DNA from: an uncultured Caulobacterales bacterium
GTDB taxonomy: Bacteria > Pseudomonadota > Alphaproteobacteria > Caulobacterales > Maricaulaceae
Assembly: GCA_938001915.1 (NCBI GenBank)
Contig: CALLBD010000026.1
Location: forward strand, 1 to 60,077
Reading direction: 5' to 3'
Length of the DNA stretch: 60,077 nt
Position numbers and translations under genes: made by a program. The notes beneath the pieces are model-generated. The model ran no database searches and had not been told where the DNA came from. It saw only the letters and a program-made list of their open reading frames with translations. Positions 1 through 60,077 of this stretch are shown here, one piece after another; within the stretch, counting starts at the first letter, position 1; every line of letters starts with the position of its first letter.

Positions 1-1524
1 CCAGGCGGATTTGGCGAGGAAGACAGGCGCATCATCCACATCTGTTCCCGTCGTCATAACGTTCTTATCGACAAAGGCTTTCACCAAGGCTTCATCATCC
101 GCAGCAATCCAGCGCGCGGTTTGATAGGCGGGGACTTCGAAGGTCACCTCCAGCCCATATTCCGTTTTAATTCGCTCGCGCATCACATCAATCTGCAGCG
201 AGCCCACCGCGCCGACAATCATGTCCGACCCAAAGTTCGGTTTGAATAACTGTGTTACGCCTTCTTCTGCGAGAGACTCCAGCGCTTTACGCAAATGCTT
301 CGCCTTAAGCGGGTCTTTCAATTGCGCGCGGCGCAGGATTTCTGGCGCGAAGTTTGGAATGCCCGCGAAGACAACTTTGCCAGATTCGGATAGACTATCC
401 CCAACCCGCAAGGCGCCGTGGTTCGGAATGCCAATCACGTCGCCCGCATAGGCGTTTTCGGCCAGTTCCCTGTCTTGGGCGAAGAATAAAATCGGATTAT
501 GCACGGAGATGGTTTTATTCTCGGCCGTCTTGAGTTTCATACCGCGCTTAAACTCGCCCGAACACATACGCAGGAAGGCGACGCGGTCACGATGGTTCAG
601 GTCCATATTCGCTTGGACCTTGAAGACAAAGCCTGCGACCTCTTTGCCGGTGGGCTCCATGCTAACCTCTTTGCCGGCTTTCTTGGCCACTTCCGCTTGC
701 GGTTCAGGGCAAAGCTCGGCCAGCGCATCAATGAGTTGCAAGACGCCAAATTTACGCAGCGCCGAGCCGAAATAAACGGGCGTCATATGGCCTTCGCGAA
801 AGCTCTGTATGTTGAAATCAGGATATTCTTTCGCGAGCTCCTGCTCTTCCATGAACTCATTTAGGAGCTCATCATTATTAAACATGCCGCCAATGGAATT
901 GCCATCGACTTTGGTCAGCACATGCTCTCCGCCATCTTCGGGTTTGACGAAATGCAGGAAATCATCGGTGCGCAAATCGACCACGCCTTTGAAACGGCGG
1001 CCAGAGGCAGCGGGCCATTGCATCGGCACCACATCGAGGGCGAGCTTATCTTGAATCTCTTGGATGATATCGAATGTGTCGCGGCCTTCGCGGTCAAGCT
1101 TGTTGACGAAGGTAATAATCGGGATATCCCGCAGACGGCAGACCTCGAAAAGCTTTAGCGTTTGCGGCTCAATACCTTTGGCCACATCGAGCACCATAAC
1201 CGCGCAATCGGCGGCGGTGAGGGTGCGATATGTATCTTCCGAGAAATCCTCATGGCCCGGCGTATCGAGCAGGTTGAAGATGAGATCTTTATGCTCAAAG
1301 GTCATGACAGATGACGACACCGAAATCCCGCGCTCTTGCTCAATCTTCATCCAATCCGATTGGGTGCGGCGCGCTTCGCCTCGCGCAGCAACCTTACCCG
1401 CTTGATGGATGGCCCCTGCGGCCAGCAGCATATTTTCGGTCAACGTCGTCTTACCCGCATCAGGGTGAGAAATAATCGCAAAAACACGGCGGCGCTTTGG
1501 CTCGGTTTGAAGGGCATTTGACAT
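1..1524 (-). CDS. prfC: Peptide chain release factor 3 (3' end outside window)
   Basis: RF3 is a ribosome-bound translational GTPase that removes RF1/RF2 after termination. The minus-strand reading frame starts at the ATG at 1524 and stays open to base 1, giving 508 codons; the family is usually about 525-530 residues, so only the last few are missing. Seen: P-loop HPDAGKTT at residues 20-27, an ERGISVSSS switch I region near 64-72, DTPGH at 87-91 and an NKLDRE base-recognition motif, followed by the beta-barrel domain. These separate RF3 from EF-G, EF-Tu and LepA. It is transcribed out of the window, away from the repeat-bearing gap to its right. Confidence 0.95.
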   Translation of the reverse strand, partial: MSNALQTEPKRRRVFAIISHPDAGKTTLTENMLLAAGAIHQAGKVAARGEARRTQSDWMKIEQERGISVSSSVMTFEHKDLIFNLLDTPGHEDFSEDTYRTLTAADCAVMVLDVAKGIEPQTLKLFEVCRLRDIPIITFVNKLDREGRDTFDIIQEIQDKLALDVVPMQWPAASGRRFKGVVDLRTDDFLHFVKPEDGGEHVLTKVDGNSIGGMFNNDELLNEFMEEQELAKEYPDFNIQSFREGHMTPVYFGSALRKFGVLQLIDALAELCPEPQAEVAKKAGKEVSMEPTGKEVAGFVFKVQANMDLNHRDRVAFLRMCSGEFKRGMKLKTAENKTISVHNPILFFAQDRELAENAYAGDVIGIPNHGALRVGDSLSESGKVVFAGIPNFAPEILRRAQLKDPLKAKHLRKALESLAEEGVTQLFKPNFGSDMIVGAVGSLQIDVMRERIKTEYGLEVTFEVPAYQTARWIAADDEALVKAFVDKNVMTTGTDVDDAPVFLAKSAW

Positions 1525-1641
1525 GGGGGCGGAGATAGGCGGCGGAAGGGGCGGGGGCAAGAGATAAGGTGAGGGAGACTGAGGCAGGGGGTTAGGCTTG
1601 CAGCTCGTCGAGGATGCTGCCGAAACATGGTCTTCGGGAAG

Positions 1642-1996
1642 TTAGGACTGCCCGCGTGGTAGGCCCCGCGATGGAGACCAAAATAGAGTTTTGTTTTACG
1701 CAGGAACCAAAGCGGATTGAGCCAAAAGCCCATTCCGCCCCCGCATTTCGCTTGCGCGAATTGCTAGGCCACGCGGCGACGGTTTTTGATGCAACGGTTG
1801 GGGGTCCCACAGTTAATCCGTTCCGGTCATGAACTCAAAAATCTTGTAAAGATTTTCGAGAGCCCCGGCTAACGCCTAGTGGTCAACTCTCGCCGCAAAA
1901 GCCCCGGCACAGTCCGCGCTCTCACACGCAGATGCTCAGACCCATCGTCCTCCAGACGGCAAGCGAGGCCTCACCTGTCCTATGTCTGAAAGAACA
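1642..1996 (+). repeat. Dispersed intergenic repeat, copy A
   Basis: This is most of a roughly 710-base gap (1525-2237) with no convincing gene. Its left end (TTAGGACTGCCCGC, then CGATGGA) matches the left ends of copies B, C and D. The internal GTTTTGTTTTACGC block and the block at 1896-1996 (AGCCCCGGCACAGTCC, then GCAGATGCTCAGACCCATCG) match copy B at 57163-57262 almost base for base. Short reading frames through it have no family resemblance and are best treated as chance. The remainder of the gap, 1997-2237, is AT-rich; only a short AAAGACATT stretch near 2138 resembles sequence after copy B. Confidence 0.75.
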
Positions 1997-2237
1997 CGCC
2001 TAGTGTGACACAGCTTTTGAAAGCGTGGAGTATGTTTCTGCATTTGAGGGACGCAAAAAGCTAACCCATTGAACGTATTTGGATTATCTCGGGAAAGATA
2101 TTGAAAGTTTGATGGATAGGGGTTTTGAGGGCATTGAAAGACATTAAGTGAGCGGCTTAAACCGCCGAAAAACGGCCGCTCGTTTATGACGTCAAATTCC
2201 CCAAATTAGAGTCGAAAAATGCAAACTAAAAATACCT

Positions 2238-2867
2238 TTATAAGTTAGCAATAGCCAAAGTAAGATTGCTTTTAGCTTGTGTTTCTAGTTGATCAAAAAA
2301 GTATGCTGTATGGTATAAACGCGGTCGTGACATAAAGGATTTTAAAATCTCTTTTCGTTTCTTTCGAAATATAAATAATGGGACTCGCTTATATTCTTTC
2401 CGTACGTTCTTCTCGAACTCAGCGTAAATGTGCTTCTGAGCACCCAAAATGCTCAAATCAATATCAAGCATTAACTTGCCATCACCCGTCTGGGGGGCGG
2501 CATGGTCTTTAGTGAGGGTAATAAGCTGACTAATACGTTCAATAATTTTCGGCTCTATAGAGTTTCGGGACAAAAATGACTTTGCCAACTCAGCACTGTC
2601 CTCTTCATTCGTTGATGAAAAAGGTTTGTAAATCACATCATGGAACCAAAGTGCAAACTCGATTTCATGTAGATAAGTGGCTTGCTGTGAAACGGCGTCT
2701 AAATGTTTAAAACAGGCATTTATGTGCTCGAGGGTATGATAAGCGCGATGTTTTTCTGAATAGGCCGCTAGGAGACTGTCATAAGTCTCGTCGTTCTCAG
2801 AAAGACCAAAAGCTGTCATAAGCTGATGCCAGCCCTCACGATTAACTCTTAAGCTTTGGGGCATCAT
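2238..2867 (-). CDS. HD-superfamily metal-dependent phosphohydrolase
   Basis: A 209-residue protein resembling the predicted HD phosphohydrolases of the COG4339 type, usually about 200 residues. Seen: an early histidine cluster (RAYHTLEHI, near residues 41-49), a WFHD motif near 74-77 supplying the HD pair, and a later DID near 135, which fit a metal site in an all-helical fold. Substrate is unknown. The start overlaps the end of the upstream gene by 26 bases, so the two are probably co-transcribed and translationally coupled. Both are clearly more AT-rich than their neighbours, which suggests recent acquisition. ATG is used at 2867; a second ATG follows immediately. Confidence 0.7.
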   Translation of the reverse strand: MMPQSLRVNREGWHQLMTAFGLSENDETYDSLLAAYSEKHRAYHTLEHINACFKHLDAVSQQATYLHEIEFALWFHDVIYKPFSSTNEEDSAELAKSFLSRNSIEPKIIERISQLITLTKDHAAPQTGDGKLMLDIDLSILGAQKHIYAEFEKNVRKEYKRVPLFIFRKKRKEILKSFMSRPRLYHTAYFFDQLETQAKSNLTLAIANL

Positions 2868-3231
2868 CTTTCCTTATTCCGAAGGCCTGCAATAGGTTTT
2901 TCATCGCTAGAACGCTATAAAGCCAAGCCTTACGCCATCTATTGCCAAGTAAAACTATATGTACATGCCATCCTTTTTCCCTTCGAGCGCTATACCCACT
3001 GTAGAGTACAGAAAATGCCTCCCGATCACCAAGTTTTTGGAATGCAATCTTCTGTGCATGTTGCATACCTAAGGTAAGCATCTCCGTGACATCTATATCA
3101 GAAGGCTCTCCAAGAGTTCTAGGAAAGCATAGTAAGTAATAGTTAGGGATTAGATCGTTTCTTATGCCCAGAAGCTTGCACTCAGCGCCTGACTTCAAAG
3201 TAAACGTATCGACGATATGATTTTTGGTCAT
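2842..3231 (-). CDS. Uncharacterised small protein with HVH motif
   Basis: A 129-residue protein I do not recognise with confidence. Seen: a central GWHVHIVLLG segment near residues 88-97 that recalls the HxH of HIT-like hydrolases, but the full HxHxH signature is absent, so no function is assigned. There is no signal peptide or obvious membrane segment. It is first in a two-gene unit with the HD hydrolase (26-base overlap) and shares its AT-rich composition. The ATG at 3231 is the only sensible start. Confidence 0.6.
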   Translation of the reverse strand: MTKNHIVDTFTLKSGAECKLLGIRNDLIPNYYLLCFPRTLGEPSDIDVTEMLTLGMQHAQKIAFQKLGDREAFSVLYSGYSARREKGWHVHIVLLGNRWRKAWLYSVLAMKNLLQAFGIRKDDAPKLKS

Positions 3232-3384
3232 GACGTAACAATAAGCAAAATTGGAAAATATAGAAGTTATCTTTTCGCATACCTAACGCCCTAAATTGCC
3301 GCCGTAGCCGAGCAGCTTAAAATCGCCCAAAATAAGACGCTGCGCGAGGGTCAACTTTGCAAATTTTTCGGCCCCTCACTCAAA

Positions 3385-3467
3385 CCCCAAACCCTATTCC
3401 TTTTTAAAGGCCCGCCGAACACTCTCCTTTGACTGCGGGGGCAGGGTGAACATCATACCGGATTGGG
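3385..3467 (-). pseudogene. Relic of the 3' end of the MBL hydrolase gene
   Basis: About 80 bases here align with the 3' end and trailer of the metallo-beta-lactamase gene at 4388-5416 (compare 4340-4425), same orientation, roughly three-quarters identical by eye. The relic reads SGMMFTLPPQSKESVRRA where the intact gene reads DGMIFSLLPQ, stop, EEIVRRA; the stop has become a serine codon. Homology ends abruptly near 3467. The rest of the gap between 3232 and 3531 shows no gene. An intact DUF4336-like gene lies between relic and parent. Confidence 0.7.
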
Positions 3468-3531
3468 GTGGGGGCGGTAGGCATGCTCCGATAAGGTCCG
3501 CTCTATCTTACACACGGAAACTACCTAATCG

Positions 3532-4239
3532 TCATTTCACAAACTTCTCCCACGCCTCCGCAAATATAGCGCTGGCGTCGGCGCTTTCGATAAGCCTTCC
3601 ATGAGACATGATAATGCGGGTTATCGGCCAGCCCTTTATCGTATCAATCATAGACCGTATCGAGGATTTATCTTTCACCGAAAATCTATGGTAAAAGGCA
3701 ACATTCGGGCGGCCATAATTTCCAATCATCCAGAAGAATAATTTCTCCGCAGCATATTGCTCGGATTGATAATTATATAGCATATCGGCTGTAACTAACG
3801 TTCCGCTAGCTTCGTGGAAAACTAGGGTTTCTTGAATACGGTGACCCGTGACTGTGAAGGTCTTGAGGCGGCTATCGGTTCCGAACGAGACTCCCGGCGT
3901 GAGTATTCGCGCCCCGTCCACCGGGCCGATTTTTTCTAATAGGCCTTCGGCGACCCAACAATTAGCGTCAGGGAATATCGCAATACAGTCCCTTAAATAC
4001 ATATGATGCATCTGGTTTGGCGCGACGATATCTGAAACTGTGCCTAACGCCCGAATTGAGGCGACGTGTTCAGCGCTAAGCGCAACGGGGGAGTAAAGTA
4101 GAAGCCCAGATTGCGTTTCAAGGATAGTCATGCGTAGGCTACCACGACATCCGAGAGACACAAAATATGACTCCAAGCACCATACGCCTTCGTCAATTTT
4201 TTTGATTTTTTTGGTTTTTATAATTTTTTTTGGCGACAT
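3532..4239 (-). CDS. DUF4336-like protein (metallo-beta-lactamase-like fold)
   Basis: Predicted 235-residue protein resembling the DUF4336 family, whose members look like metallo-beta-lactamase-fold proteins lacking the full zinc motif. Seen: a GVWCLES start of the fold, LLLYSPVAL, a histidine pair in APNQMHHMYLRD, and a C-terminal IIMSHGRLIE that fits the last metal-ligand strand. No HxHxDH is present, so hydrolase activity is uncertain. The frame is open 47 codons further upstream to near the previous gene's end, but the ATG at 4239 precedes a lysine-rich N-terminus (MSPKKIIK) and gives the expected domain length. It sits between the MBL gene and a relic copy of that gene's 3' end. Confidence 0.7.
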   Translation of the reverse strand: MSPKKIIKTKKIKKIDEGVWCLESYFVSLGCRGSLRMTILETQSGLLLYSPVALSAEHVASIRALGTVSDIVAPNQMHHMYLRDCIAIFPDANCWVAEGLLEKIGPVDGARILTPGVSFGTDSRLKTFTVTGHRIQETLVFHEASGTLVTADMLYNYQSEQYAAEKLFFWMIGNYGRPNVAFYHRFSVKDKSSIRSMIDTIKGWPITRIIMSHGRLIESADASAIFAEAWEKFVK

Positions 4240-4387
4240 TCTGGCAGCCTTTAATCTTGCGGGCCTATCTGCGCGAGTATTTATCCTATTGGCAAGGCAT
4301 TTCACAAAAAACGCCGATGTCCAGTTTTGCGCAAACTCAACGCAAACAACAGCAAACCTATTCCAACGCCCGCCGAACAATCTCCTC

Positions 4388-5416
4388 TTACTGTGGCAGC
4401 AGAGAAAAGATCATGCCGTCTTGGCCAACAATGATGTCTCCTGAAAACTTATCTGCCGCGCCTTTGGTGAAGCGGGCATTTAGATAGGGGGTTGGCAGAG
4501 CGGGGACAATATGGGTGTAGACTAAGAGTTTCGCCTCTGCGTCTTGCGCGACCTGCGCGGCCTGAACGGGGGTGATGTGGTAGTCGGGAATATCAGCCAT
4601 GATTTTCGCGATACGGGGATTTCCCGCCTCTCTCGCGGCGCTTTCAATCACGCCAACCATGTCGGGGTTGAGGGCTTCGGAGATGAGGATATCTGCGCCT
4701 TTGGCTTGGCGAGCAAGGTCATCAGAATAGGCCGCGTCGCCCGTAATGACGACGGAGCGGCCCTTATAGGCGAACCGATAGCCAATTGCAGGCGAGACGG
4801 GGTCATGATCTACCGCAAAGGCTGTGACGGTTACGCCTGCATCGTCCATCACCATGCCCGTTTCAAACACTATTGGCGTTCCGCCAAACCCGCTGGGCGG
4901 CACGACATCTGCGCCGTGATGGGCGATACGGTAGTCTCTGTCTTGGGCGTAGGCCGCGTTTAATCCCGTAACGACCTGCGCGACGCCGCTGGGGCCATGA
5001 ATAGGCAGCGGGGCGTCATAGCCGCCGCCCGCCCAGCGTTGCAGCATTAATTCGCCCAAACCGTCAATGTGATCGGAATGAAAATGCGTGAGGAAAACGC
5101 GTTCCGTAGCGGCGGCGGGCAGGCCTATCTCGCCCATTTTGCGCACGGCACCGCCCCCGCTGTCGATGATAAAGAGGCGCTTGCCCGCGATAACCGCCGT
5201 GCTGGGGCCTGCCCGCGAGGGATCGGCCAGCGGCGAGCCGGTACCAATGAGGATGACATGGAGGCCGTCGGGTAAATCGGCGAGCACATTATTTCCGAAA
5301 TTTGTCGCAACTGCCTTGCCGAAAAGACGCTCTCCGATTTGGACTTTGAAGATTTGGCTGGCGGCAAATAATAGCGCTAAGATTACGGCGAGGCCGAGAC
5401 CTAGTTTTTTTACCAT
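4388..5416 (-). CDS. Membrane-anchored metallo-beta-lactamase-fold hydrolase (RNase Z-like)
   Basis: A 342-residue protein with an N-terminal hydrophobic anchor (about residues 5-24) followed by a metallo-beta-lactamase domain. Seen: LIGTGSP, HFHSDHIDG (the HxHxDH zinc motif), VITGDAA with the bridging aspartate, and a late histidine in VYTHIVP. The layout resembles RNase Z/arylsulfatase-like MBL proteins, but the export anchor argues for an envelope role rather than tRNA processing. ATG at 5416 is chosen over a TTG two codons upstream because GGGGAG lies at a good distance from the ATG. A diverged duplicate of the 3' end lies downstream at 3385-3467. Confidence 0.85.
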   Translation of the reverse strand: MVKKLGLGLAVILALLFAASQIFKVQIGERLFGKAVATNFGNNVLADLPDGLHVILIGTGSPLADPSRAGPSTAVIAGKRLFIIDSGGGAVRKMGEIGLPAAATERVFLTHFHSDHIDGLGELMLQRWAGGGYDAPLPIHGPSGVAQVVTGLNAAYAQDRDYRIAHHGADVVPPSGFGGTPIVFETGMVMDDAGVTVTAFAVDHDPVSPAIGYRFAYKGRSVVITGDAAYSDDLARQAKGADILISEALNPDMVGVIESAAREAGNPRIAKIMADIPDYHITPVQAAQVAQDAEAKLLVYTHIVPALPTPYLNARFTKGAADKFSGDIIVGQDGMIFSLLPQ

Positions 5417-5545
5417 GTCCAATCTCCCCTTGGTCTTTAGTCTGCTGGCAAAGGGTAGGGCGAGGAGTGGGATTGTTCAAGGGCTGAGGCAAACGCTCAG
5501 TCTTTGCTCTTTACAGCCTCACCCCATCTTGCGACGCTGAGGGCT

Positions 5546-6844
5546 ATGACTGCCCTCACGCCGACTCAGCTTACTTCCGCAAAACGGGCGGCCCGTGCCC
5601 TCAGTAAGGCGGCGGGCGGAATGCGGGTTTTGTCGTCTTTGAACTGGGATGCCTCATTGCGTGGCGCGTTTCTGACGCGCGGGGTCTTGCCAAAGCCAGC
5701 TTACCCTGCCGTCGACACTACGGCAGCGCGTGAGGCGATTGCGGCGGCGCGAAAGGCCATTGACGGCGAGCACGTCGTCATGCGCTGGCTCGCACGGACA
5801 AGCGATGACTTGGAGACCACGGCGAATTTGATGGATGCGCGCGGCACGCCAGAATTTTACACGCATTCCGCCGCGCTTTATGGCTGTCCGACGAAGCTGA
5901 TGCTGGACGGGGAAACCAAAGTCTTAAATCTCGCGCGCCATATGGATGCGACCTTGGAAGGGATGGATTTTGACCAGCTTGTCGTCGAAGGCTTTGAGGA
6001 AGAGCTGGACGCGGCGCAATTCGCCTCAGCCCTGGTGAAAAAACTTGCGCCTTATTTCGGGGACGACGCGCCCAATGTGATTGTCTCTGAGGATGTTTCG
6101 GCCAAAGCGGCAGCCTCGTCCAAACGCATACGCGTGCGCGCCGATGCGCATTTCTCGGGCCAGGATGTTGATCAGCTTTTGCACCATGAAGCGCTGGTGC
6201 ATTCTGCGACGGGACTGAACGGGCGGCTACAATCGGATTTCCCAATCCTACGTCACGGTCACCCAGGTACGACAGAAATCCAAGAGGGGCTGGCGGTCTT
6301 TGCGGAGGTTATCACGGGCAATATGGACCCGCGCCGTTTCCGTCGTCTCTCTGGCCGCGTTATCGGAATTCAAATGGCCATTGATGGTGCAGATTTTAAA
6401 GACGTCTTTGACTTTTTCGAGGCGCGCGAAGTGGGGCGCGAGCAAGCCTATGAAAACACCCGCCGTATTTTCCGCGGCGGAGTCATGAGCGGCGGCGCGC
6501 CCTTCACCAAAGATATGGTTTATCTCAACGGATTATTGCGCGTACATAATTTCATTCGAACGGCGGTGAAGCTGCGGCGGGCCGATTTAATTCGGGTATT
6601 ATTTGTCGGGAAATTAGACTTAGAAGACATTCCCGCGCTGTCTTATCTCGCGAAAGGCAAAAGGATAGAGCCGCCAAAATTCATGCCGCCATGGGCGAGC
6701 GATTTGCGCTTCCTCGTGAGCTACATGGCTTATTCCGCTTTCCTCAATCAAGTCAAAATGCCGGGTTTTCAGGCCTATTATGAAAAGGCCTTAGGTGAGG
6801 TTCCAGATGTCTGGGGATTTGCGGATGGCGACCCGACGACATAA
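5546..6844 (+). CDS. QEGLA-motif protein (DUF1704 / tyrosine carboxypeptidase-like)
   Basis: A 432-residue protein of the family annotated as flavohemoglobin expression-modulating QEGLA motif proteins (DUF1704). Seen: HEALVH near residues 214-219, an HExxxH metal-binding motif, and QEGLAVFAE beginning near 246, whose glutamate is the expected third ligand. These match the metallopeptidase fold shared with eukaryotic tubulin carboxypeptidases; the bacterial substrate is not known. Starting at ATG 5546 removes a 14-residue extension with no family resemblance. It is divergent from the MBL gene and convergent with the next. Confidence 0.85.
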   Translation: MTALTPTQLTSAKRAARALSKAAGGMRVLSSLNWDASLRGAFLTRGVLPKPAYPAVDTTAAREAIAAARKAIDGEHVVMRWLARTSDDLETTANLMDARGTPEFYTHSAALYGCPTKLMLDGETKVLNLARHMDATLEGMDFDQLVVEGFEEELDAAQFASALVKKLAPYFGDDAPNVIVSEDVSAKAAASSKRIRVRADAHFSGQDVDQLLHHEALVHSATGLNGRLQSDFPILRHGHPGTTEIQEGLAVFAEVITGNMDPRRFRRLSGRVIGIQMAIDGADFKDVFDFFEAREVGREQAYENTRRIFRGGVMSGGAPFTKDMVYLNGLLRVHNFIRTAVKLRRADLIRVLFVGKLDLEDIPALSYLAKGKRIEPPKFMPPWASDLRFLVSYMAYSAFLNQVKMPGFQAYYEKALGEVPDVWGFADGDPTT

Positions 6845-6855
6845 CCCCGTATGAT

Positions 6856-7182
6856 TTAGTCTGATTTCTCAACCGCGCCAACACGCGCTAGAACGGTGCT
6901 TGGAATATCATAAAATTCAATAACATAGTCGTGATTATCTAAACCGACTATTTCTCTTTGAATGAAGAAATTATGGACCGCATCGGCGGCTAATTGCGTG
7001 CGGCGCGGGTCGCGATTGCTCTTGGCGTATTCCTCCAAAGCGCGTTCCATTTTCTTCGCGGCTAAGCCCAGCGCAAAGGCCTGTTCCCCCATCATTTCCG
7101 CTTCCAAAACCTCAGCGCCCGTAGGCCGCTTCGCGCCGCCTGACGGATGATTGCTCAGGGATTTGGGTGGGCGGATGGTCAT
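6856..7182 (-). CDS. Conserved-looking hypothetical protein
   Basis: A 108-residue protein I cannot assign. Seen: a basic, proline-rich N-terminus (TIRPPKSL), a long amphipathic helix with EAEMMGEQAFALG and KKMERALEEYAK, and a C-terminal strand-rich part (DYVIEFYDIPSTV). Composition matches the surrounding core genes. It lies 10 bases downstream of the MoxR-type ATPase on the same strand and is probably co-transcribed with it, so it may assist that ATPase; this is only inference from position. Confidence 0.65.
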   Translation of the reverse strand: MTIRPPKSLSNHPSGGAKRPTGAEVLEAEMMGEQAFALGLAAKKMERALEEYAKSNRDPRRTQLAADAVHNFFIQREIVGLDNHDYVIEFYDIPSTVLARVGAVEKSD

Positions 7183-7192
7183 GTTGCTCGGG

Positions 7193-8038
7193 CTAACTCT
7201 CCCGGCGCGTCAAAAACGCTAACCGTTCAAACAAATGCACGTCTTGCTCGTTCTTCAGCAGCGCGCCGTGCAGCGGCGGTATCATCTTTTTCGGGTCGGC
7301 TTCTTTAATCGTCTCGGGGTCAATATCTTCCACGAGCAGAAGCTTGAGCCAATCGAGGAGTTCTGAGGTGCTCGGCTTTTTCTTCAGGCCCGGCATAGCG
7401 CGGACTTCAAAGAAACGCTTGAGCGCCGCAGAGAGGAGACGCTGCTTCAAATCGGGGAAGTGAACTTTGACGATATCCGCCATCGTCTCTTCATCGGGAA
7501 ATTGGATGTAATGGAAGAAACAACGGCGCAGAAATGCGTCGGGCAAGTCTTTCTCATTATTCGATGTGATAATAATAATCGGGCGCTGTTTGGCTGAAAT
7601 GGTCTCGCTCGTTTCATAGACAGAGAAACTCATCTTATCGAGCTCATGCAGGAGGTCATTTGGAAATTCGATATCGGCTTTATCAATTTCATCAATCAAC
7701 AAGATAGGCCGCACATCAGACTCGAAGGCTTCCCAGACTTTGCCTTTGTTGATGTAGTTTTTAATGTCATGAACGCGGTCATCACCAAGTTGCGAATCCC
7801 GCAGACGCGCCACGGCATCATATTCATACAGGCCTTGCTGCGCCTTGGTTGTCGATTTGACATTCCATTCAATGAGCGGCGCGCCGAGGCCTTTGGCGAT
7901 TTCATGGGCCAGAACGGTTTTCCCCGTACCCGGCTCGCCTTTAATGAGCAGCGGGCGCTCCAATGTAATCGCGGCATTCACCGCCATTTTCAGATCATTG
8001 GTTGCGACATAATTGTCTGTGCCTTCAAATTTGGCCAT
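7193..8038 (-). CDS. MoxR-family AAA+ ATPase
   Basis: A 281-residue AAA+ ATPase of the MoxR type, which typically act as chaperones for metal or cofactor insertion or for VWA-domain partners. Seen: Walker A GEPGTGKT near residues 35-42, Walker B ILLIDEIDKAD near 108-118, sensor 1 TSNNEKDLPDAFLRRC, and a C-terminal helical lid. ATG at 8038 is chosen because AAGGAT lies just upstream and the protein begins at the family's usual place; the frame extends 34 codons further without family resemblance. No VWA gene is visible nearby; only the 108-residue unknown follows. Confidence 0.88.
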   Translation of the reverse strand: MAKFEGTDNYVATNDLKMAVNAAITLERPLLIKGEPGTGKTVLAHEIAKGLGAPLIEWNVKSTTKAQQGLYEYDAVARLRDSQLGDDRVHDIKNYINKGKVWEAFESDVRPILLIDEIDKADIEFPNDLLHELDKMSFSVYETSETISAKQRPIIIITSNNEKDLPDAFLRRCFFHYIQFPDEETMADIVKVHFPDLKQRLLSAALKRFFEVRAMPGLKKKPSTSELLDWLKLLLVEDIDPETIKEADPKKMIPPLHGALLKNEQDVHLFERLAFLTRRES

Positions 8039-8249
8039 TATTTTATCCTTGGTGTGTTTCCGCCTTTTTATGCGATGCAGCGCAGAGGGCAAGGCATAGC
8101 CGCCAAACAGATTTAAGTGAGCGCCCGCCGCATCTGTCATCGTGACTTGTGAGACTCATTTGCCTTCGGTATCACGCGCCAAAACCGCGTGTACGTCAGG
8201 CAAGCACACGGCTGTGTGGACGCCAGACGCGTTTATGTATGGGGATATT

Positions 8250-8681
8250 ATGACTAAGAAAGCTAAGAAGCCCGTCAAATTGCCTAAGGGCTATGTGCCC
8301 TCAGAAGACGAAAAATTCATGAATGCGAAACAGCAGGAATATTTCCGTCAAAAGCTCCTCGCATGGAAAGCTGAAATTGCGGAAGAAACCCGCAATACGG
8401 TCGAATATTTAAAAGGTGAAAGCGTCTCTCACCCTGATCCTGCAGATACGGCTGCGGCGAATGCAGACCGCCGTATGGAATTGCGCACGAAAGACCGCTT
8501 GCGCAAGCTCACCAACCAAATCGACAAAGCGCTGATGCGCCTTGAGAATGGGACATATGGGTATTGCGAGGAAACGGGCGATCCCATCCGCCTCAAGCGG
8601 CTAGACGCGCGCCCCATCGCCAAAAAATCCTTGGAAGCCCAAGAAATGCATGAGCGCAGCGAGCGTTTAAGCGCGGGGTAG
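8250..8681 (+). CDS. dksA: RNA polymerase-binding transcription factor DksA
   Basis: A 143-residue DksA. With ppGpp it binds the secondary channel of RNA polymerase and tunes stringent and growth-rate control. Seen: a lysine-rich start, the coiled coil with DPADTAAANADR at its tip (the DxxDxA signature), then GYCEETGDPI and RLKRLDARPIAKKSLEAQE. Of the four zinc cysteines of the E. coli protein only the first remains, as in other alphaproteobacterial DksA proteins. ATG at 8250 gives the family start; the open frame upstream is not family-like. It is divergent from the MoxR gene. Confidence 0.92.
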   Translation: MTKKAKKPVKLPKGYVPSEDEKFMNAKQQEYFRQKLLAWKAEIAEETRNTVEYLKGESVSHPDPADTAAANADRRMELRTKDRLRKLTNQIDKALMRLENGTYGYCEETGDPIRLKRLDARPIAKKSLEAQEMHERSERLSAG

Positions 8682-8709
8682 GGCTTTTTTTTATTTGGGG
8701 AAATGTCAC

Positions 8710-9597
8710 TTATTCAGAAAGTGCTTCTTGCATTTGATTGTGCAGAACATTGGCAGAGTGCTGTAGGGGCGGTTTGTAAGACTTTACAATCTTAATTATT
8801 TTATTGTTTCTATCTGTAATGCCCATACATGTGACATCAGCAAAAATAACTGGAAGCTTAGCGTTTACGTTTGAAATGTAATCTTCGCCACTATCGATAT
8901 CTGCCGCTTCAAAATATTCTAACCACTGTGTATAAGGTGATCGCGGCTGGATGAATAAATAGACTTTCATTTCGCGTCTAAATTGAGGTGCTTTAGATAA
9001 TGGAACTGGGATGTATGAAACTGAATTCTCATCAGGTTGAAACATTGGAGTGTGACTTTTTTCCTTACTCCTATCGTATATGTGCACATATTTAGTTTCG
9101 TGGTCTTCCACTTTGATTGCTTCACCTGATTTGTTGATTTTTGTGAGTCTTTTGGGATTGTAATTAAATTCTCGAGCTATTTCGAAAGCGTGATAATGCC
9201 AGGCTATGTTTGCGTCTTTATTTTCACTTCGCATTTCATCCATTTTTCTACTAAAATATACATTCGATTTGATTACGAAATTAGGTTTAAACTGAAAAAA
9301 TTGCCTATCAGCATCATATTTCAAATGATGTGAAATATCCTGCACTTTGATAGGAAAGGGAAAACGAGATAGTTTTTTCGATTCGTCAACACGCTTGTTG
9401 AAGTCAAAGGTTGTCTCAAACTCACCTTTTTCAAGATTGTTTGGATTAACATTATTCCAGACATAACTTATTGTTTTGGGTTCGATTACTTGCCCTTCAG
9501 TGTAAGCACAATATCTGATTGTTTTATCTGGTTGGGCGTAGGCGGAGGCGTAAAGCAGAAGTGTTCCGAAAAATGCTAACACTGATTTCTTAAGCAT
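8710..9597 (-). CDS. Secreted protein of unknown function, AT-rich
   Basis: A 295-residue protein with a clear signal peptide (LKKSVLAFFGTLLL core, likely cut near AYAQ at about residues 20-23). I recognise no domain. The mature part is hydrophilic, with many aromatic residues and two short cysteine-containing strands (RYCAYTEG, DVTCMGI) that could form a disulfide. ATG at 9597 is preceded by GAGGGATT, an excellent ribosome binding site. Base composition is markedly AT-rich against dksA and the DUF885 genes, which suggests acquisition. A perfect 11-base inverted repeat lies in its leader. Confidence 0.75.
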   Translation of the reverse strand: MLKKSVLAFFGTLLLYASAYAQPDKTIRYCAYTEGQVIEPKTISYVWNNVNPNNLEKGEFETTFDFNKRVDESKKLSRFPFPIKVQDISHHLKYDADRQFFQFKPNFVIKSNVYFSRKMDEMRSENKDANIAWHYHAFEIAREFNYNPKRLTKINKSGEAIKVEDHETKYVHIYDRSKEKSHTPMFQPDENSVSYIPVPLSKAPQFRREMKVYLFIQPRSPYTQWLEYFEAADIDSGEDYISNVNAKLPVIFADVTCMGITDRNNKIIKIVKSYKPPLQHSANVLHNQMQEALSE

Positions 9598-9610
9598 AAT
9601 CCCTCTCCAT

Positions 9611-9637
9611 GCTACTATAATACTCAATTATAGTAGC
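9611..9637. promoter_or_regulatory. Perfect inverted repeat in the leader of the AT-rich secreted gene
   Basis: GCTACTATAAT, five spacer bases, then ATTATAGTAGC: two exactly complementary 11-base arms. It ends 13 bases before the start codon at 9597 and abuts the ribosome binding site. It could be an operator or a translation-controlling hairpin; there is no T-tract to suggest a terminator for this strand. Confidence 0.55.
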
Positions 9638-9734
9638 AAATGAATTATGTCTATCGCTAAGATTGTGTGTTTTTGAAATGTCTGATGTCGGCGCCTATGT
9701 GGGGGATTCAGCTCTGAGTTACAGCCAAATCGCC

Positions 9735-11627
9735 CTAAAGGCGATCAGGCTTATAGCTGCCGCTTTGCATCGCAGCGACATAGGCGTCGACTTGCTCTTC
9801 CATAATGTCGAGCGGGACGGGGCCTGTGGCGAGGATAGCGTCGTGGAAATCCCGAATATCGAAATCGTCACCGAGTTTTTCTTTGGCACCTTCGCGTAAT
9901 TCCAGAATTTTATTCATCCCGATTTTATAGGCGGTGGCCTGTCCCGGCATCACGATGTAGCGCTCAATGGCTTTCCAGCAATCGCTTTCCGGGTTGGGCG
10001 TATTCGTGATAAGATATTGCGCCGCCTTTTCACGGCTCCATTTCTTCTCATGTAGACCCGTATCGACAACAAGACGCGCAGCGCGCCAGAGCTCCATCGC
10101 AAGGCGGCCGAAATCGGAATAGGGATCTTCATATAGGCCCATCTCTTTTGGGAGATATTCGGAATAAAGTCCCCAGCCTTCGGAATAGGCCGTGAAGCGG
10201 CCAAATTTTCGGAAAGCGGGAATACCTTCTAATTCTTGGCTAATGGACAGCTGCATGTGATGTCCCGGAACGCCTTCATGATAGGCGAGCGCTTCCATCT
10301 GATAGACGGGCATGGCGTCCATGCGGTATAAATTGGCATAATAAATACCTGGGCGAGAGCCGTCGGGTGAGGGGCGGTTATAGAATGCTTTGCCTGCCGC
10401 TTTTTCGCGGAAGGCTTCTACGGCTCTGACTTCTAACTCCGCTTTCGGGATGCGGTTGAAAACTTCGGGCAGGCGTAATTTCATATCATCAATGAATTTG
10501 GTCGCTTCCTTTAAATAGGCCGCGCGCCCCTCTGCGCCTTCGGGCTTGAAGAACTGTTTGTCGACGCGTGTAAATTCAAAAAACTCTTGTAGCGTGCCGT
10601 CAAACTCAACTTTTTTCATGATTTCGCGCATCTCTGCGTGGATACGGTCGACTTCTGATAGACCTAGCTCGTGAATAGCGTCTGCGCTCATATCTGTGGT
10701 TGTCATTTGCTCTAGGCGGGAGGCGTAATAAGCGCCGCCATCGGGCAGTTTCCACGCGCCATCATCCGTGGAGGCCGCCGCTTTTTGCCGCTCCATCTCC
10801 GCTATGATACGTTCATAGGCGGGCGCAACGTCGTTCTGAATAGCCGCTATCGCGCGCTCATAGAGCGCTTCGCGAACGTCATCTTCTATCTCTAGACGGG
10901 AAACTTTTTTGCTGAAATCCGCGAGTAGCAGGTTCAGCTCGTCACTGTCAGCCTCAACGGGATTGCCCGCCATGATATTCTGCGAGCTTTCGATGACAAA
11001 GTCATAGACAAATTTTGGCGGGGCAATGCCTTTTTCGAATTTTGCTTTAGCTTGCTGCGTATGCTGGTCCAGCACCTCATCTAAAGTCTCTAGGCGTTTT
11101 AGGTAGTTTTCCGCATCTTCAACATCTTGGATTTTATGTTGATTGAGCAGGAAGGTCGGGAGGAAGGAGTGTGCGCCGCGCATTTGCGTATAGGTATAAT
11201 TATGGTCCCACCATTTGCGCCGCGCGAGACTGTCTTCAACATTTTTTTCAAACAGACGATAGGAGAGTTGCCGCGTGTCGTCTAAGGCTTCGAAATCGAA
11301 ATTCGCCCGCATCTCTTCTAGGGCTTCGCGGCTTTTTTCTAATTGCTCTAATCTGAAAGACCGGGATGGATCATTCCACTCATCTTGCCGCTCATCTATC
11401 CCGCGGGAGGTGAGGGTTTGCGGGTAGGCGCGGATAGTTTGATTATATTGCGTGTCAAACCAAGCGTCTAAGCGTTCATTTTCTGAGAGCGCAGCGTCCT
11501 TTGATGGGACCGTTTTAGACTCGGCCGCTGTGTCTGATTTCGCTGCGGGCACCTGGCTGGCAGGGGCGCAAGCACCTAAGGTGAAAAGCGCGGCGAGTAT
11601 GAGTGTATGTGGGGCGAGTAGGCGCAT
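9735..11627 (-). CDS. DUF885 lipoprotein (predicted metallopeptidase), second of a tandem pair
   Basis: A 630-residue DUF885-family protein with a lipoprotein signal: a short hydrophobic segment and lipobox LGAC at about residues 17-20, so it is likely tethered in the envelope. Seen: ALAYHEGVPGHHMQ, an HExxGHH-type zinc motif, and downstream conserved FTAYSEGWGLYSE with the probable third ligand. Family members look like helical zinc peptidases; the substrate is unknown. Its ATG overlaps the stop of the upstream paralogue by one base (TAATG), so translation is coupled. Confidence 0.88.
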   Translation of the reverse strand: MRLLAPHTLILAALFTLGACAPASQVPAAKSDTAAESKTVPSKDAALSENERLDAWFDTQYNQTIRAYPQTLTSRGIDERQDEWNDPSRSFRLEQLEKSREALEEMRANFDFEALDDTRQLSYRLFEKNVEDSLARRKWWDHNYTYTQMRGAHSFLPTFLLNQHKIQDVEDAENYLKRLETLDEVLDQHTQQAKAKFEKGIAPPKFVYDFVIESSQNIMAGNPVEADSDELNLLLADFSKKVSRLEIEDDVREALYERAIAAIQNDVAPAYERIIAEMERQKAAASTDDGAWKLPDGGAYYASRLEQMTTTDMSADAIHELGLSEVDRIHAEMREIMKKVEFDGTLQEFFEFTRVDKQFFKPEGAEGRAAYLKEATKFIDDMKLRLPEVFNRIPKAELEVRAVEAFREKAAGKAFYNRPSPDGSRPGIYYANLYRMDAMPVYQMEALAYHEGVPGHHMQLSISQELEGIPAFRKFGRFTAYSEGWGLYSEYLPKEMGLYEDPYSDFGRLAMELWRAARLVVDTGLHEKKWSREKAAQYLITNTPNPESDCWKAIERYIVMPGQATAYKIGMNKILELREGAKEKLGDDFDIRDFHDAILATGPVPLDIMEEQVDAYVAAMQSGSYKPDRL

Positions 11628-13471
11628 TAATTTGTCTCCGGTTTAGCGTTAGCGATATAGTCATCCACTAATTCTTCGAGGATGCTTAAGGGTACAGATC
11701 CATTTGCGATGACTGTGTCATGGAATGCGCGTATGTCAAATTTATCGCCAAGTTCCGACTCGGCTTTGGCGCGTAGCTCTTCGATTTTTAATTTCCCAAT
11801 CATATAGGCGGTCGCCTGACCTGGCCACACGATATAGCGGTCAATTTCTGCGCGCACGTCGCCCTCGGGGTTCGGGATATTATCGAGGTAATATTGGACG
11901 GCTTTCTCGCGGTCCCATTTTTTGGAATGGATGCCTGTGTCGACGACAAGGCGGGCAGCGCGGAAAATTTCCATCCCCAATTGGCCGAATTCCTTATAAG
12001 GGTCGGTATAAAGGCCAATCTCTTTCGGGATGGCCTCCGAATAGAGCGCCCAGCCTTCGATGAAGGCCGTATGGCCGCCCAGTGTTCGGAATTTTGGAAG
12101 GCCTTCCAGTTCTTGCGCAATCGCAATTTGCATATGATGGCCGGGGATGCCTTCATGGTAGGCGAGGGCTTGCATCAGGAACTTCGGCTGATCTTTGACG
12201 TCCTTCAGATTGATATAATAAGTCCCGGGGCGCGACCCATCTAGAGCGGGCGAATTATAGAACGCGCCAAAGGCCGTAGCCTCGCGGAAGGGCTCCACCC
12301 GTTTCACAACCATATTGGCCTTGGGTTTGGTGATGAACAAGGTGTCCAACCGCCCGCGCATTTCATCAATAATAGCTGTGGCTTCGGCCATATAGGCCTC
12401 ACGCCCTTCATCCGTATTCGGGAAGGTGAATTGCGGGTCCGTGCGCAGGAAGGTGAAGAATTCTTTCAATGTGCCGTCAAACCCGACACGTTCCATGATG
12501 GCGCGCATTTCGTCTTGGATGCGGGCGACTTCTTTTAACCCAATCTCATGGATTTCATCAGCCGTCAGATCCGTCGTCGTGTAATGTTTTAAACGCGTGT
12601 TATAATATGTCTCGCCGCTCGGTAGTTTCCACGCCCCGTCCTGCGCTGTGGCCGTGCCCGCTTGCGCGTCGAACATAGACAAGAGGGAAATATAGGCTGG
12701 TTGAACGGAGGTCAGCAGGGCATCTTTGGCCTGATTTCGCAAATCTTCTTTTTTGTTGTCCGTTGTGTCCAGCTTTTCGATTTTGGCTTGGATGTCAGCC
12801 CATAGCGGGCTGTCGGGGCCCTCTTCGAAGGGTGCGCCCGTTATGACATTTCGTGAGGCCTCGCTGACTTTCGCGTAGACGAATTTAGGCATGGACGCGC
12901 CCGCCGCAAATTGTGCTTTGGCGCGGGCTTGGGCCTGACCCAGATAGGTCTGCACGCCGCGCAAGCGGGAAATATAGGCTTCTGCGTCCGCCACGCTTCC
13001 GACCTTACCATAGTTTATCATAAAGCTCGGCAGACCTGTATGCGGGCCGGACATGTGCGAGAACACATAGTCATTTTGACTGACCGCTGCGGTTGCCAGC
13101 TGGTCTTCAATGTCGACTTCGAACAATCGGAAAGACAATCGGCTTTGCGGGTCCAATCGATCAATATCAAATTCTTGGCGGAGTTCGTTGAGCCACGTCT
13201 GCGCGAGGGCGCGCTCTTCGTCTATCGCCGTTTGGGAAATATCGTCGAGCTTATCCATACCCTCCGTCATGCCAAGATAGGTGCGCGACATGGGCGAGCG
13301 GGCCAGTTGCTCTTCATAGCGGGATTTGAACCACGCATTGAGCCGCTGGCTCTCGGCGATGATAAGCTCTTCCCTGTCAGGAATATCTGCGCCGCTCCCT
13401 AAGCAAGATGACAGCAAGGGCGAAGCCCCCAGAGAAAGCAGGGCGGTTGCCAGTAAAATGGTCTTTTTCAT
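11627..13471 (-). CDS. DUF885 lipoprotein (predicted metallopeptidase), first of a tandem pair
   Basis: A 614-residue paralogue of the next gene. Seen: a signal peptide with lipobox-like LLSSC near residues 18-22, ALAYHEGIPGHHMQ and HTAFIEGWALYSE in the same relative positions. Both genes also share the C-terminal VDTGxHxKKW and PGQATAY blocks, so the pair arose by duplication and each copy keeps its predicted zinc ligands. ATG at 13471 lies behind GAGGA; a start six codons upstream is possible. Divergent from cckA. Confidence 0.88.
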   Translation of the reverse strand: MKKTILLATALLSLGASPLLSSCLGSGADIPDREELIIAESQRLNAWFKSRYEEQLARSPMSRTYLGMTEGMDKLDDISQTAIDEERALAQTWLNELRQEFDIDRLDPQSRLSFRLFEVDIEDQLATAAVSQNDYVFSHMSGPHTGLPSFMINYGKVGSVADAEAYISRLRGVQTYLGQAQARAKAQFAAGASMPKFVYAKVSEASRNVITGAPFEEGPDSPLWADIQAKIEKLDTTDNKKEDLRNQAKDALLTSVQPAYISLLSMFDAQAGTATAQDGAWKLPSGETYYNTRLKHYTTTDLTADEIHEIGLKEVARIQDEMRAIMERVGFDGTLKEFFTFLRTDPQFTFPNTDEGREAYMAEATAIIDEMRGRLDTLFITKPKANMVVKRVEPFREATAFGAFYNSPALDGSRPGTYYINLKDVKDQPKFLMQALAYHEGIPGHHMQIAIAQELEGLPKFRTLGGHTAFIEGWALYSEAIPKEIGLYTDPYKEFGQLGMEIFRAARLVVDTGIHSKKWDREKAVQYYLDNIPNPEGDVRAEIDRYIVWPGQATAYMIGKLKIEELRAKAESELGDKFDIRAFHDTVIANGSVPLSILEELVDDYIANAKPETN

Positions 13472-13592
13472 GCGTGTTTGTCCTCTCATTCCGCAAGCTT
13501 TCCAACTTGGCGGCGTGTCTCTTTATGCTTTTATCTGCGCTACGATATAATTTGCGCGCGTCAAACAGGCAAATCATGCCTAAGGTAAGCTA

Positions 13593-16082
13593 ATGGATGA
13601 AATGATTCGCACAGATATTTCGCGGCCAAAGGGAAATGCAGGACTATGGTTGGGGGCTGCCTTGGCTTTTGGCGGTCTCGTAACGGCGCTTGGCTTTGTC
13701 TGGGTGGCCCGAGATAATTTGACAATCGATGCCTATATCACCTTAGCTGGCATCGCGATTGTCTCGCTTTTAGCGATGATGACGTTAATCGTTATGGCTC
13801 AGGCGCGGGGTGGGTCTCGCCGCCGCCAGGACCAACGTGAGACGATTTATACAAGCGCCTTTTATAATAATTTAGTCCCAAGCCTTGTCGTAAATGAGGG
13901 CGTACCCCTTCATGCCAACCGCGCTTACATAGATTTGGCGAAATCTTTGGGCGTGGAAAGTGTCGGCGATACCCCGATTCTTGTCGATCGTCTTTTTACA
14001 TCTGGTGGTGACGAAGCGGCCGCCGCGATTTTCCGTCTCCATCATCTCGCGGCAGGTATGGCGCAAGCCGAGGAGGTGATTGATTTGGTGACACCGGGCG
14101 GTGAGTTGATGCGCTACACGCTGCAAGTGAACCGCCTCGATAAAAGGCAAACGCTCTGGCAAATTATCGCCGCCCCTCAGGATTACTCAGTTGGACAAGA
14201 TGTTTTAACGGAAGCCCCCGTTGGCTTGTTCACCGTCTCAAAAGAGGGCCGTGTTTTGGCCACTAATGACGTTTTGTTGCGCTGGTTGGGCGGCGAAGAC
14301 ACAGACGCTCCCACTTCTATTTCGGGGTTCATAGAAGACCCGAGTGCCTTGCTGGATAGCCCCGCTGAACCGGGGCGAACCGTTCGGGCCGATACGCGCC
14401 TAGTCACGCGCAAGGGCGTTGTTTCGCCGACAGTGATGGTTGCAAATTGGCATAATTTAAACAGCGGCGATATCGTCGCCAGCGTCGCACTTTATGGTCA
14501 TTCCACAATCGCGCGCAGCGAGTCTGTGCGGACGCTTGATGCCGATACGGATGCACATGATTATTCTGCCGCCCCCGTTGCAGTCCTAAAGCTGGAAGGC
14601 GCGCATGTGGGGAAAGCCAAGATTATATCTGCTAATCCCGCTTTCGCAAAAATGTCTGGACGGAGCGATGCCGTTGGTTTGGCCTTTTCAGAGGTTTTCA
14701 CAAATAACCCCGCCGAGCACCGCTTTTTAAATCGCGAGGTGGAGCAAACGACGCCCGATGTGCCTTTTGACGCGACCCTTGAGAATGAGACTGAGGCTTT
14801 GCCTGTCTCTGTATATATAGTTAAAGACATCAATACATCCGATGAGAGCCATGCCTATCTGGTCAATGTTAGCGCGCGCAAGATGCTGGAAGATCAGCTT
14901 GTGCAAAGCCAGAAAATGCAGGCGATTGGGCAATTGGCAGCGGGCGTCGCGCATGATTTCAATAATTTGCTGACGGCTATTCGCTTGAACACGGATGAAC
15001 TCCTGCAACGTCATCCTGTCGGGGACCCGTCTTACCCCGAGCTTCAGAACATCAACACAACGGGCGCGCGCGCTGCCGCTTTGGTGAAGAAGCTTCTGAC
15101 CTTTTCGAGAAAAGCGACGCGCCGCAAAGAACGTCTGGACGTAACCGACACGCTGTCTGATATGGTGGTCACATTGCGGCAAACTTTAGGTGAGCGAGCG
15201 CAACTGAAAATGATCCATGCGCGCGGGCTGCCGCCTATCATGGCCGATAAATCCCAAATCGATACGGTATTGATGAACCTCTGTGTGAATGCGCGGGATG
15301 CCATGGAAGAGCAGGGCGGGGGAACGATTACTATCCGCTCTCAACTGCTCCCACGAAGCGAGATAGAGGGCTCTCAACTCAAAGAGTCCCTGACCGCGAT
15401 ACAGGGCGATGAGTTTGTTGTGATAAGCGTCGAGGACACAGGCACTGGGATGCCTGAAGAGGTGAAATCGAAAATTTTCGAACCGTTTTTCACAACTAAA
15501 GAACAGGGCAAAGGTACAGGGCTTGGTCTCGCAACCGTTTACGGCATTGTTCAGCAGACGGGCGGGCATCTAACCGTGGACTCTACGCTCGGCGAAGGCA
15601 CCGCTTTTAAGATATATCTTCCCGCCGCGGGGCCTGCCACCGAAGCCGAAATCGAGGCCATCGCCGAAAAGCCGAAAGCCGCGCCGCGAAAACCGTCTGA
15701 TTTGGCGGGGCAGGGGAATATTCTCTTCGTCGAAGATGAGGCGTCAGTGCGCGGCATCGCCGCCAAGGCCTTGCGCAAAAAAGGCTATCAAGTCACCGAA
15801 GCTGAAGATGGTGAGGAGGCGCTAGATATTTTGAAGGCCGCAGAGACGCCATTTGATTTGATGATTTCCGATGTTGTAATGCCAGGCATGGACGGGCCGT
15901 CATTACTGAAAGCGGGACGCGATTTATTGGGAGAGGCCAGAATCGTCTTTATCTCAGGTTATGCGGAAGAGGAGTTTTCAGAACTATTGTCAGAGGAACC
16001 TGATGTGACATTCCTTCCTAAGCCCTTCACTTTTGCGGAACTGGCCGAGAAGGTGAAGTCGGAAATTGGCGAGGTGAGCTAG
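13593..16082 (+). CDS. cckA: Cell-cycle hybrid histidine kinase CckA
   Basis: An 829-residue hybrid kinase. CckA phosphorylates and dephosphorylates ChpT, which passes phosphate to CtrA and CpdR to control the alphaproteobacterial cell cycle. Seen: two N-terminal membrane helices (about 17-40 and 47-68), PAS-like regions, the HisKA helix with [12 protein letters not shown] and phospho-acceptor His454, an ATPase domain with NARDAM, DTGTGM and [10 protein letters not shown], and a receiver domain with Asp760 in [10 protein letters not shown]. Order and HisKA motif match CckA. AAGGTAAG precedes the ATG. A CtrA-type box occurs in this window at 22303. Confidence 0.92.
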
Positions 16083-16117
16083 GTTTCCCGGTGGTAAAGG
16101 CCTGATTTTTAACAACT

Positions 16118-16132
16118 GTTCTTTTTTTGTTC
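16118..16132 (+). promoter_or_regulatory. LexA (SOS) box, alphaproteobacterial type
   Basis: GTTC at 16118-16121, seven T bases, and GTTC at 16129-16132: an exact GTTC-N7-GTTC direct repeat, the LexA operator form known in alphaproteobacteria. It lies 116 bases upstream of the recA start, the classic SOS target. Confidence 0.85.
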
Positions 16133-16247
16133 TTTTTTCTTGATGTAGGAGAACAAATGTGAAACAAAATATATAACGGCAGTCCAATTGAAGCCGTAAC
16201 TACACGAACTGGCGAAGGGCTCCGTCGGTTCTTCTGGAGTTGAACTC

Positions 16248-17354
16248 ATGGCGAGAAACAGCACACCTCTTAAAGTCGTTGAAAAAGCGACAGATAAAAA
16301 CAAAAGCGCCGCGCTGGATGCCGCGCTCTCACAAATTGACCGTGCCTTTGGCAAAAATTCAGTGATGAAGCTGGGTGATAAGTCGACAATGGACATTGAA
16401 GCGATTTCGACAGGTTCCATTGGGCTTGATGTTGCGCTCGGTATAGGCGGCTTACCAAAAGGCCGCGTGATTGAAATTTACGGCCCTGAAAGCTCTGGTA
16501 AAACCACGCTGACATTACACGCGATTGCGGAATGTCAGAAAGCGGGCGGTGTCGCGGCCTTTATTGATGCGGAACATGCGCTTGACCCTGTTTATGCAGC
16601 CAAGCTTGGTGTGGACGTCAATGAGCTTTTGATTGCACAGCCTGATACGGGTGAGCAAGCGCTCGAAATTGCCGATACTTTGGTGCGCTCTGGCGCGGTT
16701 GATATTCTGGTCGTCGACTCTGTTGCGGCGCTTACGCCGCGCGCGGAATTAGAAGGCGATATGGGCGATAGCTTGCCAGGCCTACAGGCGCGCTTGATGA
16801 GCCAGGCGTTACGCAAGCTCACAGGGTCTATCTCTAAGTCAGGCTGTATGGTTATTTTCATCAATCAAATTCGGATGAAAATTGGTGTGATGTATGGTTC
16901 GCCAGAAACAACAACAGGCGGGAACGCACTGAAGTTTTATTCCTCTGTGCGTCTTGATATTCGCCGTATTGGCGCGATCAAATATCGTGATGAAGTTATC
17001 GGTAACCAGACTCGTGTGAAGGTTGTCAAAAATAAGGTGGCCCCGCCTTTCCGTCAGGTTGAATTTGATATTATGTATGGCGAGGGTATTTCGAAAACGG
17101 GTGAGATTATTGATCTCGGCGTAAAGGCCGAGGTGGTTGAAAAATCTGGCTCTTGGTATTCTTATGGCGATGAGCGCATTGGCCAAGGCCGTGAGAATGT
17201 ACGGAAATTCTTGTTAGAAAACCCAGAGATGGCCGACGAAATTGAGCGCAAAATTCGAATGAATGAAGGCCTCATCGAAGAAGAGCTGCTCATGCCAAAG
17301 GGTGAGCAGGTCGAAGATGACGGCGAAGCGCCTGCTTTGAGCCTAGGGGCTTAA
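16248..17354 (+). CDS. recA: Recombinase RecA
   Basis: A 368-residue RecA: the ATP-dependent strand-exchange protein of recombination and repair and co-protease for LexA. Seen: Walker A GPESSGKT at about residues 79-86, [22 protein letters not shown], the L1/L2 DNA-binding loops including [14 protein letters not shown], and an acidic C-terminus. Length and motifs are typical. GGAG precedes the ATG. A GTTC-N7-GTTC LexA box upstream implies SOS induction. It is followed by a terminator and alaS, an order common in the group. Confidence 0.98.
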
Positions 17355-17489
17355 GGCGCAAACATAGCTTAAAGGTGGAATAGTCTTAAAATAGTTCATT
17401 CTAACTCCAATGAGCTATTTTACCCGTCTTATTCTGCATCTCCCCCGCAGCTTTATGGTCTCGGCCATAGAAGACGGAGATTTTCTACC

Positions 17490-17523
17490 AAAAGAGCGCT
17501 TGGCACTGCCAGGCGCTCTTTCT
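17490..17523 (+). terminator. Rho-independent terminator after recA
   Basis: AAAGAGCGCTTGGCA and TGCCAGGCGCTCTTT form a long stem with one mismatch and a CT loop, followed by TCT. It lies 136 bases after the recA stop and before alaS, separating the two transcripts. Confidence 0.8.
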
Positions 17524-17554
17524 ATATGAGCGGTCCATATTATGAATAGTGCTT

Positions 17555-20194
17555 ATGACCTCTCTTGCTGATATACGCTCTCAATTTTTAAATTTCTTCG
17601 GAAATGCTGGCCATACGATTGCGCCAAGCTCACCGCTTGTGCCTGATAATGATCCGACACTCCTATTTGTGAATGCGGGTATGGTGCCGTTTAAGGATTG
17701 GTTCACGGGCGCGCTCTCGCCCGATTATCCCCGCGCCACGACGTCCCAGAAATGCGTGAGAGCGGGCGGCAAACATAATGACCTCGATAATGTCGGCTAT
17801 ACGGCGCGCCACCACACATTTTTCGAAATGCTTGGCAATTTTAGTTTTGGCGATTATTTTAAAGCTGAAGCCATTGAACATGCGTGGAAGCTCGTCACTG
17901 AAGATTTTGGGCTACCCAAGGATAAGCTCCTTGTGACGGTCTACCATACGGATGACGCCGCCTATAATCTCTGGAAGAAAATCGCTGGGTTGCCAGATGA
18001 GAAGATTATCCGGATTGCAACAAATGATAATTTCTGGGCGATGGGCGACACCGGACCTTGCGGGCCTTGTTCCGAAATTTTCTTTGACCACGGTCCCGAT
18101 ATTCCGGGCGGCCCTCCCGGGTCTCCCGATGAAGATGGCGATAGGTTTATCGAAATCTGGAACCTCGTTTTCATGCAATATGAGCGCCGCGCCGATGGCA
18201 CGCAAATTGATCTACCCAAACCCTCTATCGACACTGGCATGGGCCTAGAGCGCACTGCTGCTATTTTGCAGGGCAAGCACGATAATTACGACACGGATTT
18301 ATTCCAAACGCTCATTGGTGCCTCCGTCGAACTGACGGGCGTCAAAGCGGAAGGCGAAGCCAAATCTAGCCACCGCGTCATTGCCGATCATTTGCGTAGT
18401 TGTTCTTTCCTTATGGCGGATGGCGTGTCTCCGTCCAATGAGGGGCGTGGTTATGTCCTGCGCCGCATCATGCGCCGCGCCATGCGTCATGCGCATTTGC
18501 TGGGCGCGAAAGACCCGTTAATGCACCGTTTGGTTCCGACGTTGATCGATGAGATGGGCGAGGCCTACTCAGAGCTGGGCCGTGCGCAAGCCAACATTGA
18601 AAGCGTCTTTGAACAGGAAGAAATCCGTTTCCGCCGCACATTAGGCCGCGGCACAGCGCTGCTTGAGGATGCCATTTCTGGCATGGGTGAGGGTGATAAG
18701 CTCGACGGCCGCACGGCTTTCACGCTGTATGACACCTATGGTTTTCCACTCGACCTGACCCAAGACGCTTTGCGCGCGAAGGGTATTGAGGTCGATACGG
18801 ACGGCTTTGACGCCGCGATGGAAGAGCAAAAAGCGCAGTCTAAAGCCGATGGCGGAAAGTTTGCCGATGCTGGTGCGGATGATTTATATAAAGAGGTGCT
18901 TGAAAAATCGGGCGCTACAGAATTCACAGGATATGACGCGCTAAATGCGACGCAATCCGTTGTCGCACTCGTGCAGGATGACACCGCCGTGGAGACCGCT
19001 ACGGATGGCGAGATTGTATTCATCACAAATGAAACGCCGTTCTACGCCGAAAGCGGCGGGCAGGCGGGTGATAAGGGTGTCGCCACTTTTGCTAATGGCG
19101 CGAAAATTATCATCACGGACGTTCAAAAACGCGCAGGGGATTTGCATGCCCATATCGGTACGCTCTCGGGTACCGTGAAAGTGGGGGATGCGGCGCATCT
19201 CTCCGTCGATGCCGATAACCGCGAGAAAACAAAACGCAATCACTCAGCGGCGCATTTGCTCCATGAAGCGCTACGACGCGTCTTGGGCGACCATGTTGCG
19301 CAAAAGGGGCAGATGGTTGACGGTGAACGTATCCGCTTTGACATTAGCCACGGCGCGGCCATTACCCGCGAAGAATTGTCCAAGGTCGAGGATGAGGTGA
19401 ACGCGATTATTCAGCAGAATAAAGCGGCGGAAACCAAACTCATGAACCCTGATGACGCGATTAAAGCGGGCGCAGTTGCGCTATTCGGCGAGAAATATGG
19501 CGACGAAGTGCGCGTTTTATCCCTCGGCGACCCGCTTGATGACAGTCCGCATGCCTATTCCGTAGAGCTGTGCGGCGGGACCCATGTGGAACGCACGGGC
19601 GATATTGCCCTGTTCAAAATCACGGGCGAGGGCGCGGTAGCCGCAGGTATTCGCCGCGTCGAAGGCGTATCAGGTGAAGCGGCGCGGCAATATCTCGAAT
19701 CCCAAGCAGGCCTGACGCGCCGGGCGGCGGATTTGTTTAAGACAAAACCCGAAGATGTCCCGTCGCGCATTGAGGCGCTTTTGGCGGAGCGGAAACAGCT
19801 GGAGAAAGACTTATCTGAGGCTAAGAAGCAACTCGCGCTTGGCGGCGGGGGCGCAGCCTCGGGTCCTGAAGAGATCAATGGCATCAATTTCTTAGGACGC
19901 GTCTTGGACGGCGTGTCAGGCAAAGATTTGCGCTCTATGCTGAATGAACAAATTACGCAGATTGGCTCGGGTATTGTGGCCTTTGTCGCGCGAGACGGCG
20001 GGAAAGTCGCTGTGGCGGTGGCCGTTTCGGATGACGTGCAGGCCACCCATTCGGCCTCTGATTTGGTCAATAAAGGCGCCGCCGAAGTCGGCGGGCGCGG
20101 CGGCGGTAAACCGGGCATGGCACAAGCGGGGGGCTCTCAGCCTGAAAATGCTGAAGCGGCTCTAGAGGCGATTAAAGCGGCGGTTGCGGGCTAG
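17555..20194 (+). CDS. alaS: Alanyl-tRNA synthetase
   Basis: An 879-residue AlaRS that charges tRNA-Ala. Seen: class II catalytic core at the N-terminus ([21 protein letters not shown], then [18 protein letters not shown]), [10 protein letters not shown], the editing domain with [11 protein letters not shown] (zinc ligands) and the matching CGGTHV, and the C-terminal glycine-rich C-Ala domain with [18 protein letters not shown] at 17555 matches the family start MTSLxDIR; a GTG two codons earlier is less likely. No strong ribosome binding site is seen. Confidence 0.98.
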
Positions 20195-20200
20195 GCCGAC

Positions 20201-20626
20201 ATGGATAAGCCGCTTTATATCGATAAGCGGCTATCTGTTCCGCCGCATGCGATTGCAACCTCCGCTATTCGGGCGTCGGGTCCTGGTGGGCAATCGGTGA
20301 ATAAAACAAATTCAGCGGTGCAGCTACGCTGTGATTTGAACGCCTTTCACATAAATGAAACCTACCGACGGCGTATTGCGCGGTTTCGCGACAGCCGGAT
20401 CACGGATGATTTTGTCATCATTATCAAAGCGCAGACCCATCGCAGCCAAGCCCGTAATCTGGAGGAGGGGCTCCTGCGCTTGCAATCGCTTTTACGCAAA
20501 GCTGTCTATGTTGACCCGCCGCGCATAAAATCCCGCCCGAGCTACAGCAGCCAAAAACGCGCCGTGAAAAAACAAAAACGCCGCAGCGAGATAAAAGCGG
20601 CACGCGGTAAAATCCGCGATTGGTGA
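20201..20626 (+). CDS. arfB: Alternative ribosome-rescue factor ArfB (YaeJ)
   Basis: A 141-residue peptidyl-tRNA hydrolase that frees ribosomes stalled at mRNA ends without a stop codon. Seen: the GGQ catalytic loop in ASGPGGQSVNKTNSAV (GGQ about residues 29-31), homologous to class I release-factor domain 3, and a strongly basic C-terminal tail (KKQKRRSEIK) that enters the empty mRNA channel. The codon-recognition domains of RF1/RF2 are absent, which decides ArfB. It begins six bases after the alaS stop and is probably co-transcribed with it. Confidence 0.92.
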   Translation: MDKPLYIDKRLSVPPHAIATSAIRASGPGGQSVNKTNSAVQLRCDLNAFHINETYRRRIARFRDSRITDDFVIIIKAQTHRSQARNLEEGLLRLQSLLRKAVYVDPPRIKSRPSYSSQKRAVKKQKRRSEIKAARGKIRDW

Positions 20627-20697
20627 AGCCCCGGCGGCGTGTCTGCTCAAAAACTACTAATTTTCGTAATGCCGGACCAGAGGAAATTTTTATTGTA

Positions 20698-21108
20698 ATG
20701 TGTGCATTTATGTGCACATATGCATGTGTGAAGCAGGATAATCACCGAGACTCAAAGGCCCATAAGGCCATGGCGGAGGCGGCCTTCGCCGTTTTAGACA
20801 CGCGGTTTTTAAAGGCGTTGACCGATGGCACGCGGGTGCAAATTGTCAAAAAACTGATTTTACTCGGGACTTCTGACGTGGGCACAATTGCAGCGGGGCT
20901 CTCGCAAGATCGCTCAGTCATTTCTCGTCATTTGGGGCAGCTGGAGCAGGCCCGCATTACACGCTCGCGCAAAGTTGGGCGGCGCGTCTTTTATTCCATT
21001 GACGGTCCATATGTTGTCGAAAAGGTGACGCTGATATTAGAGGCGCTCGGCCCGATGGCCGAGCTTTGTATTCCATTCCAAAATATAGAAGCGGGAGCTG
21101 CCGCATGA
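20698..21108 (+). CDS. ArsR-family transcriptional regulator
   Basis: A winged-helix regulator of ArsR type, 137 residues from the ATG at 20698. Seen: FLKALTDGTRVQIVKKLILLG (helices 1-2), DVGTIAAGLSQDRSVISRHLGQL (helix-turn-helix) and a wing ending SRKVGRRVFYSIDG. The start is uncertain: ATGs at 20698, 20710 and 20770 are in frame, and a palindrome (TATGTGCACATA) overlaps the first two, so the true start may be 20770 with the palindrome as its operator. The stop overlaps the alkB start (ATGA), making a coupled pair; it probably controls alkB, which is inference. Confidence 0.8.
   Translation: MCAFMCTYACVKQDNHRDSKAHKAMAEAAFAVLDTRFLKALTDGTRVQIVKKLILLGTSDVGTIAAGLSQDRSVISRHLGQLEQARITRSRKVGRRVFYSIDGPYVVEKVTLILEALGPMAELCIPFQNIEAGAAA
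20709..20720. promoter_or_regulatory. Palindrome at the arsR-alkB start, possible operator
   Basis: TATGTGCACATA is an exact 12-base palindrome inside a longer region with repeated TGTGCA/TGCATG elements (20700-20730). If translation begins at 20770 this lies in the leader and could be the ArsR operator. Confidence 0.45.
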
Positions 21109-22274
21109 CGAGTTTCACAGGCACTGCCGAAAACGGCGCAGAAATTATCTATACAGATCATAAGCGCCATATGTATTGGCTTATCCTGATTTCTCCGCTC
21201 GTGTCATTGTCGTCTATCTGGCTTTATTTTGCCTTGGATAAAAACCCGATTGTGACCCTTATTCCCTTACTTTTCTTCTATATTTTTACCCCGCTGATGG
21301 ATGCAATTATGGGTGAAGATCCGCATAATCCCCCTGAAGAGGTCGTGAATGCGATGATAGCTGATAATTATTATCGCGTCCTTGTGCATAGTATGGTCTT
21401 CGTCGCGATTGCTTTATTTCTGGCCTTTGTTGTTTTTGTCGGAACGCAAGATTTGCCGTGGTGGGCGATATTGGCGCTCATCATTGGTGTCGGATCTAAC
21501 AGCGGGGGCGTCATGGTGATGACCCATGAATTGGGTCACAAAGCTAATAAGTTGGACCGGCTCACCGCTAAAATCGGTAATATGATTATGGGCTATGGGC
21601 ATTTTAATATCGAACATAACAAAGGCCATCATACGTGGGTCGCGACCCCTGAAGATCCTGCAAGCTCCCGCATGGGTGAAAATTTCTATGCCTTTATGGT
21701 ACGCGAACTGACGGGTACATTTAAGCGCGGAATTAGCTATGAGAGAGAGCGCCTTGCGCGCAAAGGGAAGGGGTTTTGGTCACTGCAGAATGATGTGTTG
21801 CAGGTCTATGCTGTGACCTTGGCGATGGCAGCTCTATTTACTGTGCTATTCGGGCCAGCGATCTTACTGTTCCTTATTCCGCATCATTTCCTTGCTTGGC
21901 TCGCGCTCACCCAAGCCAATTATGTCGAGCATTATGGTTTATTGCGCGAGAAAAAAGAAAACGGGAAATATGAGCGCTGTCAGCCGCATCATAGCTGGAA
22001 TACAAACCATACCTATTCCAATATGCTGTCTTTTCACTTGCAACGTCATTCCGACCATCATGCTTACCCGCAGCGCGCCTATCAGGTCTTGCGCGATTAT
22101 GACGACGTTCCAAAGCTGCCAACGGGATATGGGGGATGTTTTGCGATGGCCTTTGTACCGCCGCTTTGGTTCAAAGTGATGGACAAGCGTGTTATTGATT
22201 GGGCGGGCGCGGATTTATCTAAGATAAATATTCATGAACCTGCGAGAGCCAAGCTGGTGGCGCGATGGGGATGA
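21105..22274 (+). CDS. alkB: Alkane 1-monooxygenase (AlkB-type membrane di-iron hydroxylase)
   Basis: A 389-residue integral membrane hydroxylase predicted to oxidise medium-chain n-alkanes to 1-alkanols with a rubredoxin partner. Seen: all histidine boxes, HELGHK (about 141-146), EHNKGHHTW (from about 170), NYVEHYG and LQRHSDHH (from about 312), plus about six membrane helices. These are the AlkB subclass boxes rather than those of fatty-acid desaturases. GGGAG precedes the ATG at 21105, which overlaps the arsR stop. No rubredoxin, alcohol dehydrogenase or alkane transporter is visible nearby, so these must lie elsewhere. Confidence 0.92.
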   Translation: MTSFTGTAENGAEIIYTDHKRHMYWLILISPLVSLSSIWLYFALDKNPIVTLIPLLFFYIFTPLMDAIMGEDPHNPPEEVVNAMIADNYYRVLVHSMVFVAIALFLAFVVFVGTQDLPWWAILALIIGVGSNSGGVMVMTHELGHKANKLDRLTAKIGNMIMGYGHFNIEHNKGHHTWVATPEDPASSRMGENFYAFMVRELTGTFKRGISYERERLARKGKGFWSLQNDVLQVYAVTLAMAALFTVLFGPAILLFLIPHHFLAWLALTQANYVEHYGLLREKKENGKYERCQPHHSWNTNHTYSNMLSFHLQRHSDHHAYPQRAYQVLRDYDDVPKLPTGYGGCFAMAFVPPLWFKVMDKRVIDWAGADLSKINIHEPARAKLVARWG

Positions 22275-22302
22275 GGCTGTACTTATATTTCGATGTGCAG
22301 AC

Positions 22303-22318
22303 TTAACCACTAATTAAC
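22303..22318 (+). promoter_or_regulatory. CtrA-type binding site
   Basis: TTAA at 22303, CCACTAA, then TTAAC ending at 22318: an exact TTAA-N7-TTAAC match to the CtrA consensus known from Caulobacter. It lies 50 bases upstream of the EAL-protein start, consistent with a promoter-proximal operator. Confidence 0.7.
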
Positions 22319-22367
22319 CATAAGTTTTTTGAGAAATTAAACCAATGCAGTTTTAGGTTGTGCTTCT

Positions 22368-24305
22368 ATGTTTATGCACAATCGAAAATTACCCGATATG
22401 TTTACCGCCGATGGTTATAAGAATGACTATCTGACGGATAGGCTGAATGGTCAAAGACTTCTCGCCTTGTCGAGTTTGATTATACCCTTAGGCTTTTTTC
22501 TCTTGCTTATCTTGGCGCCGAGCGCGAGCGACTCGGGGACAAGTCCCCTCGTGATGATTATCTCTCTTGTGATTGTGGCGCAGGCGGCTTTTCGTCTCTC
22601 TCTAAACTGGAATAAAGCGCTTGGTGACCGGTATCAGCTCTTGTGCGTGAGTTTGGATTTTCTGTCGCTCACGGTGATCCTACTGGCCTATGCCTTGACC
22701 TATGAAGTGCCTTTTTCAGTGGCTTTGAAGTCTCCCACAGCGAATGTTTTCTTCATTTTCCTAGCCTCAAGAATTGTCCTTTTTAATCGCGCCATCATTC
22801 TGCAAACTGGCGCCTTCGCGGTAGTTACATGGATTTGCCTGATTGGTATCGCACTGCTGGACCCAGACTCTGCCGGCCGAACCTCAAGTTTTATCGAGTA
22901 TTTGACGAGTTTTAAGATTTTAATTGGCGCCGAGGTCGAAAGACTTTTGCAGTTTGGGTTTATTACGGGGATTTTATATGTGTTCTTGCAGAGTTCGCGA
23001 AAAGATCCACCGACAGGGTTTCTCCGGCGGTTATTCTTCCTCGGCAGCCTCTCGCGGTTTTTACTCTCAAACAAAAGCGCCGCTACGGACAGGACATTTG
23101 CTCTCATCGAAGTCAGGGCAGAAAATGTTGCGGATGTTGATAAACTCTACAGTACCGCTTTGAAACTTATTCCAAGCCTGCCGGTTTTAAAGACAGTGAA
23201 AATTGCGCTTATCGGTAGGCTTTCGGACCAAAGTGCGGCGCTGTCCATAGTGTATCCGAAAGGGGCCTATGATTTAGAGGGGATTTTGGAGGGTATTCAT
23301 CGGGAGCTGAAAGAGAGGGTGGCGCTGGAATTGGCCAATAATGCGTCGACGCTTATCATTGGGGCTTGTAAACTCGACCGCACAATGTCCGCCAATCGGC
23401 ACTTAAGATATACAGACGCTGCGATAAGAGAGGCGATAGCGTCGGGGCGAAATAGCGTCGAATTTAACTCGGAATTACTCGAAAAAATTGAACGCAAACA
23501 CGCCATAGAACGCACGATACGATCAGGTCTTAAATGCGGCGGCCTGTCTGTAGTTTATCAGCCGATAATGGACCTTATGACGGATATGCCTATCGGCTTC
23601 GAAGCCCTCATTCGCCTCAAGGATAAAGACGATACAGCTATCTCGCCAAGCGAATTCATTCCTATCGCAGAGGCAACAGGCCTCATTCATGAGGTGACAG
23701 ATTATCTGTGCGATAGAATAGCGAAAGAAGCGCCTGAGATCTGTGAGATATTCAAAGCGCATGAGGTTCAGCCCTACATAAATATCAATATTTCGCCGAG
23801 CCAAATCAGAGATGTAGACCGCATTTTATGTGCCTTGAGGCGTGCGGAACAGGGCGGGGTAAAAATTAATATTGAGGTGACGGAATCTTGTATATGTGAT
23901 GATGAGCTCGCGGCAAAAGCCTTCGATAGACTGCTGCAGGAAGGCTTCTCAATCGCCATTGATGATTTCGGAACAGGCTATTCCTCCCTTCAACGCCTTG
24001 AGACGTTGCAATTCTCAACATTGAAAATCGACCAGAGTTTCGTGTCGAATATCGGCAAACAAGGATCGAATGATTTCTTAAAGGCCGTCATAAACCTGTC
24101 TCGCGTATCTGCGGATTACACGATTGTGGAAGGGGTGGAGACCTTGGAGCAAAAACTTCTGCTTATGAAAATGGGTGTCAGATTCTGCCAGGGCTACTAC
24201 TGGACCCGCCCTGTCGATATGCGCGGGCTTACCAAATATCTTTCGGATAGTTTTGGATATGAGAAAATTGGACCAGCACGGTTAGGCTATGCTGGATTTG
24301 GTTAG
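22368..24305 (+). CDS. Membrane-bound EAL-domain c-di-GMP phosphodiesterase
   Basis: A 645-residue protein: an N-terminal membrane sensor with about five to six helices (residues 30-205), a middle region of GGDEF-like size without the GGDEF signature, and a C-terminal EAL domain (about 385-635). Seen in the EAL domain: FEALIRL (Glu near 413), NINISPSQ, IEVTES, IDDFGTGYSS, LKIDQSF, EGVET and FCQGYYW, so all catalytic and metal-binding residues are present and the enzyme should hydrolyse c-di-GMP. A CtrA box sits upstream, suggesting cell-cycle control of motility or attachment. The start is weak; ATGs at 22374 and 22398 are alternatives. Confidence 0.88.
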   Translation: MFMHNRKLPDMFTADGYKNDYLTDRLNGQRLLALSSLIIPLGFFLLLILAPSASDSGTSPLVMIISLVIVAQAAFRLSLNWNKALGDRYQLLCVSLDFLSLTVILLAYALTYEVPFSVALKSPTANVFFIFLASRIVLFNRAIILQTGAFAVVTWICLIGIALLDPDSAGRTSSFIEYLTSFKILIGAEVERLLQFGFITGILYVFLQSSRKDPPTGFLRRLFFLGSLSRFLLSNKSAATDRTFALIEVRAENVADVDKLYSTALKLIPSLPVLKTVKIALIGRLSDQSAALSIVYPKGAYDLEGILEGIHRELKERVALELANNASTLIIGACKLDRTMSANRHLRYTDAAIREAIASGRNSVEFNSELLEKIERKHAIERTIRSGLKCGGLSVVYQPIMDLMTDMPIGFEALIRLKDKDDTAISPSEFIPIAEATGLIHEVTDYLCDRIAKEAPEICEIFKAHEVQPYININISPSQIRDVDRILCALRRAEQGGVKINIEVTESCICDDELAAKAFDRLLQEGFSIAIDDFGTGYSSLQRLETLQFSTLKIDQSFVSNIGKQGSNDFLKAVINLSRVSADYTIVEGVETLEQKLLLMKMGVRFCQGYYWTRPVDMRGLTKYLSDSFGYEKIGPARLGYAGFG

Positions 24306-24384
24306 AGTATGAATTATTGACCTGATTTATACGCCAAGAGACCGTCAGAGATGTCTGACGTCAGGCAGAATGAAATGAAAGAAA

Positions 24385-24537
24385 CGCTTCGCCTCAATGG
24401 CGATTTCAACCTGCCAACATCTCTAACGCTGCACACCGAACGACTTAGCCGTTCGGCGCTACACTGCAATCGACTTACCGGGTTGATTGCGGACGTTTCG
24501 CGTCCATCGGGGAGGCAGCTCTGCGGGCAGTCCTGAC
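24385..24537 (-). repeat. Dispersed intergenic repeat, copy D
   Basis: Inverted relative to copies B and C. Read on the minus strand it begins TCAGGACTGCCCGCAGAG, passes CGATGGA and CGAAACGTCCGCAATC, and contains CCGAACG and CGTTCGG arms of a hairpin; nearly every base of this core is shared with copy C at 56770-56935. It fills the roughly 450-base gap between the EAL gene and rpmF, where I see no gene. Confidence 0.8.
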
Positions 24538-24757
24538 TCCCCAGTGACAACACTTCGGCGGGCACCCAGATTGTCTGCAAGCGCGCCAGCATGTCTGTAG
24601 GGTTCTTACCTTCATTTCTTAACTACAGCGCTGATAAACGACTTGCACAAATCGGAATCGCGCATTACTAGGCCCCAACTCACGCGGCCCCTGTTTGGCG
24701 GTCGCTTTTTTGATGCCCGCGCCGCTTAGGCGCAAGACACTTAATTTGGAGGCTAAT

Positions 24758-24937
24758 ATGGCTGTCCCTAAGAGTAAGATTTCAAACTCGCGCCGCGGTA
24801 TGCGCCGAGCGCATGATGCCCTGACTGCGGTCAATTATGTTGAAGACAAAGACAGCGGTGAGCTGCGTCGTCAACACCACATCGACCTGAAGACAGGCAT
24901 GTATAAGGGCCGTCAGGTTCTGACCCCAAAAGACTAA
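24758..24937 (+). CDS. rpmF: 50S ribosomal protein L32
   Basis: A 59-residue L32 beginning [20 protein letters not shown], the family signature, and ending [11 protein letters not shown]. The zinc-binding cysteines of some L32 proteins are absent, as is usual in alphaproteobacteria. GGAGG lies six bases before ATG 24758. In many bacteria rpmF precedes plsX/fabH; here eno follows. Confidence 0.96.
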
Positions 24938-24951
24938 ACGCACACATCTAA

Positions 24952-26250
<1,299 letters not shown>

Positions 26251-26401
26251 TTGCGGCCATTCGTCCACGGTTCTTCCGGTCGCGTTACACTGTCAAAATT
26301 ATGATCCTCCGCGTTATAACAAGGCGGGCGGTGTGTCTTTTTTGGAAGGGGGCTCTTCATTAGGGCAAGCTATCGCGTTCCACGCCAAATTCGGTATGCG
26401 G

Positions 26402-26417
26402 TTAACCCATGGCTAAC
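26402..26417 (+). promoter_or_regulatory. Degenerate CtrA-like site upstream of ftsB
   Basis: TTAA-CCCATGG-CTAAC has the spacing of a CtrA site with one mismatch in the second half. It lies 23 bases upstream of the ftsB start. Suggestive only. Confidence 0.3.
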
Positions 26418-26440
26418 CATAATCCGTCACATAAGCGGTT

Positions 26441-26749
26441 ATGCTCCGTGCGCCCCATATCGATTTTAAGCGCCGCGCGCCTGCGCTGGGTTTGATTGCG
26501 CTATATGCCTATCTGGCGTTCCATGCGTTTTCTGGGTCGCAAGGCGTTTTGTCCTGGGTGAGCTATTCGGACCAAGCTGAGGTGCTACAGGCTAAGTTGA
26601 CGGCTGTGCAGGCGCGTCATCAGGCTTTGAAAACCCAAGTTGAGGCCTTGTCGAGTGAAGGTTTGGACCTTGATGTGCTGGAGATTGCGGTGCGCCGAGA
26701 TTTATATGTTTCGGACGCGAATGAAGTGACGATTTGGCTTGACCCTTAG
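26441..26749 (+). CDS. ftsB: Cell-division protein FtsB (septum formation initiator, DivIC family)
   Basis: A 102-residue bitopic protein: short cytoplasmic N-terminus, one membrane helix (about residues 14-34), then a coiled coil (about 42-75, LQAKLTAVQARHQALKTQVEAL), a compact domain, and a tail. This is the FtsB/DivIC layout, which links FtsL and FtsQ in the divisome. The eno-ftsB-pdhA order is common in alphaproteobacteria and supports the call. Confidence 0.85.
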   Translation: MLRAPHIDFKRRAPALGLIALYAYLAFHAFSGSQGVLSWVSYSDQAEVLQAKLTAVQARHQALKTQVEALSSEGLDLDVLEIAVRRDLYVSDANEVTIWLDP

Positions 26750-26787
26750 GCCCTAACTGTCGAAAAGCCACCCCAATTCAAACGTGT

Positions 26788-26807
26788 TTATTTCACATAT
26801 GAAATAA
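26788..26807. promoter_or_regulatory. Perfect palindrome overlapping the pdhA ribosome binding site
   Basis: TTATTTCA, CATA, TGAAATAA: two exact 8-base arms with a 4-base spacer, ending 9 bases before the pdhA ATG and running into its AAGGG ribosome binding site. The position suits an operator or leader hairpin for the pdh operon; the binding protein is unknown. Confidence 0.55.
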
Positions 26808-26816
26808 GGGTCGAAA

Positions 26817-27821
26817 ATGGCGAAAAAATCTTCGAAAAAATCAACACCTAAGACGAATAAAGAGGAGATGCTCGGCTTTTACCGCGAGATGCTTCTCATC
26901 CGTCGATTCGAAGAAAAAGCAGGGCAACTCTACGGGATGGGTCACATCGCGGGATTCTGCCATCTCTACATCGGTCAAGAAGCTGTCGTAACGGGTTGCC
27001 GCGCCGCCATGAATGATGGCGACCAAATGATTACAGGCTACCGCGACCACGCACATATGTTGGCCTGCGGTATGGAAAGCCGAGGCATCATGGCTGAGCT
27101 AACAGGCCGCGAAGGCGGCTTATCGCGCGGTAAGGGCGGGTCCATGCATATGTTTAGCACGGAAAAGCATTTCTACGGCGGTCACGGTATCGTTGGCGCG
27201 CAAGTTTCGCTCGGTGCGGGGCTTGGCTTTGCCAATAAATATCTCGACAATGGCGCCGTGAGCCTCGCTTTCTTTGGCGACGGGGCCTCCAACCAAGGGC
27301 AAGTTTATGAGTCCTTCAACATGGCGAAGCTCTGGGATTTGCCCGTCGTTTTCATCATCGAAAACAACCAATATGCGATGGGGACTTCAGTCGAGCGCTC
27401 TTCAGCTGAAACAGAGCTTTATAAGCGCGGTATTAGTTTCGAAATTGAAGGCGTCCAAGTTGACGGCATGAACGTCCTTGAGGTGCGCGATGCAGCGGCG
27501 AAAGCCATTAAACATGCGCGCGACGGGAAAGGGCCTATGGTCCTAGAGATGAAGACCTATCGTTATCGCGGTCACTCTATGTCTGACCCAGCCAAATATC
27601 GGACGCGCGACGAAGTCACCAAGACACGTTCAGAACGTGACCCCATTGACGGCGTCCGCGCGATGCTCCTCGAGAAAAAATGGGCCGATGAAGCCGATTT
27701 GAAAGCGATTGATAAAGAGATAAAAGAAATCGTCAAAGATGCGGCTGATTTCTCCCTCGAAAGCCCAGAGCCACATCCTGATGAGCTTTGGACAGATGTA
27801 TTATTGCCGGTGGAGGCGTAA
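26817..27821 (+). CDS. pdhA: Pyruvate dehydrogenase E1 component, alpha subunit
   Basis: A 334-residue E1-alpha that, with PdhB, decarboxylates pyruvate using thiamine diphosphate. Seen: a lysine-rich start, MLLIRRFEEKAGQLYG, the GHGIVGAQ loop, the TPP motif from GDGASNQG (about 154-161) to NNQYAMGT, and YRYRGHSMSDPAKYR, which carries the phosphorylation-loop sequence seen in mitochondrial-type E1. It is first gene of the pdh cluster, three bases before pdhB. Confidence 0.97.
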   Translation: MAKKSSKKSTPKTNKEEMLGFYREMLLIRRFEEKAGQLYGMGHIAGFCHLYIGQEAVVTGCRAAMNDGDQMITGYRDHAHMLACGMESRGIMAELTGREGGLSRGKGGSMHMFSTEKHFYGGHGIVGAQVSLGAGLGFANKYLDNGAVSLAFFGDGASNQGQVYESFNMAKLWDLPVVFIIENNQYAMGTSVERSSAETELYKRGISFEIEGVQVDGMNVLEVRDAAAKAIKHARDGKGPMVLEMKTYRYRGHSMSDPAKYRTRDEVTKTRSERDPIDGVRAMLLEKKWADEADLKAIDKEIKEIVKDAADFSLESPEPHPDELWTDVLLPVEA

Positions 27822-27824
27822 ACC

Positions 27825-29237
27825 ATGGCTATTGATATTCAAATGCCCGCGCTGTCTCCGACAATGGAAGAGGGCACGCTTTCCAAATGGCTCGTCAAAG
27901 AAGGTGATACGGTCTCCTCTGGCGATATCCTCGCGGAAATCGAGACGGATAAAGCGACAATGGAAGTCGAGTCGATTGACGAAGGTGTCGTCGGTAAGAT
28001 CGTTGTCGAAGCGGGAACAGACGGCGTAAAAGTTGGCGCGGTCATCCTGCAACTGCTCGAAGACGGCGAAACCGAGGCTGACCTTGGCGCGCCTGCCGAG
28101 GCAGCGCCCGCACCGAAAGATGAGGCAGCGGACGCCGAGCCCAAGTCTGAGTCAAAGTCAAAGTCAAAGTCTGAGTCAAAACCCACTGAGAGCAAATCTG
28201 CGCCAAAAGCGGCCGCCGTCCCTGACGACCCGGATATCCCAACCAATATTAAATTGGTCGAAACAACTGTCCGTGACGCGCTGCGTGATGCGATGGCCGA
28301 AGAAATGCGCCGTGATGAGACGGTCTTTGTCATGGGCGAAGAAGTCGCGGAATATCAAGGCGCCTATAAGGTCACACGCGGACTTTTGCAGGAGTTTGGC
28401 GAGCGCCGCGTGATTGATACGCCGATTACCGAGCACGGCTTTGCGGGTATTGGGTGCGGTGCGGCGATGGGCGGATTGCGCCCCATCGTTGAATTTATGA
28501 CTTGGAACTTTGCCATGCAGGCGATTGATCATATCATCAACTCTGCGGCGAAAACGCTCTATATGTCGGGCGGTCAAATGCGCTGTCCGATTGTGTTCCG
28601 CGGCCCCAATGGTGCCGCCTCTCGTGTGGGCGCGCAGCACAGCCATGATTACTCCAGTTGGTATGCTAATGTCCCGGGTCTCAAGGTCGTTGCACCTTAT
28701 GACTCCGCCGATGCGAAAGGCCTGTTGAAAGCCGCTATTCGCGACCCGAACCCTGTAGTCTTCCTTGAACATGAGCTCATGTATGGCGAGAGCTTTGACG
28801 TGCCTGATATGGATGATTTCCTTATCCCCATCGGCAAAGCCAAAATCCGCCGCGAAGGCTCTGATGTGACGCTTGTCGCGCATTCTCGCATGGTTGGACG
28901 CTGCCTTGATGCTGCGGAAATCCTCGCCGACGAGGGCATAAATGCCGAAGTCATCGACCTTCGGACACTCCGTCCGCTGGATACCGATACGGTGATTGAA
29001 TCCGTCAAGAAAACTAACCGCATCGTCTGCGCCGAAGAAGGCTGGGGACAATCCGGCATTGGCGCAGAAGTCGCGGCCCGCGTTGTGGCCGAAGCCTTTG
29101 ATTATCTCGACGCCCCGCCAGAACGCGTCTTCCAAGCCGATGTGCCGCTGCCCTATGCTGCAAACCTAGAAGCGCTCAGCTTGCCAGGTGTCGAGGATGT
29201 CGTCGCGGCGGCGAAGAAGGTTTGTTATGTGGGTTAG
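27825..29237 (+). CDS. pdhB: Pyruvate dehydrogenase E1 component, beta subunit with lipoyl domain
   Basis: A 470-residue E1-beta with an N-terminal lipoyl domain (about 1-80; lipoylation lysine in ETDKATME), a flexible alanine/proline and serine/lysine-rich linker (about 84-135, with SKSKSESK repeats) and the beta-subunit core from about residue 140 ([37 protein letters not shown]). The extra lipoyl domain on E1-beta is an established alphaproteobacterial feature. Its lipoyl domain is almost identical to that of PdhC, so the two probably arose by, or are kept alike through, gene conversion. Confidence 0.97.
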
Positions 29238-29243
29238 CAACGG

Positions 29244-29714
29244 ATGAATAACATAGTTCAATTGTCTAACAGACCTAGTTCGAATGAGGATGTAGGACGT
29301 GTATGGCTGATAGATGAAATTCAAGTGGGTTCATCTCATTCAATTGTATTATCTGTTACAATCAAAAAATTCGATGATGAGTCCAATAGTATAGAAGCGT
29401 CAGTCCTGTTTTATGATGCTTGCAGATTCGAGTACTCAGACTTTCTCGAACATAAAGATGAACTAAAAAAAGAGTCAGTGAAGTTGTTAGATAGAATTGA
29501 TGGTTTACGAAGAATAGTTACTTCTGATTATCTTGATAAAACTAAGAGGAAGTTCGAAATTGAATATCCGAGCCGCAAAAATCCAAAGCTATTTCATTAC
29601 ATAATTTTCGACGAAGGTAATCTAGTGGAAGTTGTTTCTGAGTCAGCACCAAAAATTATTTTTAGAAAAGATGAATATTCATCCGAATTTATTCCTGAAA
29701 AGGCAACAAACTAA
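29244..29714 (+). CDS. AT-rich orphan protein inside the pdh operon
   Basis: A 156-residue protein I do not recognise. No signal peptide, membrane segment or known motif is seen; it is charged, with probable beta strands ([20 protein letters not shown]) and a basic helical middle. Base and codon use are clearly more AT-rich than pdhB and pdhC. It starts six bases after the pdhB stop and its TAA overlaps the pdhC ATG by one base, so it is transcribed and coupled within the operon. It is not part of known pdh operons, so it is probably an inserted gene that preserved expression of pdhC. Confidence 0.65.
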
Positions 29715-31030
29715 TGCCAATTGAAATCCTCATGCCCGCGCTTTCCCCGACTATGGAGGAAGGCACATTGTCCAAATGGCTCGTGAAAGAGGGCGATACT
29801 GTCTCCTCTGGCGATCTTTTGGCTGAAATTGAAACCGATAAAGCGACGATGGAAGTTGAAGCTGTCGAAGAAGGTAAAGTTGCGAAAATCCTTGTCGCGG
29901 ACGGCACTGAGGGCGTGAAGGTCAATGCGCCTATCGCAATCCTGCTCGAAGAGGATGAAGATGCGAGCGCGCTAGATGGATATTCCGCTGGCGGCTCAAC
30001 AGCTGCACCAGCCGCCGCAACGCCTGCACCGCAAGCTGCGCCTGCGCCAAAGGCAGCTCCAGCACCAAAAGCTGCGCATGCGCCCACATCTGGTGATCGT
30101 ATCAAAGCCTCACCTCTCGCGAAACGTCTCGCAAAAGAAGCGGGCATTGATTTGGCAAATGTAACAGGGTCGGGTCCAAATGGCCGCATTGTCAAAGCGG
30201 ATATTGAAAGCTTTACGCCGTCAGCACAGCCTGCAGCACATGCGGTAGCGCCACATGCAGCTGCGCCTATGGCGACGACAACAGAAGTCGGCGCTCTACG
30301 GTCTGGCGGGGCGGATTATCTCGCGAAGCTTGGCGTAGAAGCCGGGACTTACACACTCGAGCCTTTAGACGGAATGCGCAAAGTTATCGCCAAGCGTCTA
30401 TCTGCCTCAAATAATAACGTTCCAGATTTCCCGTTGCTCGTAGATTGTGAAATCGACGCGCTTCTTGCTATGCGTAAAGAATTAAATGCGCAGGCGCCTG
30501 AAGGCGTAAAAATCTCCGTGAATGATATGCTCATCCGTGCGGCAGCTCTAGCGCTGAAACATGTCCCTGCCGCCAATGCGAGCTTCACCCCTGATGGGAT
30601 TGCTTATCACAACCATGCAGATGTCGCCGTTGCGGTTGCTATTGATGGCGGTTTGATTACGCCGATTGTGCGTTATGCCGAGAATAAAGGTCTCTCTACA
30701 ATCTCCGTCGAGATGAAAGATTTAGCAGGCCGCGCGCGGGAAAAGAAACTCAAACCGCAAGAATATCAGGGCGGAACATTCTCGATTTCGAACCTCGGTA
30801 TGATGGGTATCAAATCCTTCGGCTCTATCATTAATGAACCACACGGGATGATTTTATCCGTTGGAGCAGGCGCGCCGCGCCCTGTTGTGAAAGAGGGTGA
30901 AATAGCTGTGGCAACGGTCATGACGGTCACGCTGACCTGCGATCATCGCGTGGTTGATGGGGCGCTCGGGGCCGAATGGCTCGGCGTTTTCAAGCGTTAT
31001 GTGGAATCGCCCATCACGATGATGCTGTAA
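29714..31030 (+). CDS. pdhC: Dihydrolipoamide acetyltransferase, E2 of pyruvate dehydrogenase
   Basis: A 438-residue E2 core protein that passes acetyl groups from lipoate to CoA. Seen: one lipoyl domain (1-80, ETDKATME), an Ala/Pro linker with repeated APKAA, a peripheral subunit-binding domain (about 131-165, [15 protein letters not shown]), a second linker, and the catalytic domain ending [16 protein letters not shown] with the HxxxDG active site. It starts on the last base of the orphan gene's stop. Confidence 0.97.
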
Positions 31031-31110
31031 GTCATCCGCGCCTGACAGGCGAGGCCTATTGGCGTAACGCCCCATTCTATGGTAAACTAAGCCTTAACAA
31101 GGAGTTTGCC

Positions 31111-32340
31111 ATGTTGACTAAAGCGATTTTGACAGGCGGCGTATTATCCGCCCTCGCAGGCAGTATTGTCTATTTTGGAACGGAAGGGGCCGATGCACAA
31201 ACCCTTCTTTCGCAAAATGATGTGCGTGTTGAAGACACGGAGTTGGCAGGCGCGCCAGACGCGGCAGTTTCAGAGGTAACGGCAGCCGAGACAAAACTCG
31301 CTGAGGCTGCAGCCCCTTCCGAAGTGTCAACAGAGGCCAATGCGTCAGAGGTTATGGCCCAAGAAACTAAGGCCGTGGCTGGGTCAAAAATGCCTGAGTC
31401 AAAGATGCCTGAGTCAAAGATGGCGGAGGCGGCCAGTCCAGCGCAAGACGCCCAAGATACATCCGAGCCGAAGACCAAATGGCTCGACCAATATCTCAAA
31501 AGAACTATGCCAAAATCTCAGTCCGATTCCGAAATGGAGTCCGCTGATACCATGACTGATAGGGAGACAGTTGAACCAGAAATGGAGACGACTGAAACTG
31601 ACGTTGAAATCGAGATATTGGAAGATGATGCCGGCGAGGCAGCTGGGTCGGACAAAGTGAAAATCATGCGCATGCGTATGGAAAAACATATGAAGCGAAA
31701 TGCGATGCGCCGCGGTGACAGAGATAGCGCCATGTCCGAGGAGGCCGCCGAGGCAAAGTCTCACACAATGACATCAGGCGATCAAGAAGAAGAAACTCTA
31801 ACTCACCGCTCGGTGGATATTAAATCCTTGGACCTCGAAACGCTGGAGTCCCTGGATTTAGACGGCGAGATTGATGTTGAGATTTTGAAACAACAGCTGG
31901 GTATGGATGGCAAAGACAATGTCCAAATTCGCATTGTTAAGAAAAAGATGGACATGTCAAAGTCCAAGGACAAGATGGCTAAAAAAACGCGGAAGAAACG
32001 CCCCGTCATTGCTTATGATACGGTTCTGGCTGAGGCGAAAAAGCTCCTCGTTGTTGATATGCGTAACCAAGCCGTTTTGGAAATTATCGATTATGCGATT
32101 GATAATGGTGATATGACGGAAGCGACAGACCTCTTAAATGAGCTGTCCACGCCAGAGCTTCGGGATACGGCGCGCGCGCGCATCGGAACAAATCTTGCGA
32201 AGCGCGGTAAATCAGACGCGGCCTTTGCTGTTCTCGAGTCTTTAGAGATTGATGAGCTGTCTGCGCCTATTCGTTTGGAGATTATTACTGCGATGATGGC
32301 GACGAAGCAGGAACGTAAAGCCGCAAAAACCTTAAGATAA
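31111..32340 (+). CDS. Exported repeat-containing protein of unknown function
   Basis: A 409-residue protein with a signal-like N-terminus (LTKAILTGGVLSALAGSIVYF) and a long acidic, low-complexity middle rich in Ala, Glu, Ser and Met, including tandem SKMPE/SKMAE units near residues 91-105. The C-terminal 100 residues form an ordered helical-repeat region (ALEIIDYAIDNGDMTEATDLLNEL style, TPR-like). I know no such member of pdh clusters. AAGGAG lies just before ATG 31111; the frame extends upstream into pdhC in a family-free manner. Composition is similar to the core genes. Confidence 0.7.
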   Translation: MLTKAILTGGVLSALAGSIVYFGTEGADAQTLLSQNDVRVEDTELAGAPDAAVSEVTAAETKLAEAAAPSEVSTEANASEVMAQETKAVAGSKMPESKMPESKMAEAASPAQDAQDTSEPKTKWLDQYLKRTMPKSQSDSEMESADTMTDRETVEPEMETTETDVEIEILEDDAGEAAGSDKVKIMRMRMEKHMKRNAMRRGDRDSAMSEEAAEAKSHTMTSGDQEEETLTHRSVDIKSLDLETLESLDLDGEIDVEILKQQLGMDGKDNVQIRIVKKKMDMSKSKDKMAKKTRKKRPVIAYDTVLAEAKKLLVVDMRNQAVLEIIDYAIDNGDMTEATDLLNELSTPELRDTARARIGTNLAKRGKSDAAFAVLESLEIDELSAPIRLEIITAMMATKQERKAAKTLR

Positions 32341-32422
32341 GCGCAGTATCACCCTGTTTTAGTGGTTCAATTCGGATGCGTTTTGCGGCATAGGTCTCTC
32401 GCAGTTTAAGAGAGATTACTTC

Positions 32423-33817
32423 ATGTCCGAAACATCCTTTGATGTCATCGTTATTGGTTCTGGCCCAGGCGGCTATGTGACAGCTATTCGTGCCTCGCAA
32501 CTCGGGTTCAAAACCGCAATCGTCGAGAAAGCTGATCTCGGCGGCGTATGTTTGAACTGGGGCTGTATCCCGACAAAGGCGTTGCTCCGCTCGGCGGAAG
32601 TCTTCCATAATATGCAGCATGCCGAAAATTACGGCCTAAGTGCAAAGCCGAGCTTTGATCTGGCGAAAATCGTCAAGCGCTCTCGCGATATTGCGGGGCA
32701 GCTGTCCGGTGGCATCAAACATTTGATGAAAAAAAATAAGATCACCGTTATCCCTGGCTTTGCAACATTGAGCGCTGGCAAGCCTGCGCCAAAAGTCACC
32801 GTTGAAGGGAAAGCTTACGCGGCGAAACATGTGATCCTCGCGAGCGGAGCCCGCGCGCGAACTATCCCGCAGGCAGGTCTGGAGCCCGACGGAAAATATA
32901 TCTGGACGGCCCGGGAAGCCATGACCCCAGACACAGTTCCAGGCAAGTTGCTTGTCATTGGGTCTGGCGCAATTGGGATGGAATTTGCGAGCTTCTTCAG
33001 CGCATTTGGCGCGAAGACAACTGTTGTCGAAATGGTCGACCGTATCTTGCCAGCCGAAGACGAAGAGATTTCAAAAATGGCGCGCAAATCATTTGAGAAA
33101 CGCGGCCTAACAATCAAAACAAAGACACAAGTAAAATCCGTCAAAACAGACTCCAAAGGCGTTACCGCTGTTCTGTCGACAGATGGCAAAAAGGAAACGC
33201 ATCAATTCGATCGCGTTATTCTTGCGATTGGTATTGTTGGGAATACGGAAGATATGGGGCTGGAAAAGCTGGGTGTGAAAATCGATCGGAGTCATATCGA
33301 AGTCGATGACTATAGCTTCACAGGCGTTCCAGGGCTTTACGCCATTGGTGATGTGACAACACCGCCGTGGCTTGCGCACAAGGCCTCGCATGAAGGCATC
33401 ATCTGTATCGAAAAAATAGCTGGCATGAACCCGCATCCGTTGAATGCAAATGCGATTCCGGGCTGTACCTATTGTCATCCGCAGATTGCCAGCGTGGGGC
33501 ACACCGAGGCCCAAGCTAAAGAGGCGGGATATGAGGTTAAGGTTGGCCGTTTCCCCTATGTCGGGAACGGTAAGGCGATTGCTTTAGGTGAACCCGAAGG
33601 CCTCATCAAAACCGTCTTCGATGCGAAGACGGGTGAACTCCTTGGTGCGCACATGATTGGCGCCGAAGTGACTGAACTTATCCAAGGTTACACAATCGCG
33701 CAGAAGCTGGAAACGACCGAGCATGAATTGATGGAAACGGTTTTCCCGCACCCAACATTGTCCGAGATGATGCATGAAGCCGTGCTTGATGCCTATGATC
33801 GAACAATCCATTTTTAG
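32423..33817 (+). CDS. lpdA: Dihydrolipoyl dehydrogenase (E3)
   Basis: A 464-residue flavoprotein that reoxidises dihydrolipoamide using NAD. Seen: FAD-binding GSGPGGYV, redox-active GVCLNWGCIPTK with Cys43 and Cys48, NAD-binding IGSGAIGMEF, YAIGDVT, and the C-terminal HPTLSEMMHEA with the active-site histidine. It closes the pdh cluster, so it most likely serves pyruvate dehydrogenase. Confidence 0.97.
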   Translation: MSETSFDVIVIGSGPGGYVTAIRASQLGFKTAIVEKADLGGVCLNWGCIPTKALLRSAEVFHNMQHAENYGLSAKPSFDLAKIVKRSRDIAGQLSGGIKHLMKKNKITVIPGFATLSAGKPAPKVTVEGKAYAAKHVILASGARARTIPQAGLEPDGKYIWTAREAMTPDTVPGKLLVIGSGAIGMEFASFFSAFGAKTTVVEMVDRILPAEDEEISKMARKSFEKRGLTIKTKTQVKSVKTDSKGVTAVLSTDGKKETHQFDRVILAIGIVGNTEDMGLEKLGVKIDRSHIEVDDYSFTGVPGLYAIGDVTTPPWLAHKASHEGIICIEKIAGMNPHPLNANAIPGCTYCHPQIASVGHTEAQAKEAGYEVKVGRFPYVGNGKAIALGEPEGLIKTVFDAKTGELLGAHMIGAEVTELIQGYTIAQKLETTEHELMETVFPHPTLSEMMHEAVLDAYDRTIHF

Positions 33818-33819
33818 GT

Positions 33820-34950
33820 TTAGTCAAGCAACAATTCTTGGTTTGAAACTGGCCGTTTGATACCGATATTCCGCATCCAATTCGCAAAGCGTGTCTTGCT
33901 ATTCAAGGCAGGCTTTTCAACGATGTACCAACTCATCGCAGCTAACACGAGCGTTATAGGGAAGGTGAGAACGAATAGTTCAATTACGCCAAGGTTTGGC
34001 ATCCAATAAAACAATATCTGTATAATGCACCAATGGTAGATATAGATACCATAAGACAAGTCGGGAATGCGTTGCATCCAATTGAATTTTGGAAGACGAA
34101 GATAGGCAACACGGAAGATAAACCAAGCTAAAAGCAAATTCATCATTACTTCCAGTACAGGCGTGCCTCGCATCATATAGCTTCCGACAGCCACAGTGAT
34201 CAATGCAATCCAACTAAATGACACACGGTCACGATAGGCGTAGATAGTCGCCCCTAAACCGTATGCGATGCCGAACCGAGCTAGGTTTTCAATGGTGGCA
34301 GGAAGATTTTCGAAAATACCGAAATGCTGACCCGTAATCCAAAAGATGGAGGGGACGACAAATTGAAGAAGGACCATCCATTTTTTCCGAAGGAGACCAA
34401 GGGAAAATACGAGCAAAGTCGCGATATAGGCAATGACCTCAAATCGTAGGGTCCACAGGGGCGCGGAGCCTAAGTCTTCGCCATTGGTCTGAAACATTCC
34501 GGGCATGACCATGTTCGTTTCAAAGAATGTGAGAACCATTAATGGCTGCAAGTACCAACTTGGGTCACTGAAGAACTCGAAAAGTGCAAGGTTAGTCCCC
34601 AGAGGGCCGATAACCAACATGACGAAGAGAACATGAACTATCAACGCCGGGAAAATACGAAGTGCGCGGGCCGATATAAAGCTTGGCGTGTCGCCCCGAA
34701 AAACCATAGATTTCGTAACAAGAAATCCGGAAGCAATGAAAAACAAATTTACCGCTAAGTAACTGAAAGTATAGTGGAAAAGTACATGGGGTTCGGCTGC
34801 TGAATCCCGTAATGCAATTGCAAACGTATGGCCAAAAACGACCAATGAGGCGAAAAGCAACCTCAATGGCGTGAAAAAATTATCATGCCCCTCTCGGATT
34901 GCATTTTTGGCTTTTGGCATTGTCGTTTCTGGTAAAAATATATTGGTCAT
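33820..34950 (-). CDS. Acyltransferase 3 family membrane protein
   Basis: A 376-residue polytopic protein of the acyltransferase-3 (OafA/OpgC/NodX-like) type that O-acylates surface glycans. Seen: PLRLLFASLVVFGHTF with the conserved histidine, FFIASGFLVTKS, an RALRIFPALIVHV helix, and a C-terminal DLSYGIYIYHW block with about ten membrane helices. The start is uncertain: frames run 74 codons further without resemblance; ATG at 34950 or 34920 is likeliest. It sits on the opposite strand between lpdA and lipA, probably a later insertion in that block. Confidence 0.82.
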   Translation of the reverse strand: MTNIFLPETTMPKAKNAIREGHDNFFTPLRLLFASLVVFGHTFAIALRDSAAEPHVLFHYTFSYLAVNLFFIASGFLVTKSMVFRGDTPSFISARALRIFPALIVHVLFVMLVIGPLGTNLALFEFFSDPSWYLQPLMVLTFFETNMVMPGMFQTNGEDLGSAPLWTLRFEVIAYIATLLVFSLGLLRKKWMVLLQFVVPSIFWITGQHFGIFENLPATIENLARFGIAYGLGATIYAYRDRVSFSWIALITVAVGSYMMRGTPVLEVMMNLLLAWFIFRVAYLRLPKFNWMQRIPDLSYGIYIYHWCIIQILFYWMPNLGVIELFVLTFPITLVLAAMSWYIVEKPALNSKTRFANWMRNIGIKRPVSNQELLLD

Positions 34951-35181
34951 ATAAGTTTCACTGTCCCCAAAATGGGACAACCCTAGTGTATAGTTACATA
35001 TTTGTGTTAACTCGCTGCAAATAGCGTACCGATAAGTCCAATGGGTCCGTCGCTCACGTTTTCGTGAAGCGGAGGCATCTTTGAGCTTTCCTTCCCACTT
35101 AGCTTTCTCAGTTAGGGTTTCGCTGAAGAAACAGCTCGGAATCAGGTTGCACATTTGGTCTAAACGGACCATTTAGCGCCC

Positions 35182-36135
35182 ATGGCTACACTTATAGATA
35201 TTAACTCAGAGCGGGTGCGTCATCCAGAGAAGGCGCATAAACCAGATACAGAGGTGCTACGCAAACCTAAGTGGATCCGTGTTAAAGCCCCGACTTCAAA
35301 AGGCTATTCTGACACACGCAAGATTGTGAAAGATAAGGGCCTCGTAACAGTGTGCGAGGAGGCAGCCTGTCCGAATATCGGTGAGTGTTGGGAGAAGTCT
35401 CACGCGACTTTTATGATATTAGGGGAGATTTGCACACGGGCGTGCGCCTTCTGCAATGTCGCCACAGGCCTCCCGCAAGAAATCGATGCCTATGAGCCAA
35501 AGAAAATTGCTGAAGCCGTTGTGGAAATGAAACTCAAACATGTCGTCATTACGTCTGTCGATAGAGATGATTTAGATGATGGCGGCGCGCGGCATTTTGT
35601 TGACGTCATTGAAGCCATTCGCGGGGCTTCACCTGCGACAACCATTGAGATTTTAACGCCCGACTTTCTTCGTAAAGGCGATGCCCCCGACATAGTGATT
35701 GATGCCAAACCAGATGTCTTCAACCATAACCTTGAGACTGTGCCGCGGCTCTATTTAAAGATTCGCCCAGGCGCGCGCTATTTTCATTCCTTGAGGTTGC
35801 TTGAAAAAGTGAAAGACCGCGACCCGGCCCAGTTTACGAAATCCGGTCTAATGGTCGGTCTAGGCGAAACGAAAGAAGAAATCATGCAGGTCATGGATGA
35901 CATGCGGTCCGCGGGCGTCGATTTTCTGACGATTGGTCAATATCTGCAACCGACTAGAAAACATGCCAAGCTTGAGCGGTTTGTTACGCCAGAGGAATTT
36001 AAATCCTATGAGACAATCGCCAGAGCAAAAGGGTTTCTCATGGTATCAGCCACCCCGCTAACCCGCTCATCTTATCATGCCGACAGCGATTTTGCTCAAT
36101 TGAGAGCGGCGCGCGACGCACAATTTGCGAAGTGA
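35182..36135 (+). CDS. lipA: Lipoyl synthase
   Basis: A 317-residue radical-SAM enzyme that inserts two sulfurs into octanoyl groups on lipoyl domains. Seen: auxiliary cluster cysteines [12 protein letters not shown] (Cys58, 63, 69), the radical-SAM CxxxCxxC at Cys84, Cys88 and Cys91 (CTRACAFC), and the C-terminal RSSYHAD serine that ligates the auxiliary cluster. Its neighbours PdhB and PdhC are its expected substrates. Confidence 0.98.
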
Positions 36136-36139
36136 TGAT

Positions 36140-36655
36140 ATGCCAGAAGCTCATATTATTCGTAGAATAAGGAACAGCCCTGAAGATTTATATGGCTTCG
36201 TCGCGGATGTCGAAAAATATCCCGAGTTCATCAATTTAATTTCGGCATTGCGCATTACGAAAACACTGTCCGAGACTGAATTCGAGGCGGAAGCCGTGGT
36301 GGCGTATAAAATGATAAGCGAGTCGTTTCGCTCGCATGTCATGACTGACGCGGATGCCCTAAAAATCGAAGTCACAAAAGCTGAGAAGGGCGGGGCTGTA
36401 AAATCGCTGCTCAATCGATGGCAATTTCACCCCTTGAAAGACGGCTCGACTCTGATTGATGTCGTTGTAGATGTGCGGCTAAAGGCCAGATCTTTGGAGT
36501 TTTTATTGCGAAATAAATTTTCCAGCGCGTCAGTTCATATCGTTTCAGCCTTTGAGCGGCGAGCCGGACAAATTTTACCCGTCGTTGGCGAAGCCGACTA
36601 TGATTTTAAGGCCGAAGCGAAGGCGTTGGGTGTAAACTTGGATAATCTCGTTTAG
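36140..36655 (+). CDS. COQ10/RatA-like START-domain protein (ubiquinone-binding family)
   Basis: A 171-residue protein of the polyketide-cyclase/START family that includes COQ10 and RatA. Seen: the VEKYPEFINLI motif near residues 24-34 and a C-terminal amphipathic helix (SASVHIVSAFERRAGQI). In alphaproteobacteria it commonly follows lipA. Members bind ubiquinone or lipids; the toxin name RatA is a family label, not evidence of toxicity. ATG 36140 starts just after lipA. Its stop overlaps that of the convergent cinA-like gene. Confidence 0.87.
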   Translation: MPEAHIIRRIRNSPEDLYGFVADVEKYPEFINLISALRITKTLSETEFEAEAVVAYKMISESFRSHVMTDADALKIEVTKAEKGGAVKSLLNRWQFHPLKDGSTLIDVVVDVRLKARSLEFLLRNKFSSASVHIVSAFERRAGQILPVVGEADYDFKAEAKALGVNLDNLV

Positions 36656-37155
36656 GGATGAGGTATAACCTCAAGAAACGTATTTAGCGCCGCCAAGCAG
36701 GTGTAATCTCGGACTTTGTTCCGGCTTTCCTCCGGAAAAGGGTGTAACTTCGCGCTAGCTCCCTTTTCCGAAGCCACGCCAATCCAAACAGTTCCAACAG
36801 GTTTTTCTACCGTGCCGCCCCCTGGGCCGGCAATACCTGTTACTGAAACCGCAATATCAACGCCGAGGCGCGCTCGGCAGGCCTTCGCCATTTGCACCGC
36901 CGTGGCCTCACTCACTGCGCCATGCGTTTCTAACGTGGCGGGGTAGACCCCGAGCTGGCTGATTTTAATATCATTATGATAGGCAATGATGCCGCCATGA
37001 AAGACGGATGAACTCCCCGCAGTCGCCGTTATGGCCGCGCCGATTAACCCGCCCGTGCAACTTTCGGCAGTTGCAAGCGTCATGTTTTGCCTTCGCGCTG
37101 TTTGGACTAAACGCTCCGATAGCTCGAATATCTCTGGGAGAAGATTTTTGCTCAT
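36652..37155 (-). CDS. CinA C-terminal-domain protein (nicotinamide-nucleotide amidohydrolase)
   Basis: A 167-residue stand-alone CinA C-terminal domain (PncC/YgaD type), which deamidates nicotinamide mononucleotide in NAD salvage. Seen: TLATAESCTGGLIGAAIT (serine/lysine-like active region, about 26-43), FHGGIIAYHN, VSVTGIAGPGGGTVEKPVGTVWIG. The N-terminal molybdopterin-binding domain of full CinA is absent, as in E. coli PncC. ATGA overlap with ispDF indicates coupling. Confidence 0.9.
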   Translation of the reverse strand: MSKNLLPEIFELSERLVQTARRQNMTLATAESCTGGLIGAAITATAGSSSVFHGGIIAYHNDIKISQLGVYPATLETHGAVSEATAVQMAKACRARLGVDIAVSVTGIAGPGGGTVEKPVGTVWIGVASEKGASAKLHPFPEESRNKVRDYTCLAALNTFLEVIPHP

Positions 37156-38297
37156 CCGTCAAACCTAACCGTAGCGCTCGCTTGGGCGGCGAGGCCTTCT
37201 CCTCTACCTGTAAAACCGAGCTTTTCAGTCGTGGTGGCTTTTACACTGACGCGAGACAGTGGAAGTGCGCAAAGCTCAGATATGCGCGCCCGCATCGCTT
37301 CTCGGTGAGGTTTAATTTTCGGCTTTTCACATATTAATGTAACATCGACATGTTGAAGGGTCCCATTGCGGCGGCTTAGTTCTTCAATGGCGAATCGTAG
37401 GAACTTATCCGAGGAGGCACCTTTCCATTTTTGGTCGGACGGCGGGAAGTGGTCGCCAATATCACCAAAACACATCGCGCCCAAAATGGCATCCGTCAGC
37501 GCATGGAGGCCTGCGTCCGCATCCGAATGCCCAAGCAAACTATATCCGCAGTCTATTGGAATGCCGCACAGCCAAAGCGGGTCAGTTGAGTCCATGTCAA
37601 ATTGGTGAACGTCAAACCCTGACCCTGTGGCAATATAGTTTTGATCCATCATACGTGCCGCTTTGGCGAAATCTTCGGGATAGGTCACCTTAAAATTTTC
37701 GTCTCGCCCTTCGGTAAACTTAATCTTCATGCCCGCTGCATGCGCTACGGCGATGTCGTCGGCAAAGCTTTCATCTTGGGCATGGTTTTGAAAGGCTGCA
37801 TAGAGGGTGTCAAAGTGAAAGGCCTGCGGGGTTTGAACACGGCGCAAGGCGTCTCGGTCCACAGATTGCCCATCGCGCGTTTTTAGCGCGTCAGCTATTG
37901 GCAGGGCTGGCGCGGCTGCCTCAGCCGAGTCTAGAGCCTTGTTCAGGTCCGAAATGAGTGCAGGCGTCACAAATGGACGTGCGGCGTCGTGAATGAACAC
38001 GCGGTCTATTCCCAAATTTTTCAGGGATTCGAGACCTGAATGCACAGATTTTGTGCGCGTTGCGCCCCCAAGGGTCGTAACTCCATGCAGGCCTAATTCG
38101 TTCAATACGTCGTCAATCCAAGGGTCATTTGTGCTGACAACGACCCGAATTTTGGAAAAATTATGCGACTTTTTGAGATTTTCAAGCGTATGCGTCAAGA
38201 GTGTTTTGTTGCCAATCTTCTGATATTGTTTGGGAACAGAGGTCCCAGCGCGTGTGCCCTTTCCGGCGGCGACCAAAATTAGTGCAGTGCGATTCAT
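37152..38297 (-). CDS. ispDF: Bifunctional IspD/IspF (MEP cytidylyltransferase and MECDP synthase)
   Basis: A 381-residue fusion that carries out two steps of the MEP isoprenoid pathway, supplying precursors also used by the crt genes here. Seen: IspD domain (about 1-220) starting LILVAAGKGTRAG with KQYQ, and VFIHDAARPFV; IspF domain (about 222-381) with GSGFDVHQF, LLGHSDADAGLHALTDAILGA, GDIGDHFPPSD and the closing GLAAQASATV. ATG 38297 begins the IspD core; upstream codons are not family-like. The fusion is common in alphaproteobacteria. Confidence 0.96.
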   Translation of the reverse strand: MNRTALILVAAGKGTRAGTSVPKQYQKIGNKTLLTHTLENLKKSHNFSKIRVVVSTNDPWIDDVLNELGLHGVTTLGGATRTKSVHSGLESLKNLGIDRVFIHDAARPFVTPALISDLNKALDSAEAAAPALPIADALKTRDGQSVDRDALRRVQTPQAFHFDTLYAAFQNHAQDESFADDIAVAHAAGMKIKFTEGRDENFKVTYPEDFAKAARMMDQNYIATGSGFDVHQFDMDSTDPLWLCGIPIDCGYSLLGHSDADAGLHALTDAILGAMCFGDIGDHFPPSDQKWKGASSDKFLRFAIEELSRRNGTLQHVDVTLICEKPKIKPHREAMRARISELCALPLSRVSVKATTTEKLGFTGRGEGLAAQASATVRFDG

Positions 38298-38357
38298 AAA
38301 CAGTCCGAAAATCGGTGAATTATTGTGCACTGATACAAGTGCGTATAGGGACGTGTC

Positions 38358-39347
38358 ATGGCAAACCCTGTTCATATCGGCAAGCATGCTTTGCGGTCTC
38401 GTGTTTTGATCGCGCCTATGTCTGGCGTGACAGACTTGCCGTTCCGTAAGGTCTTGCAGCATTTTGAACCTGGACTCGTCGTGTCGGAAATGGTGGCGAG
38501 CGAAAGATTGGTATCGGGTGATGCGGAAAACCTAGCAAAAGCCTCGGGGCAGGGCGTCGTTGAGCCTCTATCTATCCAACTTGTCGGACGTGACCCGCAT
38601 TGGATGGCTGAGGGTGCAAAAGCCTGTGAGGCAGCTGGCGCTGATATTATCGACATCAATATGGGCTGCCCCGCGCGCAAGGTGACGGGCGCGCTGTCCG
38701 GCTCGGCGCTCATGCGCGAGCCAGAACTCGCGCTGGATATTATCAAATCCGTTGTTGAGGCTGTTGATGTGCCTGTGACGCTGAAAATGCGATTAGGGTG
38801 GGACCATGAGAGCTTGAATGCCGCTGAAATAGCGATGGCGGCAGAGGCGCTCGGCGTTGTTATGTTTGTGGTGCATGGCCGAACGCGGTGCCAATTTTAC
38901 AAAGGCGAGGCGGATTGGTCTGCGGTTCGTCCCGTTGTCGAGGCCGTGTCTGCACCCGTCTTTGTGAATGGCGATATTTATAACGGTCAGGACGCGCTAA
39001 CGGCCATCGCGGAGTCTGGCGCGCAGGGCGTGATGGTTGGACGGTCTTTGGTGGGCAGGCCTTGGGATATTTTGAACATATGTGCGGCTGTGGATGGGAC
39101 GCCCGAAAAATCTATTTCGGCAAAGGAGAAGGCGCGTATCGCTGTCGCGCATTACAGAGACATTATTGCATTCTATCCCAAAGCCAAGGGCGTGCGTTTC
39201 GCCCGAAAACATCTTGCAGGGTATTGTGATCACGCGGGACTATCCTCGGCGGACCCCTTGCGCATTCGCGTGTGTCAGGGAATGGACCCAGATGATGTGG
39301 CCCAAGCGCTTTCCGCTGTTTTCCTACAGCGAGCGGAGGCAGCATGA
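38358..39347 (+). CDS. dusB: tRNA-dihydrouridine synthase (DusB/NifR3 type)
   Basis: A 329-residue FMN-dependent tRNA-dihydrouridine synthase. Seen: LIAPMSGVTDLPFR, QLVGRDP, DINMGCPARKVT with the catalytic cysteine, VTLKMRLGWD, HGRTRCQFYKG and VMVGRSLVGRPW. In alphaproteobacteria this gene (nifR3) leads the ntrBC operon; here its stop overlaps the ntrB start by four bases. Confidence 0.95.
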   Translation: MANPVHIGKHALRSRVLIAPMSGVTDLPFRKVLQHFEPGLVVSEMVASERLVSGDAENLAKASGQGVVEPLSIQLVGRDPHWMAEGAKACEAAGADIIDINMGCPARKVTGALSGSALMREPELALDIIKSVVEAVDVPVTLKMRLGWDHESLNAAEIAMAAEALGVVMFVVHGRTRCQFYKGEADWSAVRPVVEAVSAPVFVNGDIYNGQDALTAIAESGAQGVMVGRSLVGRPWDILNICAAVDGTPEKSISAKEKARIAVAHYRDIIAFYPKAKGVRFARKHLAGYCDHAGLSSADPLRIRVCQGMDPDDVAQALSAVFLQRAEAA

Positions 39348-40384
39348 CCGATACACTTGTTTCATTGGTGGATGATTGGCCGTTTCCGCTCTTCCAACTC
39401 GACAAGGCGGACCAAATCACCTGGGCCAATCAAGCTGCTCAGGAATGGCTCGGCAAATCCTTACGGCGCCTCAACGGTAAAAATGTCTGGTCGGTTTTTG
39501 AAACCGACCCCTTTTCTGGCGATATGACGCGGACTGCCATCAATCAAAGCGGGGCTATAACATCCCGCCACATTTCTGTCAGGCCAAGTGACACGGATGA
39601 CGAGAAACTCATAGCGCATTTAACCGCCTATCCGACGGCAGCGGGGACAGGGTTATCTGTCTGGTTTGTGGGGCGCGAGCCAAGATCAACCAAAATTGGC
39701 GGGCAGGTCGTAACAGGGATGGGGCGAATGATCGCCCATGAGCTGAAAAACCCTTTAGCGGGCATTAAAGGTGCCGCCCAATTACTTCGTGATGATGTTG
39801 AAAGCGCAGAAGGTCTAGCGCTTATAAAACTTATCGGCTCAGAAATTGACCGTATTGGACGTCTGGTGGACCGTATGGAAAAGCTTGGCGATGCCGATCC
39901 GACAAGTGCCGAGCAGGTAAACATCCATGAAATTCTCCGTCAAGCCAGGCGTATAATTCAATCAGCTAACCCAGGCATTTTGTTTGATGAACGATACGAC
40001 CCGTCTCTTCCGCATGTTCCGGGTGATCCAGACACACTCATGCAGGCGCTTTTAAATCTTATAAAAAATGCGGCTGAAAGTGCTGGCGAGAGCGGTGAGA
40101 TTTTATTGGAAACGTCCTTTCGCACAGGCGTAAGAGGCGGCGGAGCCGGAAAACTTCTGCCAGTTCAGATACGAGTCATTGATAATGGACCCGGCGTTCC
40201 AAAAGACATGATGGCGCAGATATTTCAACCCTTTGTGACAACGAAACGCGAAGGCCAAGGCCTTGGCCTCGCGTTAGTTTCCAAAGTTGCCGACGCCCAT
40301 CACGGCCTTGTTGAAGTGCAATCCGAACCGGGCCGCACTGTTTTTTCTCTTCTTCTTCCCGCTCCAACTAAGGCAGAAAAATGA
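39344..40384 (+). CDS. ntrB: Nitrogen-regulation histidine kinase NtrB
   Basis: A 346-residue soluble kinase/phosphatase for NtrC. Seen: an N-terminal PAS domain (about 1-110), the HisKA motif AHELKNPLAGIKGAAQLL with His132, and an ATPase domain with NLIKNAAES, DNGPGVP and GQGLGLAL. No membrane segments, as in other NtrB proteins that read nitrogen status through PII. Overlaps its neighbours at both ends by four bases. Confidence 0.95.
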   Translation: MTDTLVSLVDDWPFPLFQLDKADQITWANQAAQEWLGKSLRRLNGKNVWSVFETDPFSGDMTRTAINQSGAITSRHISVRPSDTDDEKLIAHLTAYPTAAGTGLSVWFVGREPRSTKIGGQVVTGMGRMIAHELKNPLAGIKGAAQLLRDDVESAEGLALIKLIGSEIDRIGRLVDRMEKLGDADPTSAEQVNIHEILRQARRIIQSANPGILFDERYDPSLPHVPGDPDTLMQALLNLIKNAAESAGESGEILLETSFRTGVRGGGAGKLLPVQIRVIDNGPGVPKDMMAQIFQPFVTTKREGQGLGLALVSKVADAHHGLVEVQSEPGRTVFSLLLPAPTKAEK

Positions 40385-41694
40385 AATATGAAATCCTGCT
40401 CGCCGATGATGATGATAGTGTTCGATTAGTCTTGCATAAGGCTCTGACGCGCGCAGGTCATACTGTGCGCGCGACAGATAATGCGGACACCCTTTTGAAA
40501 TGGGCGCAAGCTGGCCAAGGCGATATTGTTGTTACTGATGTTATGATGGGCGGGCGCGAGGTGTTTGAGAGCCTACCTGAGTTATCAAAGGCAAGGCCAA
40601 AGCTGCCTGTAATAATCATTAGCGCGAATAATACGGTGAATACGGCGCTGAAATCAGGCCAACATCGCGTCTTCGAATATGTCCCAAAGCCCTTTGATTT
40701 GGAAGATGTGACAAATGCCGTGGCGCGGGCTGGGCAATCCGTTAATCCGCGTAAAGCTCGGCCAAATGCTGAAAATCGGCGCTTGCCCATGATTGGACGA
40801 AGTGCGGTTATGCAGCCTATTTTCAGAGCCGTCTCTCGGTTCGCGGCTGGGAACCTACCTATCTTGGTGCGGGGCTCTGTTGGGTCGGGCAAAGATTTGG
40901 TTGCGCGGCTATTGCACGATGGCGGCCCTCGTGCGGACCGGCCTTTTTTGCGTACCACAGATTTTGAAAATACGTCGCTGACGCTTCAAAAAGTGAATGG
41001 CGGCGACATTTATATCGATGAAATTGGCGAGCTGTCGATGCATCAACAAGAACGCCTGCTCGTGTTTATGAATGAAGCTGAAATGATTCCGGCGGCTCGA
41101 CGGCCGCGCGTCATCTCCGCGACTCGTCAGGATTTACGAGAGTTAGTCGAGGCGGGAAGATTCCGCGATGATTTATTATTTCGAATAAATGTCGCTGAGA
41201 TTAAAATCCCTAATTTGGCCGAAAGAGACAGAGATACATATGAGCTTGCGGAAGCTTTCCTCGCGCAGGCCTCGCAAGATCAAACCCGCAGGTTTGAGGC
41301 CGAAGCATTAGATGTATTGCATCGACATAAATGGACAGGGAATGTGAGAGAGCTCGAGAACCTAGTCCGCCGATTGGCTGTTCTGTATTCGGATGAAGTT
41401 ATTACCGCGGATATGGTGCTTCAGGAGTTTTCAAAAGACCTACCGCCCGTCGAAAATGCGGGCATTATCCAAAATCGCCTCGAAGATCAGCTGGAGGAGG
41501 CGTGCCGCACACTTCTCGATGCAGATCGTGAAGATGAGACCTCGGCCTATACTGTGGCCTTGGCTTGGGTTGAGCGTCCTTTAATTGTTGAAGCTCTGCG
41601 TTTGACGGGAGGAAACCGGGCCAAGGCGGCAGATAAGCTGGGCATTCACCGCAATACGCTTCGAACTAGACTGAAATCTCTGGACCTCTCATAA
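40381..41694 (+). CDS. ntrC: Nitrogen-regulation response regulator NtrC lacking GAFTGA
   Basis: A 437-residue regulator: receiver domain (Asp53 in VVTDVMMGG), AAA+ domain and Fis-type HTH (NRAKAADKLGIHRNTLRTRLK). In the AAA+ domain Walker A is GSVGSGKD (about 165-172) and Walker B is IYIDEIGEL, but the interval between them is short (PFLRTTDF then VNGGD) and the GAFTGA loop that contacts sigma-54 is missing. It therefore probably acts without sigma-54; GAFTGA-less NtrC is known in Rhodobacter and, from memory, in Caulobacter. Confidence 0.93.
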   Translation: MKYEILLADDDDSVRLVLHKALTRAGHTVRATDNADTLLKWAQAGQGDIVVTDVMMGGREVFESLPELSKARPKLPVIIISANNTVNTALKSGQHRVFEYVPKPFDLEDVTNAVARAGQSVNPRKARPNAENRRLPMIGRSAVMQPIFRAVSRFAAGNLPILVRGSVGSGKDLVARLLHDGGPRADRPFLRTTDFENTSLTLQKVNGGDIYIDEIGELSMHQQERLLVFMNEAEMIPAARRPRVISATRQDLRELVEAGRFRDDLLFRINVAEIKIPNLAERDRDTYELAEAFLAQASQDQTRRFEAEALDVLHRHKWTGNVRELENLVRRLAVLYSDEVITADMVLQEFSKDLPPVENAGIIQNRLEDQLEEACRTLLDADREDETSAYTVALAWVERPLIVEALRLTGGNRAKAADKLGIHRNTLRTRLKSLDLS

Positions 41695-41764
41695 TTCAAA
41701 CGTGTGTCATAAACTGTTGATTGTGCGCAACACTGCGATATGAAAGCCACACAGTGGAAATTTA

Positions 41765-44038
41765 GTGGGAAATACTCTGAGCCCTCAATCGGATTCATCG
41801 CCAAACGGAAAGCTGCCCGATGCCCCCATTGCGATTGTCCGGCGGGGACCTCGTATTGCGCATTCGGCTTTGTTTGGCACGCTATTCATGGCGGCCATTT
41901 TTTTGACAATACTTGGGGCGCTGCTCTCTTATTCGGCTGACGAAAATAGGATTGATCAGGCTTGGGATATTCTGCGGTTTAACCTTATTATCATTCTTAT
42001 TCTGGCCGTTTATTTGGGGCATCGCGTATGGACGACGGTTTTTACGGCGTCGCACGGACAAGCTGCGCCTTTATTGCATCGACGGTTTGTGATGATTTTC
42101 TCCCTAGCTGCGCTTATACCAGCGGTGCTCGTCGGCGGATTCTCTATCTCACTATTGTCACAAAATTTATCGGGAATATTCGGGGACCGTGTTCGCGCGA
42201 ATATGGAGGAGGCCCGACAAATTTTAGACGGCTATGTGGCTCAGGAATTTGAAAATTTGGGCGAAGATGTCGATGAATTGAAACAAGGTATTGCCCGGAG
42301 CCGAACAGACTTTAGTGCACGCATTTCCTTTACCGCCGAACTGTGGCGCGAGGCTCAAACACGGGATTTGGATGCCGTTTATATTCTACGCGAAGATGGC
42401 TTTGTCTTGTCCCGAGTTGAGGCACCCGACGCGCCTGATATTCGAATACCAGGGCCCGAAGCGCTTGAGGGTCTAAAGGGTCGGAATATTGCCTTCCAAA
42501 AACGGACGGATATTGACTATCTCATAGCGCTAACACAGCTATCGGAATCACCTAGATCCTATCTTTACGTCGGGAAATTATTGCGGTCTGATAACCAGGT
42601 CCTCTCCTCTATTTCTGGGATTGAGTCAGCGGCTTCACAGATTGCGCGATTTAATGAGAGTCAAGCGAGGATGAACCAAATATTCTTCTTCACGCTTTTG
42701 GATAGCGCTTTACTTATCCTCATGGCGGCAATCTGGCTGGGACTCTCCCTTGCCAACCGTATTATTGATCCGCTTTCAGGATTGGTGAATGCCGCCGAAC
42801 GCGTCAGGGCTGGAGACATGGGCGCGCGCGTGTCTGTCTCCGGCGAGTGGGGGGAGATTTCCGACCTAGGGTCGGCCTTTAACAGGATGACATCACAGCT
42901 TGAGTCTCAGAGAGATGAGCTCATTCGTGAACATGATGTGTCTGAACAAAGGCGGCAATTCTCGGAAGCTGTGTTGTCCGGGGTGAGAGCGGGCGTCATT
43001 GGTTTGACCCAACAAGGTAAGATAACGCTGACAAATGATGCAGCAAAAACGCTCTTGGAAGACCGCGCTCAAACCCTCGTCGGACAGCCTCTATCTAACG
43101 TTTTGGAGGAGTTTGCTCCGACTTTTGCGAAAGCGCGTGAGTCCATCTCATCCAATGCGGAAGATCAGGTGACAGTAGAAATGGGCGGCGGCAGTCGTAT
43201 TTTTGACCTTCACGTTTCGGCCTATAAAGGCGCGCGAAATGATACGGGGTGGGTTCTCACCTTTGACGATATGACGCGGCTTGTCTCCGCTCAGCGGCAT
43301 TCTGCATGGCGAGAAGTCGCGCGAAGAATTGCCCATGAAATTAAAAATCCACTGACGCCTATTCAGCTATCAGCGGAGCGACTGGCGCGAAAATACACAC
43401 ATGAAATTAAATCAGATCGCAAAACATTTGAGAACTGCACGCAGACAATTATTCGGCAAGTCGGAAGTCTTGAACAAATGGTCGATGAATTTTCGGCCTT
43501 TGCGAGGATGCCATCTCCCGAGCTTGTTGAAACAGATTTAGATGCCATTTTGCAGGATGCTATATTTGCCCAGGGCGTTAGCTTCCCCGAAATTAGATTT
43601 TTCAAGGCGGGGTCTTGGCCTAGCCAAACTTATGTTCGCGGTGATGAGCGTCTACTCGGTCAGGCGCTCACAAATGTTTTGAAGAATGCGGGCGAAGCTG
43701 TTCAGAGTAAGATGGAGGCTGGAGTTCCAGGGCATTTTAAAGGGGAAGTCAAAATCGAGTTGATTGATACGGGATCGCGATGGGCGATTCACGTCACTGA
43801 CAATGGGCCAGGCTGGCCATTTAAGGATACGGACCGATTGATGGAGCCCTATGTTACCACGCGGGAGACAGGCACTGGGCTGGGCTTGGCTATCGTGAAG
43901 CGCATCATTGAAGATCATGGCGGGCAATTAAAGCTCGAGTCCCGCGAGGATGCGGAAGGGGCCCGCACGTTAATTTACTTACCCCAAAGTTCAGACTTTA
44001 CACCGACAGCTGATGAAAATTTAAGCGAGGTCATATGA
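41765..44038 (+). CDS. ntrY: Sensor histidine kinase NtrY
   Basis: A 757-residue membrane kinase partner of NtrX. Seen: N-terminal membrane helices (about 32-55, 66-85, 102-125) and another near 312-335 bounding a periplasmic domain, a HAMP domain (SLANRIIDPLSGLVNAAERV), a PAS domain, HisKA ARRIAHEIKNPLTPIQLSAERL-like motif with His524, and an ATPase domain (NVLKNAGEAV, DNGPGWP, GTGLGLAI). The start is GTG 41765; no strong ribosome binding site is seen, so a later start is possible. Confidence 0.93.
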   Translation: MGNTLSPQSDSSPNGKLPDAPIAIVRRGPRIAHSALFGTLFMAAIFLTILGALLSYSADENRIDQAWDILRFNLIIILILAVYLGHRVWTTVFTASHGQAAPLLHRRFVMIFSLAALIPAVLVGGFSISLLSQNLSGIFGDRVRANMEEARQILDGYVAQEFENLGEDVDELKQGIARSRTDFSARISFTAELWREAQTRDLDAVYILREDGFVLSRVEAPDAPDIRIPGPEALEGLKGRNIAFQKRTDIDYLIALTQLSESPRSYLYVGKLLRSDNQVLSSISGIESAASQIARFNESQARMNQIFFFTLLDSALLILMAAIWLGLSLANRIIDPLSGLVNAAERVRAGDMGARVSVSGEWGEISDLGSAFNRMTSQLESQRDELIREHDVSEQRRQFSEAVLSGVRAGVIGLTQQGKITLTNDAAKTLLEDRAQTLVGQPLSNVLEEFAPTFAKARESISSNAEDQVTVEMGGGSRIFDLHVSAYKGARNDTGWVLTFDDMTRLVSAQRHSAWREVARRIAHEIKNPLTPIQLSAERLARKYTHEIKSDRKTFENCTQTIIRQVGSLEQMVDEFSAFARMPSPELVETDLDAILQDAIFAQGVSFPEIRFFKAGSWPSQTYVRGDERLLGQALTNVLKNAGEAVQSKMEAGVPGHFKGEVKIELIDTGSRWAIHVTDNGPGWPFKDTDRLMEPYVTTRETGTGLGLAIVKRIIEDHGGQLKLESREDAEGARTLIYLPQSSDFTPTADENLSEVI

Positions 44039-45420
44039 TATCCGATGTTTTAATTGTCGAAGATGAGGATGATATTCGGGCCATGATATCCGGTATTCTG
44101 GAGGATGAAGGCTATCAGGTTCGCGAAGCTGCAACCTCCCAAGAAGCTGTGGAGGCCGTGAAAACGCGAAAGCCCAATCTCGTTGTTCTAGATGTTTGGC
44201 TCAAAAGTTCGGAGATGGACGGAATTGAGCTATTGGCAGAATTAAAATCGCGTTATCAATATTTACCCATTATCGTAATTTCAGGACATGGGACGGTGGA
44301 AACGGCTGTTTCGGCTATCCGCAAAGGGGCGTTTGATTACATCGTTAAACCGTTCAAGGCTGAGAAGCTTCTCATTACCGCCACGCGGGCTTTGGAGAAC
44401 GCACGGCTCCGGCAAGAAAATGAAGAGTTAAAAGGTAAGGCGGTTAATGTTGATACATTGGTTGGGACTTCTGCATCTATCGCCCAACTTCGGCAAAAAA
44501 TTGGACGTATTGCCGTTACTAATTCCCGTGTTTTGATATCGGGGGCCTCGGGCACAGGGAAAGAGCTTTTGGCGCGACTTTTACACAGCCAATCTCATCG
44601 ATCAAATGGCCCGTTTAAGGCAGTAAATGCGGCGTCTATGGTGCCTGAGCGCGTCGAAGAGGAGCTTTTCGGCGTTGAGGCAACGGGTCCAGACAATCCT
44701 CAAAAAACGGGACTCCTAGAGCGCGCGCACAATGGTACATTATATCTTGATGAAGTTGCGGACATGCCGCTCGAGACCCAAGGCAAACTCTTGCGGCTTC
44801 TCGTCGAACAGCGTTTTAACCGTGTCGGAGGACAGGATGATGTACAAGTAGATGTCCGGGTCATTACAAGCTCTTCCAGAGATTTAATCAATGAAGTCGC
44901 TATCGGGAAGTTTAGAGAAGATTTGTTTCACCGGTTAAATGTGATGCCGCTTCACGCACCTAAATTATCTGAGCGCCGAGAGGATATACCTGCCTTAGTC
45001 GAACATTTCATTGAACAATTAGCAGCTTCTACCGGGTTGCCAGCGCGCAAGATTGGAGATGACGCTATGGCGGCGCTCCAGGCGCATGATTGGCCAGGAA
45101 ATGTGCGGCAGCTCCGTAATAATGTTGAGCGTCTTTTGATCTTAGCAACAGGGGAGCCCTCTCAGCCCATCACCCTTGCGACCTTACCGAAAGAGGTTTC
45201 AGTCGTGAAATCGGGTAGCAACACCCAAGAAAATGACAAAATTATCGCGATGCCGTTACGAGATGCTCGCGAACATTTTGAGCGAGAATATTTGCAGGCG
45301 CAAATCGACCGGTTTGGGGGAAATATTTCGCGCACAGCGAATTTCGTCGGGATGGAGCGTTCGGCCTTGCATCGCAAACTCAAGTCGCTAGGTTTAGGCA
45401 CGACCGGGCGGGAGGGGTAG
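44035..45420 (+). CDS. ntrX: Response regulator NtrX lacking GAFTGA
   Basis: A 461-residue regulator: receiver (Asp53 in VVLDVWLKS), AAA+ domain with Walker A GASGTGKE (from about 170) and LYLDEVADMPLE, and Fis-type HTH at the C-terminus (NISRTANFVGMERSALHRKLK). Where sigma-54 activators have GAFTGA, this reads LFGVEATGPDNPQKTGLLE, so the sigma-54 contact loop is missing, as known for alphaproteobacterial NtrX. Expected roles are redox, nitrogen and envelope control. Start overlaps the ntrY stop by four bases. Confidence 0.93.
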   Translation: MISDVLIVEDEDDIRAMISGILEDEGYQVREAATSQEAVEAVKTRKPNLVVLDVWLKSSEMDGIELLAELKSRYQYLPIIVISGHGTVETAVSAIRKGAFDYIVKPFKAEKLLITATRALENARLRQENEELKGKAVNVDTLVGTSASIAQLRQKIGRIAVTNSRVLISGASGTGKELLARLLHSQSHRSNGPFKAVNAASMVPERVEEELFGVEATGPDNPQKTGLLERAHNGTLYLDEVADMPLETQGKLLRLLVEQRFNRVGGQDDVQVDVRVITSSSRDLINEVAIGKFREDLFHRLNVMPLHAPKLSERREDIPALVEHFIEQLAASTGLPARKIGDDAMAALQAHDWPGNVRQLRNNVERLLILATGEPSQPITLATLPKEVSVVKSGSNTQENDKIIAMPLRDAREHFEREYLQAQIDRFGGNISRTANFVGMERSALHRKLKSLGLGTTGREG

Positions 45421-45446
45421 TCCCCCGAATTTAGGGTAGATTTAAA

Positions 45447-46820
45447 ATGCGGGTCATAATTTGTGGTGCGGGACGAGTTGGATACGGGTTAGCTGAACGC
45501 CTATCTCAAGAACGCAACACTGTGACAGTCATCGATACGTCGCCGGACCTTGTGCGCCAGATCACTAATGAGCTGGATGTGCGCGGGGTCATCGGCCACG
45601 GAAGCCATCCTGATGTGCTGGTTCGGGCTGGGGTGGCAGATTGTGATATGATAATTGCGGTTACTTATGCCGACGAAGTCAATATGATGGCCTGCCAAGT
45701 CGCGCATTCCCTGTTCAACGTCCCGACAAAAGTGGCGCGAGTCCGCGCGCAAGCCTATCTCGATAGTCAATGGAATGATCTATATTCTCGCGAGAACATG
45801 CCGATTGATATAATTATCTCGCCAGAGGTCGAAATTGGGAAAGCGATTTTGAGGCGTTTAAATACGCCTGGTGCTTTCAATGTCGTACCCTTTGGAGATG
45901 GCGCAGTTCAGATGTTAGGTGTCGAGATTCTTGAAGATTGCCCCATTGTTCAAACCCCTATCCGCCAAATCCCCGATTTATTTACAGGATTACACGCCGC
46001 AGTCGTTGGTATCGAAAGAGATGGAGAGCTATTCGCACCCACGCCAGATGATCCTTTGGAGGTCGGAGATCGAGCCTATATCGTGACACAGGCGGCGCAC
46101 TCCGCACGCCTGCTTGAAGTGCTTGGGAGCCGTCAATCGCAAGCGCGGCACGTTGTCATCATTGGCGGCGGTAATGTCGGAACATATGTCGCTGAAAAAC
46201 TCGAAGGTAAATCGGGGATGCGTGTTCGGGTGATAGAGAAAGATAAAGACACCGCTGAGCGTGCGGCTGAGCGTTTAACCCGTACTGTTATCCTGAATGG
46301 GGATGCGATGTCGGCGGAAATTCAAAAGGAAGCCGGCGTTGGTAATGCCGAGATGGTCGTTTGTCTTACGAATAGTGATAGTGTGAATATTCTCTCCGCC
46401 GTCCAAGCTAAAAAAATTGGGGCTCGGTCAACTATCAGTTTGATCAATGAAATTTCTATGCAGGCGATGCAATCTGAGCTGGGTATCGACATGATTATTG
46501 ATCCTCGGGCGTCAACTATCTCATCGATTTTAAGGCATGTCCGTCGCGGACGAATTTTGGAAGTTTACGCTCTGGAGCAGGGGGGTGCGGAAGTTATTGA
46601 GGGTGAAGTGTTGGATACATCACCAATGGCTGGCAAGGCTCTTGGTGATGTCGCAATGGGTGAAGGGGTCGCGATAGGCGCCATCATCGCAGACGGCGAT
46701 GTGTTCCCGCCCGCGACAGGGTATATATTACGCCCCGGCAACCGGGTTGTTTTGCTGGTGGAAAAAGGCGCATTGGACAATATCGTCACAATGTTCCGTG
46801 TGTCTTCAGATTACTACTAA
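45447..46820 (+). CDS. trkA: Trk potassium-uptake regulatory protein TrkA
   Basis: A 457-residue peripheral protein with two tandem RCK units that gates TrkH. Seen: Rossmann motifs ICGAGRVGYGLAE at the N-terminus and IIGGGNVGTYVAE near residue 235, each followed by a TrkA-C domain. Length is typical. It lies 26 bases after ntrX and 6 bases before trkH, the usual alphaproteobacterial order. Confidence 0.96.
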   Translation: MRVIICGAGRVGYGLAERLSQERNTVTVIDTSPDLVRQITNELDVRGVIGHGSHPDVLVRAGVADCDMIIAVTYADEVNMMACQVAHSLFNVPTKVARVRAQAYLDSQWNDLYSRENMPIDIIISPEVEIGKAILRRLNTPGAFNVVPFGDGAVQMLGVEILEDCPIVQTPIRQIPDLFTGLHAAVVGIERDGELFAPTPDDPLEVGDRAYIVTQAAHSARLLEVLGSRQSQARHVVIIGGGNVGTYVAEKLEGKSGMRVRVIEKDKDTAERAAERLTRTVILNGDAMSAEIQKEAGVGNAEMVVCLTNSDSVNILSAVQAKKIGARSTISLINEISMQAMQSELGIDMIIDPRASTISSILRHVRRGRILEVYALEQGGAEVIEGEVLDTSPMAGKALGDVAMGEGVAIGAIIADGDVFPPATGYILRPGNRVVLLVEKGALDNIVTMFRVSSDYY

Positions 46821-46826
46821 GCGGTT

Positions 46827-48266
46827 ATGGCAATAAATCGCATCCTGTTCTGGCTCGGAAGAACGCTCCTGCTGTGTACAGTTTTGTTTGGGATTACCGC
46901 GGTTGCCGCCTTGTTCTGCCGAGAGTTTGATAGCGCCATAAGCTTCTCCGCCTTTGGTGTAAGTGTGGGCGTCTTTGGAATTCTACTCATTTTATTGTCT
47001 CAAGGCTTCGATGACCGCGAGTCGAAAGCTGAGGCTTTGCTCTTTTTGATTTTGTTCTGGCTCATCGTACCAGCCGTACTGTGTTTTCCATTTCGGTTTT
47101 TGGGCCCCAGCCCAACCTTTTTAACTGCTTATTTTGAGAGTGTATCGGCCTTCACAACAACAGGCGCATCTCAATTAAATCCAGATGAGTTGTCAGACTC
47201 CTTACGCTTTTGGCGGTCGCTTGTTCAGTGGATAGGCGGGGTCAGCGTTGCGACTTTCGCGGTAGTCATTCTCGCTGCCGTTAATCAGACAGGTACAGGC
47301 GTGCACAAATCCATGCTTTACACCTTGCAGCGCGGAAAGCTGTTCGGGAGATTGAGTGGTATTGGCGGGCTTGTTGCTGGCGTATATCTTTTTCTAGCCG
47401 CGGTTGGGTTTATTCTCATGGCATTAGGCGGGGCACCTGTCTTTGATGCTTTATGCCTTTCCTTGAGCGGCGTGAGTACAGGGGGCTTAACACCGCGCGC
47501 TGGGCCTTTGCAGCTCTATATACCCCCATTCGCTGCGATCGTTTTGGCTATCCTGTGTGTTCTAGGTGCCATGAATGTGGCCGTGATTTGGGATTTCTTT
47601 CGTTTGCGAAAACTGGGTCATCTTTCACGGATTTTTCGCAATGTCGAACATAGGGCGATATTCGCGATATTGTTGATTTTAGTTTTGATAGGGGTTGTCT
47701 TTTCTGGTTTGGGGAGCGTCGGTGACCTAATGCTGGATAGCGCTTTCTTCGTGAGCTCGGCAGGTTTTCAATACCAAGTGATTAGCCTTGACCTCATCCC
47801 GCCTGTTATTCTGATCACCTTTGCCCTCACGGGGGGGGCGGCACTATCTACGGCGGGCGGCGTGAAACTGATACGTTTGCTACTTTTATTCCGACATTTG
47901 GGAACGGAGTTGTCGCGCCTATCTCATCCTTCTCGCGTTATTCCTGTGACCTTCAGGACACAGATTATTCCAGACTCTGCGTTTTTGTCTATCTGGATGT
48001 ACTTTTTTGCCTACACACTTGCATTCGGAATTGGGATTGTGGCTTTTGGTGTGGTGGGTCTTCCTCTCGACGATGCGATTAGCTCCGCGGCGGCGAGTCT
48101 TTCCAATGTTGGACCGTTGTTGGGCCTAACAATGCCCGAATCGGGCTTGACCTACGCCCAATTCACGGGCGGGCAGTTAAGTGTGGCTATCTGCCTTATG
48201 CTATTGGGAAGAATAGAAGTTTTAGCGGCACTGGCCCTTGTTTTGCCCAAATTTTGGGAACGTTGA
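46827..48266 (+). CDS. trkH: Trk potassium-uptake channel TrkH
   Basis: A 479-residue polytopic membrane protein with four pore-loop repeats typical of Trk/Ktr channels. Seen: SVSAFTTTGAS, LSGVSTGGLT, SSAGFQYQ and SLSNVGPLLG as the four selectivity-filter regions, embedded in about ten membrane helices. It works with the adjacent TrkA. Confidence 0.95.
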   Translation: MAINRILFWLGRTLLLCTVLFGITAVAALFCREFDSAISFSAFGVSVGVFGILLILLSQGFDDRESKAEALLFLILFWLIVPAVLCFPFRFLGPSPTFLTAYFESVSAFTTTGASQLNPDELSDSLRFWRSLVQWIGGVSVATFAVVILAAVNQTGTGVHKSMLYTLQRGKLFGRLSGIGGLVAGVYLFLAAVGFILMALGGAPVFDALCLSLSGVSTGGLTPRAGPLQLYIPPFAAIVLAILCVLGAMNVAVIWDFFRLRKLGHLSRIFRNVEHRAIFAILLILVLIGVVFSGLGSVGDLMLDSAFFVSSAGFQYQVISLDLIPPVILITFALTGGAALSTAGGVKLIRLLLLFRHLGTELSRLSHPSRVIPVTFRTQIIPDSAFLSIWMYFFAYTLAFGIGIVAFGVVGLPLDDAISSAAASLSNVGPLLGLTMPESGLTYAQFTGGQLSVAICLMLLGRIEVLAALALVLPKFWER

Positions 48267-48406
48267 GGCGAATTGACGATTTTTAACGTATCAACGGGAT
48301 TTGACGCTTGAAACGTTCAGACTGATAAGACATGCCACGTTTGAAGGCCACAGCGGGGCAAAGCTACTGACCTCAAGATTGTAAAATTGTGACATTGAGG
48401 AAGACC

Positions 48407-48646
48407 ATGTCTGATCGGAACCAAAATCTTCAGGACGCTTTTCTAAACACCGTCCGAAAGTCCAAGACACCCTTGACCATTTTTTTGGTGAATGGCGTAA
48501 AGCTACAAGGCGTTGTCACGTGGTTTGATAATTTTTGCGTTCTACTCCGCCGCGACGGTCAGGTTCAGCTGGTATATAAGCACGCAATTTCGACAATTAT
48601 GCCGGGGGGACCTGTTGTCTTGCACGATCCCGTCGATGAAGACTAA
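48407..48646 (+). CDS. hfq: RNA chaperone Hfq
   Basis: A 79-residue Sm-like hexamer subunit that pairs small RNAs with mRNAs. Seen: [39 protein letters not shown] (Sm1) and VYKHAISTI (Sm2, with the YKHA uridine-binding loop). ATG 48407 follows TTGAGGAAG; the GTG 18 bases upstream is less likely. It lies 17 bases before hflX, the conserved hfq-hflX pair. Confidence 0.97.
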
Positions 48647-48663
48647 TACATCAAAGGTCACCT

Positions 48664-49980
48664 ATGGTTGAACATGCCGTTAAGCGTGACCGGGCTCTGG
48701 TTGCTCACCCTAGATTCGCAGATATTCGTGCGGCCGATGCCGATTATGATTTGGATGAGGCGATAGGCTTAGCCGAGGCACTTGGCGTCGACCCTGTTTC
48801 CGCACGTATAATTCCTATTCGCGATATTCGGAGTTCGAATTTTTTCGGCGCGGGTCAAATCGACGATATGGCGGCGGCGATTGCGGGCGAGGCTCTGACC
48901 TTGTTAATTGTCAATGCGTCTTTGACGCCTGTTCAGCAACGGAATTTAGAGCGCATTCTTAAGGTTAAAGTGATTGACCGCACGGGTCTTATCCTCGAAA
49001 TTTTCGGTCTTCGCGCGGCTACAAAAGAGGGGCGTTTGCAGGTGGAGCTTGCGCGTCTGGGGTATGAGCGCTCTCGCCTTGTGCGGACATGGACCCATTT
49101 GGAACGGCAGCGCGGTGGTACGGGCGGCCTGGCTGGTCCTGGCGAAACCCAAATTGAGAGCGATCGCCGCGTATTGAATGATAAAATGACGCGTTTGAAG
49201 CGGAAGCTCGATGACGTAAGACGTACGCGGGGATTGCAGCGAAAAGCACGGCAAAGGGCGCCCGAAAGAGTTGTTGCGCTGGTTGGCTACACCAATGCTG
49301 GGAAGTCCACACTGTTCAATAAAATTACAAAAGGCGGCGTTCTGGCTAAAGATATGCTTTTTGCTACCTTGGACACGACACACAGGGTCTTACCATTACC
49401 AAGCGGCCAGACCGCTGTCTTATCTGATACGGTTGGTTTTATCTCTGATCTTCCGACCTCGCTCATCACGGCGTTTCGCGCCACCTTGGAAGAGGTCAAA
49501 GAAGCTGATTTGCTTATCCATGTCCGCGATATGTCTGACCCCTTGTCAGAGCGGCGGCGAGATGAAGTTATGGAGGTCTTGGACCAAATCCAAGCAGGTC
49601 CAGAACATAGCCAAGCCATTATCGAAGTCTGGAATAAGACCGACTTACTGAGCGAAGAGCAAGCTCGGCATCTTTCTGAGCGTGCAGGCGCATCGCGAAC
49701 CCATATTGATATGATCGATGCCTTTGAAGTCTCTTGCATGAGCGGAGAGGGTATTGAAGCGCTTGAAAATGGGATTGAAGAAATGCTCACCCGAAACGAC
49801 CATATTTTAGATGTTCTCGTAACGCCCAAGAATTTCTCGGCGCGCGCTTGGCTTCATGAAAATGGCCAAGTTTTGCGGGAAGAAGCAGGTGAGGGCGGAT
49901 CTGTTGAAATGCAAGTGCGTTTGTCAGAGTCTGATTCTGGAAAGTTTTTGGCGCGCCACAAAGAGCTGATTGTTTATTAG
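48664..49980 (+). CDS. hflX: Ribosome-associated GTPase HflX
   Basis: A 438-residue GTPase that splits stalled or heat-damaged ribosomes. Seen: the glycine-rich N-terminal domain ending RGGTGGLAGPGETQIESDRR, P-loop GYTNAGKST (from about 208), LDTTHR, SDTVGFISDLP and NKTDLL. Full length. Its 3' end overlaps the convergent mazG stop by four bases. Confidence 0.95.
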   Translation: MVEHAVKRDRALVAHPRFADIRAADADYDLDEAIGLAEALGVDPVSARIIPIRDIRSSNFFGAGQIDDMAAAIAGEALTLLIVNASLTPVQQRNLERILKVKVIDRTGLILEIFGLRAATKEGRLQVELARLGYERSRLVRTWTHLERQRGGTGGLAGPGETQIESDRRVLNDKMTRLKRKLDDVRRTRGLQRKARQRAPERVVALVGYTNAGKSTLFNKITKGGVLAKDMLFATLDTTHRVLPLPSGQTAVLSDTVGFISDLPTSLITAFRATLEEVKEADLLIHVRDMSDPLSERRRDEVMEVLDQIQAGPEHSQAIIEVWNKTDLLSEEQARHLSERAGASRTHIDMIDAFEVSCMSGEGIEALENGIEEMLTRNDHILDVLVTPKNFSARAWLHENGQVLREEAGEGGSVEMQVRLSESDSGKFLARHKELIVY

Positions 49981-50732
49981 AGTCCGGCGCGCTTGGCCGC
50001 TTGCCAGAGGTCTTCCATCTCATCGAGCGATAGCGACTCTAATTCACCTGCCGCTTTGTCTTCGACGGCGTTGAAGCGCTGCGTGAACTTGGCATTGGCT
50101 TGTCTGAGAGCCGCTTCAGGCTCCACTTTTAATTTGCGGGCAAGGTTCACGACGGAAAAGAGTAAATCGCCAATTTCAGCGGCAATTTCGTCTTGGTTTT
50201 GCGAGCGGACAGCCTGGCTGACCTCTTCAATTTCTTCTCGTAATTTTTCCACTGGGCCGTCGGTATCAGGCCAATCAAATCCGCGTTTTGCGGCGCGTTT
50301 TTGTAGCTTTTCTGCTCGCATGAGGGCCGGCAGAGATTTTGCGACGCCGTCTAAGGTTCGGCTTTGCCCTTCCGTCTTTCGCTCCATGGCTTTTATTGTA
50401 TCCCAATCGGGAACCTCTCCGCCTGCAAATACATGAGGGTGTCGGCTCACCATTTTTTCGACCAGGCCGTCACAGACGTCTTCGAAATCAAAGGCATCTA
50501 TTTCCGATGCCATTTTAGAATGAAACAGAACTTGGAATAAAAGATCGCCGAGCTCATTTTTGAGATCACCCATATGTTTTCGCTCAACAGCGTCTAGTAC
50601 TTCATAGCTCTCCTCAACCGTGTAGGGGGCGATGGTCTCAAATCGCTGCTCGCGGTCCCAGGGGCAATCCGCTCTGAGACGGTCCATGAGCGCAGTGATG
50701 CGGGCGTAGGGTGTTCCGCCGAGCTCTTTCAC
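49977..50732 (-). CDS. mazG: Nucleoside triphosphate pyrophosphohydrolase MazG
   Basis: A 251-residue, two-domain MazG that hydrolyses NTPs, including mispaired or damaged ones. Seen: CPWDREQ, EESYEVLDAV and NELGDLLFQVLFHS (EExxE and ExxD metal ligands) in the first domain, and REEIEEVSQAV with AEIGDLLFSVVNLAR in the second. The start is GTG 50732, whose TGA overlap with ccmD couples it to the ccm operon. Confidence 0.94.
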   Translation of the reverse strand: MKELGGTPYARITALMDRLRADCPWDREQRFETIAPYTVEESYEVLDAVERKHMGDLKNELGDLLFQVLFHSKMASEIDAFDFEDVCDGLVEKMVSRHPHVFAGGEVPDWDTIKAMERKTEGQSRTLDGVAKSLPALMRAEKLQKRAAKRGFDWPDTDGPVEKLREEIEEVSQAVRSQNQDEIAAEIGDLLFSVVNLARKLKVEPEAALRQANAKFTQRFNAVEDKAAGELESLSLDEMEDLWQAAKRAGL

Positions 50733-50836
50733 TTTCTTGGCTTTCTGAGCGTGAGAATGACAAGCGTACCTAGCGTTAAAATTGATACGCCATAGGCGGC
50801 TAAAATGAAGACAGTGTTTTTGCCGAAGTCGATCAT
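50729..50836 (-). CDS. ccmD: Heme exporter protein CcmD
   Basis: A 35-residue single-span membrane peptide (MIDFGKNTVFILAAYGVSIL, then a basic RKPRK tail), matching CcmD in size, topology and position between ccmC and the end of the operon. CcmD stabilises the CcmABC complex and helps release holo-CcmE. Its ATG overlaps the ccmC stop by four bases and its stop overlaps the mazG GTG. It is easily missed because of its size. Confidence 0.85.
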   Translation of the reverse strand: MIDFGKNTVFILAAYGVSILTLGTLVILTLRKPRK

Positions 50837-51585
50837 GATGAGATGTCCTCCAGCGTCACCTTGGCGGGTTTCGAACTTGCAGCGCGGTTGCGTTTGAGCT
50901 CCACGAGTTCAGCTTCTGTTCCGCGTAAAGTAAACCAGACGAGCAAGGCCGTATAGCCGAGCGCCATGACCGCCCAAGGCCACCCAAGCTCCGCAGAGAC
51001 GCCAGGCGCGCCAATGTCGGAAACGGTTGCGGGTTGATGCAGGGAGTTCCACCAATTCACGGAAAACTTAATGATAGGAATGTTCAGCCAGCCCACCATA
51101 CCCAGAATGGCGGCAAGTCTCGCGGCGAGGCGTCTATCAGAGACGATATTCCAAATGGCGATATAAGCTATGTATATAAAGAGCAGGATTAAGACTGAGG
51201 TCATACGCCCGTCCCATTGCCACCAAGTCCCCCATGCTGGTCGGCCCCACAGGCTGCCTGTGGCAAGGGTGAGAAAAGTAAAGGCGGCACCGGGTAAGGC
51301 AAGTGACCGCGCTACGCTGTCGGCGAGATTATGCCGCCAGACGAAACTCACGAGACTGGCAATAGCGATACCCGAATAGGCCGCGAGCGCGCACCAAGCG
51401 GCGGGTACGTGAACATATAAAATGCGAACAGCTTCGCCATGCTCCTGACCCGGGGGAGAAATAAACAACGCAAGAATAAGGCCGATGCCAATTAAGCCCA
51501 GAGCCAACCCTCCACTGATAGGCGTTGCGAATCGAGAAAACCGAAGAAACCTAACGGGGTTGGCAAGATAAGAGATAAAGCGCAT
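50833..51585 (-). CDS. ccmC: Heme exporter / cytochrome c biogenesis protein CcmC
   Basis: A 250-residue membrane protein with six helices that loads heme onto CcmE. Seen: the tryptophan-rich WWD motif WGTWWQWDGRMTS, flanking histidines in YVHVPAAW and NSLHQPAT that ligate heme, and the usual length. Between ccmB (adjacent TAA-ATG) and ccmD. Confidence 0.95.
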   Translation of the reverse strand: MRFISYLANPVRFLRFSRFATPISGGLALGLIGIGLILALFISPPGQEHGEAVRILYVHVPAAWCALAAYSGIAIASLVSFVWRHNLADSVARSLALPGAAFTFLTLATGSLWGRPAWGTWWQWDGRMTSVLILLFIYIAYIAIWNIVSDRRLAARLAAILGMVGWLNIPIIKFSVNWWNSLHQPATVSDIGAPGVSAELGWPWAVMALGYTALLVWFTLRGTEAELVELKRNRAASSKPAKVTLEDISS

Positions 51586-52254
51586 TTAGCGATCCGTATT
51601 AACTGAGAGAGCCGCGGCTGACGCAGGAATAGATAAAGCCAAAGCCAGCAATGACAATCCTATAAGTGCGCGGTATTCCAACGCAGCAATCCCGTCTTGC
51701 GGATAATTGTTTGTCGCGATCACCCCCATAATTAAAATCGGCACAAGTAAGGGCGCGCTGATGAAAATGGCCAAGAACCCTCCTTTTCCGCGTGCCCCCG
51801 TTAAGGCGCCTGCGAAAGCTGTATAGGCGGCAAGACCGGGGAGAGCGCAGATAAGCGCGAGGACTAAGCCCGTGACATGGACAGCGGGAAGATCGAATAG
51901 TAGTGACCACAAGGGTGCGGTTAGGGCGAGAGGGAGGATGTAAACAACTGAAAAGCTTAGAAGCCCTGCGGTCGCTTGGGTCATAAAACTAACACCAGAG
52001 AGCCAGAGCTGCCCTGTTGTACCATCCCGTAAGTCTTCTGAAAAAACACGCTCTACACTCATGAGGGCAGCAAAGCTGAGTGCGAGCCAAATGAGCGGCA
52101 CGCCCAATTGACGGAGTTTCGACATCTCACCATCCAGAGCTATTGCGCTAAGGGATAGGAATATCGCCATAAAGACGAGGCCGTAAGCCCAGCTTCCCCC
52201 CGACCGTGCCGCGCGGATAATATCACGGCGAAGAATTTTCAATACCATCTTCAT
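51586..52254 (-). CDS. ccmB: Heme ABC exporter permease CcmB
   Basis: A 222-residue permease with six predicted helices. Seen: an N-terminal basic LRRDIIRAARSGG cytoplasmic segment, RVFSEDLRDGTTGQLWLSG and APLLVPILIMGV, all typical of CcmB. With CcmA it uses ATP to release heme-loaded CcmE. Start overlaps the ccmA stop by four bases. Confidence 0.94.
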   Translation of the reverse strand: MKMVLKILRRDIIRAARSGGSWAYGLVFMAIFLSLSAIALDGEMSKLRQLGVPLIWLALSFAALMSVERVFSEDLRDGTTGQLWLSGVSFMTQATAGLLSFSVVYILPLALTAPLWSLLFDLPAVHVTGLVLALICALPGLAAYTAFAGALTGARGKGGFLAIFISAPLLVPILIMGVIATNNYPQDGIAALEYRALIGLSLLALALSIPASAAALSVNTDR

Positions 52255-52832
52255 CCGAGGGCGAGCCGCTTTGTCGGGACGTTATTTACTGCGATGGGAG
52301 CGTGTGAAGCAATAAGCGCTAAGCCGCCGGCTTTGACATGCGCCTGTAAATGCCCAGCAACCAACTGTCTTCCGTCCTCGTCTAACCCTGCCAAGGGCTC
52401 ATCCAATATCCAGATGGGTTTTTTGTCTGCCAATATCTTCGCGAATGAGAGCCGTTTCGCCTGTCCCGTGGAAAGGTTTTGCGTCAATGTTGTAGCTTGT
52501 TCTGATAGGCCTGTGGTTTTTAGATCAATGTTCCAAAAGGCCGCCTCTTCATGGGCTCGCAGCCCAGGTTTGGCATAGGCGTCAGAGGGAAGGAATGAGA
52601 CGCATTGCGGCGCCGTTACAAGCGCGCCGTCCAGCGTCCAACTCACATTACCATCCGCGGCTTGGCTCAAGCCCGCGCAGGTTCGGAGCAGAGAGGTTTT
52701 GCCAATACCATTTCCGCCGACCACCCAAAGAAGTTTGGGGCCGCTGAGCTCGAGACTTAAGTCTGAAATCAGCTGTCGTCCGCCTCTCTCGATTGAGACA
52801 GCGTCGAGGGATAATGTCGGTTTTCCGTACAT
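52251..52832 (-). CDS. ccmA: Heme ABC exporter ATP-binding protein CcmA
   Basis: A 193-residue ABC ATPase. Seen: Walker A GGNGIGKTSL, signature LSTGQAKRL, Walker B IWILDEPLAGLD and a late switch histidine in IASHAPI. Length is typical of CcmA. ATG at 52832 gives the family start and lies behind AGGAGG, although only three bases separate them; the frame extends to 52862, an alternative start. Confidence 0.94.
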   Translation of the reverse strand: MYGKPTLSLDAVSIERGGRQLISDLSLELSGPKLLWVVGGNGIGKTSLLRTCAGLSQAADGNVSWTLDGALVTAPQCVSFLPSDAYAKPGLRAHEEAAFWNIDLKTTGLSEQATTLTQNLSTGQAKRLSFAKILADKKPIWILDEPLAGLDEDGRQLVAGHLQAHVKAGGLALIASHAPIAVNNVPTKRLALG

Positions 52833-52919
52833 GCGCCTCCTGTAGCGAGGCGGCTCTCTCATGTCACTCTTTGTGTCGCTATAACTTGAAGCCTACGCCC
52901 TTCATGTTATTTGCTGATT

Positions 52920-53372
52920 ATGACGGAAACGCGCATCACACCCCCAAACCAAAATCGACGCCTCATTTGGATTGTTGTTTTAGGTCTTATGATGGCAGGT
53001 GGATTGGCGTTGATTTTCCAAGTCCTAAACCAAAATACGCAATTTTTCGAAAATCCTTCTGATGTCGTAGCTGAGGGGTTTGAGCCTAGGTCCGAAGTTT
53101 TTAAGATTGGGGGCCTTGTTGCTGAGAACTCTGTGGTAACAGAGGGTCTAAAAACTATGTTTCGCGTCGAAGATTTTGAGCGCGAAATGGCGCGGGAATT
53201 ATCGGTAACCTATTCAGGGGCATTGCCGGATTTGTTTCGGGAGGGGCAGGGCGTTGTGGTATCGGGCCGGTTGACGTCGGATACCCATTTTCAAGCCGTT
53301 GAGGTTTTGGCGAAACATGATGAAAATTATCAACCTAAAGTGAATTATAGAGACAAAATTCCCTCTCGTTAA
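52920..53372 (+). CDS. ccmE: Periplasmic heme chaperone CcmE
   Basis: A 150-residue membrane-anchored heme chaperone for cytochrome c maturation. Seen: basic start, one membrane helix (about 18-38), the OB-fold (FKIGGLV, VSGRLTSDTHF) and the heme-binding LAKHDENY, with histidine and tyrosine of the HxxxY site. ATG 52920 is used rather than a TTG nine bases earlier. It is divergent from ccmABCD instead of following it, and crtY starts 12 bases downstream; ccmF, ccmG and ccmH are not in the window. Confidence 0.93.
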   Translation: MTETRITPPNQNRRLIWIVVLGLMMAGGLALIFQVLNQNTQFFENPSDVVAEGFEPRSEVFKIGGLVAENSVVTEGLKTMFRVEDFEREMARELSVTYSGALPDLFREGQGVVVSGRLTSDTHFQAVEVLAKHDENYQPKVNYRDKIPSR

Positions 53373-53384
53373 ATTGGCAACCTT

Positions 53385-54581
53385 ATGACCCAAGCTCCCG
53401 ATATGATTATTGTAGGTGCTGGCCTTTCAGGGTTGCTCACGGCTTGGCGCTGTTTGGATGTAAATCCAGATTTGCAAATTGAAATAATTGAGGCCTCTGA
53501 CAGGATTGCGGGGGATCATACCTGGTCTTTTAATCTGACAGATGTCGCCGAGCACTTGCAGGGTTGGATAAAGCCTTTCATTGCCTATCGCTGGGATAGC
53601 TATGATGTGAAGTTTCCAAAGCGGAAACGTACATTGGATATTCCATATTGCACAGGAAATTCAGACACGCTGCGAGCGTGTGTGCAGCTACACATAGACA
53701 GCGGGCGTTTGCGCCTCCGTTTGAATACAGCTGTTGAGAGTCTACACTCTGATTATGTAGTTCTCGAGTCTGGAGAGAAACTCGAGGCGCGGGGCGTGCT
53801 CGACGCGCGCGGTTTTGAACCCAATGACGATGTCTTTCTTGGCTATCAAAAATTTGTCGGCCACGTCATCAAGACGAAAGAGCCGCATGGGCTTGAGCGT
53901 CCCATTATCATGGATGCAACGGTTGAGCAGTTGGGCGGCTACCGTTTTGTCTATTGCTTGCCTTATTCTGAAACTGAAGTCCTTGTCGAAGATACATATT
54001 ATACGGATGGGCCAGAGCTTCGCAGCCAAGAGGTCGATGCGCGTATTAAGGATTATATTCGGGATAATCTGAATGTGAGTGAATATGAGGTTGTTCGTAG
54101 GGAAAAGGGTGTGTTGCCGATAACTTTAGGCGTTCAAGATAGATATGACGCGGCACCTGCCCTAGGTATTCGAGGTGGTTTTTATCACGCTGTGACAGGG
54201 TATAGTTTTCCTGAGGCTTTGAAGAATGCTGATTGGATTGCCTATAAAATCGATCTTTTTGGGGAAGATTGGGACCACGAAACTTCTGATCATACTCTTC
54301 AAGTTAACCGCACCCAACATCGCCAAGACGAACGCTTCCTACGTCTCCTAAACCGTATGCTCTTTCGCGCCGCCAAACCCGAAGAGCGTTACTCCGTCCT
54401 GCAACGTTTCTATGGCTTAAACCAAGGTCTCATTGAGCGGTTTTATGCGGGGCAACTAAAATGGTATGATAAGGCTCGAATTCTAATCGGAAAGCCGCCT
54501 GTGCCCGTACATAAAGCACTCTATAATTTATCAGAGAAAGCCTTTATCAGGCGCGAAAGAGCGAAACGAGATTCTAAGTGA
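53385..54581 (+). CDS. crtY: Lycopene beta-cyclase, CrtY type
   Basis: A 398-residue cyclase that turns lycopene into beta-carotene. Seen: the dinucleotide-binding MIIVGAGLSGLLTAWR, a DHTWSF motif, VLDARG, YRFVYCLPYSETEVLVEDTYY-type strand with the conserved LVEDT, and RGGFYHAVTGYSFP. These are CrtY-family signatures and argue against the CrtL and CrtYcd types. Its stop overlaps the crtI GTG start by four bases. Confidence 0.95.
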   Translation: MTQAPDMIIVGAGLSGLLTAWRCLDVNPDLQIEIIEASDRIAGDHTWSFNLTDVAEHLQGWIKPFIAYRWDSYDVKFPKRKRTLDIPYCTGNSDTLRACVQLHIDSGRLRLRLNTAVESLHSDYVVLESGEKLEARGVLDARGFEPNDDVFLGYQKFVGHVIKTKEPHGLERPIIMDATVEQLGGYRFVYCLPYSETEVLVEDTYYTDGPELRSQEVDARIKDYIRDNLNVSEYEVVRREKGVLPITLGVQDRYDAAPALGIRGGFYHAVTGYSFPEALKNADWIAYKIDLFGEDWDHETSDHTLQVNRTQHRQDERFLRLLNRMLFRAAKPEERYSVLQRFYGLNQGLIERFYAGQLKWYDKARILIGKPPVPVHKALYNLSEKAFIRRERAKRDSK

Positions 54582-56131
54582 CTTCATCCACATCATCAAA
54601 ACCCACAGCTATCGTTGTTGGGGCGGGCTTTGGCGGCATTGCGCTGGCCATTCGCCTTCAAGCTATGGGCTTCCAAACGACGCTATTGGATAACCGCGAT
54701 AAGCCAGGCGGCCGTGCCTATGTCTATGAGAAAGGCGGCTTTAAATTTGATGGCGGGCCGACGGTAATTACTGACCCAGATTGCCTAGAAGAATTATTTA
54801 CCCTCGCAGGGCGGGAGATGAAAGATTATGTGGAGCTGCTACCTGTCGACCCTTTCTACCGCCTGCAATGGGAAGATGGCGAGGTGCTGGATTATAATAA
54901 TGATCAAGATTTCCTCGAGGAACAAATCCGCGCGCGGAACCCAGATGATGTGGAAGGCTATCGCAAATTCCTCGCCTATTCGCAGGAACTCTACCGCGAA
55001 GGCTATGAGAAGCTAGGCACGACCGCTTTCCTAAAAATGAGCCAAATGTTTGCCGCTGCGCCGCAGCTCGTGAAGCTTCGCGCGGACCGTAGTGTTTACG
55101 CCCAAGTGTCCAAATTCGTGAAAGATGAAAAGACGCGTCAGCTCCTCTCTTTCCAATCGCTTCTTGTGGGCGGCAACCCCTTTGCGACTTCTGCGATTTA
55201 CGGTCTTATCCATGCGTTAGAGCGCAAGGGCGGGGTTTGGTTCGCCAAAGGCGGCACAGGCGCGCTCGTCGCGGGGCTTGTCAGCCTATTTCAAGATATT
55301 GGCGGCGAGCTTCGCCTGAATAGTGAAGTCACCGATATTCACACCGAAGGCGACCGCGTAACGGGCGTGACAACGAAGGATGGTTGGAGCCAAGATGCCG
55401 ACCTCGTCGCGTCAAATGCGGATGTCGTTCACACCTATCAAAAACTTCTGCGCAAGCATAAGCGCGGGCAGAAATACGGTAAGGCCCTCACTAAAAAGCG
55501 TCACTCTATGTCGCTCTTTGTGATTTATTTCGGTCTCGATATCCCCACGCCAGAACATCTGAAACATCACATTATCCTGTTTGGGCAACGCTACAAGGAA
55601 TTGATCGCGGAGATATTCGGGAAGGGCGGAAAGCTATCCGATGATTTCTCGCTCTATCTGCATGCGCCGAGCAAGACAGACGCGACCATGTCCCCCGAAG
55701 GGAAATCGGCCTATTATGTCCTGGCACCCGTGCCGCATCTGGGTCACGCAGATCTTGATTGGGATGAAATCGGGCCCGCTTATGCGCAGAAGATTTTAGA
55801 CTACCTCGAGGTTCACGCCATTCCGGGATTGAACGACCATCTGGAAGTCATGCACACACTGACGCCATTTGGGTTCCGGGATGATATGAATTCACATCTC
55901 GGTAGTGCCTTTTCTGTTGAGCCAATCCTGACGCAATCTGCGTGGTTCCGCCCGCATAACAGGGATGATGTTATCTCCAATATGTATATAACGGGCGCTG
56001 GTACGCATCCAGGCGCAGGCGTTCCCGGCGTTGTTGGCGCGGCCAAAGCCACCGCTGGCGTAATTCAAGATGATTTCGCAGGTGTCTTGTCCAAACAAAA
56101 CGGCAACGGCGATTGGCCCTCAAATTCATAA
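54578..56131 (+). CDS. crtI: Phytoene desaturase CrtI
   Basis: A 517-residue FAD-dependent desaturase that introduces the double bonds turning phytoene into lycopene. Seen: IVVGAGFGGIALAIRLQ with DKPGGRAYVYE, FDGGPTVIT, WFAKGGTGALVAGL, and the C-terminal GAGTHPGAGVPGVVG. Starts at GTG 54578 in GTGA overlap with crtY. Number of desaturation steps cannot be told from sequence. Confidence 0.96.
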   Translation: MTSSTSSKPTAIVVGAGFGGIALAIRLQAMGFQTTLLDNRDKPGGRAYVYEKGGFKFDGGPTVITDPDCLEELFTLAGREMKDYVELLPVDPFYRLQWEDGEVLDYNNDQDFLEEQIRARNPDDVEGYRKFLAYSQELYREGYEKLGTTAFLKMSQMFAAAPQLVKLRADRSVYAQVSKFVKDEKTRQLLSFQSLLVGGNPFATSAIYGLIHALERKGGVWFAKGGTGALVAGLVSLFQDIGGELRLNSEVTDIHTEGDRVTGVTTKDGWSQDADLVASNADVVHTYQKLLRKHKRGQKYGKALTKKRHSMSLFVIYFGLDIPTPEHLKHHIILFGQRYKELIAEIFGKGGKLSDDFSLYLHAPSKTDATMSPEGKSAYYVLAPVPHLGHADLDWDEIGPAYAQKILDYLEVHAIPGLNDHLEVMHTLTPFGFRDDMNSHLGSAFSVEPILTQSAWFRPHNRDDVISNMYITGAGTHPGAGVPGVVGAAKATAGVIQDDFAGVLSKQNGNGDWPSNS

Positions 56132-56164
56132 CTTGCTTTTCATTCTTCATCAAAAGGTACACAA

Positions 56165-56677
56165 ATGTCTGATCTTTCCATGTCTAATGCCGTAAGTGCT
56201 TTGCCAAAACTTGTCGGCAATCTTGAACATATTCTGCGCAAGGCAGAACAAAATGCTGAAGAGCGCGGGATTGATATGGAGGTTTTGCTTAATTCGCGTC
56301 TCGCGCCAGATATGCATCCACTTTATAAGCAAGTTCTCATGGTTTGTGATTTGGCGAAAATGGCACCCTATCGCATCGCAGGGCTCACGCCGCCGAAATA
56401 TGATGATAGTGAGCGCACATTAGATGAGCTTTATGGTTTAATTGAAAAGACCAAAGCTGATGTAGCAGCGGTGACGCCCGATCAATTAGATGGACGCGAA
56501 GACGTCGAGTTTATGGTGAAATTAGGTCCGCGCGGGGACGTGCCATTCACGGGCATTGTCTATTTATCATCATTCACACTTCCGAACCTGCATTTCCATA
56601 TTACAACCGCTTATAATATCCTGCGCCATAACGGCGTGCCGCTCGGTAAGTTCGATTATTTCGGCGGCAGTTTGTAG
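56165..56677 (+). CDS. DUF1993-family protein in the carotenoid operon
   Basis: A 170-residue DUF1993-family protein. Seen: LPKLVGNLEHILRKAEQNAEERG, LLNSRLAPDMHPLYKQV, and the C-terminal NLHFHITTAYNILRHNG with conserved histidines. The fold resembles DinB-like four-helix bundles that can bind a metal; function is unknown. It follows crtI by 33 bases on the same strand, so it is likely part of the crt transcript, and AAGG precedes its ATG. Confidence 0.82.
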   Translation: MSDLSMSNAVSALPKLVGNLEHILRKAEQNAEERGIDMEVLLNSRLAPDMHPLYKQVLMVCDLAKMAPYRIAGLTPPKYDDSERTLDELYGLIEKTKADVAAVTPDQLDGREDVEFMVKLGPRGDVPFTGIVYLSSFTLPNLHFHITTAYNILRHNGVPLGKFDYFGGSL

Positions 56678-56715
56678 GCTTTTACCGTAGGCAAGCGACA
56701 ACGCTTACTGCCCGT

Positions 56716-56735
56716 GTTGAAACTTTGGTTTCAAC
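56716..56735 (+). terminator. Hairpin after the crtY-crtI-DUF1993 unit
   Basis: GTTGAAAC, TTTG, GTTTCAAC: a perfect 8-base stem 39 bases after the stop. A weaker AAGCG/CGCTT hairpin lies just before it. There is no T-tract, so a factor-dependent terminator or mRNA-protecting hairpin is as likely as intrinsic termination. Confidence 0.4.
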
Positions 56736-56769
56736 AAGGAAACAGCCAAATTCTTATCATAAGGCAATT

Positions 56770-56935
56770 AGGACGTGCCCGCAGATGTGTCTTCTCGATG
56801 GAGGCGAAACGTCCGCAATCGACCCTGTGAGTCGATTGCAGTGTAGCGCCGAACGGCTAAGTCGTTCGGTGTGCAATGTTAGAGTTATAGGCAAGTTGAA
56901 TTCCTCACTGCCTATCGAGAGGTCAGCCGAAACTA
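56770..56935 (+). repeat. Dispersed intergenic repeat, copy C
   Basis: Begins AGGACGTGCCCGCAGATG and CGATGGA like copy B, then follows copy D (inverted at 24385-24537) through two hairpins: GCAATCGAC with GTCGATTGC, and CCGAACG with CGTTCGG. Both stems are perfect here; in D the second is perfect. Apparent coding across C and D is a by-product of this conservation. Confidence 0.8.
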
Positions 56936-56946
56936 AAATATAAAAC

Positions 56947-57262
56947 AGGACGTGCCCGCAGATGTGTCTTCCCGATGGAATACCAAAGGGTAGAAGAAGT
57001 TTTGTTTTACGCGAAGACTCGTGGAATTGGCTTACAGCCAAATCCACAGCGTGCATTTTTTGCAGAGCAAAAATTGCACTATCTGCGGCGATGGTTTTTG
57101 AAGAAACGGCCGGTGCAACCCCAGAGTTGGCCCACTTGGAACCACTGGTCGGCTCTCGTTCCTAAAGCCCCGGCACAGTCCACACTCTCACATGCAGATG
57201 CTCAGACCCATCGTCTCTCGAACCAGCAAGTAAGCGCTCACCTGTCCATTGCTCGAAAGAAC
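56947..57262 (+). repeat. Dispersed intergenic repeat, copy B
   Basis: Starts with the same AGGACGTGCCCGCAGATG left end as copy C, 177 bases further on, then continues like copy A (GTTTTGTTTTACGC; GCGATGGTTTTTGA; AGCCCCGGCACAGTCC to CTCACCTGTCC). Copies B and C together fill most of the roughly 780-base gap 56678-57461 before crtB; no gene is supported there. Confidence 0.75.
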
Positions 57263-57461
57263 TTCATCAACCTATCACACCTTTCGGCGCTGAGGATTAT
57301 TCTCTATGTTTTTGTATTAAGAGTCTGAAAAGATGAAATTTTTGATTTTTTGAAACGAGGAAAGACATTTAATATGAGTGATTTTAAGTGGCCCCGCCTT
57401 GCCCCTTGTTCGCTCTGTCATTCTGCTTTCCATAGCTCGCAAACCAACCTATCCAATATTT

Positions 57462-58385
57462 ATGGATTCTGTTGCTGCACATGGAAACGCCTCAATCAAA
57501 AAAGGCTCTAAGTCTTTTGCGCTGGCGAGCCGTGTATTGCCGCCAGCTCTGCGCGACGACGCGGCGATGCTTTATGCGTGGTGCCGCTATTGCGATGACG
57601 TAATTGACGGGCAGGAAATGGGCCATGGCCAGATTGAGGATTACAAAATTGGGCAAGGCGCGCGCCTCGAAATGCTGCGAATTAAAACCCGCGCTGCGCT
57701 AAATGGGGAGCCTACAGAAGACCCTGTTTTCAAAGGTTTAGCGCGTGTTGTTAAAACGCACGAAATAGATCATCGTCACCCATTTGATTTACTCAAAGGG
57801 TTTGAGATGGACGCGGAAGCGCGTGTGTATAAGTCTGTGGATGATATTCTGGATTATTCTTACCACGTCGCAGGGGTCGTTGGGGTGATGATGGCCAATA
57901 TTATGGGCGTGCGGGATGCGGCGACCCTCGACCGCGCCAGTGATTTGGGGCTGGCATTCCAGTTGACGAACATAGCCCGCGATGTGATTGATGATGCCAA
58001 AGCGGACCGTGTCTTTGTTCCGCAAGATTTATTGTTGGGGGCAGGCGCGCCTGTGAATGCTGGGGATCAACTCGACCGCGCCAATTGGCCCGCGCTCCAC
58101 AAAGCGGCCTGCGCGCAGTTAGATATAGCCGAAAAATATTACGCCAGCGCGAAAGTTGGGATTAAAGAGCTCGATTTCAGATGCGCCTGGGCCATCAGCG
58201 CGGCGCTGAAAGTCTACCGCGAGATTGGCGAAAAATTGCGTGAGGGCGGCCCAGAGGCATGGGAAGGCCGCGTCGGTGCGAGTGGCAAGCGGAAGGTGGC
58301 TTTGGCGCTGGGCGCGGTTGGCCCTGCTTTGCGGCGGAAGTCTGTGGGGATGACGTCGCGTGATGGTTTCTACGAGAGGCCTTAA
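57462..58385 (+). CDS. crtB: Phytoene synthase CrtB
   Basis: A 307-residue head-to-head prenyl synthase that joins two GGPP into phytoene. Seen: KSFALASRVLP, the first aspartate motif YCDDVIDG near residues 49-56, YSYHVAGVVGVMM, and the second aspartate motif NIARDVIDDAKADRVF. ATG 57462 gives the family start; a GTG at 57378 is possible but adds unrelated residues. It is separated from crtY-crtI by two repeat copies and so has its own promoter or reads through. Confidence 0.93.
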   Translation: MDSVAAHGNASIKKGSKSFALASRVLPPALRDDAAMLYAWCRYCDDVIDGQEMGHGQIEDYKIGQGARLEMLRIKTRAALNGEPTEDPVFKGLARVVKTHEIDHRHPFDLLKGFEMDAEARVYKSVDDILDYSYHVAGVVGVMMANIMGVRDAATLDRASDLGLAFQLTNIARDVIDDAKADRVFVPQDLLLGAGAPVNAGDQLDRANWPALHKAACAQLDIAEKYYASAKVGIKELDFRCAWAISAALKVYREIGEKLREGGPEAWEGRVGASGKRKVALALGAVGPALRRKSVGMTSRDGFYERP

Positions 58386-58404
58386 AGTTTATGGAGTTTG
58401 TAAT

Positions 58405-58435
58405 AAAGGTCCTAGGCACGGAGGCCTAGGATGAC
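58405..58435 (-). repeat. REP-like palindrome R1
   Basis: GGTCCTAGG-CACGGAGG-CCTAGGATGAC: a stem unit in the reverse orientation to R2. It forms the left member of the first inverted pair, 43 bases from R2, and starts 20 bases after the crtB stop. Confidence 0.8.
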
Positions 58436-58478
58436 GTTTCTTTTTTTAAATATAGTTTTTTGGCTCTTCAATTTTTTT

Positions 58479-58508
58479 GTCATCCTAGGGCTTGTCCCTA
58501 GGACCTTT
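58479..58508 (+). repeat. REP-like palindrome R2
   Basis: GTCATCCTAGGG-CTTG-TCCCTAGGACC, followed by TTT: same family as R1 in opposite orientation, so R1-R2 form a REPIN-like structure. It ends 17 bases before the GIY-YIG start. Confidence 0.85.
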
Positions 58509-58525
58509 GGTTCTAGACTTAAGAA

Positions 58526-58837
58526 ATGAAATGTCCTTGCGTCTACATGTTAGCCTCATCGAAAAACGGTAGCCTGTATCTCGGTGTCACAAGTGATTTG
58601 CCTAGCCGTATGCAAGATCATCTTGAAGGGCGTGGTTCTAAACATGCTACGAAATATCAAATTCGCCGCCTTGTTTGGTTTGAATCATTCGACGATATGC
58701 CAACTGCCATTCAAAAAGAGAAATCGTTGAAGCGGTATAAACGGCAATGGAAAATCAATTTAATTGAAGAAAATAATCCGCAATGGTTACCGCTTGATCC
58801 AACAACGGGTGAGTTTGTCCCTTTTGAGTTTGGGTAG
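58526..58837 (+). CDS. Small GIY-YIG nuclease-domain protein
   Basis: A 103-residue single-domain protein of the GIY-YIG (UvrC-N-like) superfamily, usually about 90-110 residues when stand-alone. Seen: CVYMLA and LYLGVTSD at about 5-22 (replacing GIY and YIG, with the tyrosines kept), a catalytic-type arginine in PSRMQDH, HATKYQIRRLVWFE, and the metal-binding glutamate in QKEKSLKRYKR. It should cut or nick DNA, but specificity is unknown. It is a lone gene between palindrome pairs R1-R2 and R3-R4, suggesting a mobile or palindrome-directed nuclease. Confidence 0.88.
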   Translation: MKCPCVYMLASSKNGSLYLGVTSDLPSRMQDHLEGRGSKHATKYQIRRLVWFESFDDMPTAIQKEKSLKRYKRQWKINLIEENNPQWLPLDPTTGEFVPFEFG

Positions 58838-58852
58838 TCAGTCGTAACAATT

Positions 58853-58882
58853 GTCATCCTTGGCCTTGTGCCAAGGACCTTT
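58853..58882 (+). repeat. REP-like palindrome R3
   Basis: GTCATCCTTGG-CCTTGTG-CCAAGGACC, then TTT: same unit as R2 with matched changes on both arms (AG to TG and CT to CA), so the stem is preserved. It begins 15 bases after the GIY-YIG stop. Confidence 0.85.
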
Positions 58883-58905
58883 GATGCAATTCCAAAGTTT
58901 ATACT

Positions 58906-58935
58906 AAGGGTCCTAGGGACAAGCCCTAGGATGAC
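58906..58935 (-). repeat. REP-like palindrome R4
   Basis: AAGGGTCCTAGGG-ACAAG-CCCTAGGATGAC: reverse orientation, 23 bases from R3, completing the second inverted pair. It also supplies the last codons and stop of the gene at 58926-59159. Confidence 0.85.
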
Positions 58936-59159
58936 GGATGTTTTTTCACAAACTTGCGGAAAATCGCTTCGAGCTGTTTAGTATGTTTAGAGTATTCAAA
59001 GTTAAGACCTTCAGCATAATGCAGGGACGCGGCGAAATCATGCGCGGTCATTTTTCCATTGTATTTTTTAAGAAGTGAAACGCCTGACAACCGTGTACAA
59101 AACCCCATTCTTGCACAAGCTTCAGCTAATGCTCGGTCTATCATCTCTGCCGTTTGCAT
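58926..59159 (-). CDS. Small hypothetical protein whose stop lies in a REP-like unit
   Basis: A 77-residue protein I do not recognise; helical, with no membrane segment or signal. The last residues (KKHPSS) and TAG stop are encoded by palindrome R4, so the palindrome probably landed at the end of this gene and replaced its original tail. Real coding status is uncertain because nothing confirms it. Confidence 0.45.
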   Translation of the reverse strand: MQTAEMIDRALAEACARMGFCTRLSGVSLLKKYNGKMTAHDFAASLHYAEGLNFEYSKHTKQLEAIFRKFVKKHPSS

Positions 59160-59169
59160 CTAATCCTGC

Positions 59170-59232
59170 TCCTACACCCACTTCACCAGCCAATGGATAT
59201 TCTCCTCACTTGCTTGGACATTACATCGTTGA
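59170..59232 (-). pseudogene. Relic of the 3' end of the accC-like gene
   Basis: Read on the minus strand this gives QASEENIHWLVKWV, stop, against QAGEYNIHWLEKWLEAQG, stop, for the gene end at 59994-60077. About 60 bases are alignable, roughly three-quarters identical. Orientation is the same. Two small genes lie between the copies. Confidence 0.65.
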
Positions 59233-59265
59233 GCTATGAGAATATAACTGACGATGGTTTAAAGC

Positions 59266-59628
59266 CTAATCCATATCTCGAAAATCACGGATAATTTCGG
59301 CCTCTTCGGTAGGCGCGTTTAAATCACCGTCAGTTTCAGCCTCTAGGCCCGCCGCGTCAACGTCAAGCCAGTCATGTACTGCCGCTACTATCTCCCGCGC
59401 ATTTTCGAGGGATGTCGGGTGGTCAATTTTTCGGATTGGAAATGCCCAGAAGACATTGTCACGCTCATCGGACAGTCTTTTTGCCACTGACAATAATCCG
59501 TTTTTTTTTGCAACGGGGGAGGTTTGAACGGCTTCCCTATATTTGAAGAAAAGAACGGCTTGCGCAGGTTTTCTATTTCCCTTCGCAGTTGTCTTCTCAT
59601 GCAAACCTAGTCCGGTGAAATATTGCAA
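59266..59628 (-). CDS. Hypothetical protein with no ATG start
   Basis: A frame of 120 codons from a TTG at 59628; no ATG or GTG start is available. It is actually in the same frame as the upstream membrane protein, separated only by that gene's TAG at 59689-59691, so the two may once have been one gene, or this begins at a rare start. A run of nine T bases (59501-59509) is a potential slippage site. The C-terminus is acidic (EEAEIIRDFRDMD). No family is recognised. Confidence 0.4.
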   Translation of the reverse strand: MQYFTGLGLHEKTTAKGNRKPAQAVLFFKYREAVQTSPVAKKNGLLSVAKRLSDERDNVFWAFPIRKIDHPTSLENAREIVAAVHDWLDVDAAGLEAETDGDLNAPTEEAEIIRDFRDMD

Positions 59629-59688
59629 TGGGAAAATGGTTGACTTGGTCTGCGTTTGTTTGGTGTTTTTAACGGCGATTATGTCTTT

Positions 59689-59922
59689 CTAACGATTAAA
59701 CTCGATCAAAAATCCGCGGCGACGTGGCCGGGTTAAATCCCGCCAAAAACTAATGACAATAATAGTAGCAAGAATGAGAACCAGATTGAAGCCCAGGACC
59801 AAGGCAATAAGGCCGCCCGTTACAATCGTGAAATTTACAATAGGCTTGTCACGCTTTGGCTTGCTCTCTTCATATTCAATCACACATTCATTGTGGGACA
59901 TATGTTGGATTTTATAGGCCAT
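59689..59922 (-). CDS. Small membrane protein of unknown function
   Basis: A 77-residue protein with a hydrophilic N-terminus (EYEESKPKRDKP), a long hydrophobic segment of about 30 residues (FTIVTGGLIALVLGFNLV and onward) and a basic cytoplasmic tail (RDLTRPRRRG). I know no family. It sits between the accC-like gene and the relic of its 3' end, along with the next frame, with which it shares a reading frame. Confidence 0.55.
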   Translation of the reverse strand: MAYKIQHMSHNECVIEYEESKPKRDKPIVNFTIVTGGLIALVLGFNLVLILATIIVISFWRDLTRPRRRGFLIEFNR

Positions 59923-59993
59923 GTAATGGCCCCAAAATTGTCTGAACCGAGGATTTAGTCAAGCAGACAGTCAATCACCGCAGCCGTCTGCAC

Positions 59994-60077
59994 CTACCCC
60001 TGCGCCTCCAACCACTTCTCAAGCCAGTGAATATTATACTCACCCGCTTGGAAATCTGGATCATCGAGTAGGGCCTG
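59994..60077 (-). CDS. accC: Probable acetyl-CoA carboxylase biotin carboxylase subunit, C-terminal end only
   Basis: The last 27 codons of a minus-strand gene that begins beyond the window. It reads QALLDDPDFQAGEYNIHWLEKW and ends WLEAQG before a TAG. The DPDFxxGxYxIHWLE pattern matches the C-terminus of alphaproteobacterial AccC (biotin carboxylase), from memory of the family. The symbol is tentative because the catalytic part is not visible. A degenerate copy of this end lies at 59170-59232. Confidence 0.55.
   Translation of the reverse strand, partial: QALLDDPDFQAGEYNIHWLEKWLEAQG

Follow-up and report, generated by a model that had tools for sequence, protein, structure and literature searches.

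What is a single small nuclease gene doing between two inverted pairs of palindromes? The window analysed here, that is, the whole stretch of 60,077 nucleotides of contig CALLBD010000026.1 from an uncultured Caulobacterales bacterium, holds such an arrangement (Table 1). The sequence-only reading of this DNA had proposed either a distinct mobile module, in which the GIY-YIG protein nicks or spreads the palindromes, or a nuclease gene that was itself mobilised.

Table 1. Positions in the window of the four palindromes and of the gene that they bracket
Feature	Position	Strand	Description	Basis
R1	58408-58435	-	CGTC-tagged palindrome, loop 6, variety 2 (AGGCC..GCCT)	pattern match
R2	58479-58505	+	TGTC-tagged palindrome, 8-bp stem, 5-nt loop, variety 1	pattern match
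GIY-YIG nuclease gene	58526-58837	+	103 aa, class B	ORF list and Pfam GIY-YIG
R3	58853-58879	+	TGTC-tagged palindrome, variety 2, compensating arm change CCTTGG/CCAAGG	pattern match
R4	58909-58935	-	CGTC-tagged palindrome, identical to R2	pattern match

The locus and its genome

The bracketing of the gene by R1-R2 and R3-R4 is confirmed by the coordinates, by the presence of one ORF only between R2 and R3, and by the Pfam match of that ORF (GIY-YIG, PF01541, 56.2 bits, E 4.4e-15), whose ATG lies 20 bp after the end of R2. The four units share the pattern GTCATCCT..AGGACC, and their arm changes are paired on both sides (CCTAGG/CCTAGG, CCTTGG/CCAAGG), as had been read from the letters; the outermost stem pair, A-C, is broken in all four. 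The exact pattern GTCATCCTN{10,14}AGGACC has four matches in the window and none in 100 dinucleotide shuffles of it. R2 and R4 make up the identical outer pair of a tags-out unit, while R1 and R3 belong to the second variety. R1-R2 are oriented '< >', with their tags inward, and R3-R4 '> <', with their tags outward, which is also the layout of a lone dimer on contig C23 of the same genome.

The module neighbours a carotenoid-type cluster (54578-58385) that comprises a gene with an Amino_oxidase domain (crtI-like), a DUF1993 gene and a squalene/phytoene synthase gene. Upstream of crtB, a stretch ~0.5 kb long (~56770-57262) matches part of contig C45 (L151 309-802) with 90% identity, and its translation has short internal repeats.

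The genome assembly (2.62 Mb in 120 contigs, about 90% complete) contains six matches of the pattern with N{10,24}, the four of the window and the lone pair of contig C23, and no match of the reversed pattern. A wider pattern gives 36 matches, of which 21 are palindromic; with the six of the exact type, this makes 27 CGTC units, several of them arranged as tags-out dimers. Eight of the 27 adjoin three small GIY-YIG genes, whose neighbourhoods (300-bp flanks) represent about 0.1% of the genome (binomial tail 3e-18, the units of a dimer being counted as independent). The other 19 lie away from any GIY-YIG gene, so that scatter and association occur side by side; a scatter without any GIY-YIG link, which would have spoken against the sequence-only reading, is contradicted by the strong concentration beside the nuclease genes.

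Apart from one match in a 625-aa frame, taken as UvrC, these three are the small GIY-YIG genes of the genome, and all three carry CGTC palindromes, with arms that differ from gene to gene and are matched around each. The palindromes of the other two genes (L001 and L003) are of the varieties ATCCTCGGG..CCCGAGGAT and ATCGTCCGA..TCGGACGAT. The units of the ATTACCG and ATTGCAAG types have no cognate gene in this genome.

A RAYT transposase of matching specificity, which had been raised as the usual mobiliser of REP palindromes, was not found in this genome: the Y1/RAYT family (PF01797) has no match in the ~90% that is covered, and the same search is positive in 5/14 control genomes, including that of Caulobacter vibrioides. 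The lone dimer of contig C23 lies ~0.95 kb from an ORF with the transposase domain HTH_Tnp_1 (L005 88-480). Inspection by eye of the three longest ORFs in each of 12 regions with other lone repeats revealed no transposase, and a search for GIY-YIG relics beside lone palindromes in 12 regions of this genome gave nothing convincing (best E 0.21). Other repeats of ~0.2-0.46 kb, 75-94% identical, recur beside lone palindromes (L141, L146, L147, L150, L153, L155 and L157), and some copies are near contig ends.

A nuclease subfamily and its palindromes

The relatives of the window gene were collected by family- and phylum-wide searches of Pseudomonadota (among the matches listed) and by a scan of viral contigs, and scored with an HMM built from the window's GIY-YIG subfamily (16-sequence alignment). 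The scores of the 201 matches are bimodal: 189 genes reach at least 80 bits, which we call class B, and the other 12, below 60 bits, were dropped. One gene, L095, was reassigned from class B to class A. Nine class B genes without full flanks were also dropped, which leaves 180 testable genes, a set that mixes systematic draws with best-scoring matches, includes near-identical records (for example L214-L218) and contains two genes chosen for their palindromes, the window's own and that of G184 (L161). Strict palindrome scans miss units of the window type because of the A-C first pair, and the counts given below rely on a relaxed scan for CGTC units.

A CGTC unit is present on at least one side of 102/180 class B genes and of 45/682 other ORFs of the same loci, and on both sides of 68/180 class B genes and a single one of the 682 other ORFs (Fisher 4e-47 and 2e-50, respectively). 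The association above chance that the sequence-only reading had proposed to look for is thus found among the relatives. In reversed sequence, a unit turns up on one side or both of five class B genes. Within 100 bp of the 189 class B genes there are 206 CGTC units, compared to three in reversed sequence; the density is 5.5 per kb up to 100 bp, and farther than 1 kb away it is ~0.1 per kb, close to the 0.06-0.07 of reversed sequence at that distance. Units on at least one side are found in all data sets (family 26/55, named genomes 4/5, phylum 47/86, viral contigs 25/34).

The CGTC scan misses 78/180 class B genes, and palindromes with other tags were in part assessed by eye. A 14-mer shared between the flanks is, on its own, found in 126/180 genes, compared to 16/1571 random placements, and either a CGTC unit or a shared 14-mer in 155/180. 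Most of the remaining 25 have, by eye, palindromes with another tag or a long loop on at least one side. Similarly, at 13 of 15 additional class B places in congeners (of 28 listed), the gene is accompanied on one side or both by a palindrome, judged by eye, with tags that include CTCATCCC, TGTCACACC and GTTCCCGG; none was evident by eye beside L327 and the low-scoring L336. The five loci read in named genomes (of six, L016 being left out) all have palindromes, each with arms of its own. In a plasmid collection, 35 records have a match; eight were opened, among them records from Azospirillum lipoferum, Sinorhizobium meliloti and Neisseria, and seven of the eight have palindromes on both sides, by eye, the last one (L360) having a single palindrome about 190 bp downstream of the gene. 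The labels of the matches in the plasmid records include 'GIY-YIG nuclease family protein' and 'excinuclease ABC subunit C'.

Most other GIY-YIG genes of the UPF0213 type are without such palindromes. Class A genes (UPF0213-type and others) have a flank repeat of at least 12 bp in 2/28 cases and a CGTC unit within 300 bp in 1/29. Class C genes (loci L158-L160, L034, L057 and L370-L390 among others; motif ..RCADGSYYVGS..KGWSRAKKEALI) have a shared flank repeat of at least 14 bp in 12/14 cases in a first sample and 12/20 in a second one (control 0/31), or 10/18 if only the new genes are counted, since L370 and L389 are the same as L103 and L086 of the first sample; one of the 21 loci of the second sample was dropped for its short flank. 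The class C repeats often contain CTTCGA..CTCAGG / CCTGAG..TCGAAG (on both sides in 11/20), and no CGTC unit was found within 2 kb of 14 class C genes. Classes B and C pair with different palindromes, which makes two nuclease subfamilies with two palindrome families. A further GIY-YIG type (MWYVYILRS..HTAKF..W; L073, L089 and L092) shows no shared flank repeats of at least 12 bp.

The left and right arms nearest to the gene are identical in 37/53 class B genes with units on both sides (viral contigs left out), compared to 54/2986 random pairs. Within genomes, protein identity is correlated with arm distance (rho -0.66, from 18 non-independent pairs), and across genomes the Mantel rho is -0.22 (81 genes, 0/999 permutations as strong), a value that is confounded by ancestry. 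A host-controlled test with triples, which are not independent, is weakly positive (34 for, 19 against, 6 ties). These comparisons suggest that nuclease and palindrome co-evolve.

Of 71 two-sided genes, 40 have their nearest units arranged as '> gene <', with the tags outside, while 15 show '> gene >', 11 show '< gene >' and 5 show '< gene <'. Units that adjoin one another point in alternating directions in 86/94 cases, and the start codon lies at a median of 22 bp downstream of the upstream unit. Since '> gene <' is the commonest layout, the gene is most often found between the two units of a tags-out dimer, in the spacer; lone dimers, judged by their arrangement, resemble the element minus its gene.

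At the level of genomes, class B is patchy: it is present in 80/299 Pseudomonadota genomes (E 1e-18). It occurs in 11/13 genomes that have more than 200 matches of GTCATN{16,20}ATCCA and in 69/286 others (Fisher 1e-5), and in 17/29 genomes with more than 100 matches and 63/270 others (Fisher 1e-4); the two thresholds were chosen after the counts had been seen, the tally was made by hand, and the Fisher values ignore kinship, related genomes being recurrent in the set. Two of the 11 repeat-rich genomes (G166 and G135) owe their class B status to partial matches, and none was found at the cut-off in the repeat-rich G303 and G095, nor in 12 of the 29 genomes with more than 100 matches. The reversed pattern is a poor control here, because matches from the coding background remain. 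Class B is present in 15/16 congeners; in four of them (G178, G179, G181 and G182), none of the listed GTCAT..ATCCA matches is palindromic by eye, and their class B genes mostly carry other palindromes.

As for the protein itself, Y7, Y18, R28 and E65 are invariant in the 16-sequence alignment, N84 is conserved in at least 90%, and all five are present in the window protein; we take them to be the catalytic Tyr, Arg, Glu and Asn of GIY-YIG enzymes, and class B to be COG2827-like. Class B also has a conserved end (W.RxWK..LIE..NPxW). The structure model of the window protein (pLDDT 91.7) is nearest to UPF0213 (1zg2), then Slx1, then the UvrC domain, with I-TevI far behind, and only 1zg2 matches with E <0.001. 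Since the modelled fold is near that of Slx1, a branched-DNA nuclease, a hairpin or a cruciform is a plausible substrate of the class B proteins. Class B has no PADLOC match that would list it as an anti-phage system.

Copies and empty sites

Genome G036 holds three copies of a class C module, which are 93-97% identical over 475-534 bp and lie in unrelated surroundings. On the right, the copies stop 0-8 bp past a palindrome; on the left, they continue for 23-41 bp beyond the upstream one. No target duplication could be resolved at them. Regarding class B, the plasmid AZO_p3 of A. lipoferum 4B carries, between sufB and sufC, a class B gene flanked left and right by tags-out dimers. The sufB-sufC gap is 617 bp long in this strain, 91 bp in A. 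ramasamyi, 87 bp in A. oryzae, 129 bp in A. sp. B510, 55 bp in A. thermophilum, and 32 bp in both TSH58 and A. argentinense. These six relatives, read from 129 matched records, have neither the gene nor a CGTC palindrome at this place, which suggests that gene and repeats arrived together, the gap sequences being too divergent to define the exact junction. The gap of A. sp. B510 contains an unrelated hairpin.

The presence at several places, together with empty sites, that characterises transposable elements is thus seen in relatives of the window module, in class C (G036) and in class B (A. lipoferum). For the window module itself, 14 congener loci were sampled downstream of crtB, one of which (L179) ends inside crtB. 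Among the 13 readable loci, three contain a module of the window type (the own genome, G183 and G187), the gap of G055 is occupied by another class B gene, whose palindromes are of the ATTACCG type, and nine show no module by eye, in agreement with the places of the class B genes of the congeners; the gap DNA of these 13 loci is too divergent for a junction. The alignment of empty sites therefore yielded six module-less Azospirillum sites, but no clean one for the window module.

The gap between folP and thiD, where the L003 module lies, was compared across 15 such gaps, that of this genome among them, and at a further locus that lacks thiD. The module has an ortholog in G184, by eye, whose palindrome differs by a compensating change; G178 (L349) keeps a decayed remnant of a class B gene together with a Hellea-type palindrome, and G187 half a palindrome, by eye. 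On Rhizobium plasmids, one flank only could be aligned in the module-less records among the matches listed, which gave no clean empty site.

The palindrome-nuclease module is a member of a wide family. Of the distinct mobile module that had been proposed, its recurrence and the mobility of its relatives (the G036 copies, the A. lipoferum site) are retained; it is not peculiar to the window locus.

Known systems and competing explanations

The palindromes of the window are close to the CGTC REPs described in a 2013 survey (Di Nocera, PMC3733652). There, CGTC REPs have an unpaired CGTC tag (or TGTC, CCTC) at one end, a stem of 8-9 bp, a loop of mostly 5 and a short CC-tail, and they form predominantly dimers with the tags outside (termed HH). 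The window units have the same tags (CGTC in R1 and R4, TGTC in R2 and R3), the R3-R4 pair has the same layout, and the 27 units of the genome are likewise repeated and dimeric. In stem, loop and tail the agreement is partial: the stem of CGTC REPs starts with a complementary AT, like that of the L001- and L003-type units of this genome, whereas the 8-bp stem of the window units starts with A-C; the tail is mostly CCA and the loop 4-5 in the survey, while the window units have the tail CCT and a loop of 5 (R2-R4) or 6 (R1). According to the same source, these repeats occur in five phyla, predominantly in Alphaproteobacteria, and include dRS3 of Neisseria (counted as CGTC-1) and RPE-4/RPE-6 of Rickettsia; A. 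lipoferum and S. meliloti are named in its section on CGTC repeats. They 'apparently lack a dedicated transposase' and are described there without association to transposase genes, while here a GIY-YIG gene lies between the units; the authors of the survey raised the possibility that many kinds of transposase mobilise them (PMC3733652). The string 'GIY' is absent from the main text of the survey, and among the matches listed in a full-text literature search, which covered few subscription journals and no preprints, none links GIY-YIG genes to these repeats by its title, counts or abstract start.

Other systems are related in part. In REPtrons (RAYT/TnpA-REP), as here, a small DNA-processing gene lies between inverted palindromes and non-autonomous copies are scattered, but the gene encodes a tyrosine HUH transposase and the tags are GTAG, instead of GIY-YIG and CGTC; the window module was rejected as a REPtron on these grounds, its gene being GIY-YIG and not Y1/HUH in a genome with no PF01797 match. 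Free-standing GIY-YIG homing endonucleases of the I-TevI type share the catalytic fold and a possible self-spreading by cut and repair. Unlike them, class B proteins, of ~100 aa, are too short for an additional DNA-binding domain, no intron was seen, and in the one empty-site case the gene appears to have brought its own palindromes. Compared to UPF0213 (1zg2) and Slx1, the nearest solved structures (Slx1 acting on branched DNA, according to the structure titles), class B is set apart by its W.RxWK..LIE..NPxW end, by genes that are mostly flanked by palindromes and by its patchy spread. Palindrome-associated transposable elements (PATEs) were also considered and set aside: the best 10 of 127 matches are mainly papers on halophiles, with no occurrence of GIY-YIG.

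The association, and the movement of gene and palindromes together in relatives, are established by computation. That the nuclease acts on the palindromes is, we infer, the best-supported explanation, the main rival being homing into existing repeats. The nuclease is the leading suspect because it mostly sits between repeats that have no identified spreading enzyme. We lean towards the reading in which the nuclease and its cognate palindromes form a small mobile element, of which lone dimers are non-autonomous derivatives. The element would consist of one gene and its ends, CGTC-tagged palindromes mostly arranged with the tags outward ('> gene <'). The GIY-YIG protein would recognise its own palindrome variety, folded as a hairpin or cruciform, and cut there; host replication and repair would then copy or insert the palindrome-gene-palindrome unit at a new place or, alternatively, a short palindrome dimer without the gene, lone CGTC dimers being the probable non-autonomous (MITE-like) form. 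Host repair is assumed in this scheme because GIY-YIG enzymes are not known to rejoin strands.

It may instead be that the protein cuts pre-existing palindromes and that repair from a flanked copy inserts the gene, which would then parasitise the repeats and not spread them. The arrangement '[><] gene [><]', with direct dimer copies, is found in L026, L034, L059, G055 and A. lipoferum, the outcome that entry of the gene into a single dimer, with doubling of that dimer, would produce, and class B has a weak similarity to homing endonucleases in PHROG (E about 0.009). Homing predicts that the empty site carries the recognition site, but at sufB-sufC, in one case, the six relatives have neither gene nor CGTC palindrome, and we regard this explanation as unlikely; a history in two steps may have occurred there, the repeat coming first and the gene later, with an unsampled intermediate. 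Less likely still is that another enzyme, from the host or a mobile element, moves the CGTC palindromes, the GIY-YIG gene being cargo that survives in the dimer spacer. GIY-YIG enzymes are not known to be transposases, and 19 of the 27 palindromes of this genome stand alone, one lone dimer being ~0.95 kb from a transposase-type gene; the broad spectrum of transposases considered in the survey (PMC3733652) would also agree with it. If the gene were cargo, different genes would be expected at this position, but it is a single nuclease subfamily that keeps turning up there, and class C does so with another palindrome (12/14, and 10/18 further genes); moreover, the genome has no Y1 transposase match and no transposase was seen by eye among the three longest ORFs of the 12 regions of lone repeats.

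It could also be that selfish genes and repeats merely gather in tolerant gaps, the repeats acting only as terminators or mRNA hairpins, and the gaps downstream of crtB and between folP and thiD do hold varied DNA in congeners. Against this, only 1/682 other ORFs of the same regions is flanked on both sides, class A genes are mostly without palindromes, left and right arms match, and gene and palindromes change place together, so that this explanation is strongly disfavoured and appears very improbable.

The reading of nuclease and palindromes as a mobile element can be extended, more tentatively and at a greater risk of being wrong, to the idea that two GIY-YIG subfamilies are the missing mobilisers of two repeat families: class B would mobilise the CGTC REPs, with dRS3 and RPE among them, and class C the CTTCGA..CTCAGG / CCTGAG..TCGAAG repeats. 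If this is true, there are bacterial mobile elements that use a structure-specific GIY-YIG nuclease on the hairpins of their own ends, and no HUH, DDE, serine or tyrosine recombinase. A nuclease that travels with CGTC REPs and has matched arms gives these repeats a named enzyme candidate, which, if confirmed, could account for how dRS3, RPE and many repeats of Alphaproteobacteria arose. GIY-YIG proteins would then count among the enzymes of bacterial mobile elements, and many genes that are labelled 'GIY-YIG nuclease family protein' or 'excinuclease ABC subunit C' would be mobile elements, not repair genes.
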